From NCBI RefSeq assembly GCF_034092375.1, contig NZ_CP139302.1, positions 496,001 through 560,000 on the forward strand: DNA of 64,000 nucleotides, read 5' to 3'. The notes beneath the pieces are model-generated. The model did not search any database. It was given only the letters and a program-made list of their open reading frames with translations, and was not told the origin of the DNA. The translations under genes and the position numbers were made by a program. The stretch is from Prochlorococcus sp. MIT 1300 (lineage in GTDB: Bacteria > Cyanobacteriota > Cyanobacteriia > PCC-6307 > Cyanobiaceae). This document shows positions 1 to 64,000 of this stretch, piece after piece. The first letter of the stretch is position 1, and each line of letters starts with the position of its first letter.

Positions 1-146
1 GTGCCGTAACGAGAGGCAAGGGTAGGCAGATCACAACCTCCTATAACTAAGGCACCCTCATCATTAATCTCTGTTGTAATAGGTGCAATATTACGATTAG
101 GACTCAAATGATCAGAATTAGACTCATAAGGGGTTTTGCTTTTCAT
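1..146 (-). CDS. lysA: Diaminopimelate decarboxylase, N-terminal fragment
   Basis: The gene runs off the left edge; only the first 48 codons are visible, starting at the ATG whose complement is at 144-146. The translation holds SPNRNIAPIT and then GGCDLPTLASRYG, which resembles the N-terminal lead of cyanobacterial LysA just before its first conserved strand. LysA is a PLP enzyme that makes lysine from meso-diaminopimelate. It is divergent from rimI with about 60 bp between the starts. The assignment rests on a short, poorly conserved leader, so it is probable rather than certain. The PLP lysine and catalytic residues lie outside the window. Confidence 0.6.
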   Translation of the reverse strand, partial: MKSKTPYESNSDHLSPNRNIAPITTEINDEGALVIGGCDLPTLASRYG

Positions 147-208
147 GAAAATAAAAGATTAGGTGGAAAACTTTGAGGATCAGCAAACCTTCTTAGAAGG
201 CTACTGTA

Positions 209-697
209 ATGAATCAAACTATTTTCCCACCCGACAGTGACTTACATCACGTTATCGAACTCAATATCTCCCACTTAGATTCGTGCATAGCTCTTGACAA
301 GCTCGTCTTGCAAGGCTTTTGGAGTAAAAGTCATTGGGAAAAGGAGCTTATCGATCCTCAACGTCTTTGCATTGGGATTATTCAATACTCCAAACTGATT
401 GCTATTGCATCTGGTTGGCTTGTGCTAAACGAAGTTCAACTAACATTGATTGAAGTGCATCCCAAATATCGAAGGAAGGGCTTTGGTCAATTAGTGCTCT
501 CAGAACTCCTTTGCAGAGCCTATGAATTGGGAATTCGTTCGGCGACATTAGAGGTAGCTATAGATAACGAATCTGCAAAAGCTCTCTACCGAAAGTGTGG
601 CTTTGAAATAGTTGGTCTCCGCCGGGGTTTCTACAAAAATGGAAAAGATGCCCTCATGCAAACAAAAAAAATGCCCACAGAGCCAAATAGTCCTTAG
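209..697 (+). CDS. rimI: Ribosomal-protein-alanine N-acetyltransferase (RimI-like GNAT)
   Basis: A 162-residue GNAT acetyltransferase, the usual size for RimI. The acetyl-CoA loop is seen as HPKYRRKGFGQLV (R-x-x-G-x-G type), and the C-terminal half has NESAKALYRKCGFEIVGLRRGFY, the N-x-x-A-x-x-L-Y-x-x-x-G-F signature of RimI. By family, it acetylates the N-terminal alanine of ribosomal protein S18; other N-terminal targets are possible. It stands between divergent lysA and clpC. The ATG at 209 is the first start after the lysA divergence. The fold is certain; the exact substrate is inferred from family similarity. Confidence 0.8.
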   Translation: MNQTIFPPDSDLHHVIELNISHLDSCIALDKLVLQGFWSKSHWEKELIDPQRLCIGIIQYSKLIAIASGWLVLNEVQLTLIEVHPKYRRKGFGQLVLSELLCRAYELGIRSATLEVAIDNESAKALYRKCGFEIVGLRRGFYKNGKDALMQTKKMPTEPNSP

Positions 698-836
698 GAA
701 CTTTGTAGTGGTTCGGATTACCGTCCTCAGAGAAGAAACAGTTTGCTGAAATAAAGGAATTTATTGTTAATTAGGAAGGCCCTTAGTTCCTGACAATAAA
801 GGGATCAGGTGGAAAGATGAAAGACTCCACATTCGC

Positions 837-860
837 CTACTAATCCTGATAGGTTAGTAG
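837..860 (+). promoter_or_regulatory. Hairpin in the clpC leader
   Basis: CCTACTAA at 836-843 pairs with TTAGTAG at 854-860, giving about 7 Watson-Crick pairs with a possible extension inside. It ends 20 bases before the clpC ATG at 881. There is no following T-run, so it is not a classic terminator. It could affect translation or mRNA stability, but could also be chance. No function is known to me. Confidence 0.3.
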
Positions 861-880
861 AGGTGCACGTGGCATAGACC

Positions 881-3457
881 ATGTTCGAGCGGTTTACAGA
901 AAAGGCAATCAAGGTGATCATGCTTGCCCAAGAGGAGGCTCGTCGCCTAGGGCATAATTTTGTAGGCACCGAGCAAATTCTCCTTGGGCTTATAGGTGAG
1001 GGGACTGGGGTTGCCGCAAAAGTTCTCAAGTCGATGGGTGTCAACCTCAAGGATGCTCGGGTTGAAGTCGAGAAGATCATTGGACGTGGATCTGGCTTCG
1101 TAGCAGTTGAAATCCCATTTACACCACGTGCAAAAAGAGTATTAGAACTTTCATTAGAAGAAGCTCGTCAGCTAGGCCACAACTACATCGGTACCGAGCA
1201 TCTGTTATTAGGCCTTATACGAGAAGGTGAAGGAGTAGCAGCAAGAGTTCTAGAAAATCTTGGTGTTGACCTTGCCAAAGTAAGAACTCAAGTCATACGA
1301 ATGCTTGGTGAAACTGCTGAAGTAGCTGCAGGCGGCGGCGGCGGTGGAAAAGGGTCTATGAAAACTGCCACCCTTGATGAATTCGGCACAAACCTCACAC
1401 TTTTGGCTAGCGAGTCGAAATTAGATCCTGTTGTTGGAAGGCAAAATGAAATTGATCGAGTAATTCAGATTCTCGGAAGACGTACAAAAAACAACCCTGT
1501 ACTCATAGGAGAGCCTGGTGTAGGCAAGACAGCTATCGCCGAAGGACTAGCTCAAAGGATCCATCAAGGAGATATTCCCGATATTCTTGAAGAGAAACGA
1601 GTGCTTACTTTAGATATTGGGCTTCTGGTTGCAGGTACAAAATATAGAGGTGAGTTTGAAGAGCGCTTAAAAAAAATAATGGAAGAGATAAAAACAGCCG
1701 GTAATGTAATTCTAGTAATAGATGAAGTGCATACTCTTATAGGTGCAGGTGCTGCAGAAGGAGCAATAGATGCTGCAAATATTCTCAAACCTGCTCTTGC
1801 CAGAGGGGAGCTTCAGTGCATAGGTGCCACAACACTTGATGAATATAGAAAACATATAGAGAGGGATGCTGCGCTTGAAAGAAGATTCCAACCTGTAATG
1901 GTAGGAGAACCATCAATCGCAGATACCATTGAAATACTTAGGGGATTGAGAGAAAGATATGAACAGCATCACAGACTAAGGATTACCGATGAAGCACTAG
2001 AAGCTGCTGCAAACCTTGGGGACCGATATATTTCAGATAGATTCTTACCAGATAAAGCAATAGATTTAATAGATGAAGCGGGAAGTAGGGTTCGTCTTCT
2101 GAATTCAAAGTTACCTCCTGCGGCCAAAGAGGTAGACAAAGAGTTACGCAAAGTGCAAAAAGAGAAAGAAGAAGCTGTACGTAATCAAGACTTTACAAAA
2201 GCAGGGGAATTACGAGAGAAGGAAGTTGAACTTAGGGAAAAAATAAGAACTGTTCTTCAAACAAGTCGTCCAGAAGAAAATAAGAATTTGGAAAAGGAAG
2301 AAAAAGCTGAAAAAGAAAACAATTCAAACTCTGAAGCTATTAAAGAACAAGCAAAATCAGTTATCACTGGAACAAACTCATCACCAGTAGTTGATGAAGA
2401 AGATATAGCGCATATTGTCGCATCTTGGACAGGTGTACCAGTCCAAAAACTAACTGAAAGCGAATCGATCAAATTACTCAATATGGAGGACACTCTTCAC
2501 CAGAGACTTATTGGTCAAGATGAAGCAGTTAAAGCCGTTTCAAAAGCAATCAGAAGAGCCAGAGTTGGACTCAAAAATCCAAACAGACCGATTGCTAGCT
2601 TCATATTTTCTGGTCCAACAGGAGTGGGCAAAACAGAGCTAACCAAAGCACTTGCGACTTATTTCTTTGGTAGTGAGGAAGCAATGATTAGACTAGATAT
2701 GTCTGAGTTTATGGAAAGGCACACAGTTAGCAAGTTAATAGGGTCTCCTCCAGGGTATGTAGGTTTCAATGAAGGAGGTCAACTTACGGAGGCTGTGAGA
2801 AGAAGGCCTTATACTGTTGTGCTTTTTGATGAAATTGAAAAGGCACATCCAGATGTTTTCAACCTACTTCTACAATTACTTGAAGATGGAAGATTAACTG
2901 ACTCAAAAGGAAGAACAGTTGATTTTAAAAATACACTCATAATAATGACATCAAATATTGGATCAAAAGTAATAGAAAAAGGAGGTGGAGGACTTGGCTT
3001 TGAATTTTCTGGAGAGAATGCTGAAGATAGCCAATACAATCGAATCAGGTCTCTTGTAAATGAAGAATTAAAGCAATATTTCAGGCCAGAATTCCTAAAC
3101 AGATTAGACGAGATTATTGTTTTCCGACAACTAACTAGAGAAGAAGTCAAATCAATAGCTGAAATCATGTTGGAAGAGGTTTTCTCTCGGATAAAAGAAA
3201 AAGGTATCAACCTTCAAGTATCTGATAAGTTCAAGGAACGACTAGTAGAGGAAGGCTACAACCCTGCCTATGGAGCAAGACCCCTGAGGAGGGCTGTTAT
3301 GCGTTTACTGGAAGACAGCCTTGCAGAAGAAGTATTATCAGGGCGAATAAAAGATGGTGACAATGCAATTGTTGATATAGATGATGAAAAGAAGGTCGTC
3401 GTAAAGCATCTTTCTACAAGCACAAATACTCCCGAACTTGCGAGTGCAGGAGTCTAA
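881..3457 (+). CDS. clpC: ATP-dependent Clp protease ATPase subunit ClpC
   Basis: An 858-residue HSP100 unfoldase that feeds substrates to ClpP. Two N-terminal Clp repeats (about residues 3-145) are followed by a glycine-rich linker (about 151-157), then AAA+ module 1 with Walker A GEPGVGKT near residue 211 and Walker B VIDEVHT. A UVR-like middle domain lies near 416-455. AAA+ module 2 has Walker [10 protein letters not shown] near 577 and Walker [10 protein letters not shown]. The LGF tripeptide near 705 corresponds to the IGF/VGF loop that docks on ClpP. The C-terminus has [10 protein letters not shown]. The length is normal for cyanobacterial ClpC, which is usually essential. A hairpin lies in the leader (see the separate entry). 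Confidence 0.97.
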
Positions 3458-3489
3458 ACGTCAACTGCAATAAATAAAACTCAATTAAA

Positions 3490-4617
3490 ATGAGCAATTA
3501 TCTTGTGATTAATAGAACTATATCCCCAACCAATCTAGTCAATGGAAGTCACGTGTGGACCTCAGCTCGTTTATTAATTCCTGGCATATCTAAAAGACCA
3601 TTGTTATTAGGAAGAGGAAATCAAACAATGAGTACTAGATCAACCTTATTCAACGGCCTTGTTGAGATAGGTGTAGAGCCAATCTGTGAAAATCTAAAAT
3701 ATGACTGTTGCGAGGAAGATTTAACTTATATCAGAAATGTTGCAGAGAAAAATCATTGTGATGGCATTATCGCTGCCGGAGGTGGAAAAGTTCTTGACGC
3801 AGGCAAACTTTTAGCAAACAGAATGGATATCCCTTCGGTGACAGTTCCACTTAGTGCATCCACTTGTGCAGGGTGGACTGCATTAGCAAATATTTATTCT
3901 CCCACTGGGGCTTTTATTAGAGATGAATCACTAAAAAGATGTCCTGAGTTGATTATTTTTGACCATCAGCTTGTACGACAAGCTCCGAAAAAAACACTTG
4001 CCAGTGGAATTGCCGACGCTCTTGCAAAATGGTATGAAGCATCTCTCAGCGTCGGAGAAAGTGATAATGGGCTTGTCCAACAAGCCGTACAAATGGCAAG
4101 GGTATTAAGAGATCAATTGTTCTTAAATGGGAAGACAGCACTAGACAATCCAAATAGTAATGAATGGGTCATAGTCGCTGAAGGATGTGCTCTCACTGCA
4201 GGGCTAATAGGCGGAATAGGAGGGCCTAGATGTAGAACTGCAGCTGCTCATGCAATCCATAATGGTTTGACACAACTTCAAAGTGAACACATTTCTCTTC
4301 ATGGGGAAAAAGTGGGCTATGGAATCCTTATTCAATTACGTCTAGAAGAAAAAATTACTGGAAACAAGCTTGCAGGTCAAGCCAGAAAACAACTATATAG
4401 ATTTCTTGAGGAACTCAACCTGCCAATCTCTCTTAAAGATCTAGGACTAAAGAATAATAGTCTAAAAGGACTTAAGGAGCTGTGTAATTTTGCCTGCAAA
4501 GATGGATCTGATATTCACAACCTGCCTTTTAAAATTACACCAGAATTACTACTGGAAGAAATAATTAAAGCGGAAAAAGAAATTTCACCTAAAAAGATTG
4601 ATTCCCTACAAAGATAA
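3490..4617 (+). CDS. Iron-containing alcohol dehydrogenase family protein (glycerol dehydrogenase-like)
   Basis: 375 residues of the GldA/Fe-ADH fold. The NAD-binding GGGK motif is in AAGGGKVLDAGKLLANR. The metal-site aspartate is likely in ASGIADALAKWYEA, and histidines lie in AAAHAIHNGL and SLHGEKVGYG. This pattern matches glycerol dehydrogenase (glycerol to dihydroxyacetone with NAD), but the same scaffold also includes glycerol-1-phosphate and other polyol dehydrogenases, so the substrate is open. It begins 33 bp after clpC and is followed within 5 bp by the alpha/beta hydrolase, so these genes may be cotranscribed. Confidence 0.8.
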   Translation: MSNYLVINRTISPTNLVNGSHVWTSARLLIPGISKRPLLLGRGNQTMSTRSTLFNGLVEIGVEPICENLKYDCCEEDLTYIRNVAEKNHCDGIIAAGGGKVLDAGKLLANRMDIPSVTVPLSASTCAGWTALANIYSPTGAFIRDESLKRCPELIIFDHQLVRQAPKKTLASGIADALAKWYEASLSVGESDNGLVQQAVQMARVLRDQLFLNGKTALDNPNSNEWVIVAEGCALTAGLIGGIGGPRCRTAAAHAIHNGLTQLQSEHISLHGEKVGYGILIQLRLEEKITGNKLAGQARKQLYRFLEELNLPISLKDLGLKNNSLKGLKELCNFACKDGSDIHNLPFKITPELLLEEIIKAEKEISPKKIDSLQR

Positions 4618-4621
4618 AATA

Positions 4622-5590
4622 ATGAAAGCAGCTAGTGAAAACCAAAATGATAATCCAGAGGCTTTAGCACCAATTGAACTTTTCAATCAACTAATCCCTA
4701 AACTTTTAGATCCTTTAGCACGCAATTTAGCCAAAGATATGCAGTGGTGGGAATTAAACGGCCTTGAAGAACTTCTAAGTTATGTTCAAGAAGATTGTCA
4801 CAACAATACCCCTACAAGCTCTCAGTCACTTACCTTCCCAGTAACAGTATCAGGGGAAGGGCAACCATTACTCCTATTACATGGATTTGATAGCAGCTTT
4901 CTAGAGTTTCGTCGTTTAGCACCATTGCTAAAGAAATACTATCAATTAATAATTCCAGACTTATTTGGATTTGGGTTCTGTCCTAGACCAATAAAAGCAA
5001 AATATGAAACCGAGTCCTTGGTCATTCATATTGGCAAGATCCTTTCTCAAATACCATCCGATTCCACTGTGGGGGTAATAGGTGCCTCCATGGGTGGAGC
5101 CTTGGCAATGGAAGTGGCGAGACGTTTTCCAGAAAGGATAAATCGTCTAATGCTTTTGTCACCCGCAGGATTAACAGGCAGCCCTAAGCCTATTCCACAA
5201 CCCCTAAATAAAATAGGTGTCTGGTTTCTAGGACAACCTTGTGTACGAAAAAGATTGTGCAGGCAAGCATTTGCAGATCCAAATCGAAGTGTTGGAAAGC
5301 AAGAAGAACAAATTGCTTCATTACATCTAAGCGTCCCTAATTGGGCAGAGTCACTTGCAGAATTTGCAAGAAGTGGAGGGTTAGCCAACTTAGGTGAACC
5401 AATCCCCAAACAACCTATTAAGATTATTTGGGGAGCAAATGATCGGATTCTTACACAACAACAAAAGAAAGAAGTATTTCAATTACTAGGCAATTGTGTA
5501 GAAGAGGTAAACGACTGTGGTCATTTACCTCACTTAGATCAGCCAAATATTGTAGCTGACCGTTGGTTAAATGATCCCAATCATTATTAA
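4622..5590 (+). CDS. Alpha/beta hydrolase
   Basis: About 322 residues. The oxyanion region LLLHGFDSSFLEFRRL, the nucleophile elbow GASMGG (Ser), the acid in IIWGANDRIL and the histidine in NDCGHLPHLDQP form a complete catalytic triad. The start was taken as the ATG at 4622, just after the upstream stop; a TTG at 4598 would overlap the previous gene by 20 bp. It overlaps the next gene by one base (TAATG). The cap region has no signature I can tie to a substrate. An esterase or lipase-like role on membrane lipids is only a guess from the neighbouring lipid-binding-type protein. Confidence 0.85.
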   Translation: MKAASENQNDNPEALAPIELFNQLIPKLLDPLARNLAKDMQWWELNGLEELLSYVQEDCHNNTPTSSQSLTFPVTVSGEGQPLLLLHGFDSSFLEFRRLAPLLKKYYQLIIPDLFGFGFCPRPIKAKYETESLVIHIGKILSQIPSDSTVGVIGASMGGALAMEVARRFPERINRLMLLSPAGLTGSPKPIPQPLNKIGVWFLGQPCVRKRLCRQAFADPNRSVGKQEEQIASLHLSVPNWAESLAEFARSGGLANLGEPIPKQPIKIIWGANDRILTQQQKKEVFQLLGNCVEEVNDCGHLPHLDQPNIVADRWLNDPNHY

Positions 5591-6231
5591 TGCCAAAGGA
5601 ATTATCCGAAAGCCAGGGACCATTCTTAAAGATTATCTCTGAAAGCTTGAAGTTATGGCTGAAAGCCCAATGCGATAGTGTTGAAAGTATAGATATAACT
5701 TTATATGGCTCTTTGATTAAATTGCTTCAAGGAAATCTTCCTAAGGTTAAATTGCTTTCTACAAAATTAAGCTTTAAGAATATTCCCATGCATAAGGTAG
5801 CAATAGAAGCGAAAGATATAAGTATAAAAACAAAGAAGCTTAGGGAAAGTAAGGTATTTTTGTTAAACAGAATTCCAAAAATCAGTTTAGAAGTATCATT
5901 CTCCGTAGCAGACATCAACAAAATACTTTTATCTAAGAACTGGGAATCACTATCTAAGGATCTGGCACAAAGGCTTTTAGGGAATGTAATTTTGAAGGGA
6001 CTAGAAATTGACAACCAAAACTTAATCCTAAACGCCTATGATCCTCAAATAGGTAATTTATCAGCCAAAAGCTTTACACTTGAAGCAAGCGAAGGAACTA
6101 TTCTCATAACAAGTAAGGATTCCCCAAGTATTGAATTTAAGATACCAATGGATCCGAATATAATGATTCAAAGTGCGCGACTAGACAATGAAATGCTCCT
6201 TATAAAGGGTCAAGCTATTGTTAGCATCTAA
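5590..6231 (+). CDS. DUF2993 (LmeA-like) protein
   Basis: 213 residues with no obvious signal peptide or membrane segment. The repeating pattern of short beta strands (for example LPKVKLLSTKLSFKNIPMHK, then VSFSVADINKILLS and LEASEGTILI) matches the DUF2993 family found across cyanobacteria and actinobacteria. In mycobacteria a member (LmeA) binds phospholipid and acts in lipoglycan assembly; the cyanobacterial role is not established. The start codon overlaps the stop of the hydrolase as TAATG, so the pair is almost certainly translationally coupled. It converges on cdsA with 2 bp between the stops. Confidence 0.65.
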   Translation: MPKELSESQGPFLKIISESLKLWLKAQCDSVESIDITLYGSLIKLLQGNLPKVKLLSTKLSFKNIPMHKVAIEAKDISIKTKKLRESKVFLLNRIPKISLEVSFSVADINKILLSKNWESLSKDLAQRLLGNVILKGLEIDNQNLILNAYDPQIGNLSAKSFTLEASEGTILITSKDSPSIEFKIPMDPNIMIQSARLDNEMLLIKGQAIVSI

Positions 6232-6233
6232 TT

Positions 6234-7124
6234 TCATTTATTTACGAGAGGTATTATAAGAGTTACGACATAAAAAACGACTGCGGGTGTAAACAAATAA
6301 CTGTCAATCCTATCAAGTACACCTCCATGACCAGGCAAAGCATCTCCTGAGTCTTTTAAGCCCGCATTCCTTTTCATCATGGACTCTGTTAAATCTCCCA
6401 CCAAAGCAAAAAGGGCTACCAATGCACCTAAAAGACCGCCCATAAGAAGCCCAAATTCCCACCCAAAGATTTCTCCAAAAAGTGCACCTACAGCCATTGC
6501 ACAAAAAAGACCACCTATTGCACCCTCTACTGTTTTGCGAGGCGATATTGGAGACAAAGGTTTACGTCCAAAACTTCTACCTAAACTATAAGAACCAATA
6601 TCACTAGCTATTATCATCAAGCATGCTGCAAAGGTTATTACCATGCCTGTGGTTAATGTTCCATGCAAAGAACTTGAGAATGAATCTAAATTAGGTACTA
6701 AATTTAACTCATTATTCAAGTTTCGTAGCCTTAACCAATGACTTGGAAGAAAGCCCAAGTAAAATAAACCAAAAATTGAAGCAGCTATATCTGCTATTGA
6801 ACCAGTGACAGGTTGCAGCAATAACCAGCAACAAATAGCCGCCCCTGATAATGGCAATACAGCCGCAGACAAATCTGCAGCAAGCCCCCCGTCAAATCCC
6901 AACTGAGTACTTAAAAGAAGAAACTGACAAGCGACAAGTGTAGTTTTTGTAGCGGGCCTAATACCTGTGTATTGGGCCATTCTGAAGAATTCCAAAAGAG
7001 CAAGGTGAACTATCACCCCAACTGCAATAGCAAACCACCAGCCTCCAAGGGAAACAAACAACAAACCAAATGCACCTGCGGCAATGCCGCTACTAAATCG
7101 TTTGGGAGGTAATCCAAAAGCCAT
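6234..7124 (-). CDS. cdsA: Phosphatidate cytidylyltransferase (CDP-diglyceride synthase)
   Basis: Integral membrane enzyme of phospholipid synthesis: phosphatidate plus CTP gives CDP-diacylglycerol. The C-terminal family signature is clear: KDSGDALPGHGGVLDRIDS, preceded by SDIGSYSLGRSFGRKPLSPISPRKTVEGA. There are about eight hydrophobic segments. The start was placed at the ATG at 7124 (MAFGLPPKRF), giving about 296 residues; a TTG five codons upstream is possible. Its neighbours downstream are the lipid-related hydrolase/DUF2993 pair on the opposite strand. Confidence 0.95.
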   Translation of the reverse strand: MAFGLPPKRFSSGIAAGAFGLLFVSLGGWWFAIAVGVIVHLALLEFFRMAQYTGIRPATKTTLVACQFLLLSTQLGFDGGLAADLSAAVLPLSGAAICCWLLLQPVTGSIADIAASIFGLFYLGFLPSHWLRLRNLNNELNLVPNLDSFSSSLHGTLTTGMVITFAACLMIIASDIGSYSLGRSFGRKPLSPISPRKTVEGAIGGLFCAMAVGALFGEIFGWEFGLLMGGLLGALVALFALVGDLTESMMKRNAGLKDSGDALPGHGGVLDRIDSYLFTPAVVFYVVTLIIPLVNK

Positions 7125-7229
7125 CGAGACTAAAACCAAGTCCCACTAAGAAGTGGGTATACAGGATTAGTGCTTTGTCTGAGCACAATACGACTATTCA
7201 AAACAAAGGTTACATTTGTTTTAGTCCAC

Positions 7230-8630
7230 CTATATAAGAACTGCCAGTTGATCTGGGACGTTACCTACCCACATTTTTTTTTGTTTAACCAACCAATCCC
7301 CCATAGCCTGGTCAATTTTCTCACCAGGAATCACCAAAGGTATACCTGGTGGATAAGGACAGATCAACTCTGCAACCACCTCACCGACAGCCTCAGATAA
7401 CGCAACGATTCGAGTAGGCCCTTTAAAAGCTCTTAACGGCTTTACTGCTGGAACAACAACTCTTTTGGAAGGTGGAGGCACAAAATCATGAAAAGGTGTT
7501 GTATCTTTTTTAAAGGCTAGTAAATCCTGCCAATGTTTATTTATAAGGTCAGAAACACCTTTTTGAGGGGAGAATCCAAGACAAAAAGTAATACATCCAG
7601 GTTCCGGAAGTTCAGCAATAAGGCCTCTATCTAAAAACCATTTATCAGCTTCAAAACCATTAATGCCAACAGATGCTGTATGAAGTATTAATCGTAAAGG
7701 GTCTTGTGTTTCAAGCAGTGGCAATCCATGATTCAAAAGTTTCCTAGATATTTCACGGGCTTGTTGAACAGCACTTTTAAGTCTTTCTAAACCGTTTGGG
7801 GTGTTCCATTCATCTAAAGCACTTTCACAAGATGCAAGTAGCAAAGAGCTTGGACTACTTGTTTGAAATAATTCAATACTTTGTTCCAAACGAGTTACAT
7901 CAACAAGGTCTCCCTTTAACCATAGAACTGCTGTTTGAGAAAGACCTAGCCCAGATTTATGCAAGGAATTAACGATAAGGTCTGCTCCGGACTTCAAAGC
8001 AGAGGGAGGCAATCCCTCTCCAACTTCAGCCGCCAAATGAGTCCCATGTGCTTCATCAACCAATACCGGCAATCCAACCTCATGTAGTTGATCAACTAAT
8101 GGTTTTATATCCAACGCATAACCGTGATAGGTAGGGTGTAGCAAAACTGCTGCAGCAATTGCTAAACCTTCCATTGGCAATGAATCAATTACTTCCTGTA
8201 ACCACATCTCATCAGGAGGAGCATTGTGCCCCCGATCTACGAGAAAAGGGACCTCATAGATAACAGGAGTCAAACCACCAATAACGCATGCCTGAATTAG
8301 GCTCTTATGAGCATTGCGAGGAATTAATACAGCTTCTCCAGGTCGAGCGACTCCTAAAAGTGCAGATTGCAAAAGCCCGGTAGCACCATTAACCCCATAC
8401 CAACAACGTTTAGCCCCCATAGCATCGGCGGCAAAGCTTTGACTCTGCTGGACGACACCTTCAGCGATAAGAGGTCCCCCAAAGCCAGGTAATTCCGGGA
8501 CATCCCAGATCCCTGCCTTTAGACGCAAAAGCCTTTTAAACGAATTAGGGATAGCAACTCCATGTCCGTGGGCAGGAAGACAAAGCATCCTGCCTCTATT
8601 GTTGTCGATCAAATTCGAGATAATGCCCAT
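7230..8630 (-). CDS. Orn/Lys/Arg decarboxylase family PLP enzyme
   Basis: 466 residues of a fold-type-I PLP enzyme. The PLP-binding lysine is in NSLHKSGLGLSQ, preceded by the pocket motif DEAHGTHLA. The C-terminal domain ends with YPPGIPLVIPGE, typical of the Orn/Lys/Arg decarboxylase class. It lacks the N-terminal wing domain of the large enterobacterial enzymes and so resembles the shorter Bacillus SpeA type. Arginine or lysine decarboxylation to agmatine or cadaverine is likely; the substrate cannot be read from sequence. It lies 105 bp upstream of cdsA on the same strand and is divergent from the ABC1 kinase. Confidence 0.88.
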   Translation of the reverse strand: MGIISNLIDNNRGRMLCLPAHGHGVAIPNSFKRLLRLKAGIWDVPELPGFGGPLIAEGVVQQSQSFAADAMGAKRCWYGVNGATGLLQSALLGVARPGEAVLIPRNAHKSLIQACVIGGLTPVIYEVPFLVDRGHNAPPDEMWLQEVIDSLPMEGLAIAAAVLLHPTYHGYALDIKPLVDQLHEVGLPVLVDEAHGTHLAAEVGEGLPPSALKSGADLIVNSLHKSGLGLSQTAVLWLKGDLVDVTRLEQSIELFQTSSPSSLLLASCESALDEWNTPNGLERLKSAVQQAREISRKLLNHGLPLLETQDPLRLILHTASVGINGFEADKWFLDRGLIAELPEPGCITFCLGFSPQKGVSDLINKHWQDLLAFKKDTTPFHDFVPPPSKRVVVPAVKPLRAFKGPTRIVALSEAVGEVVAELICPYPPGIPLVIPGEKIDQAMGDWLVKQKKMWVGNVPDQLAVLI

Positions 8631-8674
8631 GAAATTGCAATGGGGTTTCTAGAGTCTGGCCAACAAGAAGTTTG

Positions 8675-10372
8675 ATGTGGGAACCATCTCGGGTCAAATC
8701 TGTAAAAAAAAACACAACCGTTCTAATGAACTACCAACCAAATCAAAGCCTGCTGTTACTACTACTTAAACCATGGGTCTTGATTCCGCGGGTAATAAAG
8801 GTCATAACTTCATTCGCTTCTTTAATAATTTTAATTATCTTTCAAGGATCCAGGGAAGAAGAGTCTGTACAAAAGTTCATTGGAACAAAGATACTTAAAA
8901 CACTTACAGATCTGGGTCCATGCTTTATAAAAATAGGGCAAGCACTTTCTACACGCCCTGACCTAGTTAAAAGAGCTTGGTTAGATGAATTAACTAAACT
9001 TCAAGACAGCCTTCCACCATTTAGCCATTCAATTGCTATTGACACGATTGAAACAGAGCTAGGATCGAATCCCAATATTTTATTTGAATCTTTTCCCGAG
9101 GAACCAATTGCTGCAGCAAGTTTAGGGCAAGTCTATAAGGCCAAATTACATGGAGAATATTGGGTTGCCGTAAAAGTACAACGTCCAGGACTTGAATGGA
9201 TATTGCAAAGGGACCTAGTAATCATCAAGGCACTTTGCATTATGGTAAGTCCAGTACTTCCGCTAAACCTTGGAGTTGGCCTAGGCGAGATAATCGATGA
9301 ATTTGGTCGAAGTCTATTTGAGGAAATTGATTATAGAAAGGAAGCAGATAATGCAGAAAGATTTGCAGACTTATTTGCTACCAATCCTGCTGTAATTGTT
9401 CCAAAAGTCGAACGCCTACTCTCCTCTAAAAAAGTTATTACTACAAGCTGGATAAATGGGACCAAACTCCAGGAAAGAGACGAACTATTAGATAAAGGAT
9501 TAAACCCAAGCAAAATCATTCGAACTGGGGTTACAAGTGGCATACAACAACTACTTGAATTTGGCTATTTCCATGCTGATCCTCATCCGGGCAATATGTT
9601 TGCGTTAAATGGCACCACTGGTGAGCTAGGACATTTAGCATATGTTGATTTTGGAATGATGGATTCGATAAGCAATAAAGATAGAATTACTCTCACAAGT
9701 GCCGTAGTTCATTTGATAAATAAAGACTTCTATTCACTTGCAAAAGACTTTCAAAGCTTGGGATTCCTAACTCCAGAACAAGAACTTGAACCAATTGCCC
9801 CCGTCCTCGAAGAGGTCTTAGGAGGATCATTAGGCGAATCTGTAGAATCATTCAACTTTAAGTCAATTACTGACAAGTTTTCTGAATTAATGTTTGATTA
9901 CCCATTTAGAGTTCCTGCCAGATTTGCCTTAATCATTAGAGCAGTTGTTAGCCAAGAAGGCTTGGCTTTAAGACTCGACCCAAAGTTCAAAATAATAAGA
10001 GTTGCATATCCATATGTTGCAAAAAGGCTACTAACTGGAGAGACAAAAGAAATGATTGGGGTTCTACTGGAGGTAATATTTGATAAAGACAGTAATTTAC
10101 AAATAGAAAGACTAGAAAGCCTAATAAGAGTTCTATCAGATACTGAAACTTCTACAGTGTCTAGCCTTATTCCTATCGTAAAAGCTGGAACAAAGCTTTT
10201 ACTAAGCGACCAAGGGGATGAATTGAGGAAAAAACTTCTTATGACATTAATAAAAGACGAAAGACTAAACACTTCAGATTTAAAGTCTCTTGTTAAACTT
10301 CTTGGCAGAACATTCAATGCAAGAAATATAGCAGGAGGATTAGCACAACGTTTTAATCCACTCGCTGCTTAG
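8675..10372 (+). CDS. ABC1/UbiB family atypical kinase (ABC1K)
   Basis: About 565 residues. UbiB-family hallmarks are all seen: the KxGQ motif (IKIGQALSTRPDLV), the alanine-rich loop replacing the P-loop (AAASLGQVYKAKL), the ATP-site lysine (VAVKVQRPGL), the catalytic loop FHADPHPGNMF and the metal-binding YVDFGMMD. In plants and cyanobacteria ABC1K proteins regulate prenyl-quinone and tocopherol metabolism at thylakoids and plastoglobules. A hydrophobic N-terminal stretch (about residues 20-60) could bind membrane. Starts possible: TTG at 8672, ATG at 8675 (chosen, AGAAG upstream) or ATG at 8726. Confidence 0.9.
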   Translation: MWEPSRVKSVKKNTTVLMNYQPNQSLLLLLLKPWVLIPRVIKVITSFASLIILIIFQGSREEESVQKFIGTKILKTLTDLGPCFIKIGQALSTRPDLVKRAWLDELTKLQDSLPPFSHSIAIDTIETELGSNPNILFESFPEEPIAAASLGQVYKAKLHGEYWVAVKVQRPGLEWILQRDLVIIKALCIMVSPVLPLNLGVGLGEIIDEFGRSLFEEIDYRKEADNAERFADLFATNPAVIVPKVERLLSSKKVITTSWINGTKLQERDELLDKGLNPSKIIRTGVTSGIQQLLEFGYFHADPHPGNMFALNGTTGELGHLAYVDFGMMDSISNKDRITLTSAVVHLINKDFYSLAKDFQSLGFLTPEQELEPIAPVLEEVLGGSLGESVESFNFKSITDKFSELMFDYPFRVPARFALIIRAVVSQEGLALRLDPKFKIIRVAYPYVAKRLLTGETKEMIGVLLEVIFDKDSNLQIERLESLIRVLSDTETSTVSSLIPIVKAGTKLLLSDQGDELRKKLLMTLIKDERLNTSDLKSLVKLLGRTFNARNIAGGLAQRFNPLAA

Positions 10373-10434
10373 CCCTAAACAATAACCTTAGGAATGGCAA
10401 TGCTCAGCTCCCTCACAATCAAGAGAACCAATCC

Positions 10435-10884
10435 ATGATCAAATTATTTATTGCTAGTCTTAGAGATATAGGAGAATATCCTCTCGACCAGATTCAAAGT
10501 GACAAAGCTATAGAGCTTAACTACATGGCTAGTCCAAGCAACTATCCATGGCTGATGATAGGCCTAGGTGCCATACTCACTATCATATGCGGCATATTTT
10601 TTGCAAGGAATATGCAATCAAGATTAATTGCTTGGGAAAACGATGGCACTCCTCCATTACCATTAAGCTCATTATCAACGAACATAAGCTGGACAGGTGC
10701 ATTTATTGGTATCACATTCTTTTTTGGAGGAATTTTAGAAATTCTAAACTTTTCTCCTGAAAAATCACTTATCTCCTCATTCCTGATAAGCTTTTCAAGC
10801 GGTATTATAATGTGGGCGTTAATAACAGATCTAATGAAACAAGTCCAATCAGGAACCATAAGGGAAATTGATAAATATCTCTAG
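10435..10884 (+). CDS. Small membrane protein, conserved type not identified
   Basis: 149 residues, or 119 if it starts at the ATG at 10525 (MASPSNYPW). Three hydrophobic segments are visible: WLMIGLGAILTIICGIFFA, WTGAFIGITFFFGGILEIL and a segment around SSFLISFSSGIIMWALI. The C-terminus is charged (KQVQSGTIREIDKYL). I recognise no domain. It follows the ABC1 kinase by 62 bp on the same strand and may share its transcript, which would suit a membrane-associated function, but this is context only. Confidence 0.6.
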   Translation: MIKLFIASLRDIGEYPLDQIQSDKAIELNYMASPSNYPWLMIGLGAILTIICGIFFARNMQSRLIAWENDGTPPLPLSSLSTNISWTGAFIGITFFFGGILEILNFSPEKSLISSFLISFSSGIIMWALITDLMKQVQSGTIREIDKYL

Positions 10885-11007
10885 GGATTCAATCGATGGC
10901 TTCCAATCCATTGACAGGAGTCATAATCTAATTCAATCATCTTTAAATTCTGCTCTTTGGATTCTGCTTTAGATCTAAGGAGATGATAAGTAAAGTTCAC
11001 TAGGACC

Positions 11008-11745
11008 ATGGGAGAGCAAAGGCTGCAGAAGTTAATATCAGCATCAAGGCTTTGCTCAAGGCGAAGTGCGGAGATTTTTATACTAGAGTCTAGAATCAAA
11101 GTAAATGGTCAGATTGCCCAGATAGGCGACAAAGCAGATCCAGATATTGATGAGATAACAATGGATGGTGTACGAGTAACTATTAACATGAAACCAAGAG
11201 TTGTTCTATTAAACAAACCATCGGGAATAATTACCTCCTGTCACGACCCACAAGGTAGAAGAACTGTCTTAAACCTATTACCAAAAAAAGTTTCGCAAGG
11301 TTTACATCCAGTGGGGAGACTTGATTTCAATAGTCGGGGAGCTTTATTACTTACAAATATAGGTGATTTAACATTACAACTTACTCATCCAAGTTATTCA
11401 CACCCAAAAACATATATGGTCTGGGTTCAAGGACTACCTTCTGAAGATTCCTTAAAAAGGTGGCGAGAAGGGATAGACCTAGATGGCAAAAAGACTTTAA
11501 AGGCAAAAGTAATTCTACTTAAGACCTACAGAAATCAAAGCCTTTTAAAAGTTATCATGAAAGAAGGAAGAAACAGGCAAATTCGCAGAATAGCAGAACT
11601 ATTGCATCACCCAGTGGTAGATCTTCAGCGAATAGCTATTTCGAATATTTCAATAGAAGATATTTCGGAAGGCGACTGGAGAGAATTAAAGAAGAAAGAA
11701 TGGTCCAAGTTGATTCAGAATAATAAAAGTACTAAGGCGGAATAA
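11008..11745 (+). CDS. RsuA/RluB-family pseudouridine synthase
   Basis: 245 residues: an N-terminal S4 RNA-binding domain (QRLQKLISASRLCSRRSAE, about residues 3-60) followed by the pseudouridine synthase core. The catalytic motif is GRLDFNSRGALLLTN, with aspartate as nucleophile, and the C-terminal motif is EGRNRQIRRIAELL. It modifies a uridine in rRNA; RluB-type (23S) and RsuA-type (16S) activities cannot be separated by eye. The next gene starts 5 bp after its stop, indicating an operon. Confidence 0.9.
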   Translation: MGEQRLQKLISASRLCSRRSAEIFILESRIKVNGQIAQIGDKADPDIDEITMDGVRVTINMKPRVVLLNKPSGIITSCHDPQGRRTVLNLLPKKVSQGLHPVGRLDFNSRGALLLTNIGDLTLQLTHPSYSHPKTYMVWVQGLPSEDSLKRWREGIDLDGKKTLKAKVILLKTYRNQSLLKVIMKEGRNRQIRRIAELLHHPVVDLQRIAISNISIEDISEGDWRELKKKEWSKLIQNNKSTKAE

Positions 11746-11749
11746 ATCC

Positions 11750-12667
11750 ATGAAACTAAACTTAAGTTGGTTAAAATCAAGCTTTTCAAGCTATCAAGAG
11801 TCAAATAATGGGAGCAAGTCCGATAGTAAGTTATTAGAAGCTGGTAAAAAGTTGCGTACTCGTAGAGAAGAACTGGGCATAAGTCTTTCAGGCCTAGCTA
11901 AACGAACTCGAATTACTACAGCTGTGTTGGAAGCAATTGAAATGGGTTGGCAAAGAAAACTTCCAGAGCCAGCTTATCTTTCTTCAATGCTTTATTTACT
12001 TGAAAATGAGCTCGGGCTTGCCCGTGGAGAATTAAGAGGTGCTCTAAAGGGAGGAGTTAAAAAACAATCAAATAATAATGCTAAAAATATAAATAAATTC
12101 TCACTGGAGAATATAGAAGTCCTAACAACATGGCAAGGCAGTATAGTCTACATATTCATAATGTTATCAAGTTTATTTGCGATCAACCATCAACAAAGAC
12201 TTCTTTCATCACTTAATAGCAAAACTCTAGAACCAATAAAGGTTAAACTTAATTTTGACGCCTCTAGTAGGCTAATTGATAATTTAGATGGGTATAGGCC
12301 AATAGAGGGAAGCAAGGCAAGAAAACCAGATGATTGGTTTGAAGTAGCACTTGACCAACTTAGAATACAAAGAAAAAAAGGTTGGTTAGAAATTAAACTC
12401 AATCAGAAAGCCAATATAAGGCTTCTAAGTGCTGGAGGAGATCAAGCCAAGCTAGAAAAACTGAAAGGTGAAATAAGGTTGGAGTTAAGACCACCGATAA
12501 TGCTCCTAATTGAACCGCCTCCTGGTAAAAGCGACAGTATTATTTGGGAAGGAGAAAACTATCTTCACGAACCAGGTACTCCAGGCCTTTATAGGTTTTC
12601 TGAGGGCCTAACTAAACCAAAGGAAGATTCAAAAGACCTTTTCCAAAAAACACCTCTTTCTCCATAA
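11750..12667 (+). CDS. RodZ-like helix-turn-helix membrane protein
   Basis: 305 residues. The N-terminal HTH (about residues 30-90: GKKLRTRREELGISLSGLAKRTRITTAVLEAIEMG) is followed by PEPAYLSSMLYLLENELG, as in the HTH_25/RodZ family. One transmembrane segment lies near 128-145 (SIVYIFIMLSSLFAI), then a C-terminal extracytoplasmic part with SAGGDQAKLEKLKGEIRLEL, similar to RodZ C-terminal beta domains. RodZ links MreB to the cell wall, and this protein may have that role. Its 3' end overlaps the convergent malQ by 79 bp. Confidence 0.7.
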   Translation: MKLNLSWLKSSFSSYQESNNGSKSDSKLLEAGKKLRTRREELGISLSGLAKRTRITTAVLEAIEMGWQRKLPEPAYLSSMLYLLENELGLARGELRGALKGGVKKQSNNNAKNINKFSLENIEVLTTWQGSIVYIFIMLSSLFAINHQQRLLSSLNSKTLEPIKVKLNFDASSRLIDNLDGYRPIEGSKARKPDDWFEVALDQLRIQRKKGWLEIKLNQKANIRLLSAGGDQAKLEKLKGEIRLELRPPIMLLIEPPPGKSDSIIWEGENYLHEPGTPGLYRFSEGLTKPKEDSKDLFQKTPLSP

Positions 12668-14145
12668 CCTTTAAGAGCTCCACAGATTTCTGAATCAAAA
12701 GACCTTAACCTCCATTTCCAATTATTACCGACTGTTCCTGGAGTGTTAAAACGAGAATCATCGTCTAAATGAAGCAAATCCTGCAAAGGCGCAACTGTTA
12801 AACAGGCCTCACTAGATAATGCAAGTTCAAGCAATTGCCAGCCTGGGGCATCGACAGAGCCTCCAAATCTTGAGCGAACTCTATCTTTGGTTTGTTCATC
12901 TGATTCATTCCACCAAGATATTGTTGTTTGATTATCATGTGTTCCTGTATAAATTACCCAGCGATTACCTTTAATATTTTCAGGTAAATAGGGATTCTCC
13001 AAATCACCATTAAATGCAAATTGAAGGATTTTCATTCCAGGCAATTGAAATTTATCCCTTAAGGCCTCAACCTCGGGAGTGATAACTCCTAGATCTTCTG
13101 CCACCAGAGGTAGTGGGCCCATACAATCTTTTTGTAATAATTCAAGTAGAGACTTGCCTGGTGATTTCTTCCATGATCCATTTTCTGCTGTAAGACTTGA
13201 TCCAGATACTTCCCAATACTCAACAAGGGCTCTAAAATGATCTATGCGCAATAAATCTACTTGTTTTAATTGTCGAGCAAATCGACGTCTCCACCATCGA
13301 AAACGATTTAGATGGTGAATGTGCCACCTGTAAATAGGTGTACCCCACAATTGACCCGTACTTGAAAAATAATCAGGCGGCACACCACTCTGAACCTTTA
13401 GTTCCCCATCTTTAAGTATCGAAAATAGACCACGGTTACTCCAAACGTCCGCACTATCTCTTGCAACATAAAAAGGTAAGTCACCAAACAAAACCACTCC
13501 CAATTCCCGAGCGAGCTTTTTAATTGATATCAGTTGACGGTCAAGATGCCATTGCAAAAGAGAATGTTCCAATAAATTATGCTCATTTTGCATTCTCCAT
13601 CGGGTTAAGTATTTCCTATGACGTTGCGCGAACTGAACTGGCCATTCCCACCAAGGAAGTCCGTCATATTGACGACGGAGTTCCATAAAACAACTATGGT
13701 CCTCTAGCCAGAATTGATCTCGACTCCAATCATTAAATTCTAGATGTCTTTCCTTACTCTGATCTGGCCAAAATCTCCTCAATAAATGTCCCAATTTCTC
13801 TGCTCGGGATTCTGCATATCGGAAATCAACAGAGCTACTTTCTACTGATCCAACAAAAAAATCATCTAACGCGTTTTCTGGGAGGAAGCCTTGATCAACC
13901 AAATCGCGAGCATCCAACAACATAGGATTTAGAGCAAAACTTGATGGAGAGCTATATGGAGAGCCAGTTTTATCTGGGGGAGATAAAGGCAAAACCTGCC
14001 AAACTCCAATCTGGTTGTTTGCAAGTAGCTTCAACCATTCCCTTGAAGGGCTGCCCAAACTTCCGCAACCTGGACTAGAAGGCAATGCTGTGGGATGAAG
14101 CAAAACGCCTAAAGTACGAACAGGTTTTTGATCCAATGTAGACAT
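12589..14145 (-). CDS. malQ: 4-alpha-glucanotransferase (amylomaltase, GH77)
   Basis: About 518 residues, normal for MalQ. GH77 signatures: SPYSSPSSFALNPMLL near the N-terminus, the nucleophile region LLRIDHFRALVEYW, the acid/base region VAEDLGVITPEVEALRD followed by LPGMKILQFAF, and YTGTHDNQTTISWW. It transfers glucan chains between malto-oligosaccharides during glycogen turnover. The ATG at 14145 was chosen over a GTG ten codons upstream, since MSTLDQKPVRTLGVLLHPTA fits family N-termini. Its last 26 codons overlap the end of the RodZ-like gene on the other strand. Confidence 0.95.
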   Translation of the reverse strand: MSTLDQKPVRTLGVLLHPTALPSSPGCGSLGSPSREWLKLLANNQIGVWQVLPLSPPDKTGSPYSSPSSFALNPMLLDARDLVDQGFLPENALDDFFVGSVESSSVDFRYAESRAEKLGHLLRRFWPDQSKERHLEFNDWSRDQFWLEDHSCFMELRRQYDGLPWWEWPVQFAQRHRKYLTRWRMQNEHNLLEHSLLQWHLDRQLISIKKLARELGVVLFGDLPFYVARDSADVWSNRGLFSILKDGELKVQSGVPPDYFSSTGQLWGTPIYRWHIHHLNRFRWWRRRFARQLKQVDLLRIDHFRALVEYWEVSGSSLTAENGSWKKSPGKSLLELLQKDCMGPLPLVAEDLGVITPEVEALRDKFQLPGMKILQFAFNGDLENPYLPENIKGNRWVIYTGTHDNQTTISWWNESDEQTKDRVRSRFGGSVDAPGWQLLELALSSEACLTVAPLQDLLHLDDDSRFNTPGTVGNNWKWRLRSFDSEICGALKGYGERGVFWKRSFESSFGLVRPSENL

Positions 14146-14456
14146 CAAGACAAATAATAAAAAGACAAATCCCACTCGTTCATATGGGGTTTACAGAAAC
14201 ATTTGGACAAGTTCCACTTAAATAATAACGGTGATCACTAAAATTAATGGAAATGAACTAATATACAAATAAATTATGGCTTAATGCTGATAATACAAAC
14301 CAAATTGAACCACTTTCCCCATTCAGATCAAAATATTTCATAATGCTCTTCCTTAAAACAACCGCTCATCTCTACGCAAAGCATTAACATCCTTATGAAA
14401 AATCTGTTGTATTAGATAGCGTTCAAAACCCCAGCCTGCTCCCTACCACTCTCTAT
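14146..14456. other. Intergenic region between malQ and an unknown gene
   Basis: 311 bp of AT-rich DNA between divergent genes, so it should hold promoters for both. Only very short reading frames are present, with no tRNA-like fold and no convincing terminator. I could not assign a definite -35/-10 pair. Confidence 0.5.
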
Positions 14457-15329
14457 ATGTCACTTAGAACACCAAGAGCTAAATCTTCAGGCTTGCTAGG
14501 CCGTTATCCGGGTCGAACATTACAGCGTATTGGAGTAGCACTAACTGGCGTATGGCTTACAAATTTGGCAATGGGTATTGCCTGGCCAGAGCCTGATCAA
14601 GTTGCCTCAAGAAATTCTTCCGATGAGTATCAAACTAAATTCAATCCCTTACCAAAGAAACCTGTGGTTGTTATATTTATTAGAATTAAAGGAAACCCTC
14701 AGGAAACAAGAGATTGGAGTCCTTTAGAAGAATCAGAGATATCTAATTATCTTCTTGCAAAGATAGAAAAAGGAAAACCACTTGATGTTATTGCTGTCCC
14801 GCTAGAGCTCCCAGTTAGCCTGCCCGCTCTAGAAGGACTAAGTTCATTTGCAAATGCTTATAGGCATGGAGGGTTGGCAGTAACCTATGAAATGTTAAAA
14901 AAAAGGATAAAACTACCAAAGGATTCCGCAGTTAGATATGCATTAATAACAGATAGTTCTTTAATTAAGTTAGATAGTCAACTAGATAGTCTTCAAATTA
15001 AATCAAATCCACCCTCGCAAGTTAGCAAAGAAAAATACATAGGTCTTCTCCCAAAACAGTCACAGAATTCAAACAGAGAATTGGAAGACTTTACGCAAAG
15101 TACAGAGAGGAGTAGAACCACAAGTTTAAGAGATATAGAGCTAGAATTGAGACTTAATGAATTTACCAAGAATTTAAATGAGCTAAAGCTTCAAAAACGC
15201 TTATCAACATTTCTAAGTGAAATTCATTCAAGTATCTCAACAAATATTTCCAGGAAAGAGTTGTCTAGTCTCACATCGGCAATATTGGCGATTGATAAAC
15301 CGAGTAAGTTCAGCAAGCTCTCACCCTAA
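14457..15329 (+). CDS. Hypothetical protein with an N-terminal membrane anchor
   Basis: 290 residues. A basic N-terminus (SLRTPRAKSSGLLGRYPGRTLQR) is followed by one hydrophobic segment (about residues 26-44) ending in an AWPEP turn, so it is a signal anchor or signal peptide. The rest is polar. It contains VVIFIRIKGNPQETRDWSPLEESEISNYL-type strand/helix alternation and a charged coiled-coil-like C-terminal half (RDIELELRLNEFTKNLNELK). I do not recognise a family. It stands alone, divergent from malQ. Confidence 0.6.
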   Translation: MSLRTPRAKSSGLLGRYPGRTLQRIGVALTGVWLTNLAMGIAWPEPDQVASRNSSDEYQTKFNPLPKKPVVVIFIRIKGNPQETRDWSPLEESEISNYLLAKIEKGKPLDVIAVPLELPVSLPALEGLSSFANAYRHGGLAVTYEMLKKRIKLPKDSAVRYALITDSSLIKLDSQLDSLQIKSNPPSQVSKEKYIGLLPKQSQNSNRELEDFTQSTERSRTTSLRDIELELRLNEFTKNLNELKLQKRLSTFLSEIHSSISTNISRKELSSLTSAILAIDKPSKFSKLSP

Positions 15330-15409
15330 AGTTTAACAATCAAACTCCAGATCTAAAGATATCAGCTAATATTTATAGTTTAACAAACTCGCAAAAAAGT
15401 TTGCCAAAC

Positions 15410-15943
15410 TCAAAGAATAGCTCCAACTCTATTCCGTAAGCATGCCACAACCTCTAAAAGATTCTTATCAGTTATCCGATTCAAATCTAACGAAACCTCA
15501 ACATCATTCAATGCAGATCCTGGTATATATCCAGACCAAGGGAGTCCATCCAAACGCCTGATTTCCTCCTCCCACGGTTCACCTAGCTGCACAAGCCCAA
15601 GAAGGGGGACCCCTAAAGAAGCACTTAGAGATGCATAAGCGGCAGCTGAGCCAGATATATGCCCTGAAGACAAAGGTTCGACCATTAAAACTGTTGGGAT
15701 CCGCCAGGAACCCAAGGTTTCTAGCCAACTGCCACCTCCAACCATTGACATGGCCACATCACCGCTAAGACACACAAGCACCTTTTCTTCACCCAGATTC
15801 CTTAGAACCTTTAGAGGTTCTTCATAGGAAAAATGCTGGATCAAAGTAATGCCCAATGCATCTGCCAAAGCACGAGAACCTAGTCTCAATGAATGATCTG
15901 AAAGGTCACTCGTTCCGATCAGGAATGTAGAGGAGTTAATCAT
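15410..15943 (-). CDS. Conserved hypothetical protein
   Basis: 177 residues, soluble. The pattern of hydrophobic strands followed by glycine turns (FLIGTSDLSDHSLRLG, VLVCLSGDVAMSMVGGG, GVPLLGLVQLGEPWEEE) suggests an alpha/beta fold. I recognise no named family and no catalytic motif. It is divergent from prs, with 83 bp between the chosen starts, and converges on the preceding unknown gene. Confidence 0.6.
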   Translation of the reverse strand: MINSSTFLIGTSDLSDHSLRLGSRALADALGITLIQHFSYEEPLKVLRNLGEEKVLVCLSGDVAMSMVGGGSWLETLGSWRIPTVLMVEPLSSGHISGSAAAYASLSASLGVPLLGLVQLGEPWEEEIRRLDGLPWSGYIPGSALNDVEVSLDLNRITDKNLLEVVACLRNRVGAIL

Positions 15944-16026
15944 TTAACTGATTTTTCAAAATAAAATTTGGTCAAGTGCCTACACAGGATTAGCATCGGA
16001 ACACAGCGATTTTGCTAGCGGGCAAC

Positions 16027-17022
16027 GTGACTAGCTTCTTAACTGCAGCCCGTGGAGAACAAGAGAGCATTAAGCATGACACGAGTCGTCTAAGGCTTTT
16101 CAGTGGGACGTCTAATCCTGCCCTGGCAAGGGAAATAGCGGCATACCTAGGTGTAACTGATGGGCCACTTGTCTGTAAGCAGTTTGCAGATGGAGAGCTC
16201 TACGTTCAAATTCAACAATCAATTCGTGGGTGTGATGTTTTCCTTGTCCAACCAACTTGTGCTCCAGTGAATGACAACCTAATGGAATTGATGATCATGG
16301 TTGACGCTTGCAAAAGAGCGTCAGCCAGACAGGTCACTGCTGTTATCCCTTATTACGGCTACGCAAGGGCAGATCGAAAAACTGCAGGCAGAGAATCCAT
16401 TACTGCAAAGTTGACAGCCAACCTTCTCGTTAAGTCAGGAGTTGATAGGGTTTTAGCAATGGACTTGCACTCTGCACAAATTCAAGGTTACTTTGATATC
16501 CCCTGTGACCACATTTATGGTTCACCAGTCCTCGTTGACTACCTATCAACAAAAGAACTAGGCGAAATAGTAGTAGTTTCACCTGACGTCGGAGGGGTTG
16601 CTAGAGCAAGAGCTTTTGCAAAACAAATGCGTGGAGCACCTCTTGCAATAATTGATAAGCGTCGTTCAGCTCATAACATTGCTGAAAGTCTTACTGTAAT
16701 TGGGGATGTAAAGGATAAGACAGCAATTCTTATTGACGACATGATCGATACAGGAGGAACAATTTGTGCAGGTGCAGAATTACTTAGAGAACAAGGAGCC
16801 CAACGTGTAATTGCTTGTGCCTCCCATGCTGTTTTCTCACCGCCAGCATGCAAAAGACTTTCGGAAAAAGGACTTTTTGAGCAGGTTGTAGTTACTAATA
16901 GTGTTCCAATTGAAAAAGAAAGGCAGTTTTCACAATTAAAGGTCCTTTCGGTTGCGAATATGTTAGGCGAGGCTATTTGGCGAATACATGAAGAAAGTTC
17001 AATTAGCTCAATGTTTAGGTAG
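16027..17022 (+). CDS. prs: Ribose-phosphate pyrophosphokinase
   Basis: About 331 residues. PRPP synthetase signatures: LRLFSGTSNPALAREIA at the N-terminus, DRKTAGRESITAKL, the DLHSAQIQGYF region, SPDVGGVARARAFAK, and the PRPP loop ILIDDMIDTGGTI. It makes PRPP from ribose 5-phosphate and ATP for nucleotide, histidine and tryptophan synthesis. The GTG at 16027 (reading MTSFLTAARGEQ) was chosen because cyanobacterial Prs proteins begin this way; an in-frame TTG at 16012 would add five residues. Confidence 0.95.
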   Translation: MTSFLTAARGEQESIKHDTSRLRLFSGTSNPALAREIAAYLGVTDGPLVCKQFADGELYVQIQQSIRGCDVFLVQPTCAPVNDNLMELMIMVDACKRASARQVTAVIPYYGYARADRKTAGRESITAKLTANLLVKSGVDRVLAMDLHSAQIQGYFDIPCDHIYGSPVLVDYLSTKELGEIVVVSPDVGGVARARAFAKQMRGAPLAIIDKRRSAHNIAESLTVIGDVKDKTAILIDDMIDTGGTICAGAELLREQGAQRVIACASHAVFSPPACKRLSEKGLFEQVVVTNSVPIEKERQFSQLKVLSVANMLGEAIWRIHEESSISSMFR

Positions 17023-17124
17023 CTACTTATTAATAGAACTTCAAATTATTTTTCCATGTTCCCTATTGGTTTTAGTTGATGAAATCAAATCTTGAAGTAT
17101 AAGTATCTATAATTAAAAGGTGTA

Positions 17125-19728
17125 TCAAGCTCTAATTAGTTCCAAAACTTCATTTGTATTAGCCGACAAATTATTTTGCGAGAGTCTTTCAATAGCACTC
17201 AACATACCCTTTTGCTGAGAAGAAGTATAATTTCTCCAACGACTAAATATTTTTGTAATTCGAGATGCTGTAATAGGGTTTATAGCGTCTATTTTTGCAA
17301 TTTCTTCTGCCATAAATATATACCCACTTCCATCTAAAGCATGAAACAAAACTGGATTAGCAGCCAACCCACCAAGTACAGCTCGTACCGAATTTGGTGC
17401 AGTAGGGTCAAACCTAGGGTGTAAAAGTAATTGATTTACTCTCTGCAAACCCTCTTTCCAAGGAGTTGAAGCTTCAAAGGAAAACCATGTGTCCAAAATT
17501 ACTGGCATTTTGTTCCATCTATCGTAAAAAGCTTGAAAAGCTAATTCCCTTTCATAGCTCTCTACCTGTTGTAGTGCACTAAGTGCAGCTTTTGATAAAG
17601 TCATCGAAGGTCCATTTACAGCTGTTAAGGCATCACTAAGAACATCTGGGTCTCCAATGCTTGCCAACCAATTCCAAGCCAAAGCAGTAATTTTTCTCTG
17701 TCCATTTCCATTAGGCCATGGATCAAAAAGATTAGGATAGCTCTTTTCTATTAGATTCTTTAGTTCTGCATGAAGATGCTTAGCTAATAACATTTTGAAT
17801 GAATTTCTTGCATAAAATATTTTTAAAGGATCCACTTGATCCTGATCTCCCTCTAGCTCGGCCAAACCAGGCAATGCTAACAGAGTTGACAAGAGTAAAA
17901 AGTCCTTTTCATTAAAGGAGCAGATCAACGAATTAAAGGCTTCAAAAAGCTCCCATTCAAGGGATTGATTTATCTCAGAATTAGCTCTAGATAGGATAGC
18001 CATAGACTTTAACTTTTGGCCTGCATTCCACCTTGAGAAAGGGTCATCATCAAACTTTAAAAGATGAAAATAATCTGATGTTGTCATATTTGTTTCCCAC
18101 TTTACCGGCGCCGAAAATCCTCTGAAAAGAGATACCCTAGGAATCGAAGAATCAGAAGGTATATTGTCAACAAATAACTCGTCTTCACAACTTTCTAGAA
18201 TAAAAGTCCTTTCTTCACCAATTCTTCCATCATTACCTATTAATGCATAAACAACTGGGATTAATAGGGGTTCTCTAACATTTGAGGAAGGCGGAAAATC
18301 CAAATCTTGATGAAAAGTTATTTTTAATCTATGAGAGGTTGAATCCAATTCACTTTCTACTCTTACTTTTGGTGTTCCTGGTTGATAATACCAATGATTA
18401 AACTTTTCAAAATCTATTTCTTGATTAGAAGCTGAATCTTTCATAGACCTTACGAAATCCTCAGTTGTAACTGCCATTCCATCAAATCTCTCAAAATAAA
18501 TCTTCATTCCTTTCATAAAGCCATCATGGCCGAGCAAGATATACATCATCCGAATCAACTCAGCACCTTTTTCATAAATCGTTGTTGTATAAAAATTATC
18601 TATTGATTGGTAACTATTAGGCTTTACAGGGTGAGAGGTTGGGCCGGAATCTTCTCTAAACTGAATGTTTCTGAGCAAAGATACATCTTGCAGTCTCTTA
18701 ACAGCCTCTGAATGGAGATCAGATGTAAAGAATTGATCTCTAAAAACAGTTAATCCTTCTTTTAAAGAAAGCTGAAACCAATCTCTACAAGTAACTCGAT
18801 TACCAGTCCAATTATGAAAATATTCATGGGCAATAACAGCCTCTATCTTTTCGAGTTCTTCGTCGGTAGCAATTTCTCCATCTGCTAAGATTAACTTTGA
18901 ATTGAAAATATTTAGGCTCTTATTCTCCATCGCACCCATATTAAAATGCCTAACAGCAACAATATTATATTCGTCTAAGTCATATTCTAATCCAAAAACT
19001 TTTTCGTCCCAACTCATTGCCCTCTTTAAAGAGTCAAGTGCATGCCTAGTAAATAAAGCATCTCCATATTCAACATATATATTAAGAGCTACCCTCCTAC
19101 CTGAAGCTGTAAAATAAGCATCTTCTACTTTTTCCAAATCTCCTGCTACTACAGCAAATAGATAGGATGGTTTTGGGAAGGGGTCAACCCAAATAGCCTG
19201 ATGACGTTGCCCACCTTCCAATATCTTCATAGGAGCTACCTGATTCCCATTAGATAACAAAACAGGGAATCTATTTCGATCAGCCTCTATACAAACTTTA
19301 TATTTACTAAGAACATCAGGACGGTCTGGATGAAAGATAATTCGTCTAAATCCCTCAGCCTCACATTGTGTGGTAATAATATTCCCACTTAGATACATGC
19401 CCTCCAATGTAGTATTAGAAAAAGGATCAATCTTCGAGACAATCTTTAGTTGGAAAGGAGCAATACTACGATGTTTAATGATTAGTTGCTCAACACCCAT
19501 CTCATATCTATCACTAGGCAATTCTTCGTTATTTATACTTATACTTTCAAGTTCTAATCCAACCCCCTTCAAGACCAAAGGAGTCTCATCTAATGTACTT
19601 GGCTCTACATCAAGGCAGCTTAAAACCCGAACAAAAGTCTCTTGTATATCCAGCCAAATTTCAATAGATGGTATTTTGAATAAATAAGGCTTGTATTCTG
19701 AAAGTCTAGTTGAATTAGCTTTTGTCAT
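17125..19728 (-). CDS. pepN: Aminopeptidase N (M1 family metallopeptidase)
   Basis: 867 residues, the full length for bacterial PepN. The exopeptidase motif GAMEN is in FNMGAMENKSLNIF, and the zinc site is HEYFHNWTGN (HExxH) with the third ligand E in LKEGLTVFRDQFF. The C-terminal helical repeat domain is intact (for example WNAGQKLKSMAI and LSKAALSALQQVESYEREL). It removes N-terminal residues from peptides in the cytoplasm. It converges on prs and is divergent from sasA. Confidence 0.96.
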   Translation of the reverse strand: MTKANSTRLSEYKPYLFKIPSIEIWLDIQETFVRVLSCLDVEPSTLDETPLVLKGVGLELESISINNEELPSDRYEMGVEQLIIKHRSIAPFQLKIVSKIDPFSNTTLEGMYLSGNIITTQCEAEGFRRIIFHPDRPDVLSKYKVCIEADRNRFPVLLSNGNQVAPMKILEGGQRHQAIWVDPFPKPSYLFAVVAGDLEKVEDAYFTASGRRVALNIYVEYGDALFTRHALDSLKRAMSWDEKVFGLEYDLDEYNIVAVRHFNMGAMENKSLNIFNSKLILADGEIATDEELEKIEAVIAHEYFHNWTGNRVTCRDWFQLSLKEGLTVFRDQFFTSDLHSEAVKRLQDVSLLRNIQFREDSGPTSHPVKPNSYQSIDNFYTTTIYEKGAELIRMMYILLGHDGFMKGMKIYFERFDGMAVTTEDFVRSMKDSASNQEIDFEKFNHWYYQPGTPKVRVESELDSTSHRLKITFHQDLDFPPSSNVREPLLIPVVYALIGNDGRIGEERTFILESCEDELFVDNIPSDSSIPRVSLFRGFSAPVKWETNMTTSDYFHLLKFDDDPFSRWNAGQKLKSMAILSRANSEINQSLEWELFEAFNSLICSFNEKDFLLLSTLLALPGLAELEGDQDQVDPLKIFYARNSFKMLLAKHLHAELKNLIEKSYPNLFDPWPNGNGQRKITALAWNWLASIGDPDVLSDALTAVNGPSMTLSKAALSALQQVESYERELAFQAFYDRWNKMPVILDTWFSFEASTPWKEGLQRVNQLLLHPRFDPTAPNSVRAVLGGLAANPVLFHALDGSGYIFMAEEIAKIDAINPITASRITKIFSRWRNYTSSQQKGMLSAIERLSQNNLSANTNEVLELIRA

Positions 19729-19869
19729 GTAAGCAAGAAACTATTTGGGATTAAGGCCTTCAAAAGAGCTGAGGGACAACTGTCCTTTAAACACTAAAAA
19801 TGGGTCAGTTAGCAACAGAGTGTTCCACAAGTTCTCACTTGGTCTTTCAGTAAATCGCAAAAACCAATA

Positions 19870-21057
19870 ATGTGTGACTCTAAAGATGAGGCACACACCA
19901 CGGTGGATGTGGTCGAAGCCAACAAGAAGCGTCAACAGCTGAAACTGTTGCTAGTGGCAGGTCGCCAACACCTCTCTAGAGGTGACTTGAGGGAACTTAT
20001 AAAGTTCCTCGAAGGGCAAGATTGTGGATTTGATGTAACTCTAGAGATCTCTGACCCTGGCGAGCAACCTGAGTTACTTGAATTTCATCGGCTCATAGCT
20101 ATTCCAGCATTAATAAAACTTTCACCAGCTCCTAAACAAGTCTTTGCTGGTAGCAGCATTTTCAAACAACTAAGGGACTGGCTCCCACGCTGGAAACAGG
20201 ATGGCTTCGTGAAAGGGCTTGCCTTAAGCCTTAAACCTACGGAACTTGATGGCACTCGAACACCAAAAGAGTTGCGACTAGAAGATGAGCTACTAGTTCT
20301 TCGCCAAGAGAATGAAACCTTAATAGATCGAATAGGAACACAAGAAAGATTATTGAGAATGGTCGCTCACGAACTAAGGACCCCCTTATCAGCAGCAGTT
20401 TTAGCAGTACAAAGCCAACAGCTTGGACAAATTGACCTGAAACAATTTCAAGACGTCATCCAACGACGATTAGAGGAAATTGAGTTGCTATCTAAGGACC
20501 TTTTAGAGGTAGGCAGTACTCGCTGGGAGGCTCTTTTCAATCCACAACGTCTTGATCTAGCAAATGTTGCTGCCGAATCAATACTTGAACTAGAGAAGCT
20601 ATGGCTCAAAAGGGGAATAATCATAAACACTGATATTCCTTCCGATCTGCCCGATGTTTTTGCTGACCAGAGAAGGATGAGGCAAGTTTTGCTAAACCTT
20701 ATCGAAAACGCTCTCAAGTTCACAAATGAAGGTGGAAAAATTTCCTTAACAATCTTGCACCGAACAAACAATTGGGTTCAAGTGAGCGTATCTGACAGTG
20801 GTCCAGGAATTCCTATAAACGAACAACACAGGATCTTTTTAGACCAAGTAAGGCTTCCACAAACCTCTAAGAACGCCTCTGGGTTTGGGGTTGGGCTATC
20901 TGTATGCAGACGGATCGTAGAGGTACATGGAGGCCGAATATGGGTTGTATCAGAGCCTCAAGAGGGGGCCTGTTTCCACTTCACAGTTCCAGTTTGGCAA
21001 GGCCAAGAAGGTCAAAGAGCTGGAGACTCCTTGACGGAGGGAGAGGCTGAACCGTAG
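19870..21057 (+). CDS. sasA: Adaptive-response sensory kinase SasA
   Basis: 395 residues. An N-terminal KaiB-like thioredoxin-fold domain (about residues 20-105, [24 protein letters not shown]) is joined through a coiled coil to a histidine kinase. The H-box is [14 protein letters not shown] with phospho-acceptor His near residue 167; the N-box is [17 protein letters not shown]-boxes are VSDSGPGIP and [10 protein letters not shown]. SasA reads the KaiC phosphorylation state and passes phosphate to RpaA. No kai gene is in the window. It has no membrane segment. tRNA-Glu follows on the same strand. Confidence 0.95.
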
Positions 21058-21102
21058 TTTTCGAATGTGATTATTATCATCATTGGATCTGATCACGGCC
21101 TC

Positions 21103-21175
21103 GCCCCCATCGTCTAGAGGCCTAGGACACCTCCCTTTCACGGAGGCGACAGGGGTTCGAATCCCCTTGGGGGTA
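21103..21175 (+). tRNA. tRNA-Glu (anticodon TTC)
   Basis: A 73-nt cloverleaf: acceptor arm GCCCCCA pairs with TGGGGGT plus discriminator A; the anticodon stem CCTCC/GGAGG encloses the loop CTTTCAC with anticodon TTC at 21137-21139; the T arm is AGGGGTTCGAATCCCCT. The 3' CCA is not encoded, as is common in cyanobacteria. Besides translation, glutamyl-tRNA(Glu) is the precursor for tetrapyrrole synthesis through HemA. Confidence 0.97.
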
Positions 21176-21295
21176 TTAGTATTTTTCAAACAAAAGCCAT
21201 ATAAAACCCTTGAATGAGGCTAAAAATTAGCTTGTTATTAAGCAGGAAATATTTTCCTTTGGGCTTATTTAGGGATTTCCCCAAGGCTAATAAAC

Positions 21296-21775
21296 CTAAG
21301 GCTTTATCAAACTTCTCCTTGCAGCCTCTGCCTCAACTGCAAGGAGATTCGTCTTCAGATCTTCTCTAAGTCTTTGCTCAATTAGAGTTACAGGCATCCC
21401 TATGCACCCTTGCACAGTCAATTCATAAAAAAGTCGACTTCCCTTCCCTTCATTAGTTTCTTTTATTCTCCAAGCACCTTCAAACCTTCTAAAGTCTCCC
21501 TTAAGCAGACGAAAATTTAATGTACGTTCTTGGTAATACTCAATTAATTCAATCTGAACCTTGGCTGAGAATTTTAACCCCATTAATTGTTGGCAACCAA
21601 CCTGTTTTAGGTGAACACAATTATCGACTTTACTAATCAAAATACTAGTAGAAAGATTGGGAATAAAATCACTTAAATGATCATAGTCAGTAAGTGCCGA
21701 CCAAATGAAGTCGCTATGGGTTTGAGTTGATAACTGTGCTGCTAGACGACGAGTCCCATGTGGCAACCTTTCCAT
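21296..21775 (-). CDS. SRPBCC (START/cyclase-dehydrase) family protein
   Basis: About 159 residues from the ATG at 21775 (MERLPHGTRRLAAQLST). The frame stays open to 21955, but only from a TTG and with less protein-like sequence, so the shorter form is preferred. The core ALTDYDHLSDFIPNLSTSILI followed by GLKFSAKVQIELIEYYQE and LKGDFRRFEGAWRI is typical of coenzyme-Q-binding/cyclase-like SRPBCC proteins, which hold a hydrophobic ligand in a cavity. The ligand is unknown. It is divergent from petH. Confidence 0.75.
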   Translation of the reverse strand: MERLPHGTRRLAAQLSTQTHSDFIWSALTDYDHLSDFIPNLSTSILISKVDNCVHLKQVGCQQLMGLKFSAKVQIELIEYYQERTLNFRLLKGDFRRFEGAWRIKETNEGKGSRLFYELTVQGCIGMPVTLIEQRLREDLKTNLLAVEAEAARRSLIKP

Positions 21776-21946
21776 TGTTTGCTCAATGGTCTGGCCAATG
21801 AACCTGTTTGATTCGTGGAAGCCTGATATTGCTTTGCCAGATGGTCCTGGAATCGAAACCAAGTTCTTTGGCCCTCTATTTGGCCATGAAGAATACCAAT
21901 ATCTAAAGAATTGCAAGAAAATTTGTTCGGAATCCCAGTGATTTAG

Positions 21947-23128
<1,182 letters not shown>

Positions 23129-23327
23129 AGCTGCTTTAAGAGGAATTAGGAATAAATCCCTTCTTGTTTTTTCAAGTTGACCTGAAAAGCACACCATCCT
23201 GTGAAAGGAGAGGCTCACAAACTTTAAAAAATAATCTTTTTGGTGATCCGACAACAAAAGATGGCGAGATTCTCCTAAGCCTCTTGAATTTGTTGGTGAA
23301 AGAAACCATCGGCAGAGGTAAGTTCCA

Positions 23328-24851
23328 ATGAGCATGCCGATCACCAACCCTTTAAGGATTGGTCTTCGTCAAGAAAGAGTCATTCCTCCCCAATGCCTAG
23401 TGATATTTGGGGCAAGTGGCGATTTAACTCAAAGGAAGTTAGTTCCTGCACTTTTCGAACTTTTCAACCAAAGAAGGCTGCCAAGCGAGTTTGCATTACT
23501 TGGATGTGCAAGGCGACCGTGGACCGACAAAGAGTTTCGGGCTCGAATGAAGGCTGCTCTCGGTCCAATTGCTGATAAGGATCCAATTGCATTTGACCAA
23601 TTCATTCAGAGCATTTTTTATGAACCAGTTGATCTACAAAAGCCTGAAACCATTGAAAAGCTAAAAATTCGGCTTGATGAGATTGATCGAATCCGAGCGA
23701 CACATGGGAATAGAACCTATTACCTTTCAGTCTCTCCAAACTTTTATGGGAGCGGCTGCAGGGCCCTTTCCGCGGCAGGACTACTCAACGATCCAAAACG
23801 GAGCAGAATAGTAATTGAAAAGCCCTTTGGAAGAGATTATTCAAGCGCTCAATCATTAAATCGATTAGTACAAAATTGTGCTCAAGAAAGTCAGGTCTTT
23901 CGAATTGATCACTATCTAGGGAAGGAAACAGTACAAAATATTCTTGTAATGAGATTTGCAAACACAATCTTTGAACCAATTTGGAATCGAAACTATATCT
24001 CGAGTATTCAAATCACCGCAGCAGAAACAGTAGGAGTTGAAGACCGTGCAGGTTACTACGAAACTTCTGGTGCCTTACGAGACATGGTCCAAAACCATCT
24101 CACACAAATGCTTGCGATTACGGCAATGGAACCCCCTGGGCATTTTGATCCAGAGGCAATAAGAAATGAAAAGTCAAAAGTTCTACAAGCTGCACAACTT
24201 GCAAATGAATATGAACCATGGAAATGCTGTATTCGTGGACAATATGGACCTGGTGGTAATCAAAAACATCCCCTAACTGGATATAGAGAAGAATCTGGTG
24301 TTGACCCAAATAGCACAACAGAAACATATGTAGCCATGAAACTTTTCATAAATAACTGGAGATGGCAAGGAGTACCTTTTTACATAAGGACAGGAAAACG
24401 TCTCGCGAAACGACTTAGTGAAATTGTTCTAACTTTCAGAGATGCTCCAGTTCACTTGTTTGATTCAGCGGGGGGAAGTCCTACTTCGAATCAACTAATT
24501 CTTAGGATTCAGCCAAATGAAGGGGCAGAATTTCATTTTGAAGTCAAATCCCCCGGATCTGGCATGAGAAGCAGGCCTGTGGAAATGGAGTTTTCCTATG
24601 AAGACTCTTTCGGCGAGCCTTCTGACGAAGGTTATGTACGCCTTCTAGCAGATGCAATGCTCGGAGACCCTACCCTTTTCACACGTAGCGATGAAGTGGA
24701 AGCCGCTTGGAGGCTTTACACCCCAATTCTTCAACTAATTGAGAACAGTCCATGGCAATTACCCATCCATAGATATGAATCTCGAACATGGGGGCCAACG
24801 GCAGCCGATGATTTACTCGCAAAAGATGAGCTTCTTTGGAGAAGACCTTGA
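23328..24851 (+). CDS. zwf: Glucose-6-phosphate 1-dehydrogenase
   Basis: 507 residues. The NADP-binding Rossmann motif is FGASGDLTQRKLVPALF, the substrate motif is IEKPFGRDYSSAQSLN, and the active-site signature RIDHYLGKETVQNI contains the catalytic histidine. The C-terminal region EGYVRLLADAMLGDPTLFTRSDE is also typical. It is the first enzyme of the oxidative pentose phosphate pathway, the main NADPH source in the dark. opcA follows 37 bp downstream, the usual cyanobacterial arrangement. Confidence 0.97.
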   Translation: MSMPITNPLRIGLRQERVIPPQCLVIFGASGDLTQRKLVPALFELFNQRRLPSEFALLGCARRPWTDKEFRARMKAALGPIADKDPIAFDQFIQSIFYEPVDLQKPETIEKLKIRLDEIDRIRATHGNRTYYLSVSPNFYGSGCRALSAAGLLNDPKRSRIVIEKPFGRDYSSAQSLNRLVQNCAQESQVFRIDHYLGKETVQNILVMRFANTIFEPIWNRNYISSIQITAAETVGVEDRAGYYETSGALRDMVQNHLTQMLAITAMEPPGHFDPEAIRNEKSKVLQAAQLANEYEPWKCCIRGQYGPGGNQKHPLTGYREESGVDPNSTTETYVAMKLFINNWRWQGVPFYIRTGKRLAKRLSEIVLTFRDAPVHLFDSAGGSPTSNQLILRIQPNEGAEFHFEVKSPGSGMRSRPVEMEFSYEDSFGEPSDEGYVRLLADAMLGDPTLFTRSDEVEAAWRLYTPILQLIENSPWQLPIHRYESRTWGPTAADDLLAKDELLWRRP

Positions 24852-24888
24852 AACGGCATCGTTCAAAAAACTTCTATCATTTTAAAAA

Positions 24889-26199
24889 ATGTCTCCCCAA
24901 CTAACCCTCCAATCCCCTCTTGAACTTCCACCTGATGAGATTCCCAAATATTTAGATCAACTTTGGTCAAAAGATCACCTTGAAAATAATGGTGCAAATA
25001 CTTTCTGCTTGCTCATTTGGCAACCCGCATGGCTAGAACAACATCTTGTAAGAACGGGCCTCATCCCAGGGCCAATAATTGGTACAAATCGCCAAGACCT
25101 CATAGAGGCGTCCCGCAAAGTGATTTTGGAAAGAGAGTTGCCTCATAGCACCGCAGCTCTAGACATAAAAGTCAATGCAGAGCTAGAAAGTCTTGAAGAT
25201 ATAAACAAGCCTGAAGACCTGCGTGGTCAGCATATTGATTCAGCAATCAGCGCTCTAGAGCCCAGGCGCCTAATTACGCTTGCCCCAACCCTTCAAAAAA
25301 GTGAGGGTTTAAAAAGTCTTGTAGCTGCTTATTGCCCTCTACCAGAAGAAACAAATACCAAAACAGCATGTGGCGATGTTGTAGTTCTGCGAGGACATCA
25401 AACCTCGCTAAAAAAAGGATTGGGGATTCTGCAACCACTTTTGCCTGATGACTTGCCATCATGGGTTTGGTGGAATGGCAGTTTGGATGAATCACCTGAT
25501 CTTCTGAAAGATCTAGCCCTACCGCATAGAAGAATAATTATTGATACTGCATTAGGAAATCCTTTGAATTGTATGCGATTCCTAAAACAACGGATTGAAG
25601 AAGGCCAAGCCATAAATGATCTGAATTGGTTGCGCTTAAGAACTTGGAGAGAAACTTTGGCAATGGTTTTTGATCCACCAGATAAACGAAATGCCCTAAA
25701 TAATATTGTTCAGATTGATATTGATATTGAAGGTGATAACTATGTGCAAGGCGTCTTATTTGCAGCCTGGATGGCTGATCGACTTAATTGGCAACTGAAA
25801 AATTGTCAAAGAGAAGTAGGCATAGAAATAATCTCAGCTGAGTTCACACGTCCTGATGGAAACCCAGTGACTATAAAAATAATTCCATTGCCCATAGGTA
25901 AACCAAGTATTCATCCTGGACAAGTTGTTGGCATAAGAATGATCTGTAATCCAAATCTAAATCCAAGCAAAAAGATGTGCGTAATACTTGCATCCCAGTC
26001 TGGAGAATGCATGAGACTTGAGTCTGGCGGCATGGCAAATATGGAACTTCTTGAAGAAGTTGTGCCGATCCCGATCACAGCTGTAGAGGCTGATGTAGCT
26101 AGACTACTAAGAACTAGTAGAGGATCCACAAGTCCCCTGCTTTCGAGTGCCGCACCTATTGGAGCTGAGTTAATTAACTTGGCTTTAGCTAATAAATGA
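24889..26199 (+). CDS. opcA: Glucose-6-phosphate dehydrogenase assembly protein OpcA
   Basis: 436 residues. Family features are LPPDEIPKYLDQLW near the N-terminus, VVLRGHQTSLKKGLGILQPLLPDDLPSWVWWNG in the middle and RRIIIDTALGNPL. OpcA activates Zwf and couples it to redox control in cyanobacteria; it is not itself a dehydrogenase. It sits directly after zwf and 20 bp before cobB/cbiA on the same strand. Confidence 0.93.
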   Translation: MSPQLTLQSPLELPPDEIPKYLDQLWSKDHLENNGANTFCLLIWQPAWLEQHLVRTGLIPGPIIGTNRQDLIEASRKVILERELPHSTAALDIKVNAELESLEDINKPEDLRGQHIDSAISALEPRRLITLAPTLQKSEGLKSLVAAYCPLPEETNTKTACGDVVVLRGHQTSLKKGLGILQPLLPDDLPSWVWWNGSLDESPDLLKDLALPHRRIIIDTALGNPLNCMRFLKQRIEEGQAINDLNWLRLRTWRETLAMVFDPPDKRNALNNIVQIDIDIEGDNYVQGVLFAAWMADRLNWQLKNCQREVGIEIISAEFTRPDGNPVTIKIIPLPIGKPSIHPGQVVGIRMICNPNLNPSKKMCVILASQSGECMRLESGGMANMELLEEVVPIPITAVEADVARLLRTSRGSTSPLLSSAAPIGAELINLALANK

Positions 26200-26219
26200 T
26201 TTTCTAAATTAACGATTTC

Positions 26220-27626
26220 ATGGCGTGCGTAATAGCGGCACCATCAAGTGGTAGCGGTAAAACTATGGTTAGCCTTGCCTTATCTGCATGGGCCAAAACT
26301 AAAGGTATAAATATTCAGACTTTTAAAGTAGGTCCTGATTATCTAGACCCTCAACAATTAACTGCCACCTCTGGGAGACCCTGTAGAAATTTAGACCTTC
26401 AACTAAGTGGTCCTGAATGGGTGAGAAAAAGTTTTCGTGCATTTGGAGGGGCTGCTGAGCTTACCCTCATTGAAGGCGTGATGGGTTTATTTGATGGCAT
26501 TGGCTCAACTCAAAAAGCAAGCACCGCAGATCTAGCTAAATCATTAAATTTACCAATTGTACTAGTAATAGATTCGCGTGGGCAAGCCGCATCAATAGCT
26601 GCACTGGTAAAGGGTTTCTTTGAACATGATCCAAAATTAGAATTTGCGGGAGTAATCCTAAATAAAATCAATAGTCAAAGGCACAAACAATTACTAGAAG
26701 AAGTACTTAGACCCATTCAAGTAAAAGTATTAGGTTGTTTACCAGAAGACCAAAGCTTACGAATTCCCAGTGGAAACCTTGGTTTATCACCAGCCCATGA
26801 AGAGCAAGATTTTAAATCAAAAATACAGTCCTGGGCAATATTCGCAGAATCATATTTGAACATGACTGAATTCAAAAGATTACTTCAGTCGCCTAAACCT
26901 TATAAGAATCCAATTCCAGAACTATTTATAAATGAGAATCAAATAACACCTTTAAGGCCACTATCAATAGCTGTTGCACAAGATGAGGCATTTCACTTCC
27001 GTTATCCAGAAACAAGAGAATGCCTTGAAGCCCTAGGAATAGAATCTATTCCATGGAAAATCTTGGCCGATGAGTTGATTCCTAAAGGTGTCCATGGAAT
27101 ACTAATTCCTGGAGGTTTTCCTGAAGAACATGCTGCCAGAATAAGTCAATCTTTAAATAGCTTATCCCATTTAAAGAAATCATTTGGCAAAATACCAATT
27201 TATGCTGAATGTGGAGGAATGTTGCTGCTTGGAGAAAGCATTACTGACCAAAATGGAATTGACCATCCAATGGCAAATCTACTCCCGTTTAAAGCAAAAA
27301 AAGGAAGGCTAAAAGTAGGCTATAGAAATATCTATGTAAGCACCAACGGCCTTATTACAAGATCAGGAGATTGTCTAATTGGTCATGAATACCATCGTTG
27401 GGAACTAACTAATAAAGCCTCTAAAGATAAAAATAGCTCCAAGCAATTATTACTCCCAGAAACAAAGATTTTAGCGCCCGCCTGGGAGGTTCAAGGCTGG
27501 AAAGTACCTAGACGAAAAGAAGGTTGGTCAAACAAAAATCTCCATGCAAGTTGGATACACCTACATTGGGCAAGTTGTCCTAAAATTCCTATTAGATGGC
27601 GAAGTTCTTTAGAGAAGAGTGTCTAA
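26220..27626 (+). CDS. cobB: Cobyrinate a,c-diamide synthase
   Basis: 468 residues with the two domains of CbiA/CobB. The N-terminal ATP-binding dethiobiotin-synthetase-like domain has APSSGSGKTMVSLAL and VGPDYLDPQQLTATSGRPCRNLD. The C-terminal class-I glutamine amidotransferase has the nucleophile in YAECGGMLLLGE and the late histidine in GHEYHRWEL. It amidates the a and c side chains of (hydrogeno)cobyrinate using glutamine and ATP, part of (pseudo)cobalamin synthesis. It is probably cotranscribed with zwf-opcA and converges on the helicase gene. Confidence 0.93.
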   Translation: MACVIAAPSSGSGKTMVSLALSAWAKTKGINIQTFKVGPDYLDPQQLTATSGRPCRNLDLQLSGPEWVRKSFRAFGGAAELTLIEGVMGLFDGIGSTQKASTADLAKSLNLPIVLVIDSRGQAASIAALVKGFFEHDPKLEFAGVILNKINSQRHKQLLEEVLRPIQVKVLGCLPEDQSLRIPSGNLGLSPAHEEQDFKSKIQSWAIFAESYLNMTEFKRLLQSPKPYKNPIPELFINENQITPLRPLSIAVAQDEAFHFRYPETRECLEALGIESIPWKILADELIPKGVHGILIPGGFPEEHAARISQSLNSLSHLKKSFGKIPIYAECGGMLLLGESITDQNGIDHPMANLLPFKAKKGRLKVGYRNIYVSTNGLITRSGDCLIGHEYHRWELTNKASKDKNSSKQLLLPETKILAPAWEVQGWKVPRRKEGWSNKNLHASWIHLHWASCPKIPIRWRSSLEKSV

Positions 27627-27636
27627 AGAACCATAT

Positions 27637-29094
27637 TTATAAAAGCTGCTCTTCCCATGAATTATTTCTAGCTGAATCTTGATAAGTACCCCATAGCCAA
27701 ACAGATTTCCTGGCTCTACTTACTGCCACATATAAAAGCTGCTTTCTTAAGGTAAGATCTTTTGGCCAGAAAACATCTGAAGCAACAAATACATTATCAA
27801 AACTACTCCCTTGACTTCTATGAACTGTTAAAACAGCTGCAGGTCCTAATGAGGCGAAAGCATCCCTAACTTGAAAGAATTGACGCCAAAATACTCTGCC
27901 TTCACTTTTCCCTACTTCTTTAGCCTGATTTTTCAACCTATTAAGAGTCGCATCAAGAATTGCCCTCCCCTCAGTGCCTATCGAAGGTAAAAGGCGAAGT
28001 GACAATTCCAGCTCACCAGAACGGACTTCCAATTGCAAAGTATCAATACATGGTGGAGTCCAATTATCATGAAGAGCAAGTCCGATTTCCGCTAAGTTAA
28101 ATTTCTCTGGGGTTACATCTAAAACAACCATCTCACGATTAGATCCAAGAACCATGTCTGGTGCTTCACCAACCTCTCCTTCTTCACGTGAGGCACCAGC
28201 CATAACTGCTTTTCGAGTAATTAACACTTCTCCTGGCAAAACAGGTAATTGATCTGCCATCTCCCCATGAATTGCTCTACGTGCAATTGGCACTAATCCT
28301 TCTAAACAGCGATTGGTGTAGCAAAGAATTCTTGCTTCATCTGGGTTATCATTTTTCGCTGAAAGACTTAAAGCTTCTTGGGCTTTTTTCAACCAGTTGT
28401 TCTTTTCCAAAGAGCCAACAACACCATCTAAATTATTAACAACAACCTCGCTTGGTGGTGATGTGCATGCAAAACTTCCATCTCGGACAGCGCTTGCCAA
28501 TTTCAATACGGGTCCTGCATGTCGAACTACTTTTTTTAACTCAAAAGTAATTGCCCTTCGCATTGAAAAGATTGGGCTTGCATCTTCGTCAACAGGAGGC
28601 AACTGCGCCGGATCTCCCACAAAAACAAGTCTCGTGGAAAATGGTTGTGCACACTCAAGAGCTATCTCTAACAAGGTGCTATCAATCATGGAAGCTTCAT
28701 CAACAAGAACTAATTGCAGGTTCTCCAGAGAATTAGGTGTTAAATCAGTCTTTTCACAAACTTCCAAATCACCCTTGCGTTTAAGCTTTAGGCGAAGGAG
28801 TCTATGGATCGTTGAAGGATGCCAAGTTGGCCAAAGATTTTCAGACACAAGAGATTGCCGCAAAACGCCAACTGCTTTATGAGTTGGAGCTGCTACGGTC
28901 CAACAAAGTCCAGAATCTTCAACCATTTGAAGAAACCTTGTTGAAAGAAAGGTCTTCCCACTTCCTGCAAATCCACTAAGTACAAAAGGGATACTGCTAT
29001 TAGTGTCTTCAAGCCATTTACTAAATAAAACTAGCGCCTGCTGCTGATCAAAGGTCAGTTCTAACGGAACAGAATTAATTGATTTAACCTTCAC
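27637..29094 (-). CDS. RecD-like/UvrD-C superfamily 1 DNA helicase
   Basis: 485 residues starting at GTG. Walker A is LSGFAGSGKTFLSTRFL and Walker B/motif II is VLVDEASMIDSTLLE. Motif III is VFVGDPAQLPPVDE, and late motifs LTVHRSQGSSFDNVFVASD and QLLYVAVSRARKSVWLWG belong to the UvrD-like C-terminal fold. It resembles RecD/Dda-type helicases without the RecD N-terminal interaction domain, so it likely works outside RecBCD, for example in repair or replication restart. It is the 3'-most gene of the set crtE, DUF212, helicase, 2 bp after the DUF212 stop. Confidence 0.85.
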   Translation of the reverse strand: MKVKSINSVPLELTFDQQQALVLFSKWLEDTNSSIPFVLSGFAGSGKTFLSTRFLQMVEDSGLCWTVAAPTHKAVGVLRQSLVSENLWPTWHPSTIHRLLRLKLKRKGDLEVCEKTDLTPNSLENLQLVLVDEASMIDSTLLEIALECAQPFSTRLVFVGDPAQLPPVDEDASPIFSMRRAITFELKKVVRHAGPVLKLASAVRDGSFACTSPPSEVVVNNLDGVVGSLEKNNWLKKAQEALSLSAKNDNPDEARILCYTNRCLEGLVPIARRAIHGEMADQLPVLPGEVLITRKAVMAGASREEGEVGEAPDMVLGSNREMVVLDVTPEKFNLAEIGLALHDNWTPPCIDTLQLEVRSGELELSLRLLPSIGTEGRAILDATLNRLKNQAKEVGKSEGRVFWRQFFQVRDAFASLGPAAVLTVHRSQGSSFDNVFVASDVFWPKDLTLRKQLLYVAVSRARKSVWLWGTYQDSARNNSWEEQLL

Positions 29095-29096
29095 TC

Positions 29097-29594
29097 TTAA
29101 GACAAGCCTATCGACCTGAGAAGATCAAGTGGTGTTCCTATGAAAAGCATTCCAGGGAAAACCACTGCTGGACCTACCAAACTCCCTACAAAAACTTCTA
29201 AACGGGAGTGGCCAAGATTTTCTTTAAGTTGACTTTCAGCAAACTCTTTATTTATTTCTGAAGATATTAAATTTACCCGCGCTGCAGTCACGCCAGCAGC
29301 TCGCCTGATCCCGCTTGCGTCATACATAACAACAAAAGCAACTGTAGAGGCAATAGCAAAAGCAGGATGACTAAAACCAAGTTCTAATCCCACACCTGCA
29401 GCAGTTCCTGTAACAAGTGCTGAGTGACTCGAAGGCATTCCACCAGTCTCCAATAAAACCTGTGGCCGCCAACGTTGATATTTAACTATTTCAAAAACTA
29501 ACTTCAATAATTGTGCAATACCACATGCGGCTAGAGCCCAGGCTAAAACTCCATTGTCCAAGATTTCCAAAATTGAACTGTCGTTTAAGGTCAT
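29097..29594 (-). CDS. DUF212 family (divergent PAP2-like) membrane protein
   Basis: 165 residues with about four membrane segments. The sequence [19 protein letters not shown] is a PAP2-phosphatase-like histidine motif, followed by [20 protein letters not shown] and [15 protein letters not shown]. This is the DUF212/YuiD family, possibly a membrane lipid-phosphate phosphatase. It overlaps the crtE stop by 4 bp, so it is translationally coupled to a prenyl-diphosphate synthase; dephosphorylation of a prenyl-type substrate is a reasonable but unproven idea. Confidence 0.85.
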
Positions 29595-30493
29595 CTATCT
29601 CGATTTGTAATGTAGTCAGCGAGAGCCAATAAAGGAGAGGCAGATTGCTCCCATGGCTTAAGAACATCCTTGGCCTTAGAAACAAGTTCATCAGCTCTTC
29701 GGCGAGATTCTTCAAGCCCAAGGAGTTTCGGATAAGTCGTTTTATCGGCAAGAAGATCCTTGCCGGCTGTTTTGCCTAAGACCTCACTACTAGCAGTTAC
29801 ATCAAGGATGTCATCAATTATTTGAAATGCTAGGCCTATACCTTTTGCATAAGTCCTCAAGGCTTTAAGCAGTTCTTCATCAGCTCCACCTATAAGAGCC
29901 CCGCTAATAACACATGCCTTTAAAAGAGCACCTGTTTTATGCAAATGAATAAATTCCAAAGTTTCAAGATCAACCTCTTTTCCTTCACTCTCAATATCTA
30001 CTACTTGCCCTCCAACCAAACCTGGAGCTCCTGCGACCAAGGATAATTCTCCTACAACCTTTAAAAGCCTTTCAGCGGGAACTCCTTGAGTGCGAAGAGA
30101 AACCATCTCAAAAGCTCTAGTGAGCAGAGCATCCCCAGCAAGTATCGCAAGAGCATCCCCATAAACCTTGTGATTTGTTGGGCGCCCCCTTCGCAAATCA
30201 TCATTGTCCATGGCCGGCAAATCATCATGAATCAAGGACATTGTGTGAATCATCTCTACAGCAACAGCTGTAGAGATGGCCTTTTCAGGGTCCCCTCCGG
30301 CAAGTTCACATGCAGCTAAACAAAGAATTGGCCTAAGCCTCTTTCCTCCAGCAAGCAACGAATATCGCATTGACTCTCTGAGCTGCTCTGGCCTTTCAGG
30401 TCCAAGAGATTGATCTAATGCACTTTCAACGCGAGCCTTGGCTTTTGCCAAGTAGGCGGAGAAGTCGAATGAACTGCTGACCACTGCCACCAT
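29591..30493 (-). CDS. crtE: Geranylgeranyl diphosphate synthase
   Basis: 300 residues of a trans-prenyl diphosphate synthase. The first aspartate-rich motif is [20 protein letters not shown] and the second is FQIIDDILD. The insertion of two residues in the first motif (DDxxxxD) is the bacterial type II FPP/GGPP form. In cyanobacteria this enzyme supplies GGPP for carotenoids and the chlorophyll phytyl chain. DUF212 follows with overlap; folD lies upstream on the same strand, 41 bp away. Confidence 0.93.
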
Positions 30494-30534
30494 GAAAATT
30501 TCCTGTTTGGCGGGATTCTCTCAGGCTAAAAGAC

Positions 30535-31443
30535 TTAAGGAACTAAATCGCTCAATGAGAAGGACAAACCGCAATGGTCTTGCCACCTCATAACGGTGTT
30601 AACAAGCAACATAGTAACTGTCATAGGTCCTACTCCACCAGGAACAGGAGTAATAGCACTAGCAACTTTGGATACCTCTTCAAATCGAACATCTCCACAG
30701 AGACTTGCCTTGTTTTTGCCCCCAGTAGTTGATTCTCCAGCAAGACGATGAATCCCAACATCCACAACTGTTGCACCAGATTTCACATACTCAGAACCAA
30801 TCAACAAAGGTTGTCCTGCGGCAACTATCAATAAATCAGCTTGTTTGGTCAATTTAACCAAATCCCTAGTTTTGGAATGAGCAACTGTCACGGTCGCATT
30901 TGCAGCCTGCAGCATTAGAGCCATAGGCTGGCCAACCAAGATGCTTCTGCCTACTACTACTGCTCTTTGACCAGCCAAAGGTATTTGATTGTGAGCAAGT
31001 AAAGCCATTACACCTGCAGGGGTACAAGAACGTGGGCCTGGTTCACCTTTAAGTAATTTCCCCAAGTTGAGCGCATGAAGGCCATCAGCATCCTTTTCAG
31101 GATCAATTTCTGCCAACAAAGCACTTTCTTGAATACCTTTAGGCAAAGGTAACTGCAGCAAAATCCCATCAACCCTCTCATCAGCATTTAATTGATGGAT
31201 CTTTTTCACTAAATCTTCTTGAGATGAATCCGGCGGAAGATGACTAACAAAGCTACTAATGCCAATTCGCTTACAGGCCTTCGCCTTGTTCGAAACATAA
31301 ACAGCACTGGCAGGGTCATCTCCAATTCTCAGCACGGCCAAACCAGGAGGCCTTCTAACATGTTCAAGACCAACTGAAATTCTGGAATAAAGCCTTTTCT
31401 CGATTTTCTCGGCTAGTTTCTTTCCATCAAGCCTTAGGGGCAT
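30535..31443 (-). CDS. folD: Bifunctional methylenetetrahydrofolate dehydrogenase/cyclohydrolase
   Basis: About 302 residues from the ATG at 31443 ([15 protein letters not shown]); a TTG two codons upstream is unlikely. Family motifs: [14 protein letters not shown] with the catalytic lysine, [12 protein letters not shown], the NADP region [16 protein letters not shown], and the C-terminal [16 protein letters not shown]. It interconverts 5,10-methylene-, methenyl- and 10-formyl-THF. Its start is only 59 bp from the divergent 7TM-HD gene. Confidence 0.97.
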
Positions 31444-31502
31444 GAGCAAACTTTTTCGCTACTTCCAGCATGCCTCGAGAAGAGCATTAGCGTGAGCCCC
31501 AT

Positions 31503-33566
31503 TTGCGAACTGCTTTGAAAAATATCCTCAATCCAAAAAAACTCTGGCGTATTTGGCTTCGTAACGAGTCTCCGAGGAGAGAAGTACTCGACTGGTCGCA
31601 GCCAAGCAAAATAGGCTTGATCACAATTTGTATTGTTGTCAGCTTAGTAACAGCTTGGAAACCTGATTTAGCCATTGGGACATATGCCCCATTCGACTTA
31701 ATTGCGACCAAAGACGTAAGTGTTATAAATACAAAAGCCATAGAAGAAGAGATTTTAAAAGAAGAAAAGATAACTTTCATGCAAGTAATAAACAAACAAG
31801 AGTCTAGAAAGATGAAAGAATCGCTAAAAAATAAACTAAAAGATTTAGAAAAGTCGTATAAACGAAAAGAAATCAACTCCTTTTCTAGCCTAGAGATAAG
31901 TGAAGAAGAAAAGCTATGGCTTGAGAGGCTAACTACTGCTCAATTTAAGGAATGGACAAGCCTTATAAATGTTGCAGCTAATCGTATGTTAAGCCAAGGG
32001 CTTGCACATATGACTAATAATCAGCTTCTAGAAGCTACATCAATTCAACTTAGCCAGCCAAATCGGCCTGATCTCCCTGGGACGACATTAGGAAGCAAGC
32101 TACTTACAACGAACTTTAGTGGTAAAAGCAACCTAAATGTAGACCAGCAAGGCAGTAAAGTTCTTAGAAAGCAAAAAATATCCCAGAAAAATACTCCTAG
32201 AATTCATGTAAAAAAAGACGATATCATAACCAAGAAAGGAAGAAAGATAACCCCTCTAGATTTTGCCAAGCTAAGAGAGTTAGAGCTGGTAAGCCAGAGA
32301 CAAAGCATCTTTACCTTCTCAAGAGATTTCTTTGAAGCCATTGCAAGTTGTGGAGTACTAATGTTAATCATGAGAAGAGAGAAACCATCTCTACAAGCAA
32401 GACATGCATTGCTTTCTATATTTCTGCTATTAATAGCGCAAATAATAACAAAATCATGGTCAGGTGCTTCAATTAGTCCAGTATTAATAATAATTCCACC
32501 CACTTTACTTCTATCTCAGGCATTCGGTTCAACATCAGCTTTCGCTTGGATCGCTATATCTAATATTCTATGGCAAGCACCTATAGAAGCTATAGGCGAA
32601 AGAAGAATGATTGTGGCCTTCGCTGCTTCTGCTGTGGTTGCGTTGCTAGGAGGAAGAATCAGAAGCCGAGCACAACTTCTCCAAATGGCTGTTTTACTTC
32701 CATTCGGGTCATTACTGTGTGAATGGGTCTTACTTGGAGGCCAAGTTCAAGAACCACGTATTAATGAAGCATTGGCACTTGGCGGAGTTCTTTTACTAAC
32801 TATTCTTCTTATTCCAATTCTAGAGAGTGCTTTTGGCCTAATCACAAAAGCAAGGTTACTGGAGCTTGCCGATCAAGAACGTCCTCTTCTTAGGAAGCTT
32901 TCTTCGGAGGCACCTGGCACTTTTGAGCACACCTTAATGATTTGTGGACTAGCAGAAGAAGGAGCAAGAACAATAGGAGCAGATGTCGACCTAATAAGAA
33001 CAGGGGCTTTATATCATGATGTTGGGAAACTACATGCACCGCAATGGTTCATAGAAAATCAGACTGATGGAACAAACCCTCATGAAGACTTAAATGATCC
33101 ACATTCAAGTGCTGCAGTTTTACAAGCTCATGTTGATGAAGGCCTCAAACTTGCCAGAAAGAATAGGCTTCCAAAACCCATTTCGGACTTCATTCCAGAG
33201 CATCAGGGAACATTGAAAATGGGATATTTCCTTCACCAAGCCAGACAAATCAATCCCGAGGTTCAAGAAAGAGATTTCCGTTACAAAGGGCCTATCCCAA
33301 GATCAAGAGAGACTGCAATTTTAATGCTCGCAGACGGATGTGAAGCAGCTCTAAGATGCCTAGGTCCCGAAAAGTCGGACTTAGAAGCTTCTCAAACCGT
33401 TCGCAGAATTATTGAATCCCGCCAACTTGATGGTCAATTAAAGGCCAGCAGCCTAAGCAGATCTGAAGTTGAGTTAGTTACACGAGCCTTTGTACGTGTT
33501 TGGAGAAGAATGAGGCATAGACGGATACCTTACCCGATTCCACTAAGAAGTAGATACCAAGATTAA
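31503..33566 (+). CDS. 7TM-HD (PgpH-like) membrane HD-domain phosphohydrolase
   Basis: 687 residues starting at TTG; an in-frame stop at 31488 excludes a longer form. There is one N-terminal membrane segment (about residues 38-55), then a polar extracytoplasmic 7TMR-HDED-like domain (about 55-265), then a cluster of membrane segments (about 280-440). The cytoplasmic HD domain follows: LEHTLMI-type helix (FEHTLMICGLAEE), LYHDVGKLHAPQWFIENQ near 504, and SDFIPEHQGTLKMGYF. PgpH-type proteins hydrolyse cyclic di-AMP. The full architecture supports that family; activity is inferred. Confidence 0.9.
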   Translation: MRTALKNILNPKKLWRIWLRNESPRREVLDWSQPSKIGLITICIVVSLVTAWKPDLAIGTYAPFDLIATKDVSVINTKAIEEEILKEEKITFMQVINKQESRKMKESLKNKLKDLEKSYKRKEINSFSSLEISEEEKLWLERLTTAQFKEWTSLINVAANRMLSQGLAHMTNNQLLEATSIQLSQPNRPDLPGTTLGSKLLTTNFSGKSNLNVDQQGSKVLRKQKISQKNTPRIHVKKDDIITKKGRKITPLDFAKLRELELVSQRQSIFTFSRDFFEAIASCGVLMLIMRREKPSLQARHALLSIFLLLIAQIITKSWSGASISPVLIIIPPTLLLSQAFGSTSAFAWIAISNILWQAPIEAIGERRMIVAFAASAVVALLGGRIRSRAQLLQMAVLLPFGSLLCEWVLLGGQVQEPRINEALALGGVLLLTILLIPILESAFGLITKARLLELADQERPLLRKLSSEAPGTFEHTLMICGLAEEGARTIGADVDLIRTGALYHDVGKLHAPQWFIENQTDGTNPHEDLNDPHSSAAVLQAHVDEGLKLARKNRLPKPISDFIPEHQGTLKMGYFLHQARQINPEVQERDFRYKGPIPRSRETAILMLADGCEAALRCLGPEKSDLEASQTVRRIIESRQLDGQLKASSLSRSEVELVTRAFVRVWRRMRHRRIPYPIPLRSRYQD

Positions 33567-33647
33567 AGTTAATAAATATTAAATTTTAATATGGAATTAC
33601 TCCAAAAAAAACAATACGACGTCTAAACCTAAAGTTTTCGTTGAGAG

Positions 33648-34061
33648 TCAAAGTCTAAGCCCCTTTCTATGAATCGGACGACACCAATAAATCAATGCCA
33701 GAATATTTAGTGCAGAAATAACAAGACATAGAACTCCTAAGTAATAAGGGTCGCCCTGAGGACTAAAAGACTTACCTAGAACCACTAAACGAACAATTCC
33801 GTAGGGCAAAGTCCCCGAGATCACCATAGCTAGCGAAACCATCGCCAAGATTACTCCCCATATCCTTTCAGCCAAAAGGCCGGCCGAGGCAACTATTCCA
33901 ACTATTGCAGCTGGCCATGCAAGGCTAAATGCGAGACTCAAGTTGACTGCCTGCCATGGAGGGCCAGAAAAAGCCACAAGGCCTATAAATGGCAAAACAG
34001 CCACATTGGCGAGCAAGCCAATCCAAGTCATCAACCAATACCCTCTTACCTTTGCTCCCAT
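33648..34061 (-). CDS. Small four-helix membrane protein
   Basis: 137 residues with four hydrophobic stretches: WLMTWIGLLANVAVLPFIGLVAF-type, AFSLAWPAAIVGIVASAGLL, GVILAMVSLAMVISG and YLGVLCLVISALNILALIYW. No charged catalytic motif or known family is apparent. It is a single gene converging on the 7TM-HD gene, with 81 bp between stops. Function unknown. Confidence 0.65.
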   Translation of the reverse strand: MGAKVRGYWLMTWIGLLANVAVLPFIGLVAFSGPPWQAVNLSLAFSLAWPAAIVGIVASAGLLAERIWGVILAMVSLAMVISGTLPYGIVRLVVLGKSFSPQGDPYYLGVLCLVISALNILALIYWCRPIHRKGLRL

Positions 34062-34146
34062 CTTTTGAATGAATCTCCTACCAAGTTACGCAAACATTTA
34101 TCTAAGGTAGCGAATACTAAATTAAAAGTTTCTTTTTTATAGGCCC

Positions 34147-34199
34147 TAAAAAGCTGATAATCAAATTAACCAACGAAAACAACATTTAATTATCAGCTT
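34147..34199 (-). terminator. Candidate terminator after the MTH1187-like gene
   Basis: AAGCTGATAAT (34151-34161) and ATTATCAGCTT (34189-34199) are perfect 11-bp inverted arms around a 27-nt centre. On the minus strand the second arm is followed by TTTT, as expected of an intrinsic terminator. The stem lies directly beyond the stop of the gene at 34201-34524. The loop is unusually long. Confidence 0.45.
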
Positions 34200-34200
34200 A

Positions 34201-34524
34201 CTAAAGATATGTTTTAACTTTGGGTACCTTTTCATGAAAAGATTGCCTTCTGTCATTTCTTGTATTTATCTTTAGGGTGGTATAAATACGAGGGACTTCA
34301 AGGTCATGCAAAGCAAGATGACAGTCCTTAATGCAATCGAAGACTTCTTCCCAATAACCTTCTATAGCGGTTCCATTAGGACCTAACTCATAGTCAAGGC
34401 CCTTGCCTTCTATAACCTTCTGACATGTCCCAATGAATGGAGCAAGTGATACTCCTACTCCAAGAGGTACAACACACAAATCGACACTTACCCACAGACC
34501 TTTAAGCTCAGGTTCTTTTTTCAT
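34201..34524 (-). CDS. MTH1187/YqgV family thiamine-binding-type protein
   Basis: 107 residues of a ferredoxin-like small protein. Conserved features are VSVDLCVVPLGVGVSLAPFI at the N-terminus, YELGPNGTAIEGYWEEVF in the middle, and PRIYTTLKINTRNDRRQSF at the end, the hallmark of the DUF77/MTH1187 family. Structural work on relatives shows binding of thiamin or other small ligands. The cellular role in cyanobacteria is not established. Probably cotranscribed with the 76-residue gene just upstream. Confidence 0.88.
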   Translation of the reverse strand: MKKEPELKGLWVSVDLCVVPLGVGVSLAPFIGTCQKVIEGKGLDYELGPNGTAIEGYWEEVFDCIKDCHLALHDLEVPRIYTTLKINTRNDRRQSFHEKVPKVKTYL

Positions 34525-34539
34525 TGATCGGGGTTGCTA

Positions 34540-34770
34540 CTAAGGGTTTAAACAATTAATGGGATATTCCACTGTTCGCCAAGATCCACAAGCAGTGTTG
34601 ACTTCAATGCCAATACCTTTATTTCTAATTGAACAATTCAGACCTTGGCCGACACACCAGTTATCGGCGGCATTTATGGCCGCCTCTATAGATTCATAAG
34701 GGGCATCAAGAACAGGATGCGGAGTCCCATCAAGTCCAACCAACCTATAGAGCTTTCGATTTAGCCCCAT
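34540..34770 (-). CDS. Small conserved hypothetical protein
   Basis: 76 residues, soluble: YRLVGLDGTPHPVLDAPYES, then EAAINAADNWCVGQGLNCSI and a C-terminal GSWRTVEYPIN. It has no domain I know. Three cysteines (CVGQGLNCSIRN and ACGSW) could bind metal or be incidental. It precedes the MTH1187-like gene by 15 bp on the same strand. The compositional balance and operon position support it being real. Confidence 0.65.
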   Translation of the reverse strand: MGLNRKLYRLVGLDGTPHPVLDAPYESIEAAINAADNWCVGQGLNCSIRNKGIGIEVNTACGSWRTVEYPINCLNP

Positions 34771-34914
34771 AAATATCCAATTCTCGAAATCCCAATATAT
34801 GTTCTTTGGGAAGTAGTGAAAGGCAAAAAATAAAAAAAATTATCTGAGCATTCCTACCTAAAAAACCAAGTCAGGTTAAAAGTTTCCAGAACACATTAGG
34901 AATTCAAATCAAAA

Positions 34915-36537
34915 TCACAGAGTTGGTCGATTTTCAGTTAAGACAACATCTCTTTGAGGATGCAGTTGCTGACTTGCCTTTCCTGCAACCAAACGATTAA
35001 GCGCATTTACAAAAGCTTGTGCAGCAGCTACTACGACATCTGTATCTGCGGAGTGTCCTGAATAGAGCTTGCCTTCTCTTCTCAGTCGAATAGTCACCTC
35101 ACCCATTGCATCAATTCCTTCAGTAACTGACTTAACAGCAAATTCGACCAACTCATTCGGTTCTTCAGCAAGTGAATTAAGAGCTTGGCAAACCGCATCT
35201 ACTGGTCCTGTGCCTAATGCCACTGAAGTCTCCTCATGACCATCCTGATCAGCAAGAGTTACTGTTGCTGTTGGCTTGAGACTATTTCCACAAGTTACTT
35301 GAACTAAGCGCAATTGAAAACGCGCTTCCGGCTGTTGGACCTGTTCACTAACTATTGCCTCAAGGTCACGGTCAGTTATATCTCTTTTTCGATCAGCTAG
35401 CTCCTTAAATCTTGTAAATGCTTCGTTAAGGTCTTCCCTGTTTAAATCATAACCAAGCTCCTCAAGTCTTGCTCTTACAGCGCTTCGACCACTCAACTTA
35501 CCTAATGATATTCTGTTGTCACTTAATCCAACAGTGCGTGCATCAACAATCTCGTATGTCAAAGGATTCTTTAAAACACCATCCTGATGAATTCCTGACT
35601 CATGAGCAAAAGCATTTGCACCAACAATTGCTTTATTTGGCTGAACAACCATCCCGGTAAGATTTGAGACTAATCTTGATGTCTTTGTTATTTCTTCTGT
35701 TCTAACAGCCGTAAGAGGAGTAGGACTTCCTGAAGGACGAGAAAAGAATGGATTAAAGTATTGACGCCTGACATGAAGAGCCATTACTAATTCCTCTAAT
35801 GATGCATTACCTGCTCTTTCTCCAATACCATTAACAGTGCATTCTAGTTGTCTTGCTCCATTCTTTACAGCTTCAAGAAAATTAGCGACTGCCAAACCTA
35901 AATCATTATGCCCATGAACAGAAATAATTGCCTCATTTATGTTGGGAACATTTTCATTAATTCCTTTAATCAATGATCCAAACTCCGATGGAGTCGCATA
36001 ACCAACAGTATCTGGGATATTAATTGTAGTTGCTCCTGCAGAAATAGCTGATTCAATGACCTCATAAAGGAATTCATGATCACTTCTACCCGCATCTTCA
36101 CATGAAAATTCCACGTCCTCAACTAAAGAGCGTGCATAACTAACCATCTCAGGAACTATAGCTAAAACATCATCTCTAGATTTTCTAAGTTTGTGCTCTA
36201 AGTGAATATCACTCGTAGCAATAAATGTATGAATTCTTTTTCTTTGAGCAGGAGCAATTGCCTCAGCGCAAGCCTTAATATCATTATGTGATGCTCTAGC
36301 TAAACCACAAATAATTGGCCCCTCAGTTGCTCCTACTTGTTCAGCTATTCGTTTGACAGCAGCAAAATCGCCTTGGGAAGCGAAGGGGAAACCCGCTTCA
36401 ATAACATCGACCCCTAGCCTGGCTAATTGCTGAGCAATCGCCAACTTTTCCTCAAGATTTAGACTCGCACCTGGAGACTGCTCACCATCTCTAAGGGTGG
36501 TATCAAAAATCAAAACTCGACCAGGATCTTTAGACAT
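34915..36537 (-). CDS. leuA: 2-isopropylmalate synthase
   Basis: About 540 residues from the ATG at 36537 ([11 protein letters not shown]); a GTG two codons upstream is the alternative. Motifs: [20 protein letters not shown], metal site [38 protein letters not shown], and the C-terminal LeuA dimer/regulatory domain with [14 protein letters not shown] and [21 protein letters not shown]. It condenses acetyl-CoA with 2-oxoisovalerate, the first step of leucine synthesis; the intact C-terminal domain implies leucine feedback. Confidence 0.97.
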
Positions 36538-36854
36538 ATCCACTCAAGCCACAAAGGAAGCAGAAATAACTACTAATTTTAAATACTAATTCAACATTCA
36601 ACACTTAACAAAAATTTCAACCCTTGAAACCCTTGATTGACCAAGTCCATTCTCTGCCAAAGAGTTTTCCATACAAAGCTGATTTGTCCTAGGTGGGCTA
36701 TATCTACGATTTTTTTAAACGATCTTTGCTAGGGCACCCCAATCCAAAACACCTCGAAGGGCTTTGACAATTGGATACACCTGAACAAGAAACGGGAATG
36801 AAGAGTTTGATATAACGAAAGGGGGTATAAATTTGATCAACCGGCACTTATAAG
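36538..36854. other. Intergenic region between leuA and the GH57 gene
   Basis: 317 bp between divergent starts. It contains -10-like TATAAC at 36811-36816 and TATAAA at 36826-36831 ahead of the GH57 gene, without a convincing -35 at proper distance. No RNA-like fold and no sizeable reading frame were seen. Confidence 0.4.
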
Positions 36855-38423
36855 TTGACCAAAGGCGAACTCGCCCTTGTACTGCATGCCCACCTTCCCT
36901 ATGTGCGGTCAGCAGAACATAGTTCTTTAGAAGAGGACTGGTTCTACCAGGCTCTTATGGAGTGCTATCTCCCCCTATTAGAAATACTGGAAGCAGCTGA
37001 ACGTGACCCAAAACAAAACCCTAAAGTCACAATCGGGCTCTCCCCTACGCTCCTATCGCTTCTCAATGACAAAGATCTAAAGAGACGTTTCCCAAAATGG
37101 CTTTCTATTCGCCTCGAATTACTAAAAAGTGCACCCAATGAACACAAAAATGCCGCCGAACACTTAACTAAGAGAATAGAACTCCAATTAGATCATTGGC
37201 AAAAAGGCCAAGACGACCTAATCCATCGCTTTGCAAACCTGCAAAATTTAGGAGTATTAGACCTTCTTACATGTGCAGCCACCCATGGATATCTCCCCCT
37301 CTTAAGAGAGAACCCTGAAGCTATTCGAGGCCAATTAAACACCGCTGTTCGAGAACATGAACGTCTAATTGGGGTGCCCCCAATAGGGATATGGCTTCCT
37401 GAGTGTGCCTATTACGAAGGCCTTGACGTATTAATCCTTGAAGCTGGACTTAAATATGCAGTTCTTGATGCCCATGGAATCCTCCATGGGAACCCTCGAC
37501 CTAAATACGGAATCTATGCACCAATTTGCACCAAAAATAGAGTTGCTTTCTTTGGTAGAGATAGCGACTCAACACTTCCAGTTTGGTCAGCTAAGGATGG
37601 CTATCCAGGTAATCCATACTATAGAGAATTCCATCGAGACCTCGGATGGGACCTTCCTATAAAAGATTTAGAAGGCTTAGGTCTTAATGAACCTAGGCCC
37701 CTTGGACTAAAACTTCATCGTGTAACTGATCCAAGGACAGCTCTACAAAATAAAAAGCCCTACGAACCAGAGTTGGCCAATAAACTTGTCAGAAAGCATG
37801 CAAAACATTATCTAAAGGGGAGGAAACTTCAACTTGAAAGCTTAGCCAGTACAACAGGCATTATCCCATCTGTAGTAGCCCCATTTGACGCTGAACTCTT
37901 TGGGCATTGGTGGTATGAAGGGCCAGCTTTTTTATCTGAATTATTTTCACAGTCAGAGGAGCACCAAGTAACTTTTACAAGACTCAGAGACTTACTTAGT
38001 AATACACCAAACCTCCAAGTTTGTGATCCCTCTCCTTCAAGTTGGGGGCAGGGTGGCTATCATGATTATTGGCTAAACGAAAGCAATGCTTGGGTTGTAA
38101 CTGAATGGAGCAAAGCTGGGCTAGCAATGCAAAGAAATATAGAAAATCTAGGTCACGAAAAATCTAAATCACGTCTATTTAAGCAAGCTGCAAGAGAACT
38201 TTTACTAGCTCAATCCTCCGACTGGAGTTTTATTTTAAGAGCAGGTACTACCACATCACTCGCAAAAGAACGTATTCATCGTCATCTTGAAAGGTTCTGG
38301 AGGTTAATTGAAATTATAGAGGGGCATAAAACATTCTCAGAAGAATATTTAGGGCAACTAGAAAAAGAAGATAATATATTTCCAATGATACAAATTAAAG
38401 ATTGGTCTCCTCTTAAGGTCTAG
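36855..38423 (+). CDS. Glycoside hydrolase family 57 protein (probable glucan branching enzyme)
   Basis: 522 residues with a TTG start. GH57 features: N-terminal LALVLHAHLPYVRS, the nucleophile Glu in GIWLPECAYYEG, and the acid/base Asp in PFDAELFGHWWYEGP, followed by a helical C-terminal domain (for example LLLAQSSDWSFILRAGTTT). This matches the 1,4-alpha-glucan branching subfamily (also annotated DUF1957) rather than GH57 amylases. It should act on glycogen in the cytoplasm, fitting with malQ and zwf in dark carbon use. The branching activity is inferred. Confidence 0.88.
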   Translation: MTKGELALVLHAHLPYVRSAEHSSLEEDWFYQALMECYLPLLEILEAAERDPKQNPKVTIGLSPTLLSLLNDKDLKRRFPKWLSIRLELLKSAPNEHKNAAEHLTKRIELQLDHWQKGQDDLIHRFANLQNLGVLDLLTCAATHGYLPLLRENPEAIRGQLNTAVREHERLIGVPPIGIWLPECAYYEGLDVLILEAGLKYAVLDAHGILHGNPRPKYGIYAPICTKNRVAFFGRDSDSTLPVWSAKDGYPGNPYYREFHRDLGWDLPIKDLEGLGLNEPRPLGLKLHRVTDPRTALQNKKPYEPELANKLVRKHAKHYLKGRKLQLESLASTTGIIPSVVAPFDAELFGHWWYEGPAFLSELFSQSEEHQVTFTRLRDLLSNTPNLQVCDPSPSSWGQGGYHDYWLNESNAWVVTEWSKAGLAMQRNIENLGHEKSKSRLFKQAARELLLAQSSDWSFILRAGTTTSLAKERIHRHLERFWRLIEIIEGHKTFSEEYLGQLEKEDNIFPMIQIKDWSPLKV

Positions 38424-38433
38424 GAGGATTCAA

Positions 38434-39657
38434 TTAATCAGAAACACCAAATAACATTCCTACCCTTACTTGCCATGGAGACATCCAAAACAACCTAAGC
38501 ATTACTGCTATTAAACGAGAAAGGGGGAGAGTATTTGCGAGGAAACCAGACCAATCTTCTCTAGGCAAGCAAAAGAAAGTTGCAAAGAAGCTACGAAGTC
38601 TTGCCTCATCAAAACTCATTAATCTCCTAAGCCCAAATTGATAAAGACGATGGCGTTGTATTAATTCAGAAGTCCACAAGACATTCCATCCCTTCTGAGC
38701 CAATGCCTGCGAGTCAAGAGGAGGATCTGCAGCCAACTCCAACGCCAACTGTTTGGCCAATGTTGGAGCTCTGCGCAACAAAGCACCAACCATATACCCA
38801 GATGCTGGATGCACCATGCTTGCTGCACCACCAAAAGCCAAAACAGACTGAGATCTATCTGGAAGAGGAAGGTTCATTGGAAATAAACAATTCTCTTCAT
38901 GAAGTATCTCTTTTATTTCTACTCCACGGTGCTCAAGGCGTTTATGAAGTCTTTCTCTAAGAATCTTGGAAGAAAGTGGTGGTGAACAAGCGAGTGAAGT
39001 CTCCTCTACAAAGAAAACCCCTTCACCAAAATCCATTGCATAAAGGAAAGAAGGAGGTTCCTCTCTTTCCTTTAAAGTCAAATGATCAGGGCGAAAATCC
39101 ATAAGAACAAATTGGCTTGATTCAACTGGTGGAGAACTAAATCGACCAACAACTCCATAGGCTGCCTGTTCAGCTACAGGACCATGATCAGGGCGCCGAA
39201 CAAAGCGGCTCCTGTGACCACTTGCATCTATTACTAATCGAGCCCTATACGTATTCCCCGAACAACATAGAACCTCTGTTTGTGATCCAAGAACACTAAT
39301 TTTGAGTGCTGTTTCAACACTCCACTTCAAATCACCACATCGCCTCAGTAGTTCCTTCTGAAAAGCAGCCTGATCAAAAAGTCCATAGTCAAATTGATGT
39401 TCAGTCGGTACTGATCCCTCAGCGCCAATGCCATCGCCAAAATAACTAACAGTCTTGTCCCAGCGATGTCCTAAAAGAGACGCAATTCCGAGCGTCTCAA
39501 GTTCCTCTGCCCATATCCCATAGGTATTTGGCCATTCCTTATCAGGCAAATGAGAGGCAAGAGCTGTTACTTGCAAGCCCTGTTCAACCAACTCAGCGAC
39601 AATGCACAAAGCCGCTGGACCGGCTCCCATAACCAACACGTCAGCGCATTTGGTCAA
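38434..39657 (-). CDS. crtL: Lycopene cyclase (CrtL type)
   Basis: 407 residues with a TTG start. The FAD-binding N-terminus is VLVMGAGPAALCIVAELVEQG; family motifs include YGIWAEELE, FLYAMDFGEGVFFVEETSLA and FGGAASMVHPASGYMVGALLRRAP. It cyclises lycopene ends. Picocyanobacteria carry beta- and epsilon-type relatives, and I cannot separate them safely by eye; the position beside gyrA suggests the beta cyclase (CrtL-b). It starts 6 bp after the gyrA stop, so the two are probably cotranscribed. Confidence 0.88.
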   Translation of the reverse strand: MTKCADVLVMGAGPAALCIVAELVEQGLQVTALASHLPDKEWPNTYGIWAEELETLGIASLLGHRWDKTVSYFGDGIGAEGSVPTEHQFDYGLFDQAAFQKELLRRCGDLKWSVETALKISVLGSQTEVLCCSGNTYRARLVIDASGHRSRFVRRPDHGPVAEQAAYGVVGRFSSPPVESSQFVLMDFRPDHLTLKEREEPPSFLYAMDFGEGVFFVEETSLACSPPLSSKILRERLHKRLEHRGVEIKEILHEENCLFPMNLPLPDRSQSVLAFGGAASMVHPASGYMVGALLRRAPTLAKQLALELAADPPLDSQALAQKGWNVLWTSELIQRHRLYQFGLRRLMSFDEARLRSFFATFFCLPREDWSGFLANTLPLSRLIAVMLRLFWMSPWQVRVGMLFGVSD

Positions 39658-39663
39658 AGTCAG

Positions 39664-42288
39664 CTATGGGGTAGGAGGAACTTGAGCATTACCATCTTTA
39701 TCTTCGGGGGAAGTGCCATCTAAGTCGTTTTGTTGGTTCTCAGGCTCTGGAGGAACCAAAACAACCTCGGAAAGACTGTCGCCGGAATCTAACCGCTGAA
39801 GGCGAACACCTGTGGCAGCCCTTGACTGTTGCGGAATTTTGTCAGCGCTCGTGCGAACAATTACTCCTTTTTCACTTACCAAAAGAAGTTCTTCTCCCTG
39901 ACCAAGCACTCTTAAACCAACCAGCTCATCTCCCTCGCGTCTAAATTTTATTGCACGTAAACCCATACCTGCTCTTTTCTGCAAACGAAATTGAGTCACG
40001 GGGACCCTTTTACCAAGACCCGTCGCAGAAGCAACTAGGACCCAAGGCCCCTCACCAACGGAATCTGTTTCATTTTCCAGCTCGGCCTCAACACTTTGAT
40101 CAACCTGATCAGCCAACTCTGCTGGCAAAACATCCATACTCACCAAAGAATCTTCTGACCTCAAATTCATTGCACGAACGCCACGAGCTGTTCTGCCTAA
40201 TGGTCTTAACTCATTATCATTTAATCGAAAATGAATTGTCATGCCTTTCCTTGACCCAATGAGGACACTGTCACCAGAAACAGCAAGACGTACCCACTTA
40301 AGTGAATCTCCTTCTTCAAGACAAATTGCAATTAAACCATTGGCTCTGATTTTGCCAAAGGCTGATAAACGAGTTCGCTTTATAAAGCCAGCTTGAGTTA
40401 ACATTAAAAGATGTGCATCTTCTTCAAAAGAAACTACTGAAAGCAAAGATGTAATAGCCTCTTCTCTTGGAATTGGAAGAAGTTGTACTACGGGTGTCCC
40501 CTTAGCAGAGCGGCTGCACTGAGGGACTCTATAGGCAGGAAGAGCATATGAAACTCCTCTATCACTAAACAAAACTAAGGTATCGTGATCATTGCAGCTA
40601 ATAAATAATTTTACTGCTTCCTCTCCTTGAGTTCTAGTGCCAGCCTTACCACGTGTACCTCGACTAGTTGCTTCAAACTCATTGACAGGCATTCTCTTTA
40701 AATAACCTGTTTGTGTTAGCAACACAACAGATCTCTCATTTGCTATCAAATCAATATCTTCTAGCCCTCCTCCTAAATCAAGGATCTCAGTTCTTCTAGG
40801 AAAGTAATAACGTTCCCTTAGCTTTGAAAGCTCCTCAGTTATAATTGTAAAAACTCTTTCCTTTCGATCAAGGATATCCTTATAGTCAGCAATCTTTTCA
40901 ACAAGATCCTCATGTTCAAGTCTTATCTTGTCTGCCTCCAAAGCAGTTAGGCGGCGTAATTGCATTTGCAAAATGGCTTCAGATTGAACTTCTGTTAGTC
41001 CATGATCTGCTTGAAGCTGCTTCTTTGCTGTCGCTGTATCAGAAGCAGCACGAATCAAAGCAATAATTGGGTCTAATTGGTTTAAGGCCAATAAAAGTCC
41101 CAAAAGTATATGATCACGCTCTTCTGCCTTCCTTAACATATAACGAGTGCGCCTCTCAATTGTCTCAACTCGAAATTCGAGAAACACCTTCAACATTTTG
41201 CTAAGATTTAGCAGCACTGGTTCACTATTAACTAGTGCAAGTAAATTTGCACTGAAGTTACTCTGAAGAGGGGTGAGTTTAAACAAATTATTTAATACAA
41301 CCTGTGGATACGCATCACGGCGTAACTCCACAACAATGCGCATTCCATCTCGGTCACTTTCATCCCGTATATCTGATATACCTTCAAGTTTTTTATCATT
41401 TACCATTTCAGCAATGCGTTCTATCAGAGCGGCTTTATTTGTTTGATATGGCAACTGAGTAACAATTACAGCATCTCTATCGGGACGACCAGAGGCCTCA
41501 ATTGTCTCGATATTTGCTACACCACGCATTGTTATTGAACCTCTTCCTCCTAAATATGTCTCTCTAATTCCACTTCTACCTAGTATTTGGCCACCTGTGG
41601 GAAAATCTGGCCCTGGAATAATCTCCATCAACTCCTGATCACTTATATCAGGGTTAGCAATTAACGCTAAAAGCCCATCAATTAATTCACCAAGGTTATG
41701 CGGTGGAATATTAGTTGCCATTCCAACCGCAATACCTGAAGACCCATTAAGGAGTAACTGAGGGATCCGCGCTGGTAATACTGTGGGTTCTTGCTGCGAA
41801 CCGTCAAAATTATCCGCAAAATCTACAGTTTCTGCCTCAATGTCCTCAAGGAGGCTGTCAGTAGTTAATGCTTGCAACCTAGATTCGGTATAACGCATTG
41901 CAGCAGGAGGATCATTATCAACCGACCCGAAATTTCCATGCCCATCAATTAAAGGCATCTGCATTGAGAAGTCCTGAGCCATCCTCACCAAGGCGTCATA
42001 GACCGCTGTATCTCCGTGAGGGTGGTATTTGCCAAGCACCTCGCCAACAACACGAGCACACTTTCTATAGGGCCTATCACTAGTAAGACCTAGTTCATAC
42101 ATTGCATAAAGAATGCGTCTATGAACTGGCTTCAAGCCATCACGAGCATCGGGCAAAGCACGCCCAACTATGACGCTCATCGCGTACTCCAAATAGGAGC
42201 GCGACATCTCATTCCTCAGGTCAGTCTGGATGATCCGATCGTCGGACTCGCCGGGAGCGCCACTTTCGGGCCCCAATGGATCAGCCAT
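39664..42288 (-). CDS. gyrA: DNA gyrase subunit A
   Basis: 874 residues. The QRDR region and active-site tyrosine are in [13 protein letters not shown] (Tyr about residue 133), after [22 protein letters not shown] and [23 protein letters not shown]. The six-bladed C-terminal beta-pinwheel is present, with a GyrA-box-like [10 protein letters not shown] near residue 540. The acidic, proline-rich tail ([20 protein letters not shown]) is typical of free-living cyanobacteria. It introduces negative supercoils together with GyrB. Confidence 0.97.
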
Positions 42289-42437
42289 ATAAGAGCTGGA
42301 TTTGATTCTTTAGATTATCTCGGCAACTGGAGAGTTGAGCAAAATCATCAATGATTTGCACTATGAGCTCTTGATACATGCATATGGTTTCAAAAGCAAT
42401 CTGCTCTTAAAGTCCTACAAACACTAAGGAATGAGCA

Positions 42438-43079
42438 ATGAGCTCTGCTGAGGAATCAAAAAACGAGGAGAAATCCAGAACATCAAAATCAGCAGAATCC
42501 TCTAGAGCTAGCGCTGATTCTCCAGCAATAAGCTCGCAAAGAAAGGCGGTTCCCAACCAAAATCAATCTGTTCCTCTAGATAGTGATTCAACCGATTCAT
42601 TTACTGCACCAAAGCCAATGTCGATTGATCCAAACGATAAGTCTGAGATTCCTAACATTAATAGTCAGGAATCTCAGACAAAACCGAAATCCTCTTCGGG
42701 CCCCTTAAAAAGCTTCAGCATCATTAAAGAAGCAAGTTCTAAAGAGGAAGAAGGGGGTGAATGGGACTTACTTTCAGGAAATATTAAAAATTGGTTGCAA
42801 AAAAAAGATTTCCAAGCCCTCTTAAGGAATTTAGTTAAGCCACTACTAATTTCAATTGGAATAACAATCCTTATTCTTTTGCTTCTAATTTATGGCAATA
42901 TTCTTAACGTAATAGCCAAGTTCCCTCTAGCCCCAAGGCTTTTTGAATTAACTGGAATAATTTGGTTAATCTATTTCTCTACAACAAGACTGGCCCGTAA
43001 TCAAGACAGAAAAGAGTTAGTAGAAGCAATTCTTTCCCGCTGGGAAAGCTTTCTTGGCCAGACTGAGAGCAAAGATTAG
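42438..43079 (+). CDS. CAAD-domain membrane protein
   Basis: 213 residues. About 115 N-terminal residues are Ser/Lys/Pro-rich and probably disordered. The C-terminal part (about 125-213) has two membrane segments (PLLISIGITILILLLLIYG and LFELTGIIWLIYFSTT) separated by FPLAPRL and followed by a charged helix. This is the CAAD layout, a thylakoid-anchoring domain first described as an appendage of aminoacyl-tRNA synthetases; stand-alone relatives (CURT1-like) bend thylakoid membranes. Divergent from gyrA. Confidence 0.8.
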   Translation: MSSAEESKNEEKSRTSKSAESSRASADSPAISSQRKAVPNQNQSVPLDSDSTDSFTAPKPMSIDPNDKSEIPNINSQESQTKPKSSSGPLKSFSIIKEASSKEEEGGEWDLLSGNIKNWLQKKDFQALLRNLVKPLLISIGITILILLLLIYGNILNVIAKFPLAPRLFELTGIIWLIYFSTTRLARNQDRKELVEAILSRWESFLGQTESKD

Positions 43080-43152
43080 AGATTATCAGTATTTTCAAAC
43101 TCCCACTTCGGCCACCCAGGTTGGTAATTTGGCAAAACTGTATTCATAAGCT

Positions 43153-44316
43153 GTGAACATTCAGCTCGGACGCTCCAAAACCGTTCGCCGGGCCTATGGC
43201 ATCGATGAAATCGCCCTTGTTCCTGGCGGTCGCACGGTGGATCCCGAAATTACCGACACAAGCTGGAATCTTGGTGGTATAAACCGAGAGATCCCAATCA
43301 TTGCTAGCGCAATGGATGGGGTTGTTGACGTTCAGATGGCTGCCTCACTTAGCGAGCTTGGCGCATTGGGTGTTTTAAACATTGAGGGAATCCAAACCCG
43401 TTATGAGGACACCTCTCCTGTTCTTGATCAAATCTCCTCAGTTGGTAAAGAAGATTTTGTCCCATTAATGCAAAAGCTATACAGCCAACCAATAACCGAA
43501 GATCTAATACGCCAAAGGATCGGAGAAATCAAAACAAAAAAAGGGATTGCAGCTGTAAGCGGTACTCCTCTCGCAGCAATCCGTTTTGGGAAAACAATCG
43601 CAGAAGCTGGCGCAGATTTGTTTTTTGTACAAGGCACAGTTGTATCCACTGAACACATTGGTCCTGAAGGCCGAGAGAGTCTCAACCTTGAGAGCCTTTG
43701 CAAAACTCTTGGAATTCCAGTTGTAATGGGAAATTGTGTCACTTATGACGTAGCACTTCAGTTAATGCGTGCTGGAGCTTCCGGAGTAATGGTTGGAATA
43801 GGGCCAGGTGCAGCATGCACTTCAAGGGGAGTACTAGGAGTAGGGATACCACAAGCCACTGCAGTGGCAGACTGCGCTGCTGCAAGAAACGACTATGAGA
43901 GTGAAACTGGGCGATACGTACCAATCATTGCTGATGGTGGCATTGTCACCGGAGGTGACATCTGCAAGTGCATTGCATGCGGTGCCGATGCCGTCATGAT
44001 TGGCTCCCCAATTGCTAGAGCTAAAGAAGCTCCAGGTAGAGGCTTTCATTGGGGCATGGCAACTCCAAGCCCAGTCCTACCAAGAGGTACCAGAATTAAT
44101 GTTGGAACAACAGGAAGCCTTGAAAGAATAATTAGAGGCCCAGCCATTCTTGACGATGGGACTCATAATCTCCTGGGAGCGCTCAAGACCTCGATGGGTA
44201 CATTGGGCGCCAGAACAATCAAAGAAATGCAACAAGTTGAAGTAGTTGTAGCCCCCGCACTTTTAACAGAAGGCAAGGTTTATCAAAAGGCTCAGCAGTT
44301 GGGGATGGGGAAGTAA
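43153..44316 (+). CDS. guaB: GuaB3-type IMP dehydrogenase-related protein
   Basis: 387 residues, GTG start. An IMPDH barrel with no CBS domains. The loop cysteine is in GIGPGAACTSRGVLG (about residue 222), with IIADGGIVTGGDICK and GADAVMIGSPIARAKEAPG completing the phosphate site. It is preceded by IASAMDGVVDVQMAASLSELG. The sequence TPSPVLPRGTRINVGTTGSLE in the flap region is characteristic of the GuaB3 family found in cyanobacteria and actinobacteria. It should oxidise IMP to XMP with NAD for GMP synthesis. Yfr1 follows. Confidence 0.93.
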   Translation: MNIQLGRSKTVRRAYGIDEIALVPGGRTVDPEITDTSWNLGGINREIPIIASAMDGVVDVQMAASLSELGALGVLNIEGIQTRYEDTSPVLDQISSVGKEDFVPLMQKLYSQPITEDLIRQRIGEIKTKKGIAAVSGTPLAAIRFGKTIAEAGADLFFVQGTVVSTEHIGPEGRESLNLESLCKTLGIPVVMGNCVTYDVALQLMRAGASGVMVGIGPGAACTSRGVLGVGIPQATAVADCAAARNDYESETGRYVPIIADGGIVTGGDICKCIACGADAVMIGSPIARAKEAPGRGFHWGMATPSPVLPRGTRINVGTTGSLERIIRGPAILDDGTHNLLGALKTSMGTLGARTIKEMQQVEVVVAPALLTEGKVYQKAQQLGMGK

Positions 44317-44372
44317 TTGGTGTTCTCTAGATTTTCCTAGATAGTTTGTATCCCAGAGTTAGTATCGGAATT

Positions 44373-44430
44373 GTGAGGGCTTCGGCCCACACACTCCTCA
44401 CACCACCTGCCCGACGAGCTCGGGCTTTTT
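44373..44430 (+). ncRNA. yfr1: Yfr1 regulatory RNA
   Basis: Located between guaB and trxA, the known place of Yfr1 in picocyanobacteria. A 5' hairpin GGGC-TTCG-GCCC (44377-44388) is followed by the single-stranded core ACTCCTCACACCACC (44393-44407), the ultra-conserved Yfr1 motif. A 3' terminator hairpin GCCCGA/TCGGGC (44409-44425) with TTTTT follows. A -10-like TAGTAT lies at 44360-44365, giving a start near 44373. Yfr1 base-pairs with mRNAs through the core motif and represses outer-membrane-protein genes in Prochlorococcus. The end of the RNA is defined by the T-run. Confidence 0.95.
44409..44430 (+). terminator. Intrinsic terminator of Yfr1
   Basis: GCCCGA pairs with TCGGGC around a 5-nt loop, followed by five T residues at 44426-44430. 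It closes the Yfr1 transcript and may also stop read-through from guaB. Confidence 0.9.
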
Positions 44431-44536
44431 GTATTTTCCCTTACGAGACCGTCACAGTTCCTACAGCTAAAAGCACTAAACCCTGAATTAAACAAAATCG
44501 GTTGCTAAATTTGCTCGAGATGGACTTCATTTAAGT

Positions 44537-44860
44537 ATGTCAGGCGCTATTGCCGTTACTGATTCTTCGTTTGAACAAGAAGTCCTTCAAAGCGATTTGC
44601 CAGTGCTTGTGGACTTCTGGGCCCCCTGGTGTGGCCCATGCCGCATGGTGGCTCCAATCGTGGAGGAGATTTCCAAGGAATTTGAAGGCAAAATCAAAGT
44701 CTTCAAACTCAATACTGACGAAAATCCCAACGTTGCCAGTCAATACGGCATCAGAAGTATTCCCACTCTCATGGTCTTCAAAGGAGGCCAAAAAGTCGAT
44801 ACCGTTGTTGGAGCTGTTCCAAAAGCAACTCTTTCTGGAACCATCTCCAAATACCTCTAG
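44537..44860 (+). CDS. trxA: Thioredoxin (m-type)
   Basis: 107 residues. The active site WCGPC is at residues 31-35, with the conserved cis-proline in [13 protein letters not shown]. The N-terminal [24 protein letters not shown] is typical of cyanobacterial TrxA/m-type, which carries electrons from ferredoxin-thioredoxin reductase to Calvin cycle and other enzymes. It is 106 bp downstream of Yfr1 and 89 bp ahead of hisH. Confidence 0.97.
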
Positions 44861-44949
44861 ACCCTCCTCTAAAGCTCCTCAAGGGGGCCACGGGCTTTCC
44901 CAGGGGGTTTTAGTGGCAATTCCCCTAAACCCACTAACTATCCTTTGGG

Positions 44950-45588
44950 ATGACTCAGATTGGTCTAATCGATTACGGGATGGGCAACCTGCATTCGGTA
45001 AGGCTTGCCTTCAAGAGATTGAAAAGAGAACTCAAATTGGTTAACAGCCAAGCTGATCTTAAATTTTGCGATGCTCTTGTCTTGCCTGGTGTTGGATCAT
45101 TTGACCCAGCAGTTCATCATTTAAATCAAACAGGTCTAATTCCAAGCATCAGGTCATGGGCTAAAGAAGACAAACCTCTTCTGGGCATATGTCTTGGTCT
45201 TCAACTGCTCTTTGAATCAAGTGATGAAGGGGTTTCTCCAGGACTAGGCATACTAAAAGGACACGTTCAAAAACTTCCAAATGAACTGGGAGAGAGGATC
45301 CCTCATATGGGTTGGAGTCCTCTAAATCAAGTCAATAAATCTCCTCTATTAGATAAACACGAACAAAACTGCTGGATGTACTTTGTTCACTCCTATTCAG
45401 CTATACCAAGCCAAAAGGAGGTTCTTGCTGCTACAGCAAAATTTGGCAAAAAAGAAGTTACTTCAATTGTCTGGAAAAGCAGAATAGGCGCTTGTCAATT
45501 TCACCCTGAGAAATCTGCCAAAGCTGGTCAACGCATGTTGCACAAGTGGCTCCAGTGGTTAGAGAACGGTGCAAAGCCTCCAAATTGA
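44950..45588 (+). CDS. hisH: Imidazole glycerol phosphate synthase, glutamine amidotransferase subunit
   Basis: 212 residues. N-terminal IGLIDYGMGNLHSV, nucleophile LLGICLGLQLLFESS, histidine/glutamate pair in CQFHPEKSAKAG. HisH releases ammonia from glutamine for HisF during histidine synthesis. No hisF is in the window. It ends in an overlap with rsmD (TTGA). Confidence 0.97.
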   Translation: MTQIGLIDYGMGNLHSVRLAFKRLKRELKLVNSQADLKFCDALVLPGVGSFDPAVHHLNQTGLIPSIRSWAKEDKPLLGICLGLQLLFESSDEGVSPGLGILKGHVQKLPNELGERIPHMGWSPLNQVNKSPLLDKHEQNCWMYFVHSYSAIPSQKEVLAATAKFGKKEVTSIVWKSRIGACQFHPEKSAKAGQRMLHKWLQWLENGAKPPN

Positions 45589-46181
45589 CTGGGCAATTAA
45601 GGCTACTAAGTGGCAGAAAGTTGAAGAGTCCTCATGGGATAGGGACAAGGCCAACTGTTGCTCGAGTAAGAGAGGCAGTGATGAATCTTCTAAGAGAAAG
45701 GTTGGCTAACAGCAAATGGTTAGATCTCTGTAGTGGTAGTGGTGTAATTGGCTGCGAAGCCTTGGAAAGAGGTGCTAAGGAAGTAATTGCTATTGAAAGT
45801 GACTATAAGTCAGCACAAATATGTAAAGAAAATCTTGCAAAAACCCGTTCAGGCCTGTCTCATCAAAACTATATCAAGGTAATTAGATCTGATGTGCTCA
45901 AATGGCTGAAATCAAACTCTGGAGAAAATATCAAACAATTTCCGACTAATCGAGTAAATATTGAATTCGATGTTGTTTACTTTGATCCCCCATATGAATC
46001 AAATTTATATTTACCTGTACTAAAGGCACTGCATAGCTGCAACTTCTTAAGCGAAGATACCTTAGTGATTTGTGAACATGCAGCAAATCAAGCCTTTAAC
46101 CCACCAAAACAGTGGAAAACAAAATTTCGTCGAGTTTATGGGCAGACAGCCTTGACAGCTCTCACCCCTCACCGAGAGTAG
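45585..46181 (+). CDS. rsmD: 16S rRNA guanine(966)-N2 methyltransferase RsmD
   Basis: About 198 residues from TTG at 45585, which overlaps the hisH stop by four bases (TTGA). GTG codons at 45546 and 45555 are alternative starts, but the homologous N-terminus is [14 protein letters not shown]. The SAM-binding motif is [20 protein letters not shown], and the catalytic motif is [10 protein letters not shown] (DPPY), with [15 protein letters not shown] ahead. It methylates G966 in 16S rRNA. Its last 20 bases overlap the 3' end of petG on the opposite strand. Confidence 0.9.
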
Positions 46182-46278
46182 TAGTACGGCGATACTGATT
46201 CCAAGCATCAACGAAAAGCCCAAGAAGAGTTACAGGGATGAGCCCCAAAACAATTCCACAAAGAAGAGGTTCGATCAT
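46162..46278 (-). CDS. petG: Cytochrome b6f complex subunit PetG
   Basis: A 38-codon gene on the minus strand. It begins [20 protein letters not shown], a single membrane helix, and ends with [15 protein letters not shown], matching PetG of plants and cyanobacteria almost throughout. PetG is a small peripheral helix needed for assembly of the cytochrome b6f dimer. Its stop (46162-46164) lies inside the end of rsmD, and it is divergent from cytM, with 60 bp between starts. Its size makes it easy to miss. Confidence 0.95.
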
Positions 46279-46338
46279 TGATGGACTCGCGCTAACAGAA
46301 CTGATTTAGCACAATTGTTTCATGAGCACGAAAAATCC

Positions 46339-46731
46339 GTGACAGTACCGACATCAAGCTCTGCAGACGAAGCGGACAAAACCAAGCTCCCACCAAAAGC
46401 CCTCCTGATCTGGGTACTCGCTATAGCCATTGTGATAACAGGGTTTTGGGTATTTAAGATTAATCAAAAAGATCCATACATCAGAGACACTCTTAATCTT
46501 CAGGGAGATACAGAAAAAGGAAGTCAACTATTTCGTATGAACTGTGTTGGTTGCCATGGAATCAGCGCACAAGGACTAGTTGGCCCAAATCTGCAAGGTG
46601 TCAGTTCCAAAAGGAACGATGCCGAGTTAATTCATCAAGTTATAAGTGGGAAGACACCACCGATGCCAAAATACAAACTTGACCCGCAATCAATGGCAGA
46701 TCTACTCGAATACATGCATTCATTAAGCTAA
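46339..46731 (+). CDS. cytM: Cytochrome cM
   Basis: About 130 residues from GTG at 46339. One membrane anchor (about 21-38, ALLIWVLAIAIVITGFWV), then a small class I cytochrome c domain with heme site CVGCH (69-73) and the likely axial methionine in PPMPKY (about 109). This layout fits CytM, a low-abundance membrane-bound cytochrome c of cyanobacteria linked to redox control between photosynthesis and respiration. Start uncertain: an ATG at 46322 lies one base out of frame and its six-codon frame ends at a TGA overlapping the GTG. Confidence 0.88.
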   Translation: MTVPTSSSADEADKTKLPPKALLIWVLAIAIVITGFWVFKINQKDPYIRDTLNLQGDTEKGSQLFRMNCVGCHGISAQGLVGPNLQGVSSKRNDAELIHQVISGKTPPMPKYKLDPQSMADLLEYMHSLS

Positions 46732-46733
46732 AT

Positions 46734-47477
46734 TTGAACCCGAATTCGACAAATACAAAAGTTGTTCTAGTTGAGCCAGCAGGGCCAATAAATGTAGGAA
46801 GTGTTGCAAGGCTTTGCGCAAACTTCGGAATAACCGAACTGAGGCTAGTGACACCCAAATGTGATCCTTTGGATCCGCAAGCCCAGAAGATGGCTTTAAG
46901 AGGCTTAGCGCTACTGAAAAACGCCCCAATATTTTCCTCTCTTTCAGAAGCAGTCGCTGATTGTCGTCATGTTGTCGCCACCTGTGGCCGTCTTGATCAT
47001 GGGGATATTCCACTTGATACTCCAGAGTCAGTTATTCAATGGTTAAGCGATGGTTCAGAGATAGTTCCTACTGCCCTTGTTTTTGGGAGAGAGGACAGAG
47101 GTCTTTCAAATAAAGAGCTTCTTATGGCACAGAGAGTTATTTCTATTCATACAGAGCCTGATTGTCCGTCATTAAACCTTTCTCATGCCGTTGCTGTAGT
47201 TCTCTATCAACTTCATAGTCACGAAAAAAGAGGCTCACCAAAGAATCAAATCAAATCTGAACAAGAGCCAGCTTTATCAAAACAAATGGAAGATTTCCTA
47301 AAAGATACCGAAAACCTTTTGCTAGAGATTGGGTTTATTTTTCGCCATACTTCCACATCTCGCATGGCCAAGATTCGAGCTTTACTTCATAGAGCAGATG
47401 CACGATCAAATGAAATTGCGCTTTTGAGGGGGATTTTGAGACAAGTTCGCTGGGCTATGAAGTCAAATCGCTCTTAA
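46734..47477 (+). CDS. TrmJ/SpoU-type RNA 2'-O-methyltransferase
   Basis: 247 residues, starting at TTG directly after the cytM stop. SPOUT signatures: VVLVEPAGPINVGSVARLC, VFGREDRGLSNKELL and CPSLNLSHAVAVVLYQL, then a C-terminal helical extension as in TrmJ. It most likely methylates tRNA position 32 (TrmJ) or an rRNA ribose; the substrate cannot be fixed here. Confidence 0.88.
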   Translation: MNPNSTNTKVVLVEPAGPINVGSVARLCANFGITELRLVTPKCDPLDPQAQKMALRGLALLKNAPIFSSLSEAVADCRHVVATCGRLDHGDIPLDTPESVIQWLSDGSEIVPTALVFGREDRGLSNKELLMAQRVISIHTEPDCPSLNLSHAVAVVLYQLHSHEKRGSPKNQIKSEQEPALSKQMEDFLKDTENLLLEIGFIFRHTSTSRMAKIRALLHRADARSNEIALLRGILRQVRWAMKSNRS

Positions 47478-47510
47478 TCTCAGGAAAGTCCACTTGACAT
47501 CCAAGCTTCC

Positions 47511-48617
47511 TTGTCTAGTAGTCGCTCTTCAAGAAACTCATCTAGTTTTCTCAGTGCCTTCGGGCATCTTCTACGTCTAAGCATCGTTGGAGTTGGCTTA
47601 GGCGTAATAGCAGGCACGACAATGAAAGTACTTGCGCCTGAGGAGCTAAAAGGCCAATCACCTAAAAGAAATATCTTTTCTTTTATAGAAATCACCAAAA
47701 GGGCCAAACATCTTGGAACCTTCAATAGGACTGTTAGTAAAAAAAATCTTGGGAGATTTATAGCAAAGGACGAAATTGCTTCCCTTAGCAATAAGTGGGC
47801 TTCACTTGCTAACAAGACGCAAGACTTAATAGCGAGTGGGTACCTATTAATACTAGACAATGGCAAATATGCTGAATTAACACCTGACCAAGTTCTTCCT
47901 GCTGCTAGTTCAATAAAAATACCAATACTGATAGCAACACTCGAGATGGTTGATTCTAAACAAATACAATGGAATGAAGAGCTCAAGCTTACAGAGGAAG
48001 TATTAGCCGGTGAAGCAGGTTGGATGGCCTTAAATCCAATAGGTACAAGTTTCCCAATACACAGAATTGCGACTGAAATGATCCGTATAAGTGATAACAC
48101 AGCAACAAATTTACTAATCAAAAGGATTGGCGGGAAAGAAATTCTTAATAGACGTTTCAAAGCTTTAGGATTAACTTCAACACAATTAAATAATTGGTTG
48201 CCCGACTTAAAGGGTACAAACACTACCAGCACGAAAGATTTAACTCGCGCGATAGCATTAGTAGAAACAGGAAGTTTACTAACGCCTCGCACTAGAGATT
48301 TATTTAGAGAAGTTATGAGTACATCAAGAACTAATCGCCTTTTACCAGGTGGATTGCTAAAAGGATTAAACGCAAAAACAGACAACCCTGATTACACCCT
48401 TCAAATCAAGGGATATAGGGTTCTAAACAAAACTGGTGACATCGGCATTTCATATGCGGATGCAGGCTTAATAGAAATGCCAGATAACACACGAGCTGTT
48501 GCAGGCTTTATCGTCAAAGGTCCATTTAATGATCCACGCTCTACAAGGCTAATTAGGCAAATGGCAGCAGCGATGGCCCCTGCACTCAACCCAGAGAACC
48601 AATTTTCAAATAATTAA
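47511..48617 (+). CDS. Class A beta-lactamase-fold serine hydrolase (probably not a lactamase)
   Basis: 368 residues with a TTG start. An N-terminal hydrophobic segment (about 21-40) directs it to the membrane or periplasm. The catalytic SxxK is in AASSIKIP (Ser133-Lys136), SDN is at 194-196, and KTG is in LNKTGDIG (307-309). In ungapped alignment with TEM-type enzymes the omega-loop W-E166-P-E-L-N170 becomes W-L-P-D-L-K (229-234). The deacylating Glu is therefore absent. A DD-peptidase or other peptidoglycan role is more likely than drug resistance. Confidence 0.85.
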   Translation: MSSSRSSRNSSSFLSAFGHLLRLSIVGVGLGVIAGTTMKVLAPEELKGQSPKRNIFSFIEITKRAKHLGTFNRTVSKKNLGRFIAKDEIASLSNKWASLANKTQDLIASGYLLILDNGKYAELTPDQVLPAASSIKIPILIATLEMVDSKQIQWNEELKLTEEVLAGEAGWMALNPIGTSFPIHRIATEMIRISDNTATNLLIKRIGGKEILNRRFKALGLTSTQLNNWLPDLKGTNTTSTKDLTRAIALVETGSLLTPRTRDLFREVMSTSRTNRLLPGGLLKGLNAKTDNPDYTLQIKGYRVLNKTGDIGISYADAGLIEMPDNTRAVAGFIVKGPFNDPRSTRLIRQMAAAMAPALNPENQFSNN

Positions 48618-48791
48618 AGCAGCAAATCTCAAAAGACAATCTAAAGCAGTATCGTCAAAACCCCCTATTACATCAGCAAAAATCCTCCACGGAACATAGT
48701 GAGAGAGAATCGGCTCTTAGACACAAAACGGCATTAATGCGCTGCATCATGACCTTGCTATGAAACAATCCAGAACAATAGAAATGGTCTC

Positions 48792-49880
48792 GTGAGTTCA
48801 AACAGGAAGCGGAGGGTCTTCCCCTTTACAGCCGTAATCGGGCAAGAAGAAATGAAGTTGGCACTATTGCTCAACGTCATAGACCCAAGGATTGGGGGTG
48901 TAATGATCATGGGTGATCGAGGGACTGGTAAGTCCACCACTATCAGGGCCTTAGCTGACCTACTGCCTGCAATAGATGTCATTGCAGGAGATCCCTACAA
49001 CAGTTCGCCAAACGATCCAGACCTTCAAAGCAGTGAAGTCAGACAAAGTTTTGAACAAGGGGAAGGACTTACTACAGAGCAAAAACAAGTCCCAATGATC
49101 GACCTGCCTCTTGGAGCTACAGAAGATCGGCTTTGTGGAACTATCGATATAGAGAAAGCACTGAGCGAGGGAGTAAGAGCCTTCGAACCAGGTCTCCTTG
49201 CTAAAGCAAATAGAGGGTTGCTTTACGTAGATGAGGTCAACCTTTTAGATGATCACTTGGTTGACGTATTACTTGATTCAGCAGCCTCTGGCTGGAACAC
49301 AGTTGAGAGAGAAGGTATATCAGTAAGACATCCTGCAAGATTTGTCCTCATAGGATCTGGAAACCCTGAGGAAGGAGAGCTAAGGCCTCAACTTCTTGAT
49401 CGATTTGGAATGAGCGTTGAAGTTCGTACCGTTAGGGAAGCTGATCTGCGTGTACAGGTAGTTGATCAAAGAACAGCCTTTGATAATGACCCAGAAAGCT
49501 TTTCCACCTCAGCCGAAGCGAAACAAGATGCTTTGCAGAAAAAGGTCGTAGAAGCACAAAACCTCTTAAAGGAAGTAATAATTGATGATGATTTGCGTTT
49601 AAAGATTTCAGCAGTATGTGGTGAATTAGATGTAGATGGTCTCAGAGGAGACATTGTTACCAATCGAGCAGCTAGAGCGCTTGCTGCCTTTGAAGGTCGC
49701 AAAGAGGTTGCAGAAGAGGATGTTGCCAGAGTAGTTTCCTGCTCACTTAGACATCGATTACGAAAAGATCCACTTGAACAAGTCGACTCTGGAGATCGTG
49801 TAGTAAAAGTCTTCTGTAAGGTTTTTGAAAGAAACGAAAATGAAGATCTAACTGATTTCCAGTTAGCAGTTCAAAATTAA
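48792..49880 (+). CDS. chlI: Magnesium chelatase subunit I
   Basis: 362 residues, GTG start. AAA+ ATPase: Walker [21 protein letters not shown], Walker [18 protein letters not shown], arginine finger and sensor region [16 protein letters not shown]. The early [21 protein letters not shown] is diagnostic. ChlI with ChlD and ChlH inserts Mg2+ into protoporphyrin IX, the first committed step of chlorophyll. It is followed by ruvC 7 bp downstream on the same strand. Confidence 0.97.
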
Positions 49881-49887
49881 TTAGAAA

Positions 49888-50352
49888 TTGATAATACTAG
49901 GAATTGACCCTGGGCTAGCCAGAGTTGGATATGGGTTAATAAAAGCAACTGAGCAAGAACTTACCCTTCTTGATTGTGGAGTAATTGTCACGGAAAAAAG
50001 TGAAGCAGAAGGCGATAGAATGGTAGAAATTGCCAATGACCTAAGGAAAATCATTCGTACATGGAAGCCACAACTATCAGCTGTTGAAAAATTCTTCTTT
50101 TACCGTTCAAGTACAACTATCAACGTTGTACAGGCTCGCGGAGTAATATTAATGACCCTTTCAAGGTTTTCAATACCAATAGTCGAATTTGCACCCATGC
50201 AAATCAAACTAGCTTTAACTGGCTCAGGTCGAGCAGATAAAGATGAGGTGCTTGAGTCAGTAATGCGAGAGCTAAAATTAGACTCGGCCCCAAAACCAGA
50301 CGATGCTTCTGACGCCCTAGCGACTGCCTTAACAGCGTGGTTTCAACTTTGA
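49888..50352 (+). CDS. ruvC: Holliday junction resolvase RuvC
   Basis: 154 residues, TTG start. The acidic catalytic residues are visible: Asp in ILGIDPGLARVGYG, Glu in SAVEKFFFYRS, and the C-terminal pair in RADKDEV and KPDDASDALATALTAW. It cleaves Holliday junctions with RuvAB. The length is slightly below the typical 160-175 but all motifs are present. Its stop is followed 2 bp later by the ATG of the cyclo-ligase. Confidence 0.95.
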   Translation: MIILGIDPGLARVGYGLIKATEQELTLLDCGVIVTEKSEAEGDRMVEIANDLRKIIRTWKPQLSAVEKFFFYRSSTTINVVQARGVILMTLSRFSIPIVEFAPMQIKLALTGSGRADKDEVLESVMRELKLDSAPKPDDASDALATALTAWFQL

Positions 50353-50354
50353 AA

Positions 50355-50972
50355 ATGACGTCAAAGGATAGCAAAACAAAAAAACGTGAGCAATTTATTA
50401 AATTACGAGATGTACATTTGCAGTCTGTAGAGCCAAGTATTAGGAAGCAAGTATTCAATTTTCTACAGCATTTAGTTACAAGTGGATCTATTAATGGTCA
50501 TATTGGCGTCTACTGGCCATTAAAAGGCGAAGTAGACATTCGGAGTATAAAAAGCCTGGTAGAAATTCCAATTGCCCTTCCAGCAGTAACAGAAGAAGGC
50601 AAGCTGATCTATTATCCCTGGGAAAACAATTCTCTTGAAAAAGACTACGTTGGAATCCCTGCTCCAGTTAATGAAACTCCTTTAACACCTACAGCCATTG
50701 ATCTATTGCTTGTACCAGCTTTGTCTATTGACAAAAAAGGAATAAGGCTTGGCTATGGGGGTGGCTTTTTTGACAGGTTGAGAAGTCAAGCAATTTGGCA
50801 AAATATACCCGCACTTGTAATTCTTCCGCAAATATGTGTATCTTCCAACCTTCTACCAAAAGATAACTGGGATATACCTTTTGACGGCTGGATAAGTGAA
50901 CTAGGTATAACTAAATCTCAAATTCCATCCAATGAAAAACTCAAACGCCTGCTTTCAATTAACATTGACTAA
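50355..50972 (+). CDS. 5-formyltetrahydrofolate cyclo-ligase
   Basis: About 205 residues from the ATG at 50355 (MTSKDSKTKKREQ); an in-frame GTG at 50337 would overlap ruvC. The ATP/folate motif KKGIRLGYGGGFFDRL is the family signature, with IGVYWPLKGEVDIRSI ahead. It converts 5-formyl-THF to 5,10-methenyl-THF, feeding the FolD reaction. ruvC and this gene are almost certainly cotranscribed. Confidence 0.92.
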   Translation: MTSKDSKTKKREQFIKLRDVHLQSVEPSIRKQVFNFLQHLVTSGSINGHIGVYWPLKGEVDIRSIKSLVEIPIALPAVTEEGKLIYYPWENNSLEKDYVGIPAPVNETPLTPTAIDLLLVPALSIDKKGIRLGYGGGFFDRLRSQAIWQNIPALVILPQICVSSNLLPKDNWDIPFDGWISELGITKSQIPSNEKLKRLLSINID

Positions 50973-51070
50973 CTAGCAAACCAGGAATGTGTTAGAGGAC
51001 CTCAGACAAGCCAGTATGCTTCTTTTAGCTACAACTTCGATCTACCCAGACTGAAGCCTAATTTATTACT

Positions 51071-51517
51071 GTGCCATCTCAATCATCACAATCAAATTTC
51101 GGCAGTGAGGTTCTCAACAAGATTGTTGAGCGTCTACAAAGTACCAGTGACAAGAAAAAACGTTATGAATATGTTCTATGGCTAGCCAAAAAGCTGCCAC
51201 CCATGGATAAAGAGCTTCAAAAAGAGGACGTTAAAGTCAAAGGGTGTATATCTAAAGTCTACGTACATGGAGAATTAATGGATGGGCGCTTAAAATGGCA
51301 AGGCGATTCAGATGCCCTAATAACAAAAGGCTTACTTGCTTTATTAATTCAAGGTCTAAATGACCTAACTCCCGAACAAGTCATTGCAATAGATCCTGGG
51401 TTCATTTCTGCCACAGGTCTTAATAGCAGTCTCACCCCTTCAAGAGCTAATGGATTTATGAACATCTTGCTTACAATGAAAGCCCAAGCACAAAGACTAT
51501 CAATTGAAGGATCTTAA
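51071..51517 (+). CDS. sufE: SufE-family cysteine desulfurase accessory protein
   Basis: 148 residues, GTG start. The catalytic cysteine loop is VKGCISKVYVHGEL, with YEYVLWLAKKLPPMDKELQ ahead and DALITKGLLALLIQGLNDLTPEQV after it. SufE takes persulfide sulfur from SufS for Fe-S cluster assembly. SufBCDS are not in the window. hom follows 48 bp downstream. Confidence 0.92.
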   Translation: MPSQSSQSNFGSEVLNKIVERLQSTSDKKKRYEYVLWLAKKLPPMDKELQKEDVKVKGCISKVYVHGELMDGRLKWQGDSDALITKGLLALLIQGLNDLTPEQVIAIDPGFISATGLNSSLTPSRANGFMNILLTMKAQAQRLSIEGS

Positions 51518-51565
51518 AGAGATTTATAGGCTCCTAGAAGAACACAAGTTTATTGGACACTTTCA

Positions 51566-52882
51566 ATGGTCATGAAAATCGGGATTGGTCTCTTAGGTCT
51601 AGGGACAGTTGGTACTGGAGTCGCAAGAATCCTTCTTGAGCCAAAGGGACGCAACCCATTGGTTTCTAACGTTCATATAGCCAAGGTTGCTGTAAGAGAT
51701 CTAAATCGACCACGCAAGATTGAACTCCCTTCAAGATTGCTAACCGCAGATGCTCAATCAGTAGTGGACGATCCAAATGTCCAATTAGTAGTTGAAGTGA
51801 TGGGTGGAATTGAGCCTGCACGAACACTAATCATGCGTTCTATTGCAGCGGGTAAATCAGTTGTAACTGCAAATAAAGCCGTTATTGCTAGGCATGGTCA
51901 AGAGATTGCTGCTGCTGCAGAAGCAGCTGGTGTTTATGTCTTGATAGAAGCTGCAGTGGGAGGAGGAATCCCAATTATCGAGCCTTTAAAACAGTCGCTT
52001 GGAGGGAATAAAATTACAAAGGTAAGTGGAATCATTAACGGAACTACTAATTACATCTTGACCAGGATGGAACAAGAAGGAGTCGCTTACGAAAATGTAT
52101 TAAAAGTCGCACAAGATTTAGGATACGCAGAGGCAGATCCCGCTGCTGATGTTGAGGGAATGGATGCAGCTGATAAAATATCAATCCTTAGTGGATTAGC
52201 TTTTGGTGGAGCTATAAATCGCGAACTAATTCAAACTCAGGGCATTAGCAATCTTAAAAGTCGAGACGTTGACTATGCCACTCAACTTGGATATCGAGTC
52301 AAGTTACTTGGGATAGCAGAACGACTAAATGACAACTTGATTGAATCTAACTCTTTACCACTAGCTGTTTGGGTCCAACCAACTCTTGTACCATTCAACC
52401 ATCCACTGGCTGGAGTAAACGGGGTTAACAATGCGATCCTCATAGAAGGAGAACCAATAGGAGAAGTTATGTTTTATGGGCCAGGTGCTGGTTCTGGACC
52501 AACAGCATCAGCTGTAGTAGCAGATATCTTAAATATTGCTGGCATCTATCAACTTGGAAATTTAGAAACCAAGTTGGATCCACTGTTAGCGGCTCATAGC
52601 TGGCGTGAATGCCACTTGGTTGACCCAGTTGACATTCGCAAAAGAAATTATGTTCGCTTTAAGGCAGAGGACACTCCAGGCGTTATTGGCCGCATAGGTA
52701 CTCATTTTGGAGATAGAGGAGTCTCAATTCAATCAATTGTTCAATTCGACAGCTCAAATGAAGACGCAGAGATAGTTGTAATTACTCATAAAGTAAGGCA
52801 AGGAGAACTAGAGGAGTCACTGAAGGCTATTAAACAGCTTCCTGAAATTAAGGGGCTTGCCTCTTACATGGGTTGCATCTAA
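51566..52882 (+). CDS. hom: Homoserine dehydrogenase
   Basis: 438 residues. NAD(P)-binding motif GIGLLGLGTVGTGVARIL; catalytic domain signature GYAEADPAADVEGMDAADK; substrate region SGIINGTTNYILTRM. A C-terminal ACT domain (YVRFKAEDTPGVIGRIGTHF onward, about residue 360-438) indicates threonine feedback. It makes homoserine for threonine and methionine synthesis. The start is taken as the ATG at 51566; an ATG two codons further in is equally possible. Confidence 0.97.
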   Translation: MVMKIGIGLLGLGTVGTGVARILLEPKGRNPLVSNVHIAKVAVRDLNRPRKIELPSRLLTADAQSVVDDPNVQLVVEVMGGIEPARTLIMRSIAAGKSVVTANKAVIARHGQEIAAAAEAAGVYVLIEAAVGGGIPIIEPLKQSLGGNKITKVSGIINGTTNYILTRMEQEGVAYENVLKVAQDLGYAEADPAADVEGMDAADKISILSGLAFGGAINRELIQTQGISNLKSRDVDYATQLGYRVKLLGIAERLNDNLIESNSLPLAVWVQPTLVPFNHPLAGVNGVNNAILIEGEPIGEVMFYGPGAGSGPTASAVVADILNIAGIYQLGNLETKLDPLLAAHSWRECHLVDPVDIRKRNYVRFKAEDTPGVIGRIGTHFGDRGVSIQSIVQFDSSNEDAEIVVITHKVRQGELEESLKAIKQLPEIKGLASYMGCI

Positions 52883-52980
52883 AACATTAGAAAGTTGTGG
52901 CAATCATGTCCTTTTTCAGCCACATTAGTAAGAGACGCCTAAAAGCATCTTTCTCAGCTGACTTCTAATGGCACAAATTC

Positions 52981-53232
52981 ATGCCCAATACTCTTAGCTC
53001 TCGCCCAAACCTTCTATCTAGAGAAGGTTTACTTCACCCACAAGAGCTCAATCAGGGTGATTGTGTCCAACTGACGACCAAAGAAGAGCTTTTTCAAGTT
53101 ATTGGCATCGACCCCGAACATAAAAAATGCTGGGTAAGACAATGGCCGCTTTTGCCAAATGGCTCCCCAGTCTTTGAAGTATCAGTTGGAGAAGTTATTT
53201 CTCTACCAGACCACTCAAAGCAAAATCAATAA
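52981..53232 (+). CDS. Small conserved hypothetical protein
   Basis: 83 residues, soluble. The pattern is LHPQELNQGDCVQLTTKEELFQVIGID followed by CWVRQWPLLPNGSPVFEV, which reads as a small beta barrel of about five strands. No family recognised. It lies between hom and the ABC binding protein, with gaps of about 98 and 90 bp, and may be an independent unit. Confidence 0.6.
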   Translation: MPNTLSSRPNLLSREGLLHPQELNQGDCVQLTTKEELFQVIGIDPEHKKCWVRQWPLLPNGSPVFEVSVGEVISLPDHSKQNQ

Positions 53233-53322
53233 GTAATACTTGAACCAATTCCCAAGATTCCCATTTTCCTACCTAAACATTTCACACGAGCTAGTCGAAA
53301 CTGCTCCATAGCAATAACTTGG

Positions 53323-54858
53323 TTGGTATTCACAACATGTCTTGTTTCATGTCAACCACCCAGACAAAACTCCCTTTTAACGATTGCTAGTGCAGGAAAG
53401 ATAAAATCCTTAGACCCAGCTCAGGCAAGTACCTTTGACGCATTACAACTTTTATCGGCCTTAGGAGACCCACTTTATAGACTTTCTTCTAAAGGAAAAC
53501 TTGAACCTAGGTTAGCCTCAGGGCCACCCAAAGTTACTGATAACGGTCTAACAATTACTATTCCTCTACGAAAAAATATAGTCTTTCACGATGGAACAGA
53601 GTTTAACTCCGCAGCCATGGCCTTTAGCCTAAGGAGATTTATAGAGATAGGCACCTTAAACTATATAGTTGCAGGAAAAATTGACAAGATTGAAATTATA
53701 AATAACCACACTATTCGCCTAAGGTTAACCAGGCCCTCTTCGTCACTGATTGGGCTTTTAACCTCAACTAATCTTACTCCAGTTTCACCAGCAGCATATC
53801 AAAAGCATAAAGATAAATTTCTAAATAAGAACTTTATAGGCACAGGCCCTTATCAACTTAAAAGTTTCAACTCCCAACAGAAGCGAATTGAGCCTTTCCC
53901 TCACTACTGGGGGGATGCTCCTAGCAATAACGGCATAAACTTTATTAACCTTAGCAATTCCACTGCACTTTATGGCGCATTATTAACAGGGGAAGTTGAT
54001 GTACTACTTTCGAACTCTATTGATGAAGATCAACGACTTGCCTTACACAAATTATCTGATCAAGGAAAACTTGTTGAAGGGAAGGGTCGTCAATTAGAAA
54101 TAGGCTATATAACACTACTTAGCAATAAAGCGCCACTTAATAACCAGCTAATACGAAAAGCTCTTTCCTATAGTCTTAACAGGCAACTAATAAGCAAACG
54201 TGTGAGCTATGGGCTAAGAGAACCATTAAGGTCATTAATACCTCCAAGCCTACAGAAGTTTAAATCAGAAGCTTGGCCAACATATGACCCGGAAAAAGCA
54301 AAATTTTTACTGGCGAAAGCAGGTTATTGCAACAAAAAGAGCCTAGATTTAAAACTAACTTTTAGGTCAAATATTCCTGCTGACAAGCTTTTAGCCATAA
54401 CTTGGCGATCCCAACTAGAGAAGGATCTCCCAAATTGTATAAATCTTTCTATTGAAGGAATCGAATCAACCTCAGTTTACAGACAGCTCGGAGAAGGAAA
54501 TTTTGAAGCAGTTGTTTTGGACTGGAGGGGAGCCTATCCTGACCCAGAAGCCTATTTAACACCCTTACTAAGTTGTAATAGTGCTAAAGAATTTGTATGT
54601 GAAAAAGGTGAGGCTTCTATTAGCGGTAGCTTTTGGACTCATCCAGGGTTGGAACAAGAAATACGAAGAACTGATTCACTCACTGGAGTAGCTCGAATAA
54701 AAGCACTAAATAATATTGAACAGATCGCGGCGAAAGGCTCAGCTTATCTTCCTGTTTGGCTAGTAACGCCTAAAGCCTGGGCGCAAGTAGGTTTTAATAC
54801 ACCTAAATTTGATGGTGCAGGGAACCTACAAATGCATAAGCTAAAAGTTATCGATTAA
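53323..54858 (+). CDS. Peptide/nickel-type ABC transporter substrate-binding lipoprotein
   Basis: 511 residues from TTG. Family 5 solute-binding protein: SLDPAQASTFDALQLLSALGDPLYR, ITIPLRKNIVFHDGTEFNSAAMAFSLRRF, GTGPYQLKSFN and VVLDWRGAYPDPEAYLTPL. A lipobox-like VSC at about residues 8-10 suggests a lipoprotein, but the signal peptide is short; an in-frame open extension to 53233 would supply a better hydrophobic core, without an ATG, GTG or TTG. Probable substrate is an oligopeptide. It overlaps the permease gene by one base. Confidence 0.85.
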   Translation: MVFTTCLVSCQPPRQNSLLTIASAGKIKSLDPAQASTFDALQLLSALGDPLYRLSSKGKLEPRLASGPPKVTDNGLTITIPLRKNIVFHDGTEFNSAAMAFSLRRFIEIGTLNYIVAGKIDKIEIINNHTIRLRLTRPSSSLIGLLTSTNLTPVSPAAYQKHKDKFLNKNFIGTGPYQLKSFNSQQKRIEPFPHYWGDAPSNNGINFINLSNSTALYGALLTGEVDVLLSNSIDEDQRLALHKLSDQGKLVEGKGRQLEIGYITLLSNKAPLNNQLIRKALSYSLNRQLISKRVSYGLREPLRSLIPPSLQKFKSEAWPTYDPEKAKFLLAKAGYCNKKSLDLKLTFRSNIPADKLLAITWRSQLEKDLPNCINLSIEGIESTSVYRQLGEGNFEAVVLDWRGAYPDPEAYLTPLLSCNSAKEFVCEKGEASISGSFWTHPGLEQEIRRTDSLTGVARIKALNNIEQIAAKGSAYLPVWLVTPKAWAQVGFNTPKFDGAGNLQMHKLKVID

Positions 54859-55877
54859 TGGCAAAAGAACGAGCCTTATTTAAATATTGTGCTACTCGAA
54901 TAGCGCTCACCCCCTTGATGCTCTGGTTGATTTCAACCTTAGTTTTTCTTATGTTAAGAGTCGCACCTGGTGATCCAGTTGATGCAATATTAGGTAACAG
55001 AGCAAACGAAGCCGCAAGATTTGCTCTTCGAACAAGACTTGGACTAGACAAACCACTTTGGGAGCAATACCTAAACTTCATAGGAGGACTACTTAAAGGA
55101 AAACTTGGAGAATCACTAACAAACCAAGAACCAGTTAAAGAGATTATTGCCGGAGCACTTCCAGCCACTATTGAACTAGGAACAATTGCTCTACTAATAG
55201 CAATTTGCATAGGCATAGTTGTTGGTTTTAGTGGAGCTGCCAAACGCGAAAGCAAAATTGATCTCCTAGGCCGAGTCTTTGGAATAAGTACCTATGCTTT
55301 ACCGCCATTCTGGGCAGCAATGATGATGCAATTGTTGTTCGCAGTCCATTTGGGATGGCTTCCTGTTGGAGGAAGATTTCCACCAAGCCTAATAACACCT
55401 CAAGGGAGTGGCTTTCTAATTCTTGACAGCTTTCTTGCTGGGGATTGGCTGGCATTACAGGGAACTTTGCGCCATTTGTTTTTACCAGCACTGACACTAG
55501 GCATTTTATTAAGTGGGATCTTCAGTAGATCATTAAGACTGAATCTAGGGAAAGCACTTAAAGCTGATTATATAGAAGCAGCCCGAAGCAGGGGAATTAG
55601 TGAGAAGAAAATAATTACTAAGCATGCACTTCCAAATGCTTTATTGCCTGTATTAACAATTGCAGGGATAACTATTGCCTCTCTTATTGGGGGAGCACTT
55701 CTTATTGAAGTTACATTTTCATGGCCAGGTATAGCCCTCAAACTACAAGAAGCTATCAGTCAAAGAGATTACCCAGTTGTTCAGGGTATCGTTGTAGTTA
55801 TAGCTTCTTTAGTAGTACTGATTAGTGTACTAATTGACTTGGTGATAGCCGTTATAGACCCCAGAGTTCAATACTGA
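54858..55877 (+). CDS. ABC transporter permease, DppB type
   Basis: 339 residues with six membrane segments. N-terminal LIFLMLRVAPGDPVDAILGN-like segment (VFLMLRVAPGDPVDAILG) is the DppB/OppB signature; the EAA loop is EAARSRGISEKKIITKHALPNALLPV. It follows the binding protein with overlapping stop/start (ATGGC within TTAATGG), so they form a unit. No DppC or ATPase genes follow; the next gene is on the opposite strand and overlaps its 3' end by 10 bp. Confidence 0.92.
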   Translation: MAKERALFKYCATRIALTPLMLWLISTLVFLMLRVAPGDPVDAILGNRANEAARFALRTRLGLDKPLWEQYLNFIGGLLKGKLGESLTNQEPVKEIIAGALPATIELGTIALLIAICIGIVVGFSGAAKRESKIDLLGRVFGISTYALPPFWAAMMMQLLFAVHLGWLPVGGRFPPSLITPQGSGFLILDSFLAGDWLALQGTLRHLFLPALTLGILLSGIFSRSLRLNLGKALKADYIEAARSRGISEKKIITKHALPNALLPVLTIAGITIASLIGGALLIEVTFSWPGIALKLQEAISQRDYPVVQGIVVVIASLVVLISVLIDLVIAVIDPRVQY

Positions 55878-57466
55878 GCCTCAAGAAGTCGGTTGACAGA
55901 AGATCTATCCAATAGAAGGATTCGCAAATCGCCATCCTCAGTACGCAATGAACTTAGAAAAGCTTGCTTACTTTCAACATCTTCTAAAAAATCACTAATA
56001 GTTGAAGCCAAAATTTGTTGCACCCGCAACGGTTGAACTCCCACCAACTCCTCACCTAGTTGAAAAAGGTCCCTACCCTTCTCCCCATCTAGTTGACCTT
56101 CAACCCTCACTGGCGAAAAATGACTCGCGCCAATTATTAATAACGATCTACTAGAAGCATGATTGGAAGTTGTAGACAATAAAAGTCCTAATTGTTCTGT
56201 AATTGGTGGGGTTATTAAATCAAGTGTCCCTCCTGCTAAAAAAACAGGAACAGGTACTAAGGCACCGCCTTCATTTGGCCAAAGCAAACTTCCAAAACTA
56301 TTTAAAGCAACAATCGCCTGAAGTTCTTTTATTGGCTTTTGAGGCTGAACTGGCACATCAATCATTTGGCACTGCAGAAGTTGCGAAAGATTTGTCAAAG
56401 AGAGATCATCTAATGCTTTTTCGCATCTCTTCTCTAACCCTGGCTCTGGCACAGCACCCGAGGCTAAAAACGCCGTCAACGCCCCTAAGGAATGCCCCAT
56501 GAGAACCAAACGTTTGGCAGAAATCTTTAATCTGCCTTCTTCTTTGGCAGCTAAAACCGACCTCAGATCTTCAAGCCTTTCTGGAATGACCTCAGCACCT
56601 GGAGGCAACCGACGACCTTCTAACAAACCTTTGACAGCTTTCCCATCACTTCCTGGATGCTCAAAAACAACAACAGGCCATCCTTGAATAGCAAGCTTAC
56701 GGGCTAACCACTGAAAATGGCCCTTACTTCCCCCCAGTCCAGGCATAAATACAACCCAACTATTTTTTAATGGCATACCTATTTGTGGACGCCATACCTC
56801 TAGTGGAAGTGGCTGATTACGATGTTCAACTTCAAGAAACTGCTGTTCAGGAACAAGATCGACTTTTTCTAAAGAAAGTTTTGGGGACCTAATACTTAAC
56901 TTAGAGGTTTTAATTTTTTGAACAGAAAAAACAAGATTCTGCTGTCTTTGCAACTGAACACGCCATCTATTTGCTAAATTTAAAAGTGCATCTAAGTCAA
57001 GGCGAATGCTTTCTGCAGGTAGAGCCTCCAAAAGGTCGAGCGTCGACACCTGAGGCTGGCTCTCGAACAAAGACTCGAGTGTGTGAAATACCTTGTTTCC
57101 ACTAGTGTCTTCATCCAAACGTATCAAATCACTAACCTCATCCAATAACTGCCTTCCCGCCCAACTTCGCAACATCTGCCGCCCCATACTTTGTCTCTTA
57201 AGGAGGGGAGCTTTAAGCAAATTTCTCAAGCCCTGTTTACTTTCGGAGTCCAATAGGTTTAACCATGTTTCCAACTCAGAGCTTCGCTGAGGGGCAGAAC
57301 GACTCCATGCCGCAAGATCTTTAATTGAAATAGGAATAGCCATTTCCTCAAATTCAACATCTAATCTCTCTGCGCCAGCAATAGGCAATATCCCAGACAA
57401 GCCAAATACCAGGCTTACTAAAAGTCCATTCAAAACCCTCTTACCAATTGATCGTTTTAAGAACAA
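55868..57466 (-). CDS. DUF1400 alpha/beta hydrolase (secreted)
   Basis: 532 residues from TTG. An N-terminal signal peptide (KRVLNGLLVSLVFGLSGILPIAGA) precedes a cyanobacterial DUF1400 helical domain (about 35-150) and an alpha/beta hydrolase domain (about 215-520). The nucleophile elbow is LMGHSLGALTAFLAS, the oxyanion region VVFMPGLGGSKGHFQWLA, and the late histidine ASHFSPV. It probably acts in the periplasm or at the outer face on an ester. The start is very close (11 bp) to the divergent MFS gene. Confidence 0.85.
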   Translation of the reverse strand: MFLKRSIGKRVLNGLLVSLVFGLSGILPIAGAERLDVEFEEMAIPISIKDLAAWSRSAPQRSSELETWLNLLDSESKQGLRNLLKAPLLKRQSMGRQMLRSWAGRQLLDEVSDLIRLDEDTSGNKVFHTLESLFESQPQVSTLDLLEALPAESIRLDLDALLNLANRWRVQLQRQQNLVFSVQKIKTSKLSIRSPKLSLEKVDLVPEQQFLEVEHRNQPLPLEVWRPQIGMPLKNSWVVFMPGLGGSKGHFQWLARKLAIQGWPVVVFEHPGSDGKAVKGLLEGRRLPPGAEVIPERLEDLRSVLAAKEEGRLKISAKRLVLMGHSLGALTAFLASGAVPEPGLEKRCEKALDDLSLTNLSQLLQCQMIDVPVQPQKPIKELQAIVALNSFGSLLWPNEGGALVPVPVFLAGGTLDLITPPITEQLGLLLSTTSNHASSRSLLIIGASHFSPVRVEGQLDGEKGRDLFQLGEELVGVQPLRVQQILASTISDFLEDVESKQAFLSSLRTEDGDLRILLLDRSSVNRLLEAQY

Positions 57467-57477
57467 CTCCTCGTCCT

Positions 57478-58692
57478 ATGCGTTGGTGGAACCAGTTTCC
57501 CTCAAGTCTGAGGTTTATTGCCAGTACAAGACTCTTGGCCTCTCTAGGAACAGGTGGTGTGATTTATTTCACAGCACTGGTCTTTAAGCAATTAGCTTTT
57601 TCTGCAACTGAGATTGGCACAGGATTTGCTGCTGCAGCTATTACTGGATCAATTGCAAGAATACTGTCAGGGAAACTTGTTGATAAGACGGAGGACTGCC
57701 TCTCTCCAGTGATTTGGGCAGCAAGCGTAGCAATCTTGGCCGACATAACTCTTTTAAGGGGATACAGCTTTAACAGTTACCTCCTAGGACAATTGCTCTT
57801 GGGAACAGCTGCTGGACTTTATTGGCCAGCAATAGAGGTGGCGGTACCAATAAGCTGTAAAACATACCCATCTAACAAAGGGTTCGCACTAGTCCGTAGC
57901 GCTGATGCTCTTGGCATAAGCCTAGGAGCACTAATGGGAACCACCTTCGCTTGGCTGAACATACTTCGAGCAATATATATCTTCGACACATTCTGCATGT
58001 TTTTGTTGTTACTTTTAATGAGAAAGAACCGGTCCTTAATAGGAAGAAAAGCTGACAAATTAATGACTTTAAGAGAAAACTCATTGGCGAGTTATGAACC
58101 AAGAGAAGATCACACAAAGTGGATAAAACCATTAATTCCTATCCTAGTCATTAGTTTAATTTCAACTCTTATCTTTTCCTTGCTTCAAAGTGCTCTCCCC
58201 ATAGATCTAAGAAATGGTAGTCTTGATAGATTGGCATTAGATAATAGATGGACAGGAGGTATTATTGCAATTCAACTTTTCCTCTTAGTAATCTTTCAAT
58301 GGCCGCTAGGTGAATGGCTTTCAAGACGAACTACTGGGTTTGGCCTAAAGCTTAGTCTTTCATTGCTTGCTTGTGGCTCATTATTAATTGGCTTTTCTGG
58401 CTTTAGTAGCAATGGATGGTTAATAGTTTTATTAGCACAAATACCAATTGCTTTAGGCCTAGCGGCATTCCTACCTACAGCAACAGAATCCATTATTCAG
58501 CAAACCCCTGCTAATAAAAGAGGTATAGGAATGGCGTTGTTCTCTCAGTGCTTCGCTATTAGCGCAATAATTGCTCCAATAGCAGGAGGAAGACTCTTAG
58601 ATTCTCAGGGCAATGGTGTCCTACTCTGGACAATCACTGCTATCGCATGCTGCTTAGCTATACCACTAGAGACTACAAACAAGAAAGACTAA
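57478..58692 (+). CDS. Major facilitator superfamily transporter
   Basis: About 404 residues from the ATG at 57478; a TTG ten codons upstream would overlap the divergent gene. Around twelve hydrophobic segments; a typical loop 2-3 stretch is RILSGKLVDKTEDCLSP, and the C-terminal half has RRTTGFGLKLSLSLLACG. Efflux carriers of the quinone/drug type look similar, but the substrate is unknown. The promoter must lie within the neighbouring hydrolase gene because there is no spacer. Confidence 0.85.
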   Translation: MRWWNQFPSSLRFIASTRLLASLGTGGVIYFTALVFKQLAFSATEIGTGFAAAAITGSIARILSGKLVDKTEDCLSPVIWAASVAILADITLLRGYSFNSYLLGQLLLGTAAGLYWPAIEVAVPISCKTYPSNKGFALVRSADALGISLGALMGTTFAWLNILRAIYIFDTFCMFLLLLLMRKNRSLIGRKADKLMTLRENSLASYEPREDHTKWIKPLIPILVISLISTLIFSLLQSALPIDLRNGSLDRLALDNRWTGGIIAIQLFLLVIFQWPLGEWLSRRTTGFGLKLSLSLLACGSLLIGFSGFSSNGWLIVLLAQIPIALGLAAFLPTATESIIQQTPANKRGIGMALFSQCFAISAIIAPIAGGRLLDSQGNGVLLWTITAIACCLAIPLETTNKKD

Positions 58693-58720
58693 ACAAACCT
58701 ATTAAAATAGAATATTACGA

Positions 58721-59086
58721 CTATTTTTCAGACTCTGAAGACATCTCGATCAGTCGCCTTTCTCTTAGAAAAAGAAAGAAAGGTGCCGCAAATGCAAAGG
58801 CTATTACAAAAGAACTTAGCACAACTAGCCACAGGTTCTTCATCTGCAAACGTCTACTTTCAACAAAAAACCAAATCGTGATAGAGGAGGCAGATATAAT
58901 TAGATCTCTAGAAAGTGACTGAGCCGCTGGATTAGAATTCGCTAGATCAATAAATAATTTTATGTCAAAGGTAGGACCATACTCACTGATAAATTGAATA
59001 TTAGCAAGAGTTGGCAACACGGCTCCTGATATTGCAAGCATTAAATAGATAAAACATAAAACCTGCCTGGAAAGATTAATGTTCAT
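58721..59086 (-). CDS. DUF2834 membrane protein
   Basis: 121 residues with three membrane segments (VLCFIYLMLAISGAVLPTLA, IISASSITIWFFVESRRL and LWLVVLSSFVIAFAFAAPFFLFLRERR). The patterns DLIISASSITIWFFVESRR and FAFAAPFFLFLRERR are typical of DUF2834, widespread in cyanobacteria. Function unknown. It converges on the MFS gene with 28 bp between stops. Confidence 0.85.
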   Translation of the reverse strand: MNINLSRQVLCFIYLMLAISGAVLPTLANIQFISEYGPTFDIKLFIDLANSNPAAQSLSRDLIISASSITIWFFVESRRLQMKNLWLVVLSSFVIAFAFAAPFFLFLRERRLIEMSSESEK

Positions 59087-59302
59087 AGCTAATTTTTTAC
59101 TGAAAAGCCCAAAAGGGTTGCCTAGGAGACTAAGAAAACTTTGTCAGCCCTGGGATCGACAAATACAACCTATTACCCAACTCCCAATAAGCACTCCACT
59201 CCAAATATCGGCGAAATCAGCATTTAAGGCAATGGGTGTAAAGGCTGATTGCATTCAAGCTGAATCAGCAGGATGCTTACAACATCGAATACGGAGGCGT
59301 CC
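59087..59302. other. Region between DUF2834 and the interrupted small gene
   Basis: 216 bp. It contains reading frames without protein-like composition (Arg/Pro/Ser-rich on both strands). It is somewhat richer in G+C than the flanks. It may hold the promoter and leader of the next unit or be remnant sequence; I see no tRNA or known RNA motif. Confidence 0.35.
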
Positions 59303-59455
59303 ATGGACGACACGCCACCTGAGGATTTTTAGAAGCAGCTGATTCAGGTCCCTGCTCCAACAGTCTTCACCCATATGTGGGCTTTCGTCTGGCGAGACAT
59401 TCAGCAGGTTCGTCAAGCCAGTCGACCTCCTCAGCATCGTTTAGGTGCCCTTTAA
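59303..59455 (+). pseudogene. Small gene interrupted by an in-frame TAG
   Basis: A strong Shine-Dalgarno GGAGG (59293-59297) sits 5 nt before ATG at 59303. The frame reads MDDTPPEDF, then TAG at 59330-59332, and continues open for 40 more codons with protein-like sequence (KQLIQVPAPTVFTHMWAFVW and RDIQQVRQASRPP) to TAA at 59453-59455. A TAG-to-TTG change would give an intact 50-residue protein. Either the gene is newly broken, there is a sequencing error, or the stop is read through. No family recognised. An intrinsic terminator follows about 75 bp downstream. Confidence 0.5.
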
Positions 59456-59530
59456 GGAGAGTTGCCTAACACCTGAACACTTGGCCCCAGGTTCCAACTC
59501 AGAAGCTTCCTAACCTTCTAATTTCTTTGT

Positions 59531-59560
59531 AACCGACTCCTATAAGGGGTCGGTTCTTTT
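59531..59560 (+). terminator. Intrinsic terminator
   Basis: AACCGACTCC (59531-59540) pairs with GGGGTCGGTT (59546-59555), 10 bp with one G-U, around TATAA. It is followed by CTTTTAT. It ends the transcript of the interrupted small gene or a longer upstream RNA and precedes the PfkB gene. Confidence 0.85.
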
Positions 59561-59670
59561 ATGAGTAAAAACTAAATCTCTCAAGACAAAGCCATCATCC
59601 TCAATCCCAAGGTTTTCAAATAACGCAAGTTGGTAGAAAAAATTTCACCTAAATCAAAAGGAAGTTAACA

Positions 59671-60522
59671 ATGCGCTCTATAAAAAAAAAGGACCTCCCC
59701 AAACTTCCTTCAATGAGGGTTGCTGTTATTGGTCACGTAGAATGGGTTTCATTCATATACCCAAACCAACTACCAAAACCTGGAATTATTTGCCATGCTA
59801 TAGAAAGTTTTGAGGAGCCCGCTGGTGGCGGTGCAGTAGCAGCAGTAAAGCTAGCAAAATTGATTGGACAACCAGTAGATTTATTTACAGCTCTAGGAAA
59901 AGATCTTATTGGAGAAAGAAGCTACCAAAGGCTAACAGAACTTGGCGTAAATGTTCATGCCGTATGGAAAGATTCCCCTACAAGAAAAGGAATAAGTATG
60001 GTCGACTCCCAAGGAGACAGAGCTATTACTGTTATTGGTGAAAGGCTTCAACCTAATGGTGCAGATGATCTGCCATGGGAGATTTTAAAAGTTTGCCAAG
60101 GCGCTTTTGTGACCGCAACAGATGCACTAGGCCTAAAACATAGTAGAGAAGCTAATTTACTAGCTGGGACCCCAAGAATAAGGATTCCTACACTTAACAA
60201 GTCCGAAATTCAACTAGATGTATTAATTGGAAGCAAGTTAGACCCTGATGAAAATATCTCCAATAATGTACTTGTCAAACCTCCAAAACTACGGATCGCC
60301 ACAGAAGGTGAACAAGGTGGAGAAGTAATACCAGGAGGTAGATACAAAGCAGCGAAAATTAAAGGAGCTGTTATAGACACATACGGATGCGGAGACAGTT
60401 TTGCCGCAGGAGTAACAGCTGGCTTGTCTGCTGGCTGGAATCTCGAATCAGCTATCAATCTTGGAGCTCATTGTGGAGCTAATTGTGTTGAGCACAAGGG
60501 TCCATACGGACCCAATCAATAA
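59671..60522 (+). CDS. PfkB-family carbohydrate kinase
   Basis: 283 residues. The N-terminal glycine motif is AGGGAVAAVKLAKLIG; the ATP/catalytic motif is DTYGCGDSFAAGVTAGL with the base Asp in G-C-G-D. The middle contains TALGKDLIGERSYQRLTELGV and TRKGISMVDSQGDRAITVIG. It phosphorylates a sugar or nucleoside with ATP; the substrate is not readable. The length is a little short for ribokinase (about 300) but complete at both ends. Confidence 0.88.
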   Translation: MRSIKKKDLPKLPSMRVAVIGHVEWVSFIYPNQLPKPGIICHAIESFEEPAGGGAVAAVKLAKLIGQPVDLFTALGKDLIGERSYQRLTELGVNVHAVWKDSPTRKGISMVDSQGDRAITVIGERLQPNGADDLPWEILKVCQGAFVTATDALGLKHSREANLLAGTPRIRIPTLNKSEIQLDVLIGSKLDPDENISNNVLVKPPKLRIATEGEQGGEVIPGGRYKAAKIKGAVIDTYGCGDSFAAGVTAGLSAGWNLESAINLGAHCGANCVEHKGPYGPNQ

Positions 60523-60656
60523 ACTCTTAAATCAAACTTAAAAGCGAAGAGCAGGATGGACTTAAAACGTCAAATGAGAATTGCAACAAACTTAACCTAC
60601 TTAAAATTTCACCCAATAGAATCCAAATCAGGTCTTTTGACTCTAAAAGCGTATCT

Positions 60657-60815
60657 GTGGAAGCTCTCAACGCTATTTTAACCAACATCAAGCATCCTAT
60701 TGAAGGAATAGCATACCTATTCTATATAGGACTAATAGTTCGCTGGAAATGGCCTAAATCATGGAACAGACTTCTACACGCCCTTTCAGCCCCAACAACA
60801 TCATTAAACAAATAA
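60657..60815 (+). CDS. Possible small membrane protein
   Basis: 52 codons from GTG: MEALNAILTNIKHPIEGIA, then a hydrophobic YLFYIGLIVRW and a basic KWPKSWNRLLHAL tail. The same frame is open upstream to 60531 with protein-like sequence (for example LLKISPNRIQIRSFDS) but without an ATG, GTG or TTG, so the true gene may be longer, use an unusual start, or have lost its start. No Shine-Dalgarno seen before the GTG. Uncertain. Confidence 0.35.
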   Translation: MEALNAILTNIKHPIEGIAYLFYIGLIVRWKWPKSWNRLLHALSAPTTSLNK

Positions 60816-60893
60816 ATACAAGCATGTGATTTAATCAAAAGAAAGCATGAAGCTATTTATTTCGACTAATAGCAATGTGCTTATACATAAAAG

Positions 60894-61265
60894 ATGCTTA
60901 CAAACATATTTTGCATGGCTTTCAAACTAATTTCTAGCCTCTCATTATTATTGTTCTTTGCCTATGCAATAAAAAGGATGATTTTTTCAACAAGGAAACC
61001 AAACTCAATCAATAGATTGCGCAAGGAAAACCAATTTAGATCTAAGGCAAAAGAGAGCTATTCAAACTTTTTGATGTTAGATCCCGATCATGATATAAAG
61101 ATGGAAACCTGGAATAACGAACATGAGCTGCGCGAGAAGGCTGACATTCATCGAGCAAGATTAAATAAGTTTGGCAGTTCGCGCCTAAATGGCGAAATTT
61201 TGTACATGGACAAGTCTGGGCTTATATACAAAATCTCATCAACCAACACGAGAATGTACCTTTAA
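60894..61265 (+). CDS. Hypothetical protein with one membrane segment
   Basis: 123 residues: an N-terminal membrane helix (about 8-27, FKLISSLSLLLFFAYAI) then a basic, polar domain (LRKENQFRSKAKESYSNFL to HELREKADIHRARLNKFG) and a short C-terminal strand region (EILYMDKSGLIYKISS). An internal ATG at codon 8 is another start. No family recognised. It lies in a run of small unassigned genes between PfkB and acsF. Confidence 0.55.
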   Translation: MLTNIFCMAFKLISSLSLLLFFAYAIKRMIFSTRKPNSINRLRKENQFRSKAKESYSNFLMLDPDHDIKMETWNNEHELREKADIHRARLNKFGSSRLNGEILYMDKSGLIYKISSTNTRMYL

Positions 61266-61366
61266 TCTAAAAAAATTAGCAGTAAACCTTCATCATTAAA
61301 GCCTACTTATTCAACCAATATCACGAAAACCCTAAAAGTCTATAATCTAAGAGTTTTCAAAGTGAT

Positions 61367-61513
61367 ATGACCATGAGAATTATTCAAGCTCACAAAAAAT
61401 TAATTTCCTGGTATCAGAAAAAATTAGGTCTTAGCGACTATGGACTTTTGTGGCTCGTATTCTTTAAAGGAATTGTTCTCACAATTATCATACAGAAGAT
61501 ATTTCTAAAATAA
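61367..61513 (+). CDS. Small conserved-type membrane protein
   Basis: 48 codons: MTMRIIQAHKKLISWYQKKL, then GLSDYGLLWLVFFKGIVLTI with a single hydrophobic segment, ending IIIQKIFLK. The arrangement WYQKKLG-SDY-LLW-FFKG resembles very small proteins repeatedly present in marine picocyanobacteria, but I have no functional name. A perfect -10 hexamer TATAAT lies at 61341-61346, 21 bp before the ATG, so it has its own promoter and a short leader. CCCTAA-TAG-TTAGGG (61542-61556) downstream may act as a weak terminator. Confidence 0.6.
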   Translation: MTMRIIQAHKKLISWYQKKLGLSDYGLLWLVFFKGIVLTIIIQKIFLK

Positions 61514-61868
61514 TTATAATGACCATTAAGTACAAAAGGGTCCCTAATAGTTAGGGTTGTAATCACTTCCAACTCAAGTGCTTTGCTACAGCAGCCTTTT
61601 TAAACCAAGACTCCTAAACCAAGCATACTTTTAACCAGTCACATACCTCTCACGGCAGGGAGAATGAAGGCAGATGTCCGTAAACCCTTTATAGGGCATG
61701 CTTTTCAAGCTTAAGCTGTTTAAATTGATCCACATTTATATTAAGAGGCCTACAACCCAAACCCTTTACAAACAGAAGCTTTATGCCAACTCTATTAAGT
61801 GCTGAGGCAAATCAGCTTAATTCATGGACTTAAAGGCTTAAAATGCTACTCCGGTTTAGAGAAAGGGA
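61514..61868. other. Upstream region of acsF
   Basis: 355 bp with no sizeable reading frame. It contains the small inverted repeat CCCTAA/TTAGGG at 61542-61556 and the acsF ribosome-binding site GAAAGGGA just before 61869. A 16-codon frame with a good Shine-Dalgarno (AGGGAGA before an ATG near 61665) is present but too short to support. The length suggests a long leader or regulated promoter for acsF. Confidence 0.4.
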
Positions 61869-62912
61869 ATGACAGCTACTACTGCTCCTGCCATGAGAGG
61901 TGGTGGAAGGAATGAACTTCCACCCCATCTTGATGAAAACCTCTTAACACCACGGTTTTACACAACAGAGTTCGACAAGGCCGCTAAGACAGATCTTGAG
62001 ATTGCCAGAAAGGACTTTGAGGCGATGTTCAAGGAAATGGAGGCTGATTACAACCTCAAGCACTTTGACCGTAAAGCTTCACTTGATCGGCTCAATGAAC
62101 TTTCCCCTGAAGACAAAGCTATTTACGAAAGTTATCTAGTTCGTTCTGTTGTCTCCGAATTCTCGGGGTTTTTACTTTTTAAAGAAATCTCTAATCGCTT
62201 CAAAAAAGCTGGTAGACAGGAGCTCGGGCAATTTTTCCAGTTTCTATCTAGGGATGAAGCCCGTCATGCAGGATTCCTTGGAAGAGCCCTCAAAGCAGAA
62301 GGCATAAATGTTGACCTTCCTAACTTAGGGAATAAAAGAGCTGCAACATTTTTCCCATTAAGTTGGGTCTTGTACTCCTTATATCTCTCAGAAAAAATTG
62401 GATATTGGCGTTACATCCTTATCAACAGGCACCTAAAAGATCATCCTGAAAAGGCATGTGCCCCTCTTTTTGATTTCTTCGAGCCTTGGTGCCAAGACGA
62501 AAACCGTCACGGAGATTGCATAAATCTGATGATGCGTTGCTGGCCTGGAATGACCAAAGGCTTCCGCGGAAAAATACTTAGCAGGTTCTTCTTATGGACG
62601 GTTTTCCTTACTCACACACTCACTGTTTGTGAGCGAGGCGACTTCTACAAAATGTTAGGTATTGACCCTGTTCTTTTCGATGAAGAGGTAATCATTCAAA
62701 CAAATAATACCTCTAAAAATGCATTTCCTTGGGTGTACAAATTCGAGGACGGGAAGTTTTTAGAAATGCGAGTTCAAATATTAAATGCCTTTAAAAACTG
62801 GAGAAAAAGTTCAGGATTAGCAAAGCCTTTGGCCTTTAGCAAGTTTGTCTCATTAATGCTTAGACAATTTGCTCTTCCTATGGAGAAAACAAATTCAGTT
62901 AGATATTCTTAA
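61869..62912 (+). CDS. acsF: Mg-protoporphyrin IX monomethyl ester (oxidative) cyclase
   Basis: 347 residues, normal for AcsF/ChlA. Di-iron ligands fit the expected pattern: Glu97 (SEFSGF), E130-x-x-H133 (DEARHAGF), Glu175 (YLSEKIGYWRY) and E211-x-x-H214 (DENRHGD). The N-terminus LTPRFYTTEFDKAAK is diagnostic. It uses O2 to form the fifth ring, making divinyl protochlorophyllide. The start ATG at 61869 has GAAAGGGA ahead of it. The FdC2-like ferredoxin and Ycf54 lie just downstream on the opposite strand. Confidence 0.97.
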   Translation: MTATTAPAMRGGGRNELPPHLDENLLTPRFYTTEFDKAAKTDLEIARKDFEAMFKEMEADYNLKHFDRKASLDRLNELSPEDKAIYESYLVRSVVSEFSGFLLFKEISNRFKKAGRQELGQFFQFLSRDEARHAGFLGRALKAEGINVDLPNLGNKRAATFFPLSWVLYSLYLSEKIGYWRYILINRHLKDHPEKACAPLFDFFEPWCQDENRHGDCINLMMRCWPGMTKGFRGKILSRFFLWTVFLTHTLTVCERGDFYKMLGIDPVLFDEEVIIQTNNTSKNAFPWVYKFEDGKFLEMRVQILNAFKNWRKSSGLAKPLAFSKFVSLMLRQFALPMEKTNSVRYS

Positions 62913-62985
62913 AAAAATCCAGACAAGAAACTAATTAGAAACGAATGGATTAAAAGATAAGTTTCACTAACTAAAAAATATCAAT

Positions 62986-63351
62986 CTATAGGTCAAAGGG
63001 GCTTCCTGGTTGAGCGTTTACTTGACCTAAATACTTCCCAAATTGTTTTTCATACACTTCATCTTCATCTTGAGTTTCAAGTTCTAATGGCCCAGTAGCA
63101 CGAGCTATACAAAGCAATCCATAACCTTGTGCGACCATTTCCTGAGACAAACCTATACCAGTGGACTGATCCATAGACCCAGATAAAATTCGTACAGCAC
63201 ACGTTGTACAGCAACCATTCCTACAGGAAAATGGAAGTTCTTCGCCATGGGATTCAAAGCATCTAAGGATATAATCTCCCTCAGGCACATCAAAAGTAAT
63301 AGTTCGTCCCACTTTTCGATGATGGATAGTTACTTTGTGAAGAGGTTTCAT
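62986..63351 (-). CDS. FdC2-type [2Fe-2S] ferredoxin with C-terminal extension
   Basis: 121 residues, about 25 longer than photosynthetic PetF. Cluster cysteines C43, C48, C51 and C81 follow C-x4-C-x2-C-xn-C in SCRNGCCTTCAVRI and LLCIARA; the double cysteine and CAVRI match FdC2 of plants and cyanobacteria. The C-terminus LETQDEDEVYEKQFGKYLG is also FdC2-like. Plant FdC2 is required for normal chlorophyll synthesis, with defects at the cyclase step. Lying between acsF and ycf54, it is a strong candidate electron donor for AcsF. Confidence 0.88.
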   Translation of the reverse strand: MKPLHKVTIHHRKVGRTITFDVPEGDYILRCFESHGEELPFSCRNGCCTTCAVRILSGSMDQSTGIGLSQEMVAQGYGLLCIARATGPLELETQDEDEVYEKQFGKYLGQVNAQPGSPFDL

Positions 63352-63479
63352 ATCAATGAGCCAAAACAGAGGACAAGGGATTAAACAAAAGAATCATTAT
63401 TAAATGGATAGCTATATTAGAAATTAAAGGATCTAATTTGATAATCTTTCAATAAAGAAAGGTCAAAAGTAAATTCCTA

Positions 63480-63809
63480 CTAATTACTGCTTATATCTCT
63501 ATGAATGGGCGGCGGAGGAAGGGCACCTGCGTGAATATGTAATTCTTCAACGTCCAGTTCTGCTGTAAAGCATTCCCCACCAAAACGTAGTTTTAACCAG
63601 TCAATAGCTTTTGGGTCCTCTGCAACTACTGCTTCAACTCCATTACCAGGTAGCTTAAATTTCTCTACCAAGTCTGGCGAAAGGTACCAAAAAGCAACAT
63701 CCTTACCCTTTCTATTACGCCTTTCAGTAATTGTTTCACGTAACTGCCCATTGCCTGCCAATTGGCCTACAGGGGCAGAAAGTACATATAAAGACTTGGG
63801 GCCTGACAT
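63480..63809 (-). CDS. ycf54: Ycf54 (DUF2488), cyclase accessory protein
   Basis: 109 residues. Core motifs DVAFWYLSPDLVEK and VEAVVAEDPKAIDWLKLRFG (WLKLR at 71-75) match the DUF2488/Ycf54 pattern, in which a FW-(V/L) strand and a WLKLR helix are most conserved. Ycf54 binds AcsF and is needed for its accumulation and activity in Synechocystis and plants. This copy is more divergent at both ends than the Synechocystis protein, so I place it by motif and location. It lies 128 bp upstream of the ferredoxin on the same strand. Confidence 0.78.
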   Translation of the reverse strand: MSGPKSLYVLSAPVGQLAGNGQLRETITERRNRKGKDVAFWYLSPDLVEKFKLPGNGVEAVVAEDPKAIDWLKLRFGGECFTAELDVEELHIHAGALPPPPIHRDISSN

Positions 63810-63937
63810 AAATTAAAAGCCAATGAATATCCCTAAATTAATTATAGCCAATTCATCAGATGTCTTTTAAATGAAAGCTTCTGAAAAATCGAATAAAATC
63901 CAAAATCAATTATTTAATTGATTTGAAGCCTAACTAA

Positions 63938-64000
63938 GACATAAGTTGCAATTAAAAAACCCCACCCTTACGGTGGGGTTTTTTAATTGCAACTTATGTC
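63938..64000. repeat. 29-bp perfect inverted repeat with terminator core
   Basis: Left arm 63938-63966 and right arm 63972-64000 are exact reverse complements around a 5-nt loop (CTTAC). The inner part AAAAAACCCCACC / GGTGGGGTTTTTT is a good bidirectional intrinsic terminator. The outer 16 bp of each arm (GACATAAGTTGCAATT and its complement) are beyond what a terminator needs. The repeat may continue past the window. Confidence 0.9.

Follow-up and report, generated by a model that had tools for sequence, protein, structure and literature searches.

Two long-open questions of chlorophyll biosynthesis concern the aerobic cyclase: which protein supplies its electrons, and what Ycf54 does. Among described enzymes, the closest to the cyclase considered here is ChlAII (AcsF-II) of Synechocystis, which is encoded by sll1874 in the low-oxygen cluster chlAII-ho2-hemN. 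According to the text of Fujita 2015, ChlAI is ubiquitous, while Table 1 of the same paper gives Prochlorococcus NATL1A, NATL2A, SS120, and MIT 9313 as chlAI minus and chlAII plus, uncommented, and no chlR is listed in low-light Prochlorococcus (PMC4500134). That table is KEGG-based and was presented without a tree and without Ycf54 or a ferredoxin for the low-light strains (PMC4500134).

The partner proteins most similar to those described below are Ycf54 (PF10674, Slr1780 in Synechocystis) and FdC2, known as Fed2 in Synechocystis and as the Viridis-k ferredoxin in barley. Seven residues (A9, F13, E22, E26, D39, F40, and R82) are important or conserved in Synechocystis Ycf54, and the loss of D39 abolishes its binding to CycI (PMC5317394). 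In an AF3 model, R82 of Ycf54 is in contact with D216 of AcsF (PMC13297055). Barley FdC2 (VirK) was suggested to be the likely in vivo cyclase donor, and its cyanobacterial orthologue is essential (PMC8408499).

No description of the gene trio reported here, or of a Ycf54 in low-light Prochlorococcus, was found in the literature searched. A 2021 PNAS paper by Chen et al. reportedly described low-light Prochlorococcus as being without Ycf54 and as having evolved Ycf54-independent chlorophyll synthesis, and it is also said to have reported a D219G suppressor.

Organization of the locus

The window analyzed is a stretch of 64,000 nucleotides from Prochlorococcus sp. MIT 1300 (G000:C1:496001-560000), whose genome consists of one contig of 1.855 Mb, and the trio lies at the window's end. 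The gene acsF-II (61869..62912, plus strand) encodes a ChlAII-derived Mg-protoporphyrin IX monomethyl ester (MPE) oxidative cyclase of 347 aa; fdC2 (62986..63351, minus strand) encodes a C-terminally extended plant-type [2Fe-2S] ferredoxin of 121 aa, of the Synechocystis Fed2 / plant FdC2 type; and ycf54-II (63480..63809, minus strand) encodes a divergent Ycf54 homologue of 109 aa. Since acsF-II is convergent to the fdC2-ycf54-II pair, the trio forms a cluster, not one operon. The genes ycf54-II and fdC2 are probably co-transcribed, with a gap of 128 bp in the window and 7 bp in NATL-like loci. A candidate sigma-70-like promoter of this pair (TTAAAA-18-TATAAT, 63841..63870, minus strand) comes from a consensus scan alone, the hit number of which equals the shuffle expectation, and the same scan gave no same-strand candidate between ycf54-II and fdC2. 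Just past ycf54-II, a near-perfect palindrome of 20 pairs with a GC core and T/A arms (63946-63992) resembles a bidirectional terminator.

The initial annotation had taken these genes for a complete aerobic cyclase module. Its three gene identities and their positions hold, as the open reading frames lie at the coordinates above and the name Ycf54 could be proven through profile, fold, and residues. The clustering stands as well, but AcsF and Ycf54 turned out to be a divergent pair, derived from the low-oxygen ChlAII system, that replaces the ordinary pair. The trio looks like the sole oxygen-using system for chlorophyll ring closure in low-light Prochlorococcus. We consider it very probable that a cassette of ChlAII-derived AcsF-II, Ycf54-II, and FdC2 took the place of acsF-I and that the three proteins are partners in the manner proposed below. 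A more far-reaching proposal, which we hold tentatively and would not yet call probable, is that low-light Prochlorococcus may make all of its chlorophyll through a repurposed low-oxygen cyclase with its own Ycf54-II and a matched FdC2, the cassette being in the place of the aerobic enzyme, that AcsF-II, Ycf54-II, and FdC2 may form a dedicated complex of high O2 affinity, and that the supposed natural case of a Ycf54-free cyclase may not be one. As a compact natural set of three genes, the trio also lends itself to reconstitution.

The cyclase and its low-oxygen ancestry

AcsF-II scores above both NCBIfam cut-offs, with 445 bits for NF010172 (cut-off 391) and 327.5 bits for TIGR02029 (cut-off 192.5), and its diiron ligands E97, E130/H133, E175, and E211/H214 (E, ExxH, E, ExxH) are invariant in 67 aligned AcsF. 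By these curated models and ligands, it is an O2-dependent MPE cyclase of predicted activity. The acsF gene is single-copy in the window genome, from which ChlAI is absent.

Two AcsF trees were built, one unrooted and one rooted on alphaproteobacterial AcsF (Roseobacter, Roseinatronobacter, and Novosphingobium). In the rooted tree, the window AcsF falls inside the ChlAII clade (support 100/100), set apart from other ChlAII by a stem of 2.3 changes per site, while high-light AcsF and ordinary picocyanobacterial AcsF make up the ChlAI part (support 100/99). Both trees agree in grouping the window AcsF with the second acsF copies of Cyanobium and Synechococcus, to which it is about 60-67% identical. 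The split of AcsF-II from ChlAI is thus well supported at the sequence level, while its exact place within ChlAII needs care because of the long branches. A viral origin of acsF was considered and dropped, IMG/VR being without a relative.

The second acsF copies of Cyanobium and Synechococcus are located in low-O2 clusters together with HO2, HemN, an ArsR-type regulator, an ADO-like protein, and a Ycf54-like gene; these neighbours were named by reading their sequences, anchored by tblastn between loci. The trees show AcsF-II as a descendant of the ChlAII lineage and an orthologue of the AcsF of these clusters. Like ChlAII of Synechocystis, the picocyanobacterial relatives of the window AcsF thus sit in an HO2-HemN cluster, and the window AcsF shares the clade and all diiron ligands. 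Unlike Synechocystis ChlAII, it is the sole cyclase rather than a second isoform, has its own Ycf54 paralogue, and does not have HO2, HemN, or ChlR alongside. The locus also shows a major ocean phototroph whose sole cyclase is a low-oxygen isoform, and AcsF-II, coming from a microoxic isoform, might function at O2 levels below those that suit ChlAI.

The window trio is not linked to ho2 and hemN, but such linkage is found for the Cyanobium and Synechococcus orthologues and in L042, a contig of a Prochlorococcus metagenome-assembled genome. This contig carries (207-9071) hemN, HO2, ycf54-II', a glycosyltransferase-like gene, an ADO-like gene, and acsF-II', then the trio, and then arsR, so that two acsF and two ycf54-like genes lie within about 5 kb. 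If not chimeric, L042 shows both the origin of the trio and an intermediate. In addition, LLIV-type loci retain the arsR-pentapeptide-pdxH flanks of the low-O2 cluster. In the picocyanobacterial low-O2 clusters (L151-L164), a second ferritin-fold protein resembling aldehyde-deformylating oxygenase is encoded between acsF-II and ycf54-II; this ADO-like gene does not belong to the classical chlAII-ho2-hemN cluster.

The ferredoxin FdC2 as a putative electron donor

The window ferredoxin has a Fer2 domain with the spacing CX4CX2CX29C and a tail of 21 residues beyond the end of PetF. It groups with cyanobacterial FdC2, apart from the PetF of the same genome (40% identity), which served as the outgroup of the FdC2 tree. 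The trio FdC2 form one clade (100/100) that neighbours picocyanobacterial FdC2 and carries the signature residues I66, M72, K106, and F119. With FdC2, Fed2, and the barley Viridis-k ferredoxin, the window protein shares the cysteine spacing, the C-terminal extension, the RNGCCTTCAVR core, and an orthologous clade; unlike other FdC2, it adjoins acsF and ycf54, has the loop TGIGLS where they have EAMGLS, and ends in SPFDL where other cyanobacteria have LPLDE(E/D), usually LPLDEE. Phage ferredoxins, whose membership of the FdC2 type would be putative, reach about 40% identity at most.

High-light FdC2 (L165, L273, L274, and L275, high-light-like genus g18) are about 47% identical to the window protein and have a long stem of 1.15; the position of these divergent copies, beside htpG/hisZ-like genes, is still that of the ancestral Synechococcus locus. 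The tree places high-light FdC2 outside the trio FdC2 (99/82), while a joint clade survives the AU test (p 0.09).

FdC2 is present in 148/151 genomes of the family and in 116/116 genomes of the class, whatever the cyclase type. As FdC2 occurs in genomes without the clustering, it need not be encoded nearby to play its role. The clustering, from which a dedicated donor had been proposed, is evidence of linkage and no proof that FdC2 outperforms PetF. As independent comparative evidence from cyanobacteria, the locus supports the link between FdC2 and the cyclase that is known from barley and Arabidopsis. We infer that FdC2, reduced by photosystem I or by NADPH through FNR, would deliver six electrons to the diiron centre of AcsF-II and would be its dedicated or preferred donor.

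FdC2 could instead act here as a redox or iron sensor, or as an assembly or iron-delivery factor for the diiron enzyme, with PetF feeding the cyclase; we regard this as possible but less likely. Its presence with every cyclase type would fit such a role, and so would several previous results: in vitro, the cyclase needed far more FdC2 than PetF (60 vs 5 ug), Arabidopsis FdC2 was a poor acceptor from FNR, Synechocystis Fed2 was tied to the low-iron response, and a study including Arabidopsis FdC2 RNAi argued against simple donor specificity and proposed that FdC2 may act otherwise (PMC10947542). However, FdC2 mutants of barley show a block at the cyclase while XanL is at its normal level, FdC2 but not Fd1 rescues them, and FdC2 drives the recombinant cyclase (PMC8408499). 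Moreover, the only lineage in which the physical association with acsF arose is the one dependent on AcsF-II, which favours FdC2 as the donor.

Ycf54-II, a divergent partner of AcsF-II

The window Ycf54-like protein reaches only 16.8 bits against the Pfam family PF10674 (gathering score 25, E 0.008), and the 109-residue protein has no NCBIfam match. The name Ycf54 was therefore in need of proof by other methods, and we term the protein a divergent Ycf54 homologue without filing it in PF10674. A PDB sequence search with the window protein did not find Ycf54, which made a comparison by fold and profile necessary. Alignment of trio against canonical Ycf54 alignments by hhalign gave a probability of 94.9 (E 4.3e-8, 72 columns). 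HMMs built from trio sequences matched the Ycf54-like proteins of the low-O2 clusters with values from 1e-29 to 1e-10; for canonical Ycf54, their best value was about 5e-6. HMMs from the cluster proteins matched canonical Ycf54 at 1e-8, and the HMM hits were reciprocal. When an AlphaFold2 model of Ycf54-II (pLDDT 86.6) was compared by Foldseek with 350,542 PDB chains, the five best rows were all Ycf54 (3JSR, 5M2P, 3HZE, and 5M2U; E 3e-4 to 2e-3, TM about 0.5).

Residues A9, E22, E26, W41, and R82 are retained in 49/49 trio sequences and F40 in 35/49, while F13 (to Q) and D39 (to A/P) are lost in all 49. Profile, fold, and conserved residues together show that the third gene encodes a divergent Ycf54 of predicted function, and the Ycf54 tree, whose topology mirrors the AcsF tree, shows it as the co-inherited Ycf54 of AcsF-II. 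Ycf54-II thus resembles the Slr1780-type protein in fold, size, and the five retained residues; it differs in falling under the Pfam cut-off, in the two substitutions, in a C-terminal third that cannot be aligned, and in being tied to AcsF-II alone. In the window genome it is the only Ycf54-like gene, canonical Ycf54 being absent.

In AcsF, D216 is invariant everywhere, as is R82 in Ycf54-II, and Ycf54-II may dock on AcsF-II through these two retained positions and be needed for its assembly or stability. Position 219, the site of the D219G suppressor reportedly described by Chen et al. 2021, is N/T in low-light Prochlorococcus, N in the cluster copies, K in ChlAII (15/15), and D in most ChlAI. 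As Ycf54-II lacks D39 and AcsF-II lacks D219, the pair could have lost the old function. The AcsF of low-light Prochlorococcus might accordingly be Ycf54-independent, with the small neighbour a relic or a protein of another function and FdC2 there for other reasons. We find this unlikely, even though canonical Ycf54 is absent, D39 and F13 are gone, and residue 219 is at the reported suppressor position. Against it, ycf54-II adjoins acsF in 24/24 near-complete low-light genomes, is clearly constrained (23 columns invariant across 36 sequences), retains the predicted Ycf54 fold and the invariant R82/D216 pair, and was inherited along with AcsF-II from the low-O2 cluster, while position 219 is not D in ChlAII either. 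A divergent Ycf54 in low-light Prochlorococcus contradicts the reported claim of its absence and challenges the idea of Ycf54-independent chlorophyll synthesis in these strains; with this locus, both the 'Ycf54-free' claim in the literature and the question of which protein is the donor become directly testable. Besides, Synechocystis Ycf54 has been reported to interact with ChlAII (PMC4500134), which is in line with Ycf54-II as a working partner of AcsF-II.

Distribution and behaviour as a cassette

The family sample comprised 151 genomes, each at least 95% complete, in which low-light and high-light labels were derived from named relatives in the trees, a published table, and genome size. 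A window-type AcsF (72-100% identity) is the only acsF in 24/151 genomes, and fdC2 and ycf54-II are adjacent to it in all 24. The same adjacency, in identical order, is found at the named Prochlorococcus loci L035-L057, L059, L060, L062-L069, L071, L079, and L105. The remaining family genomes listed did not show it, and outside the family no neighbouring acsF and fdC2 were found in the listed places of 104 genomes, where 11 kb separated the nearest pair, that of G466 (tables read by eye). The initial annotation had made conservation across picocyanobacteria its check, and this did not hold up: in Synechococcus, Cyanobium, and high-light Prochlorococcus, the three genes lie at separate loci, and Synechococcus and Cyanobium loci have fdC2 without acsF or ycf54 beside it. 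The functional link that it proposed fared better: each of the low-light Prochlorococcus genomes examined has the trio intact, despite its changing neighbourhood. Ycf54-II was detected in 58/73 genomes with AcsF-II and in 0/78 without it (hand count from tables), and PF10674 is absent in the low-light genomes G010, G029, G039, and G056 and present in the high-light-like G017, G066, G094, and G116.

The low-light genomes share descent, so that the 24/24 are not 24 independent events and the strongest argument for the trio is positional. The trio occurs in at least four neighbourhoods (G070, G010/G039, G056, and G000/G052), beside arsR-pentapeptide-pdxH-ntrC in G070/G029/MIT 0701-type genomes, and always with unchanged internal order and orientation; it thus behaves as a unit or replaceable cassette. 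The proximity of the three genes is not chance. It is highly improbable that chance neighbours in one ancestral low-light genome merely stayed together by descent, as neutral hitchhiking on the shared ancestry would have it, because order and orientation persisted while the surroundings were reshuffled. In G010 and G039, the trio lies exactly between the acsF-I flanks, whose upstream and downstream gene families match those of Synechococcus-like G009 and G034 and of high-light-like G094, G116, and G151, showing a replacement of acsF-I by the cassette at the acsF-I locus in these two genomes. The comparison also shows that fdC2 left its ancestral locus and joined acsF and ycf54 in low-light Prochlorococcus alone. 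Under the cassette reading, FdC2 joined AcsF-II and Ycf54-II in the low-light lineage, and the cassette was then moved or exchanged as a unit, displacing acsF-I. High-light Prochlorococcus, which are generally nested among low-light strains, have acsF-I, fdC2, and ycf54 at the ancestral Synechococcus loci, so this history needs repeated loss or re-acquisition of acsF-I.

Some further genomes deserve mention. As a point against the proposed partnership, G005 has AcsF-II with no detected Ycf54-II; its locus (G005:C18, L162) carries AcsF-II and arsR, with no HO2, HemN, or Ycf54-II within 11 kb, and the genome retains ChlAI and canonical Ycf54, which makes it a possible test case for AcsF-II using canonical Ycf54. 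In the family genome G026 (genus g27, 1.8 Mb, 99% complete), neither acsF (at E 1e-20) nor FdC2 (at 1e-25) had a match. An assignment of the 72%-identical AG-402 loci to oxygen-minimum-zone lineages was considered and dropped, as they group with NATL-like G056. Finally, in the single-cell genome AG-402-G10 (L105:5638-6354), ycf54-II and fdC2 form a single ORF of 238 aa, in which the frame changes at a C-run; this may be a fusion of Ycf54 and FdC2 that exists in nature or the result of a sequencing error of one base.
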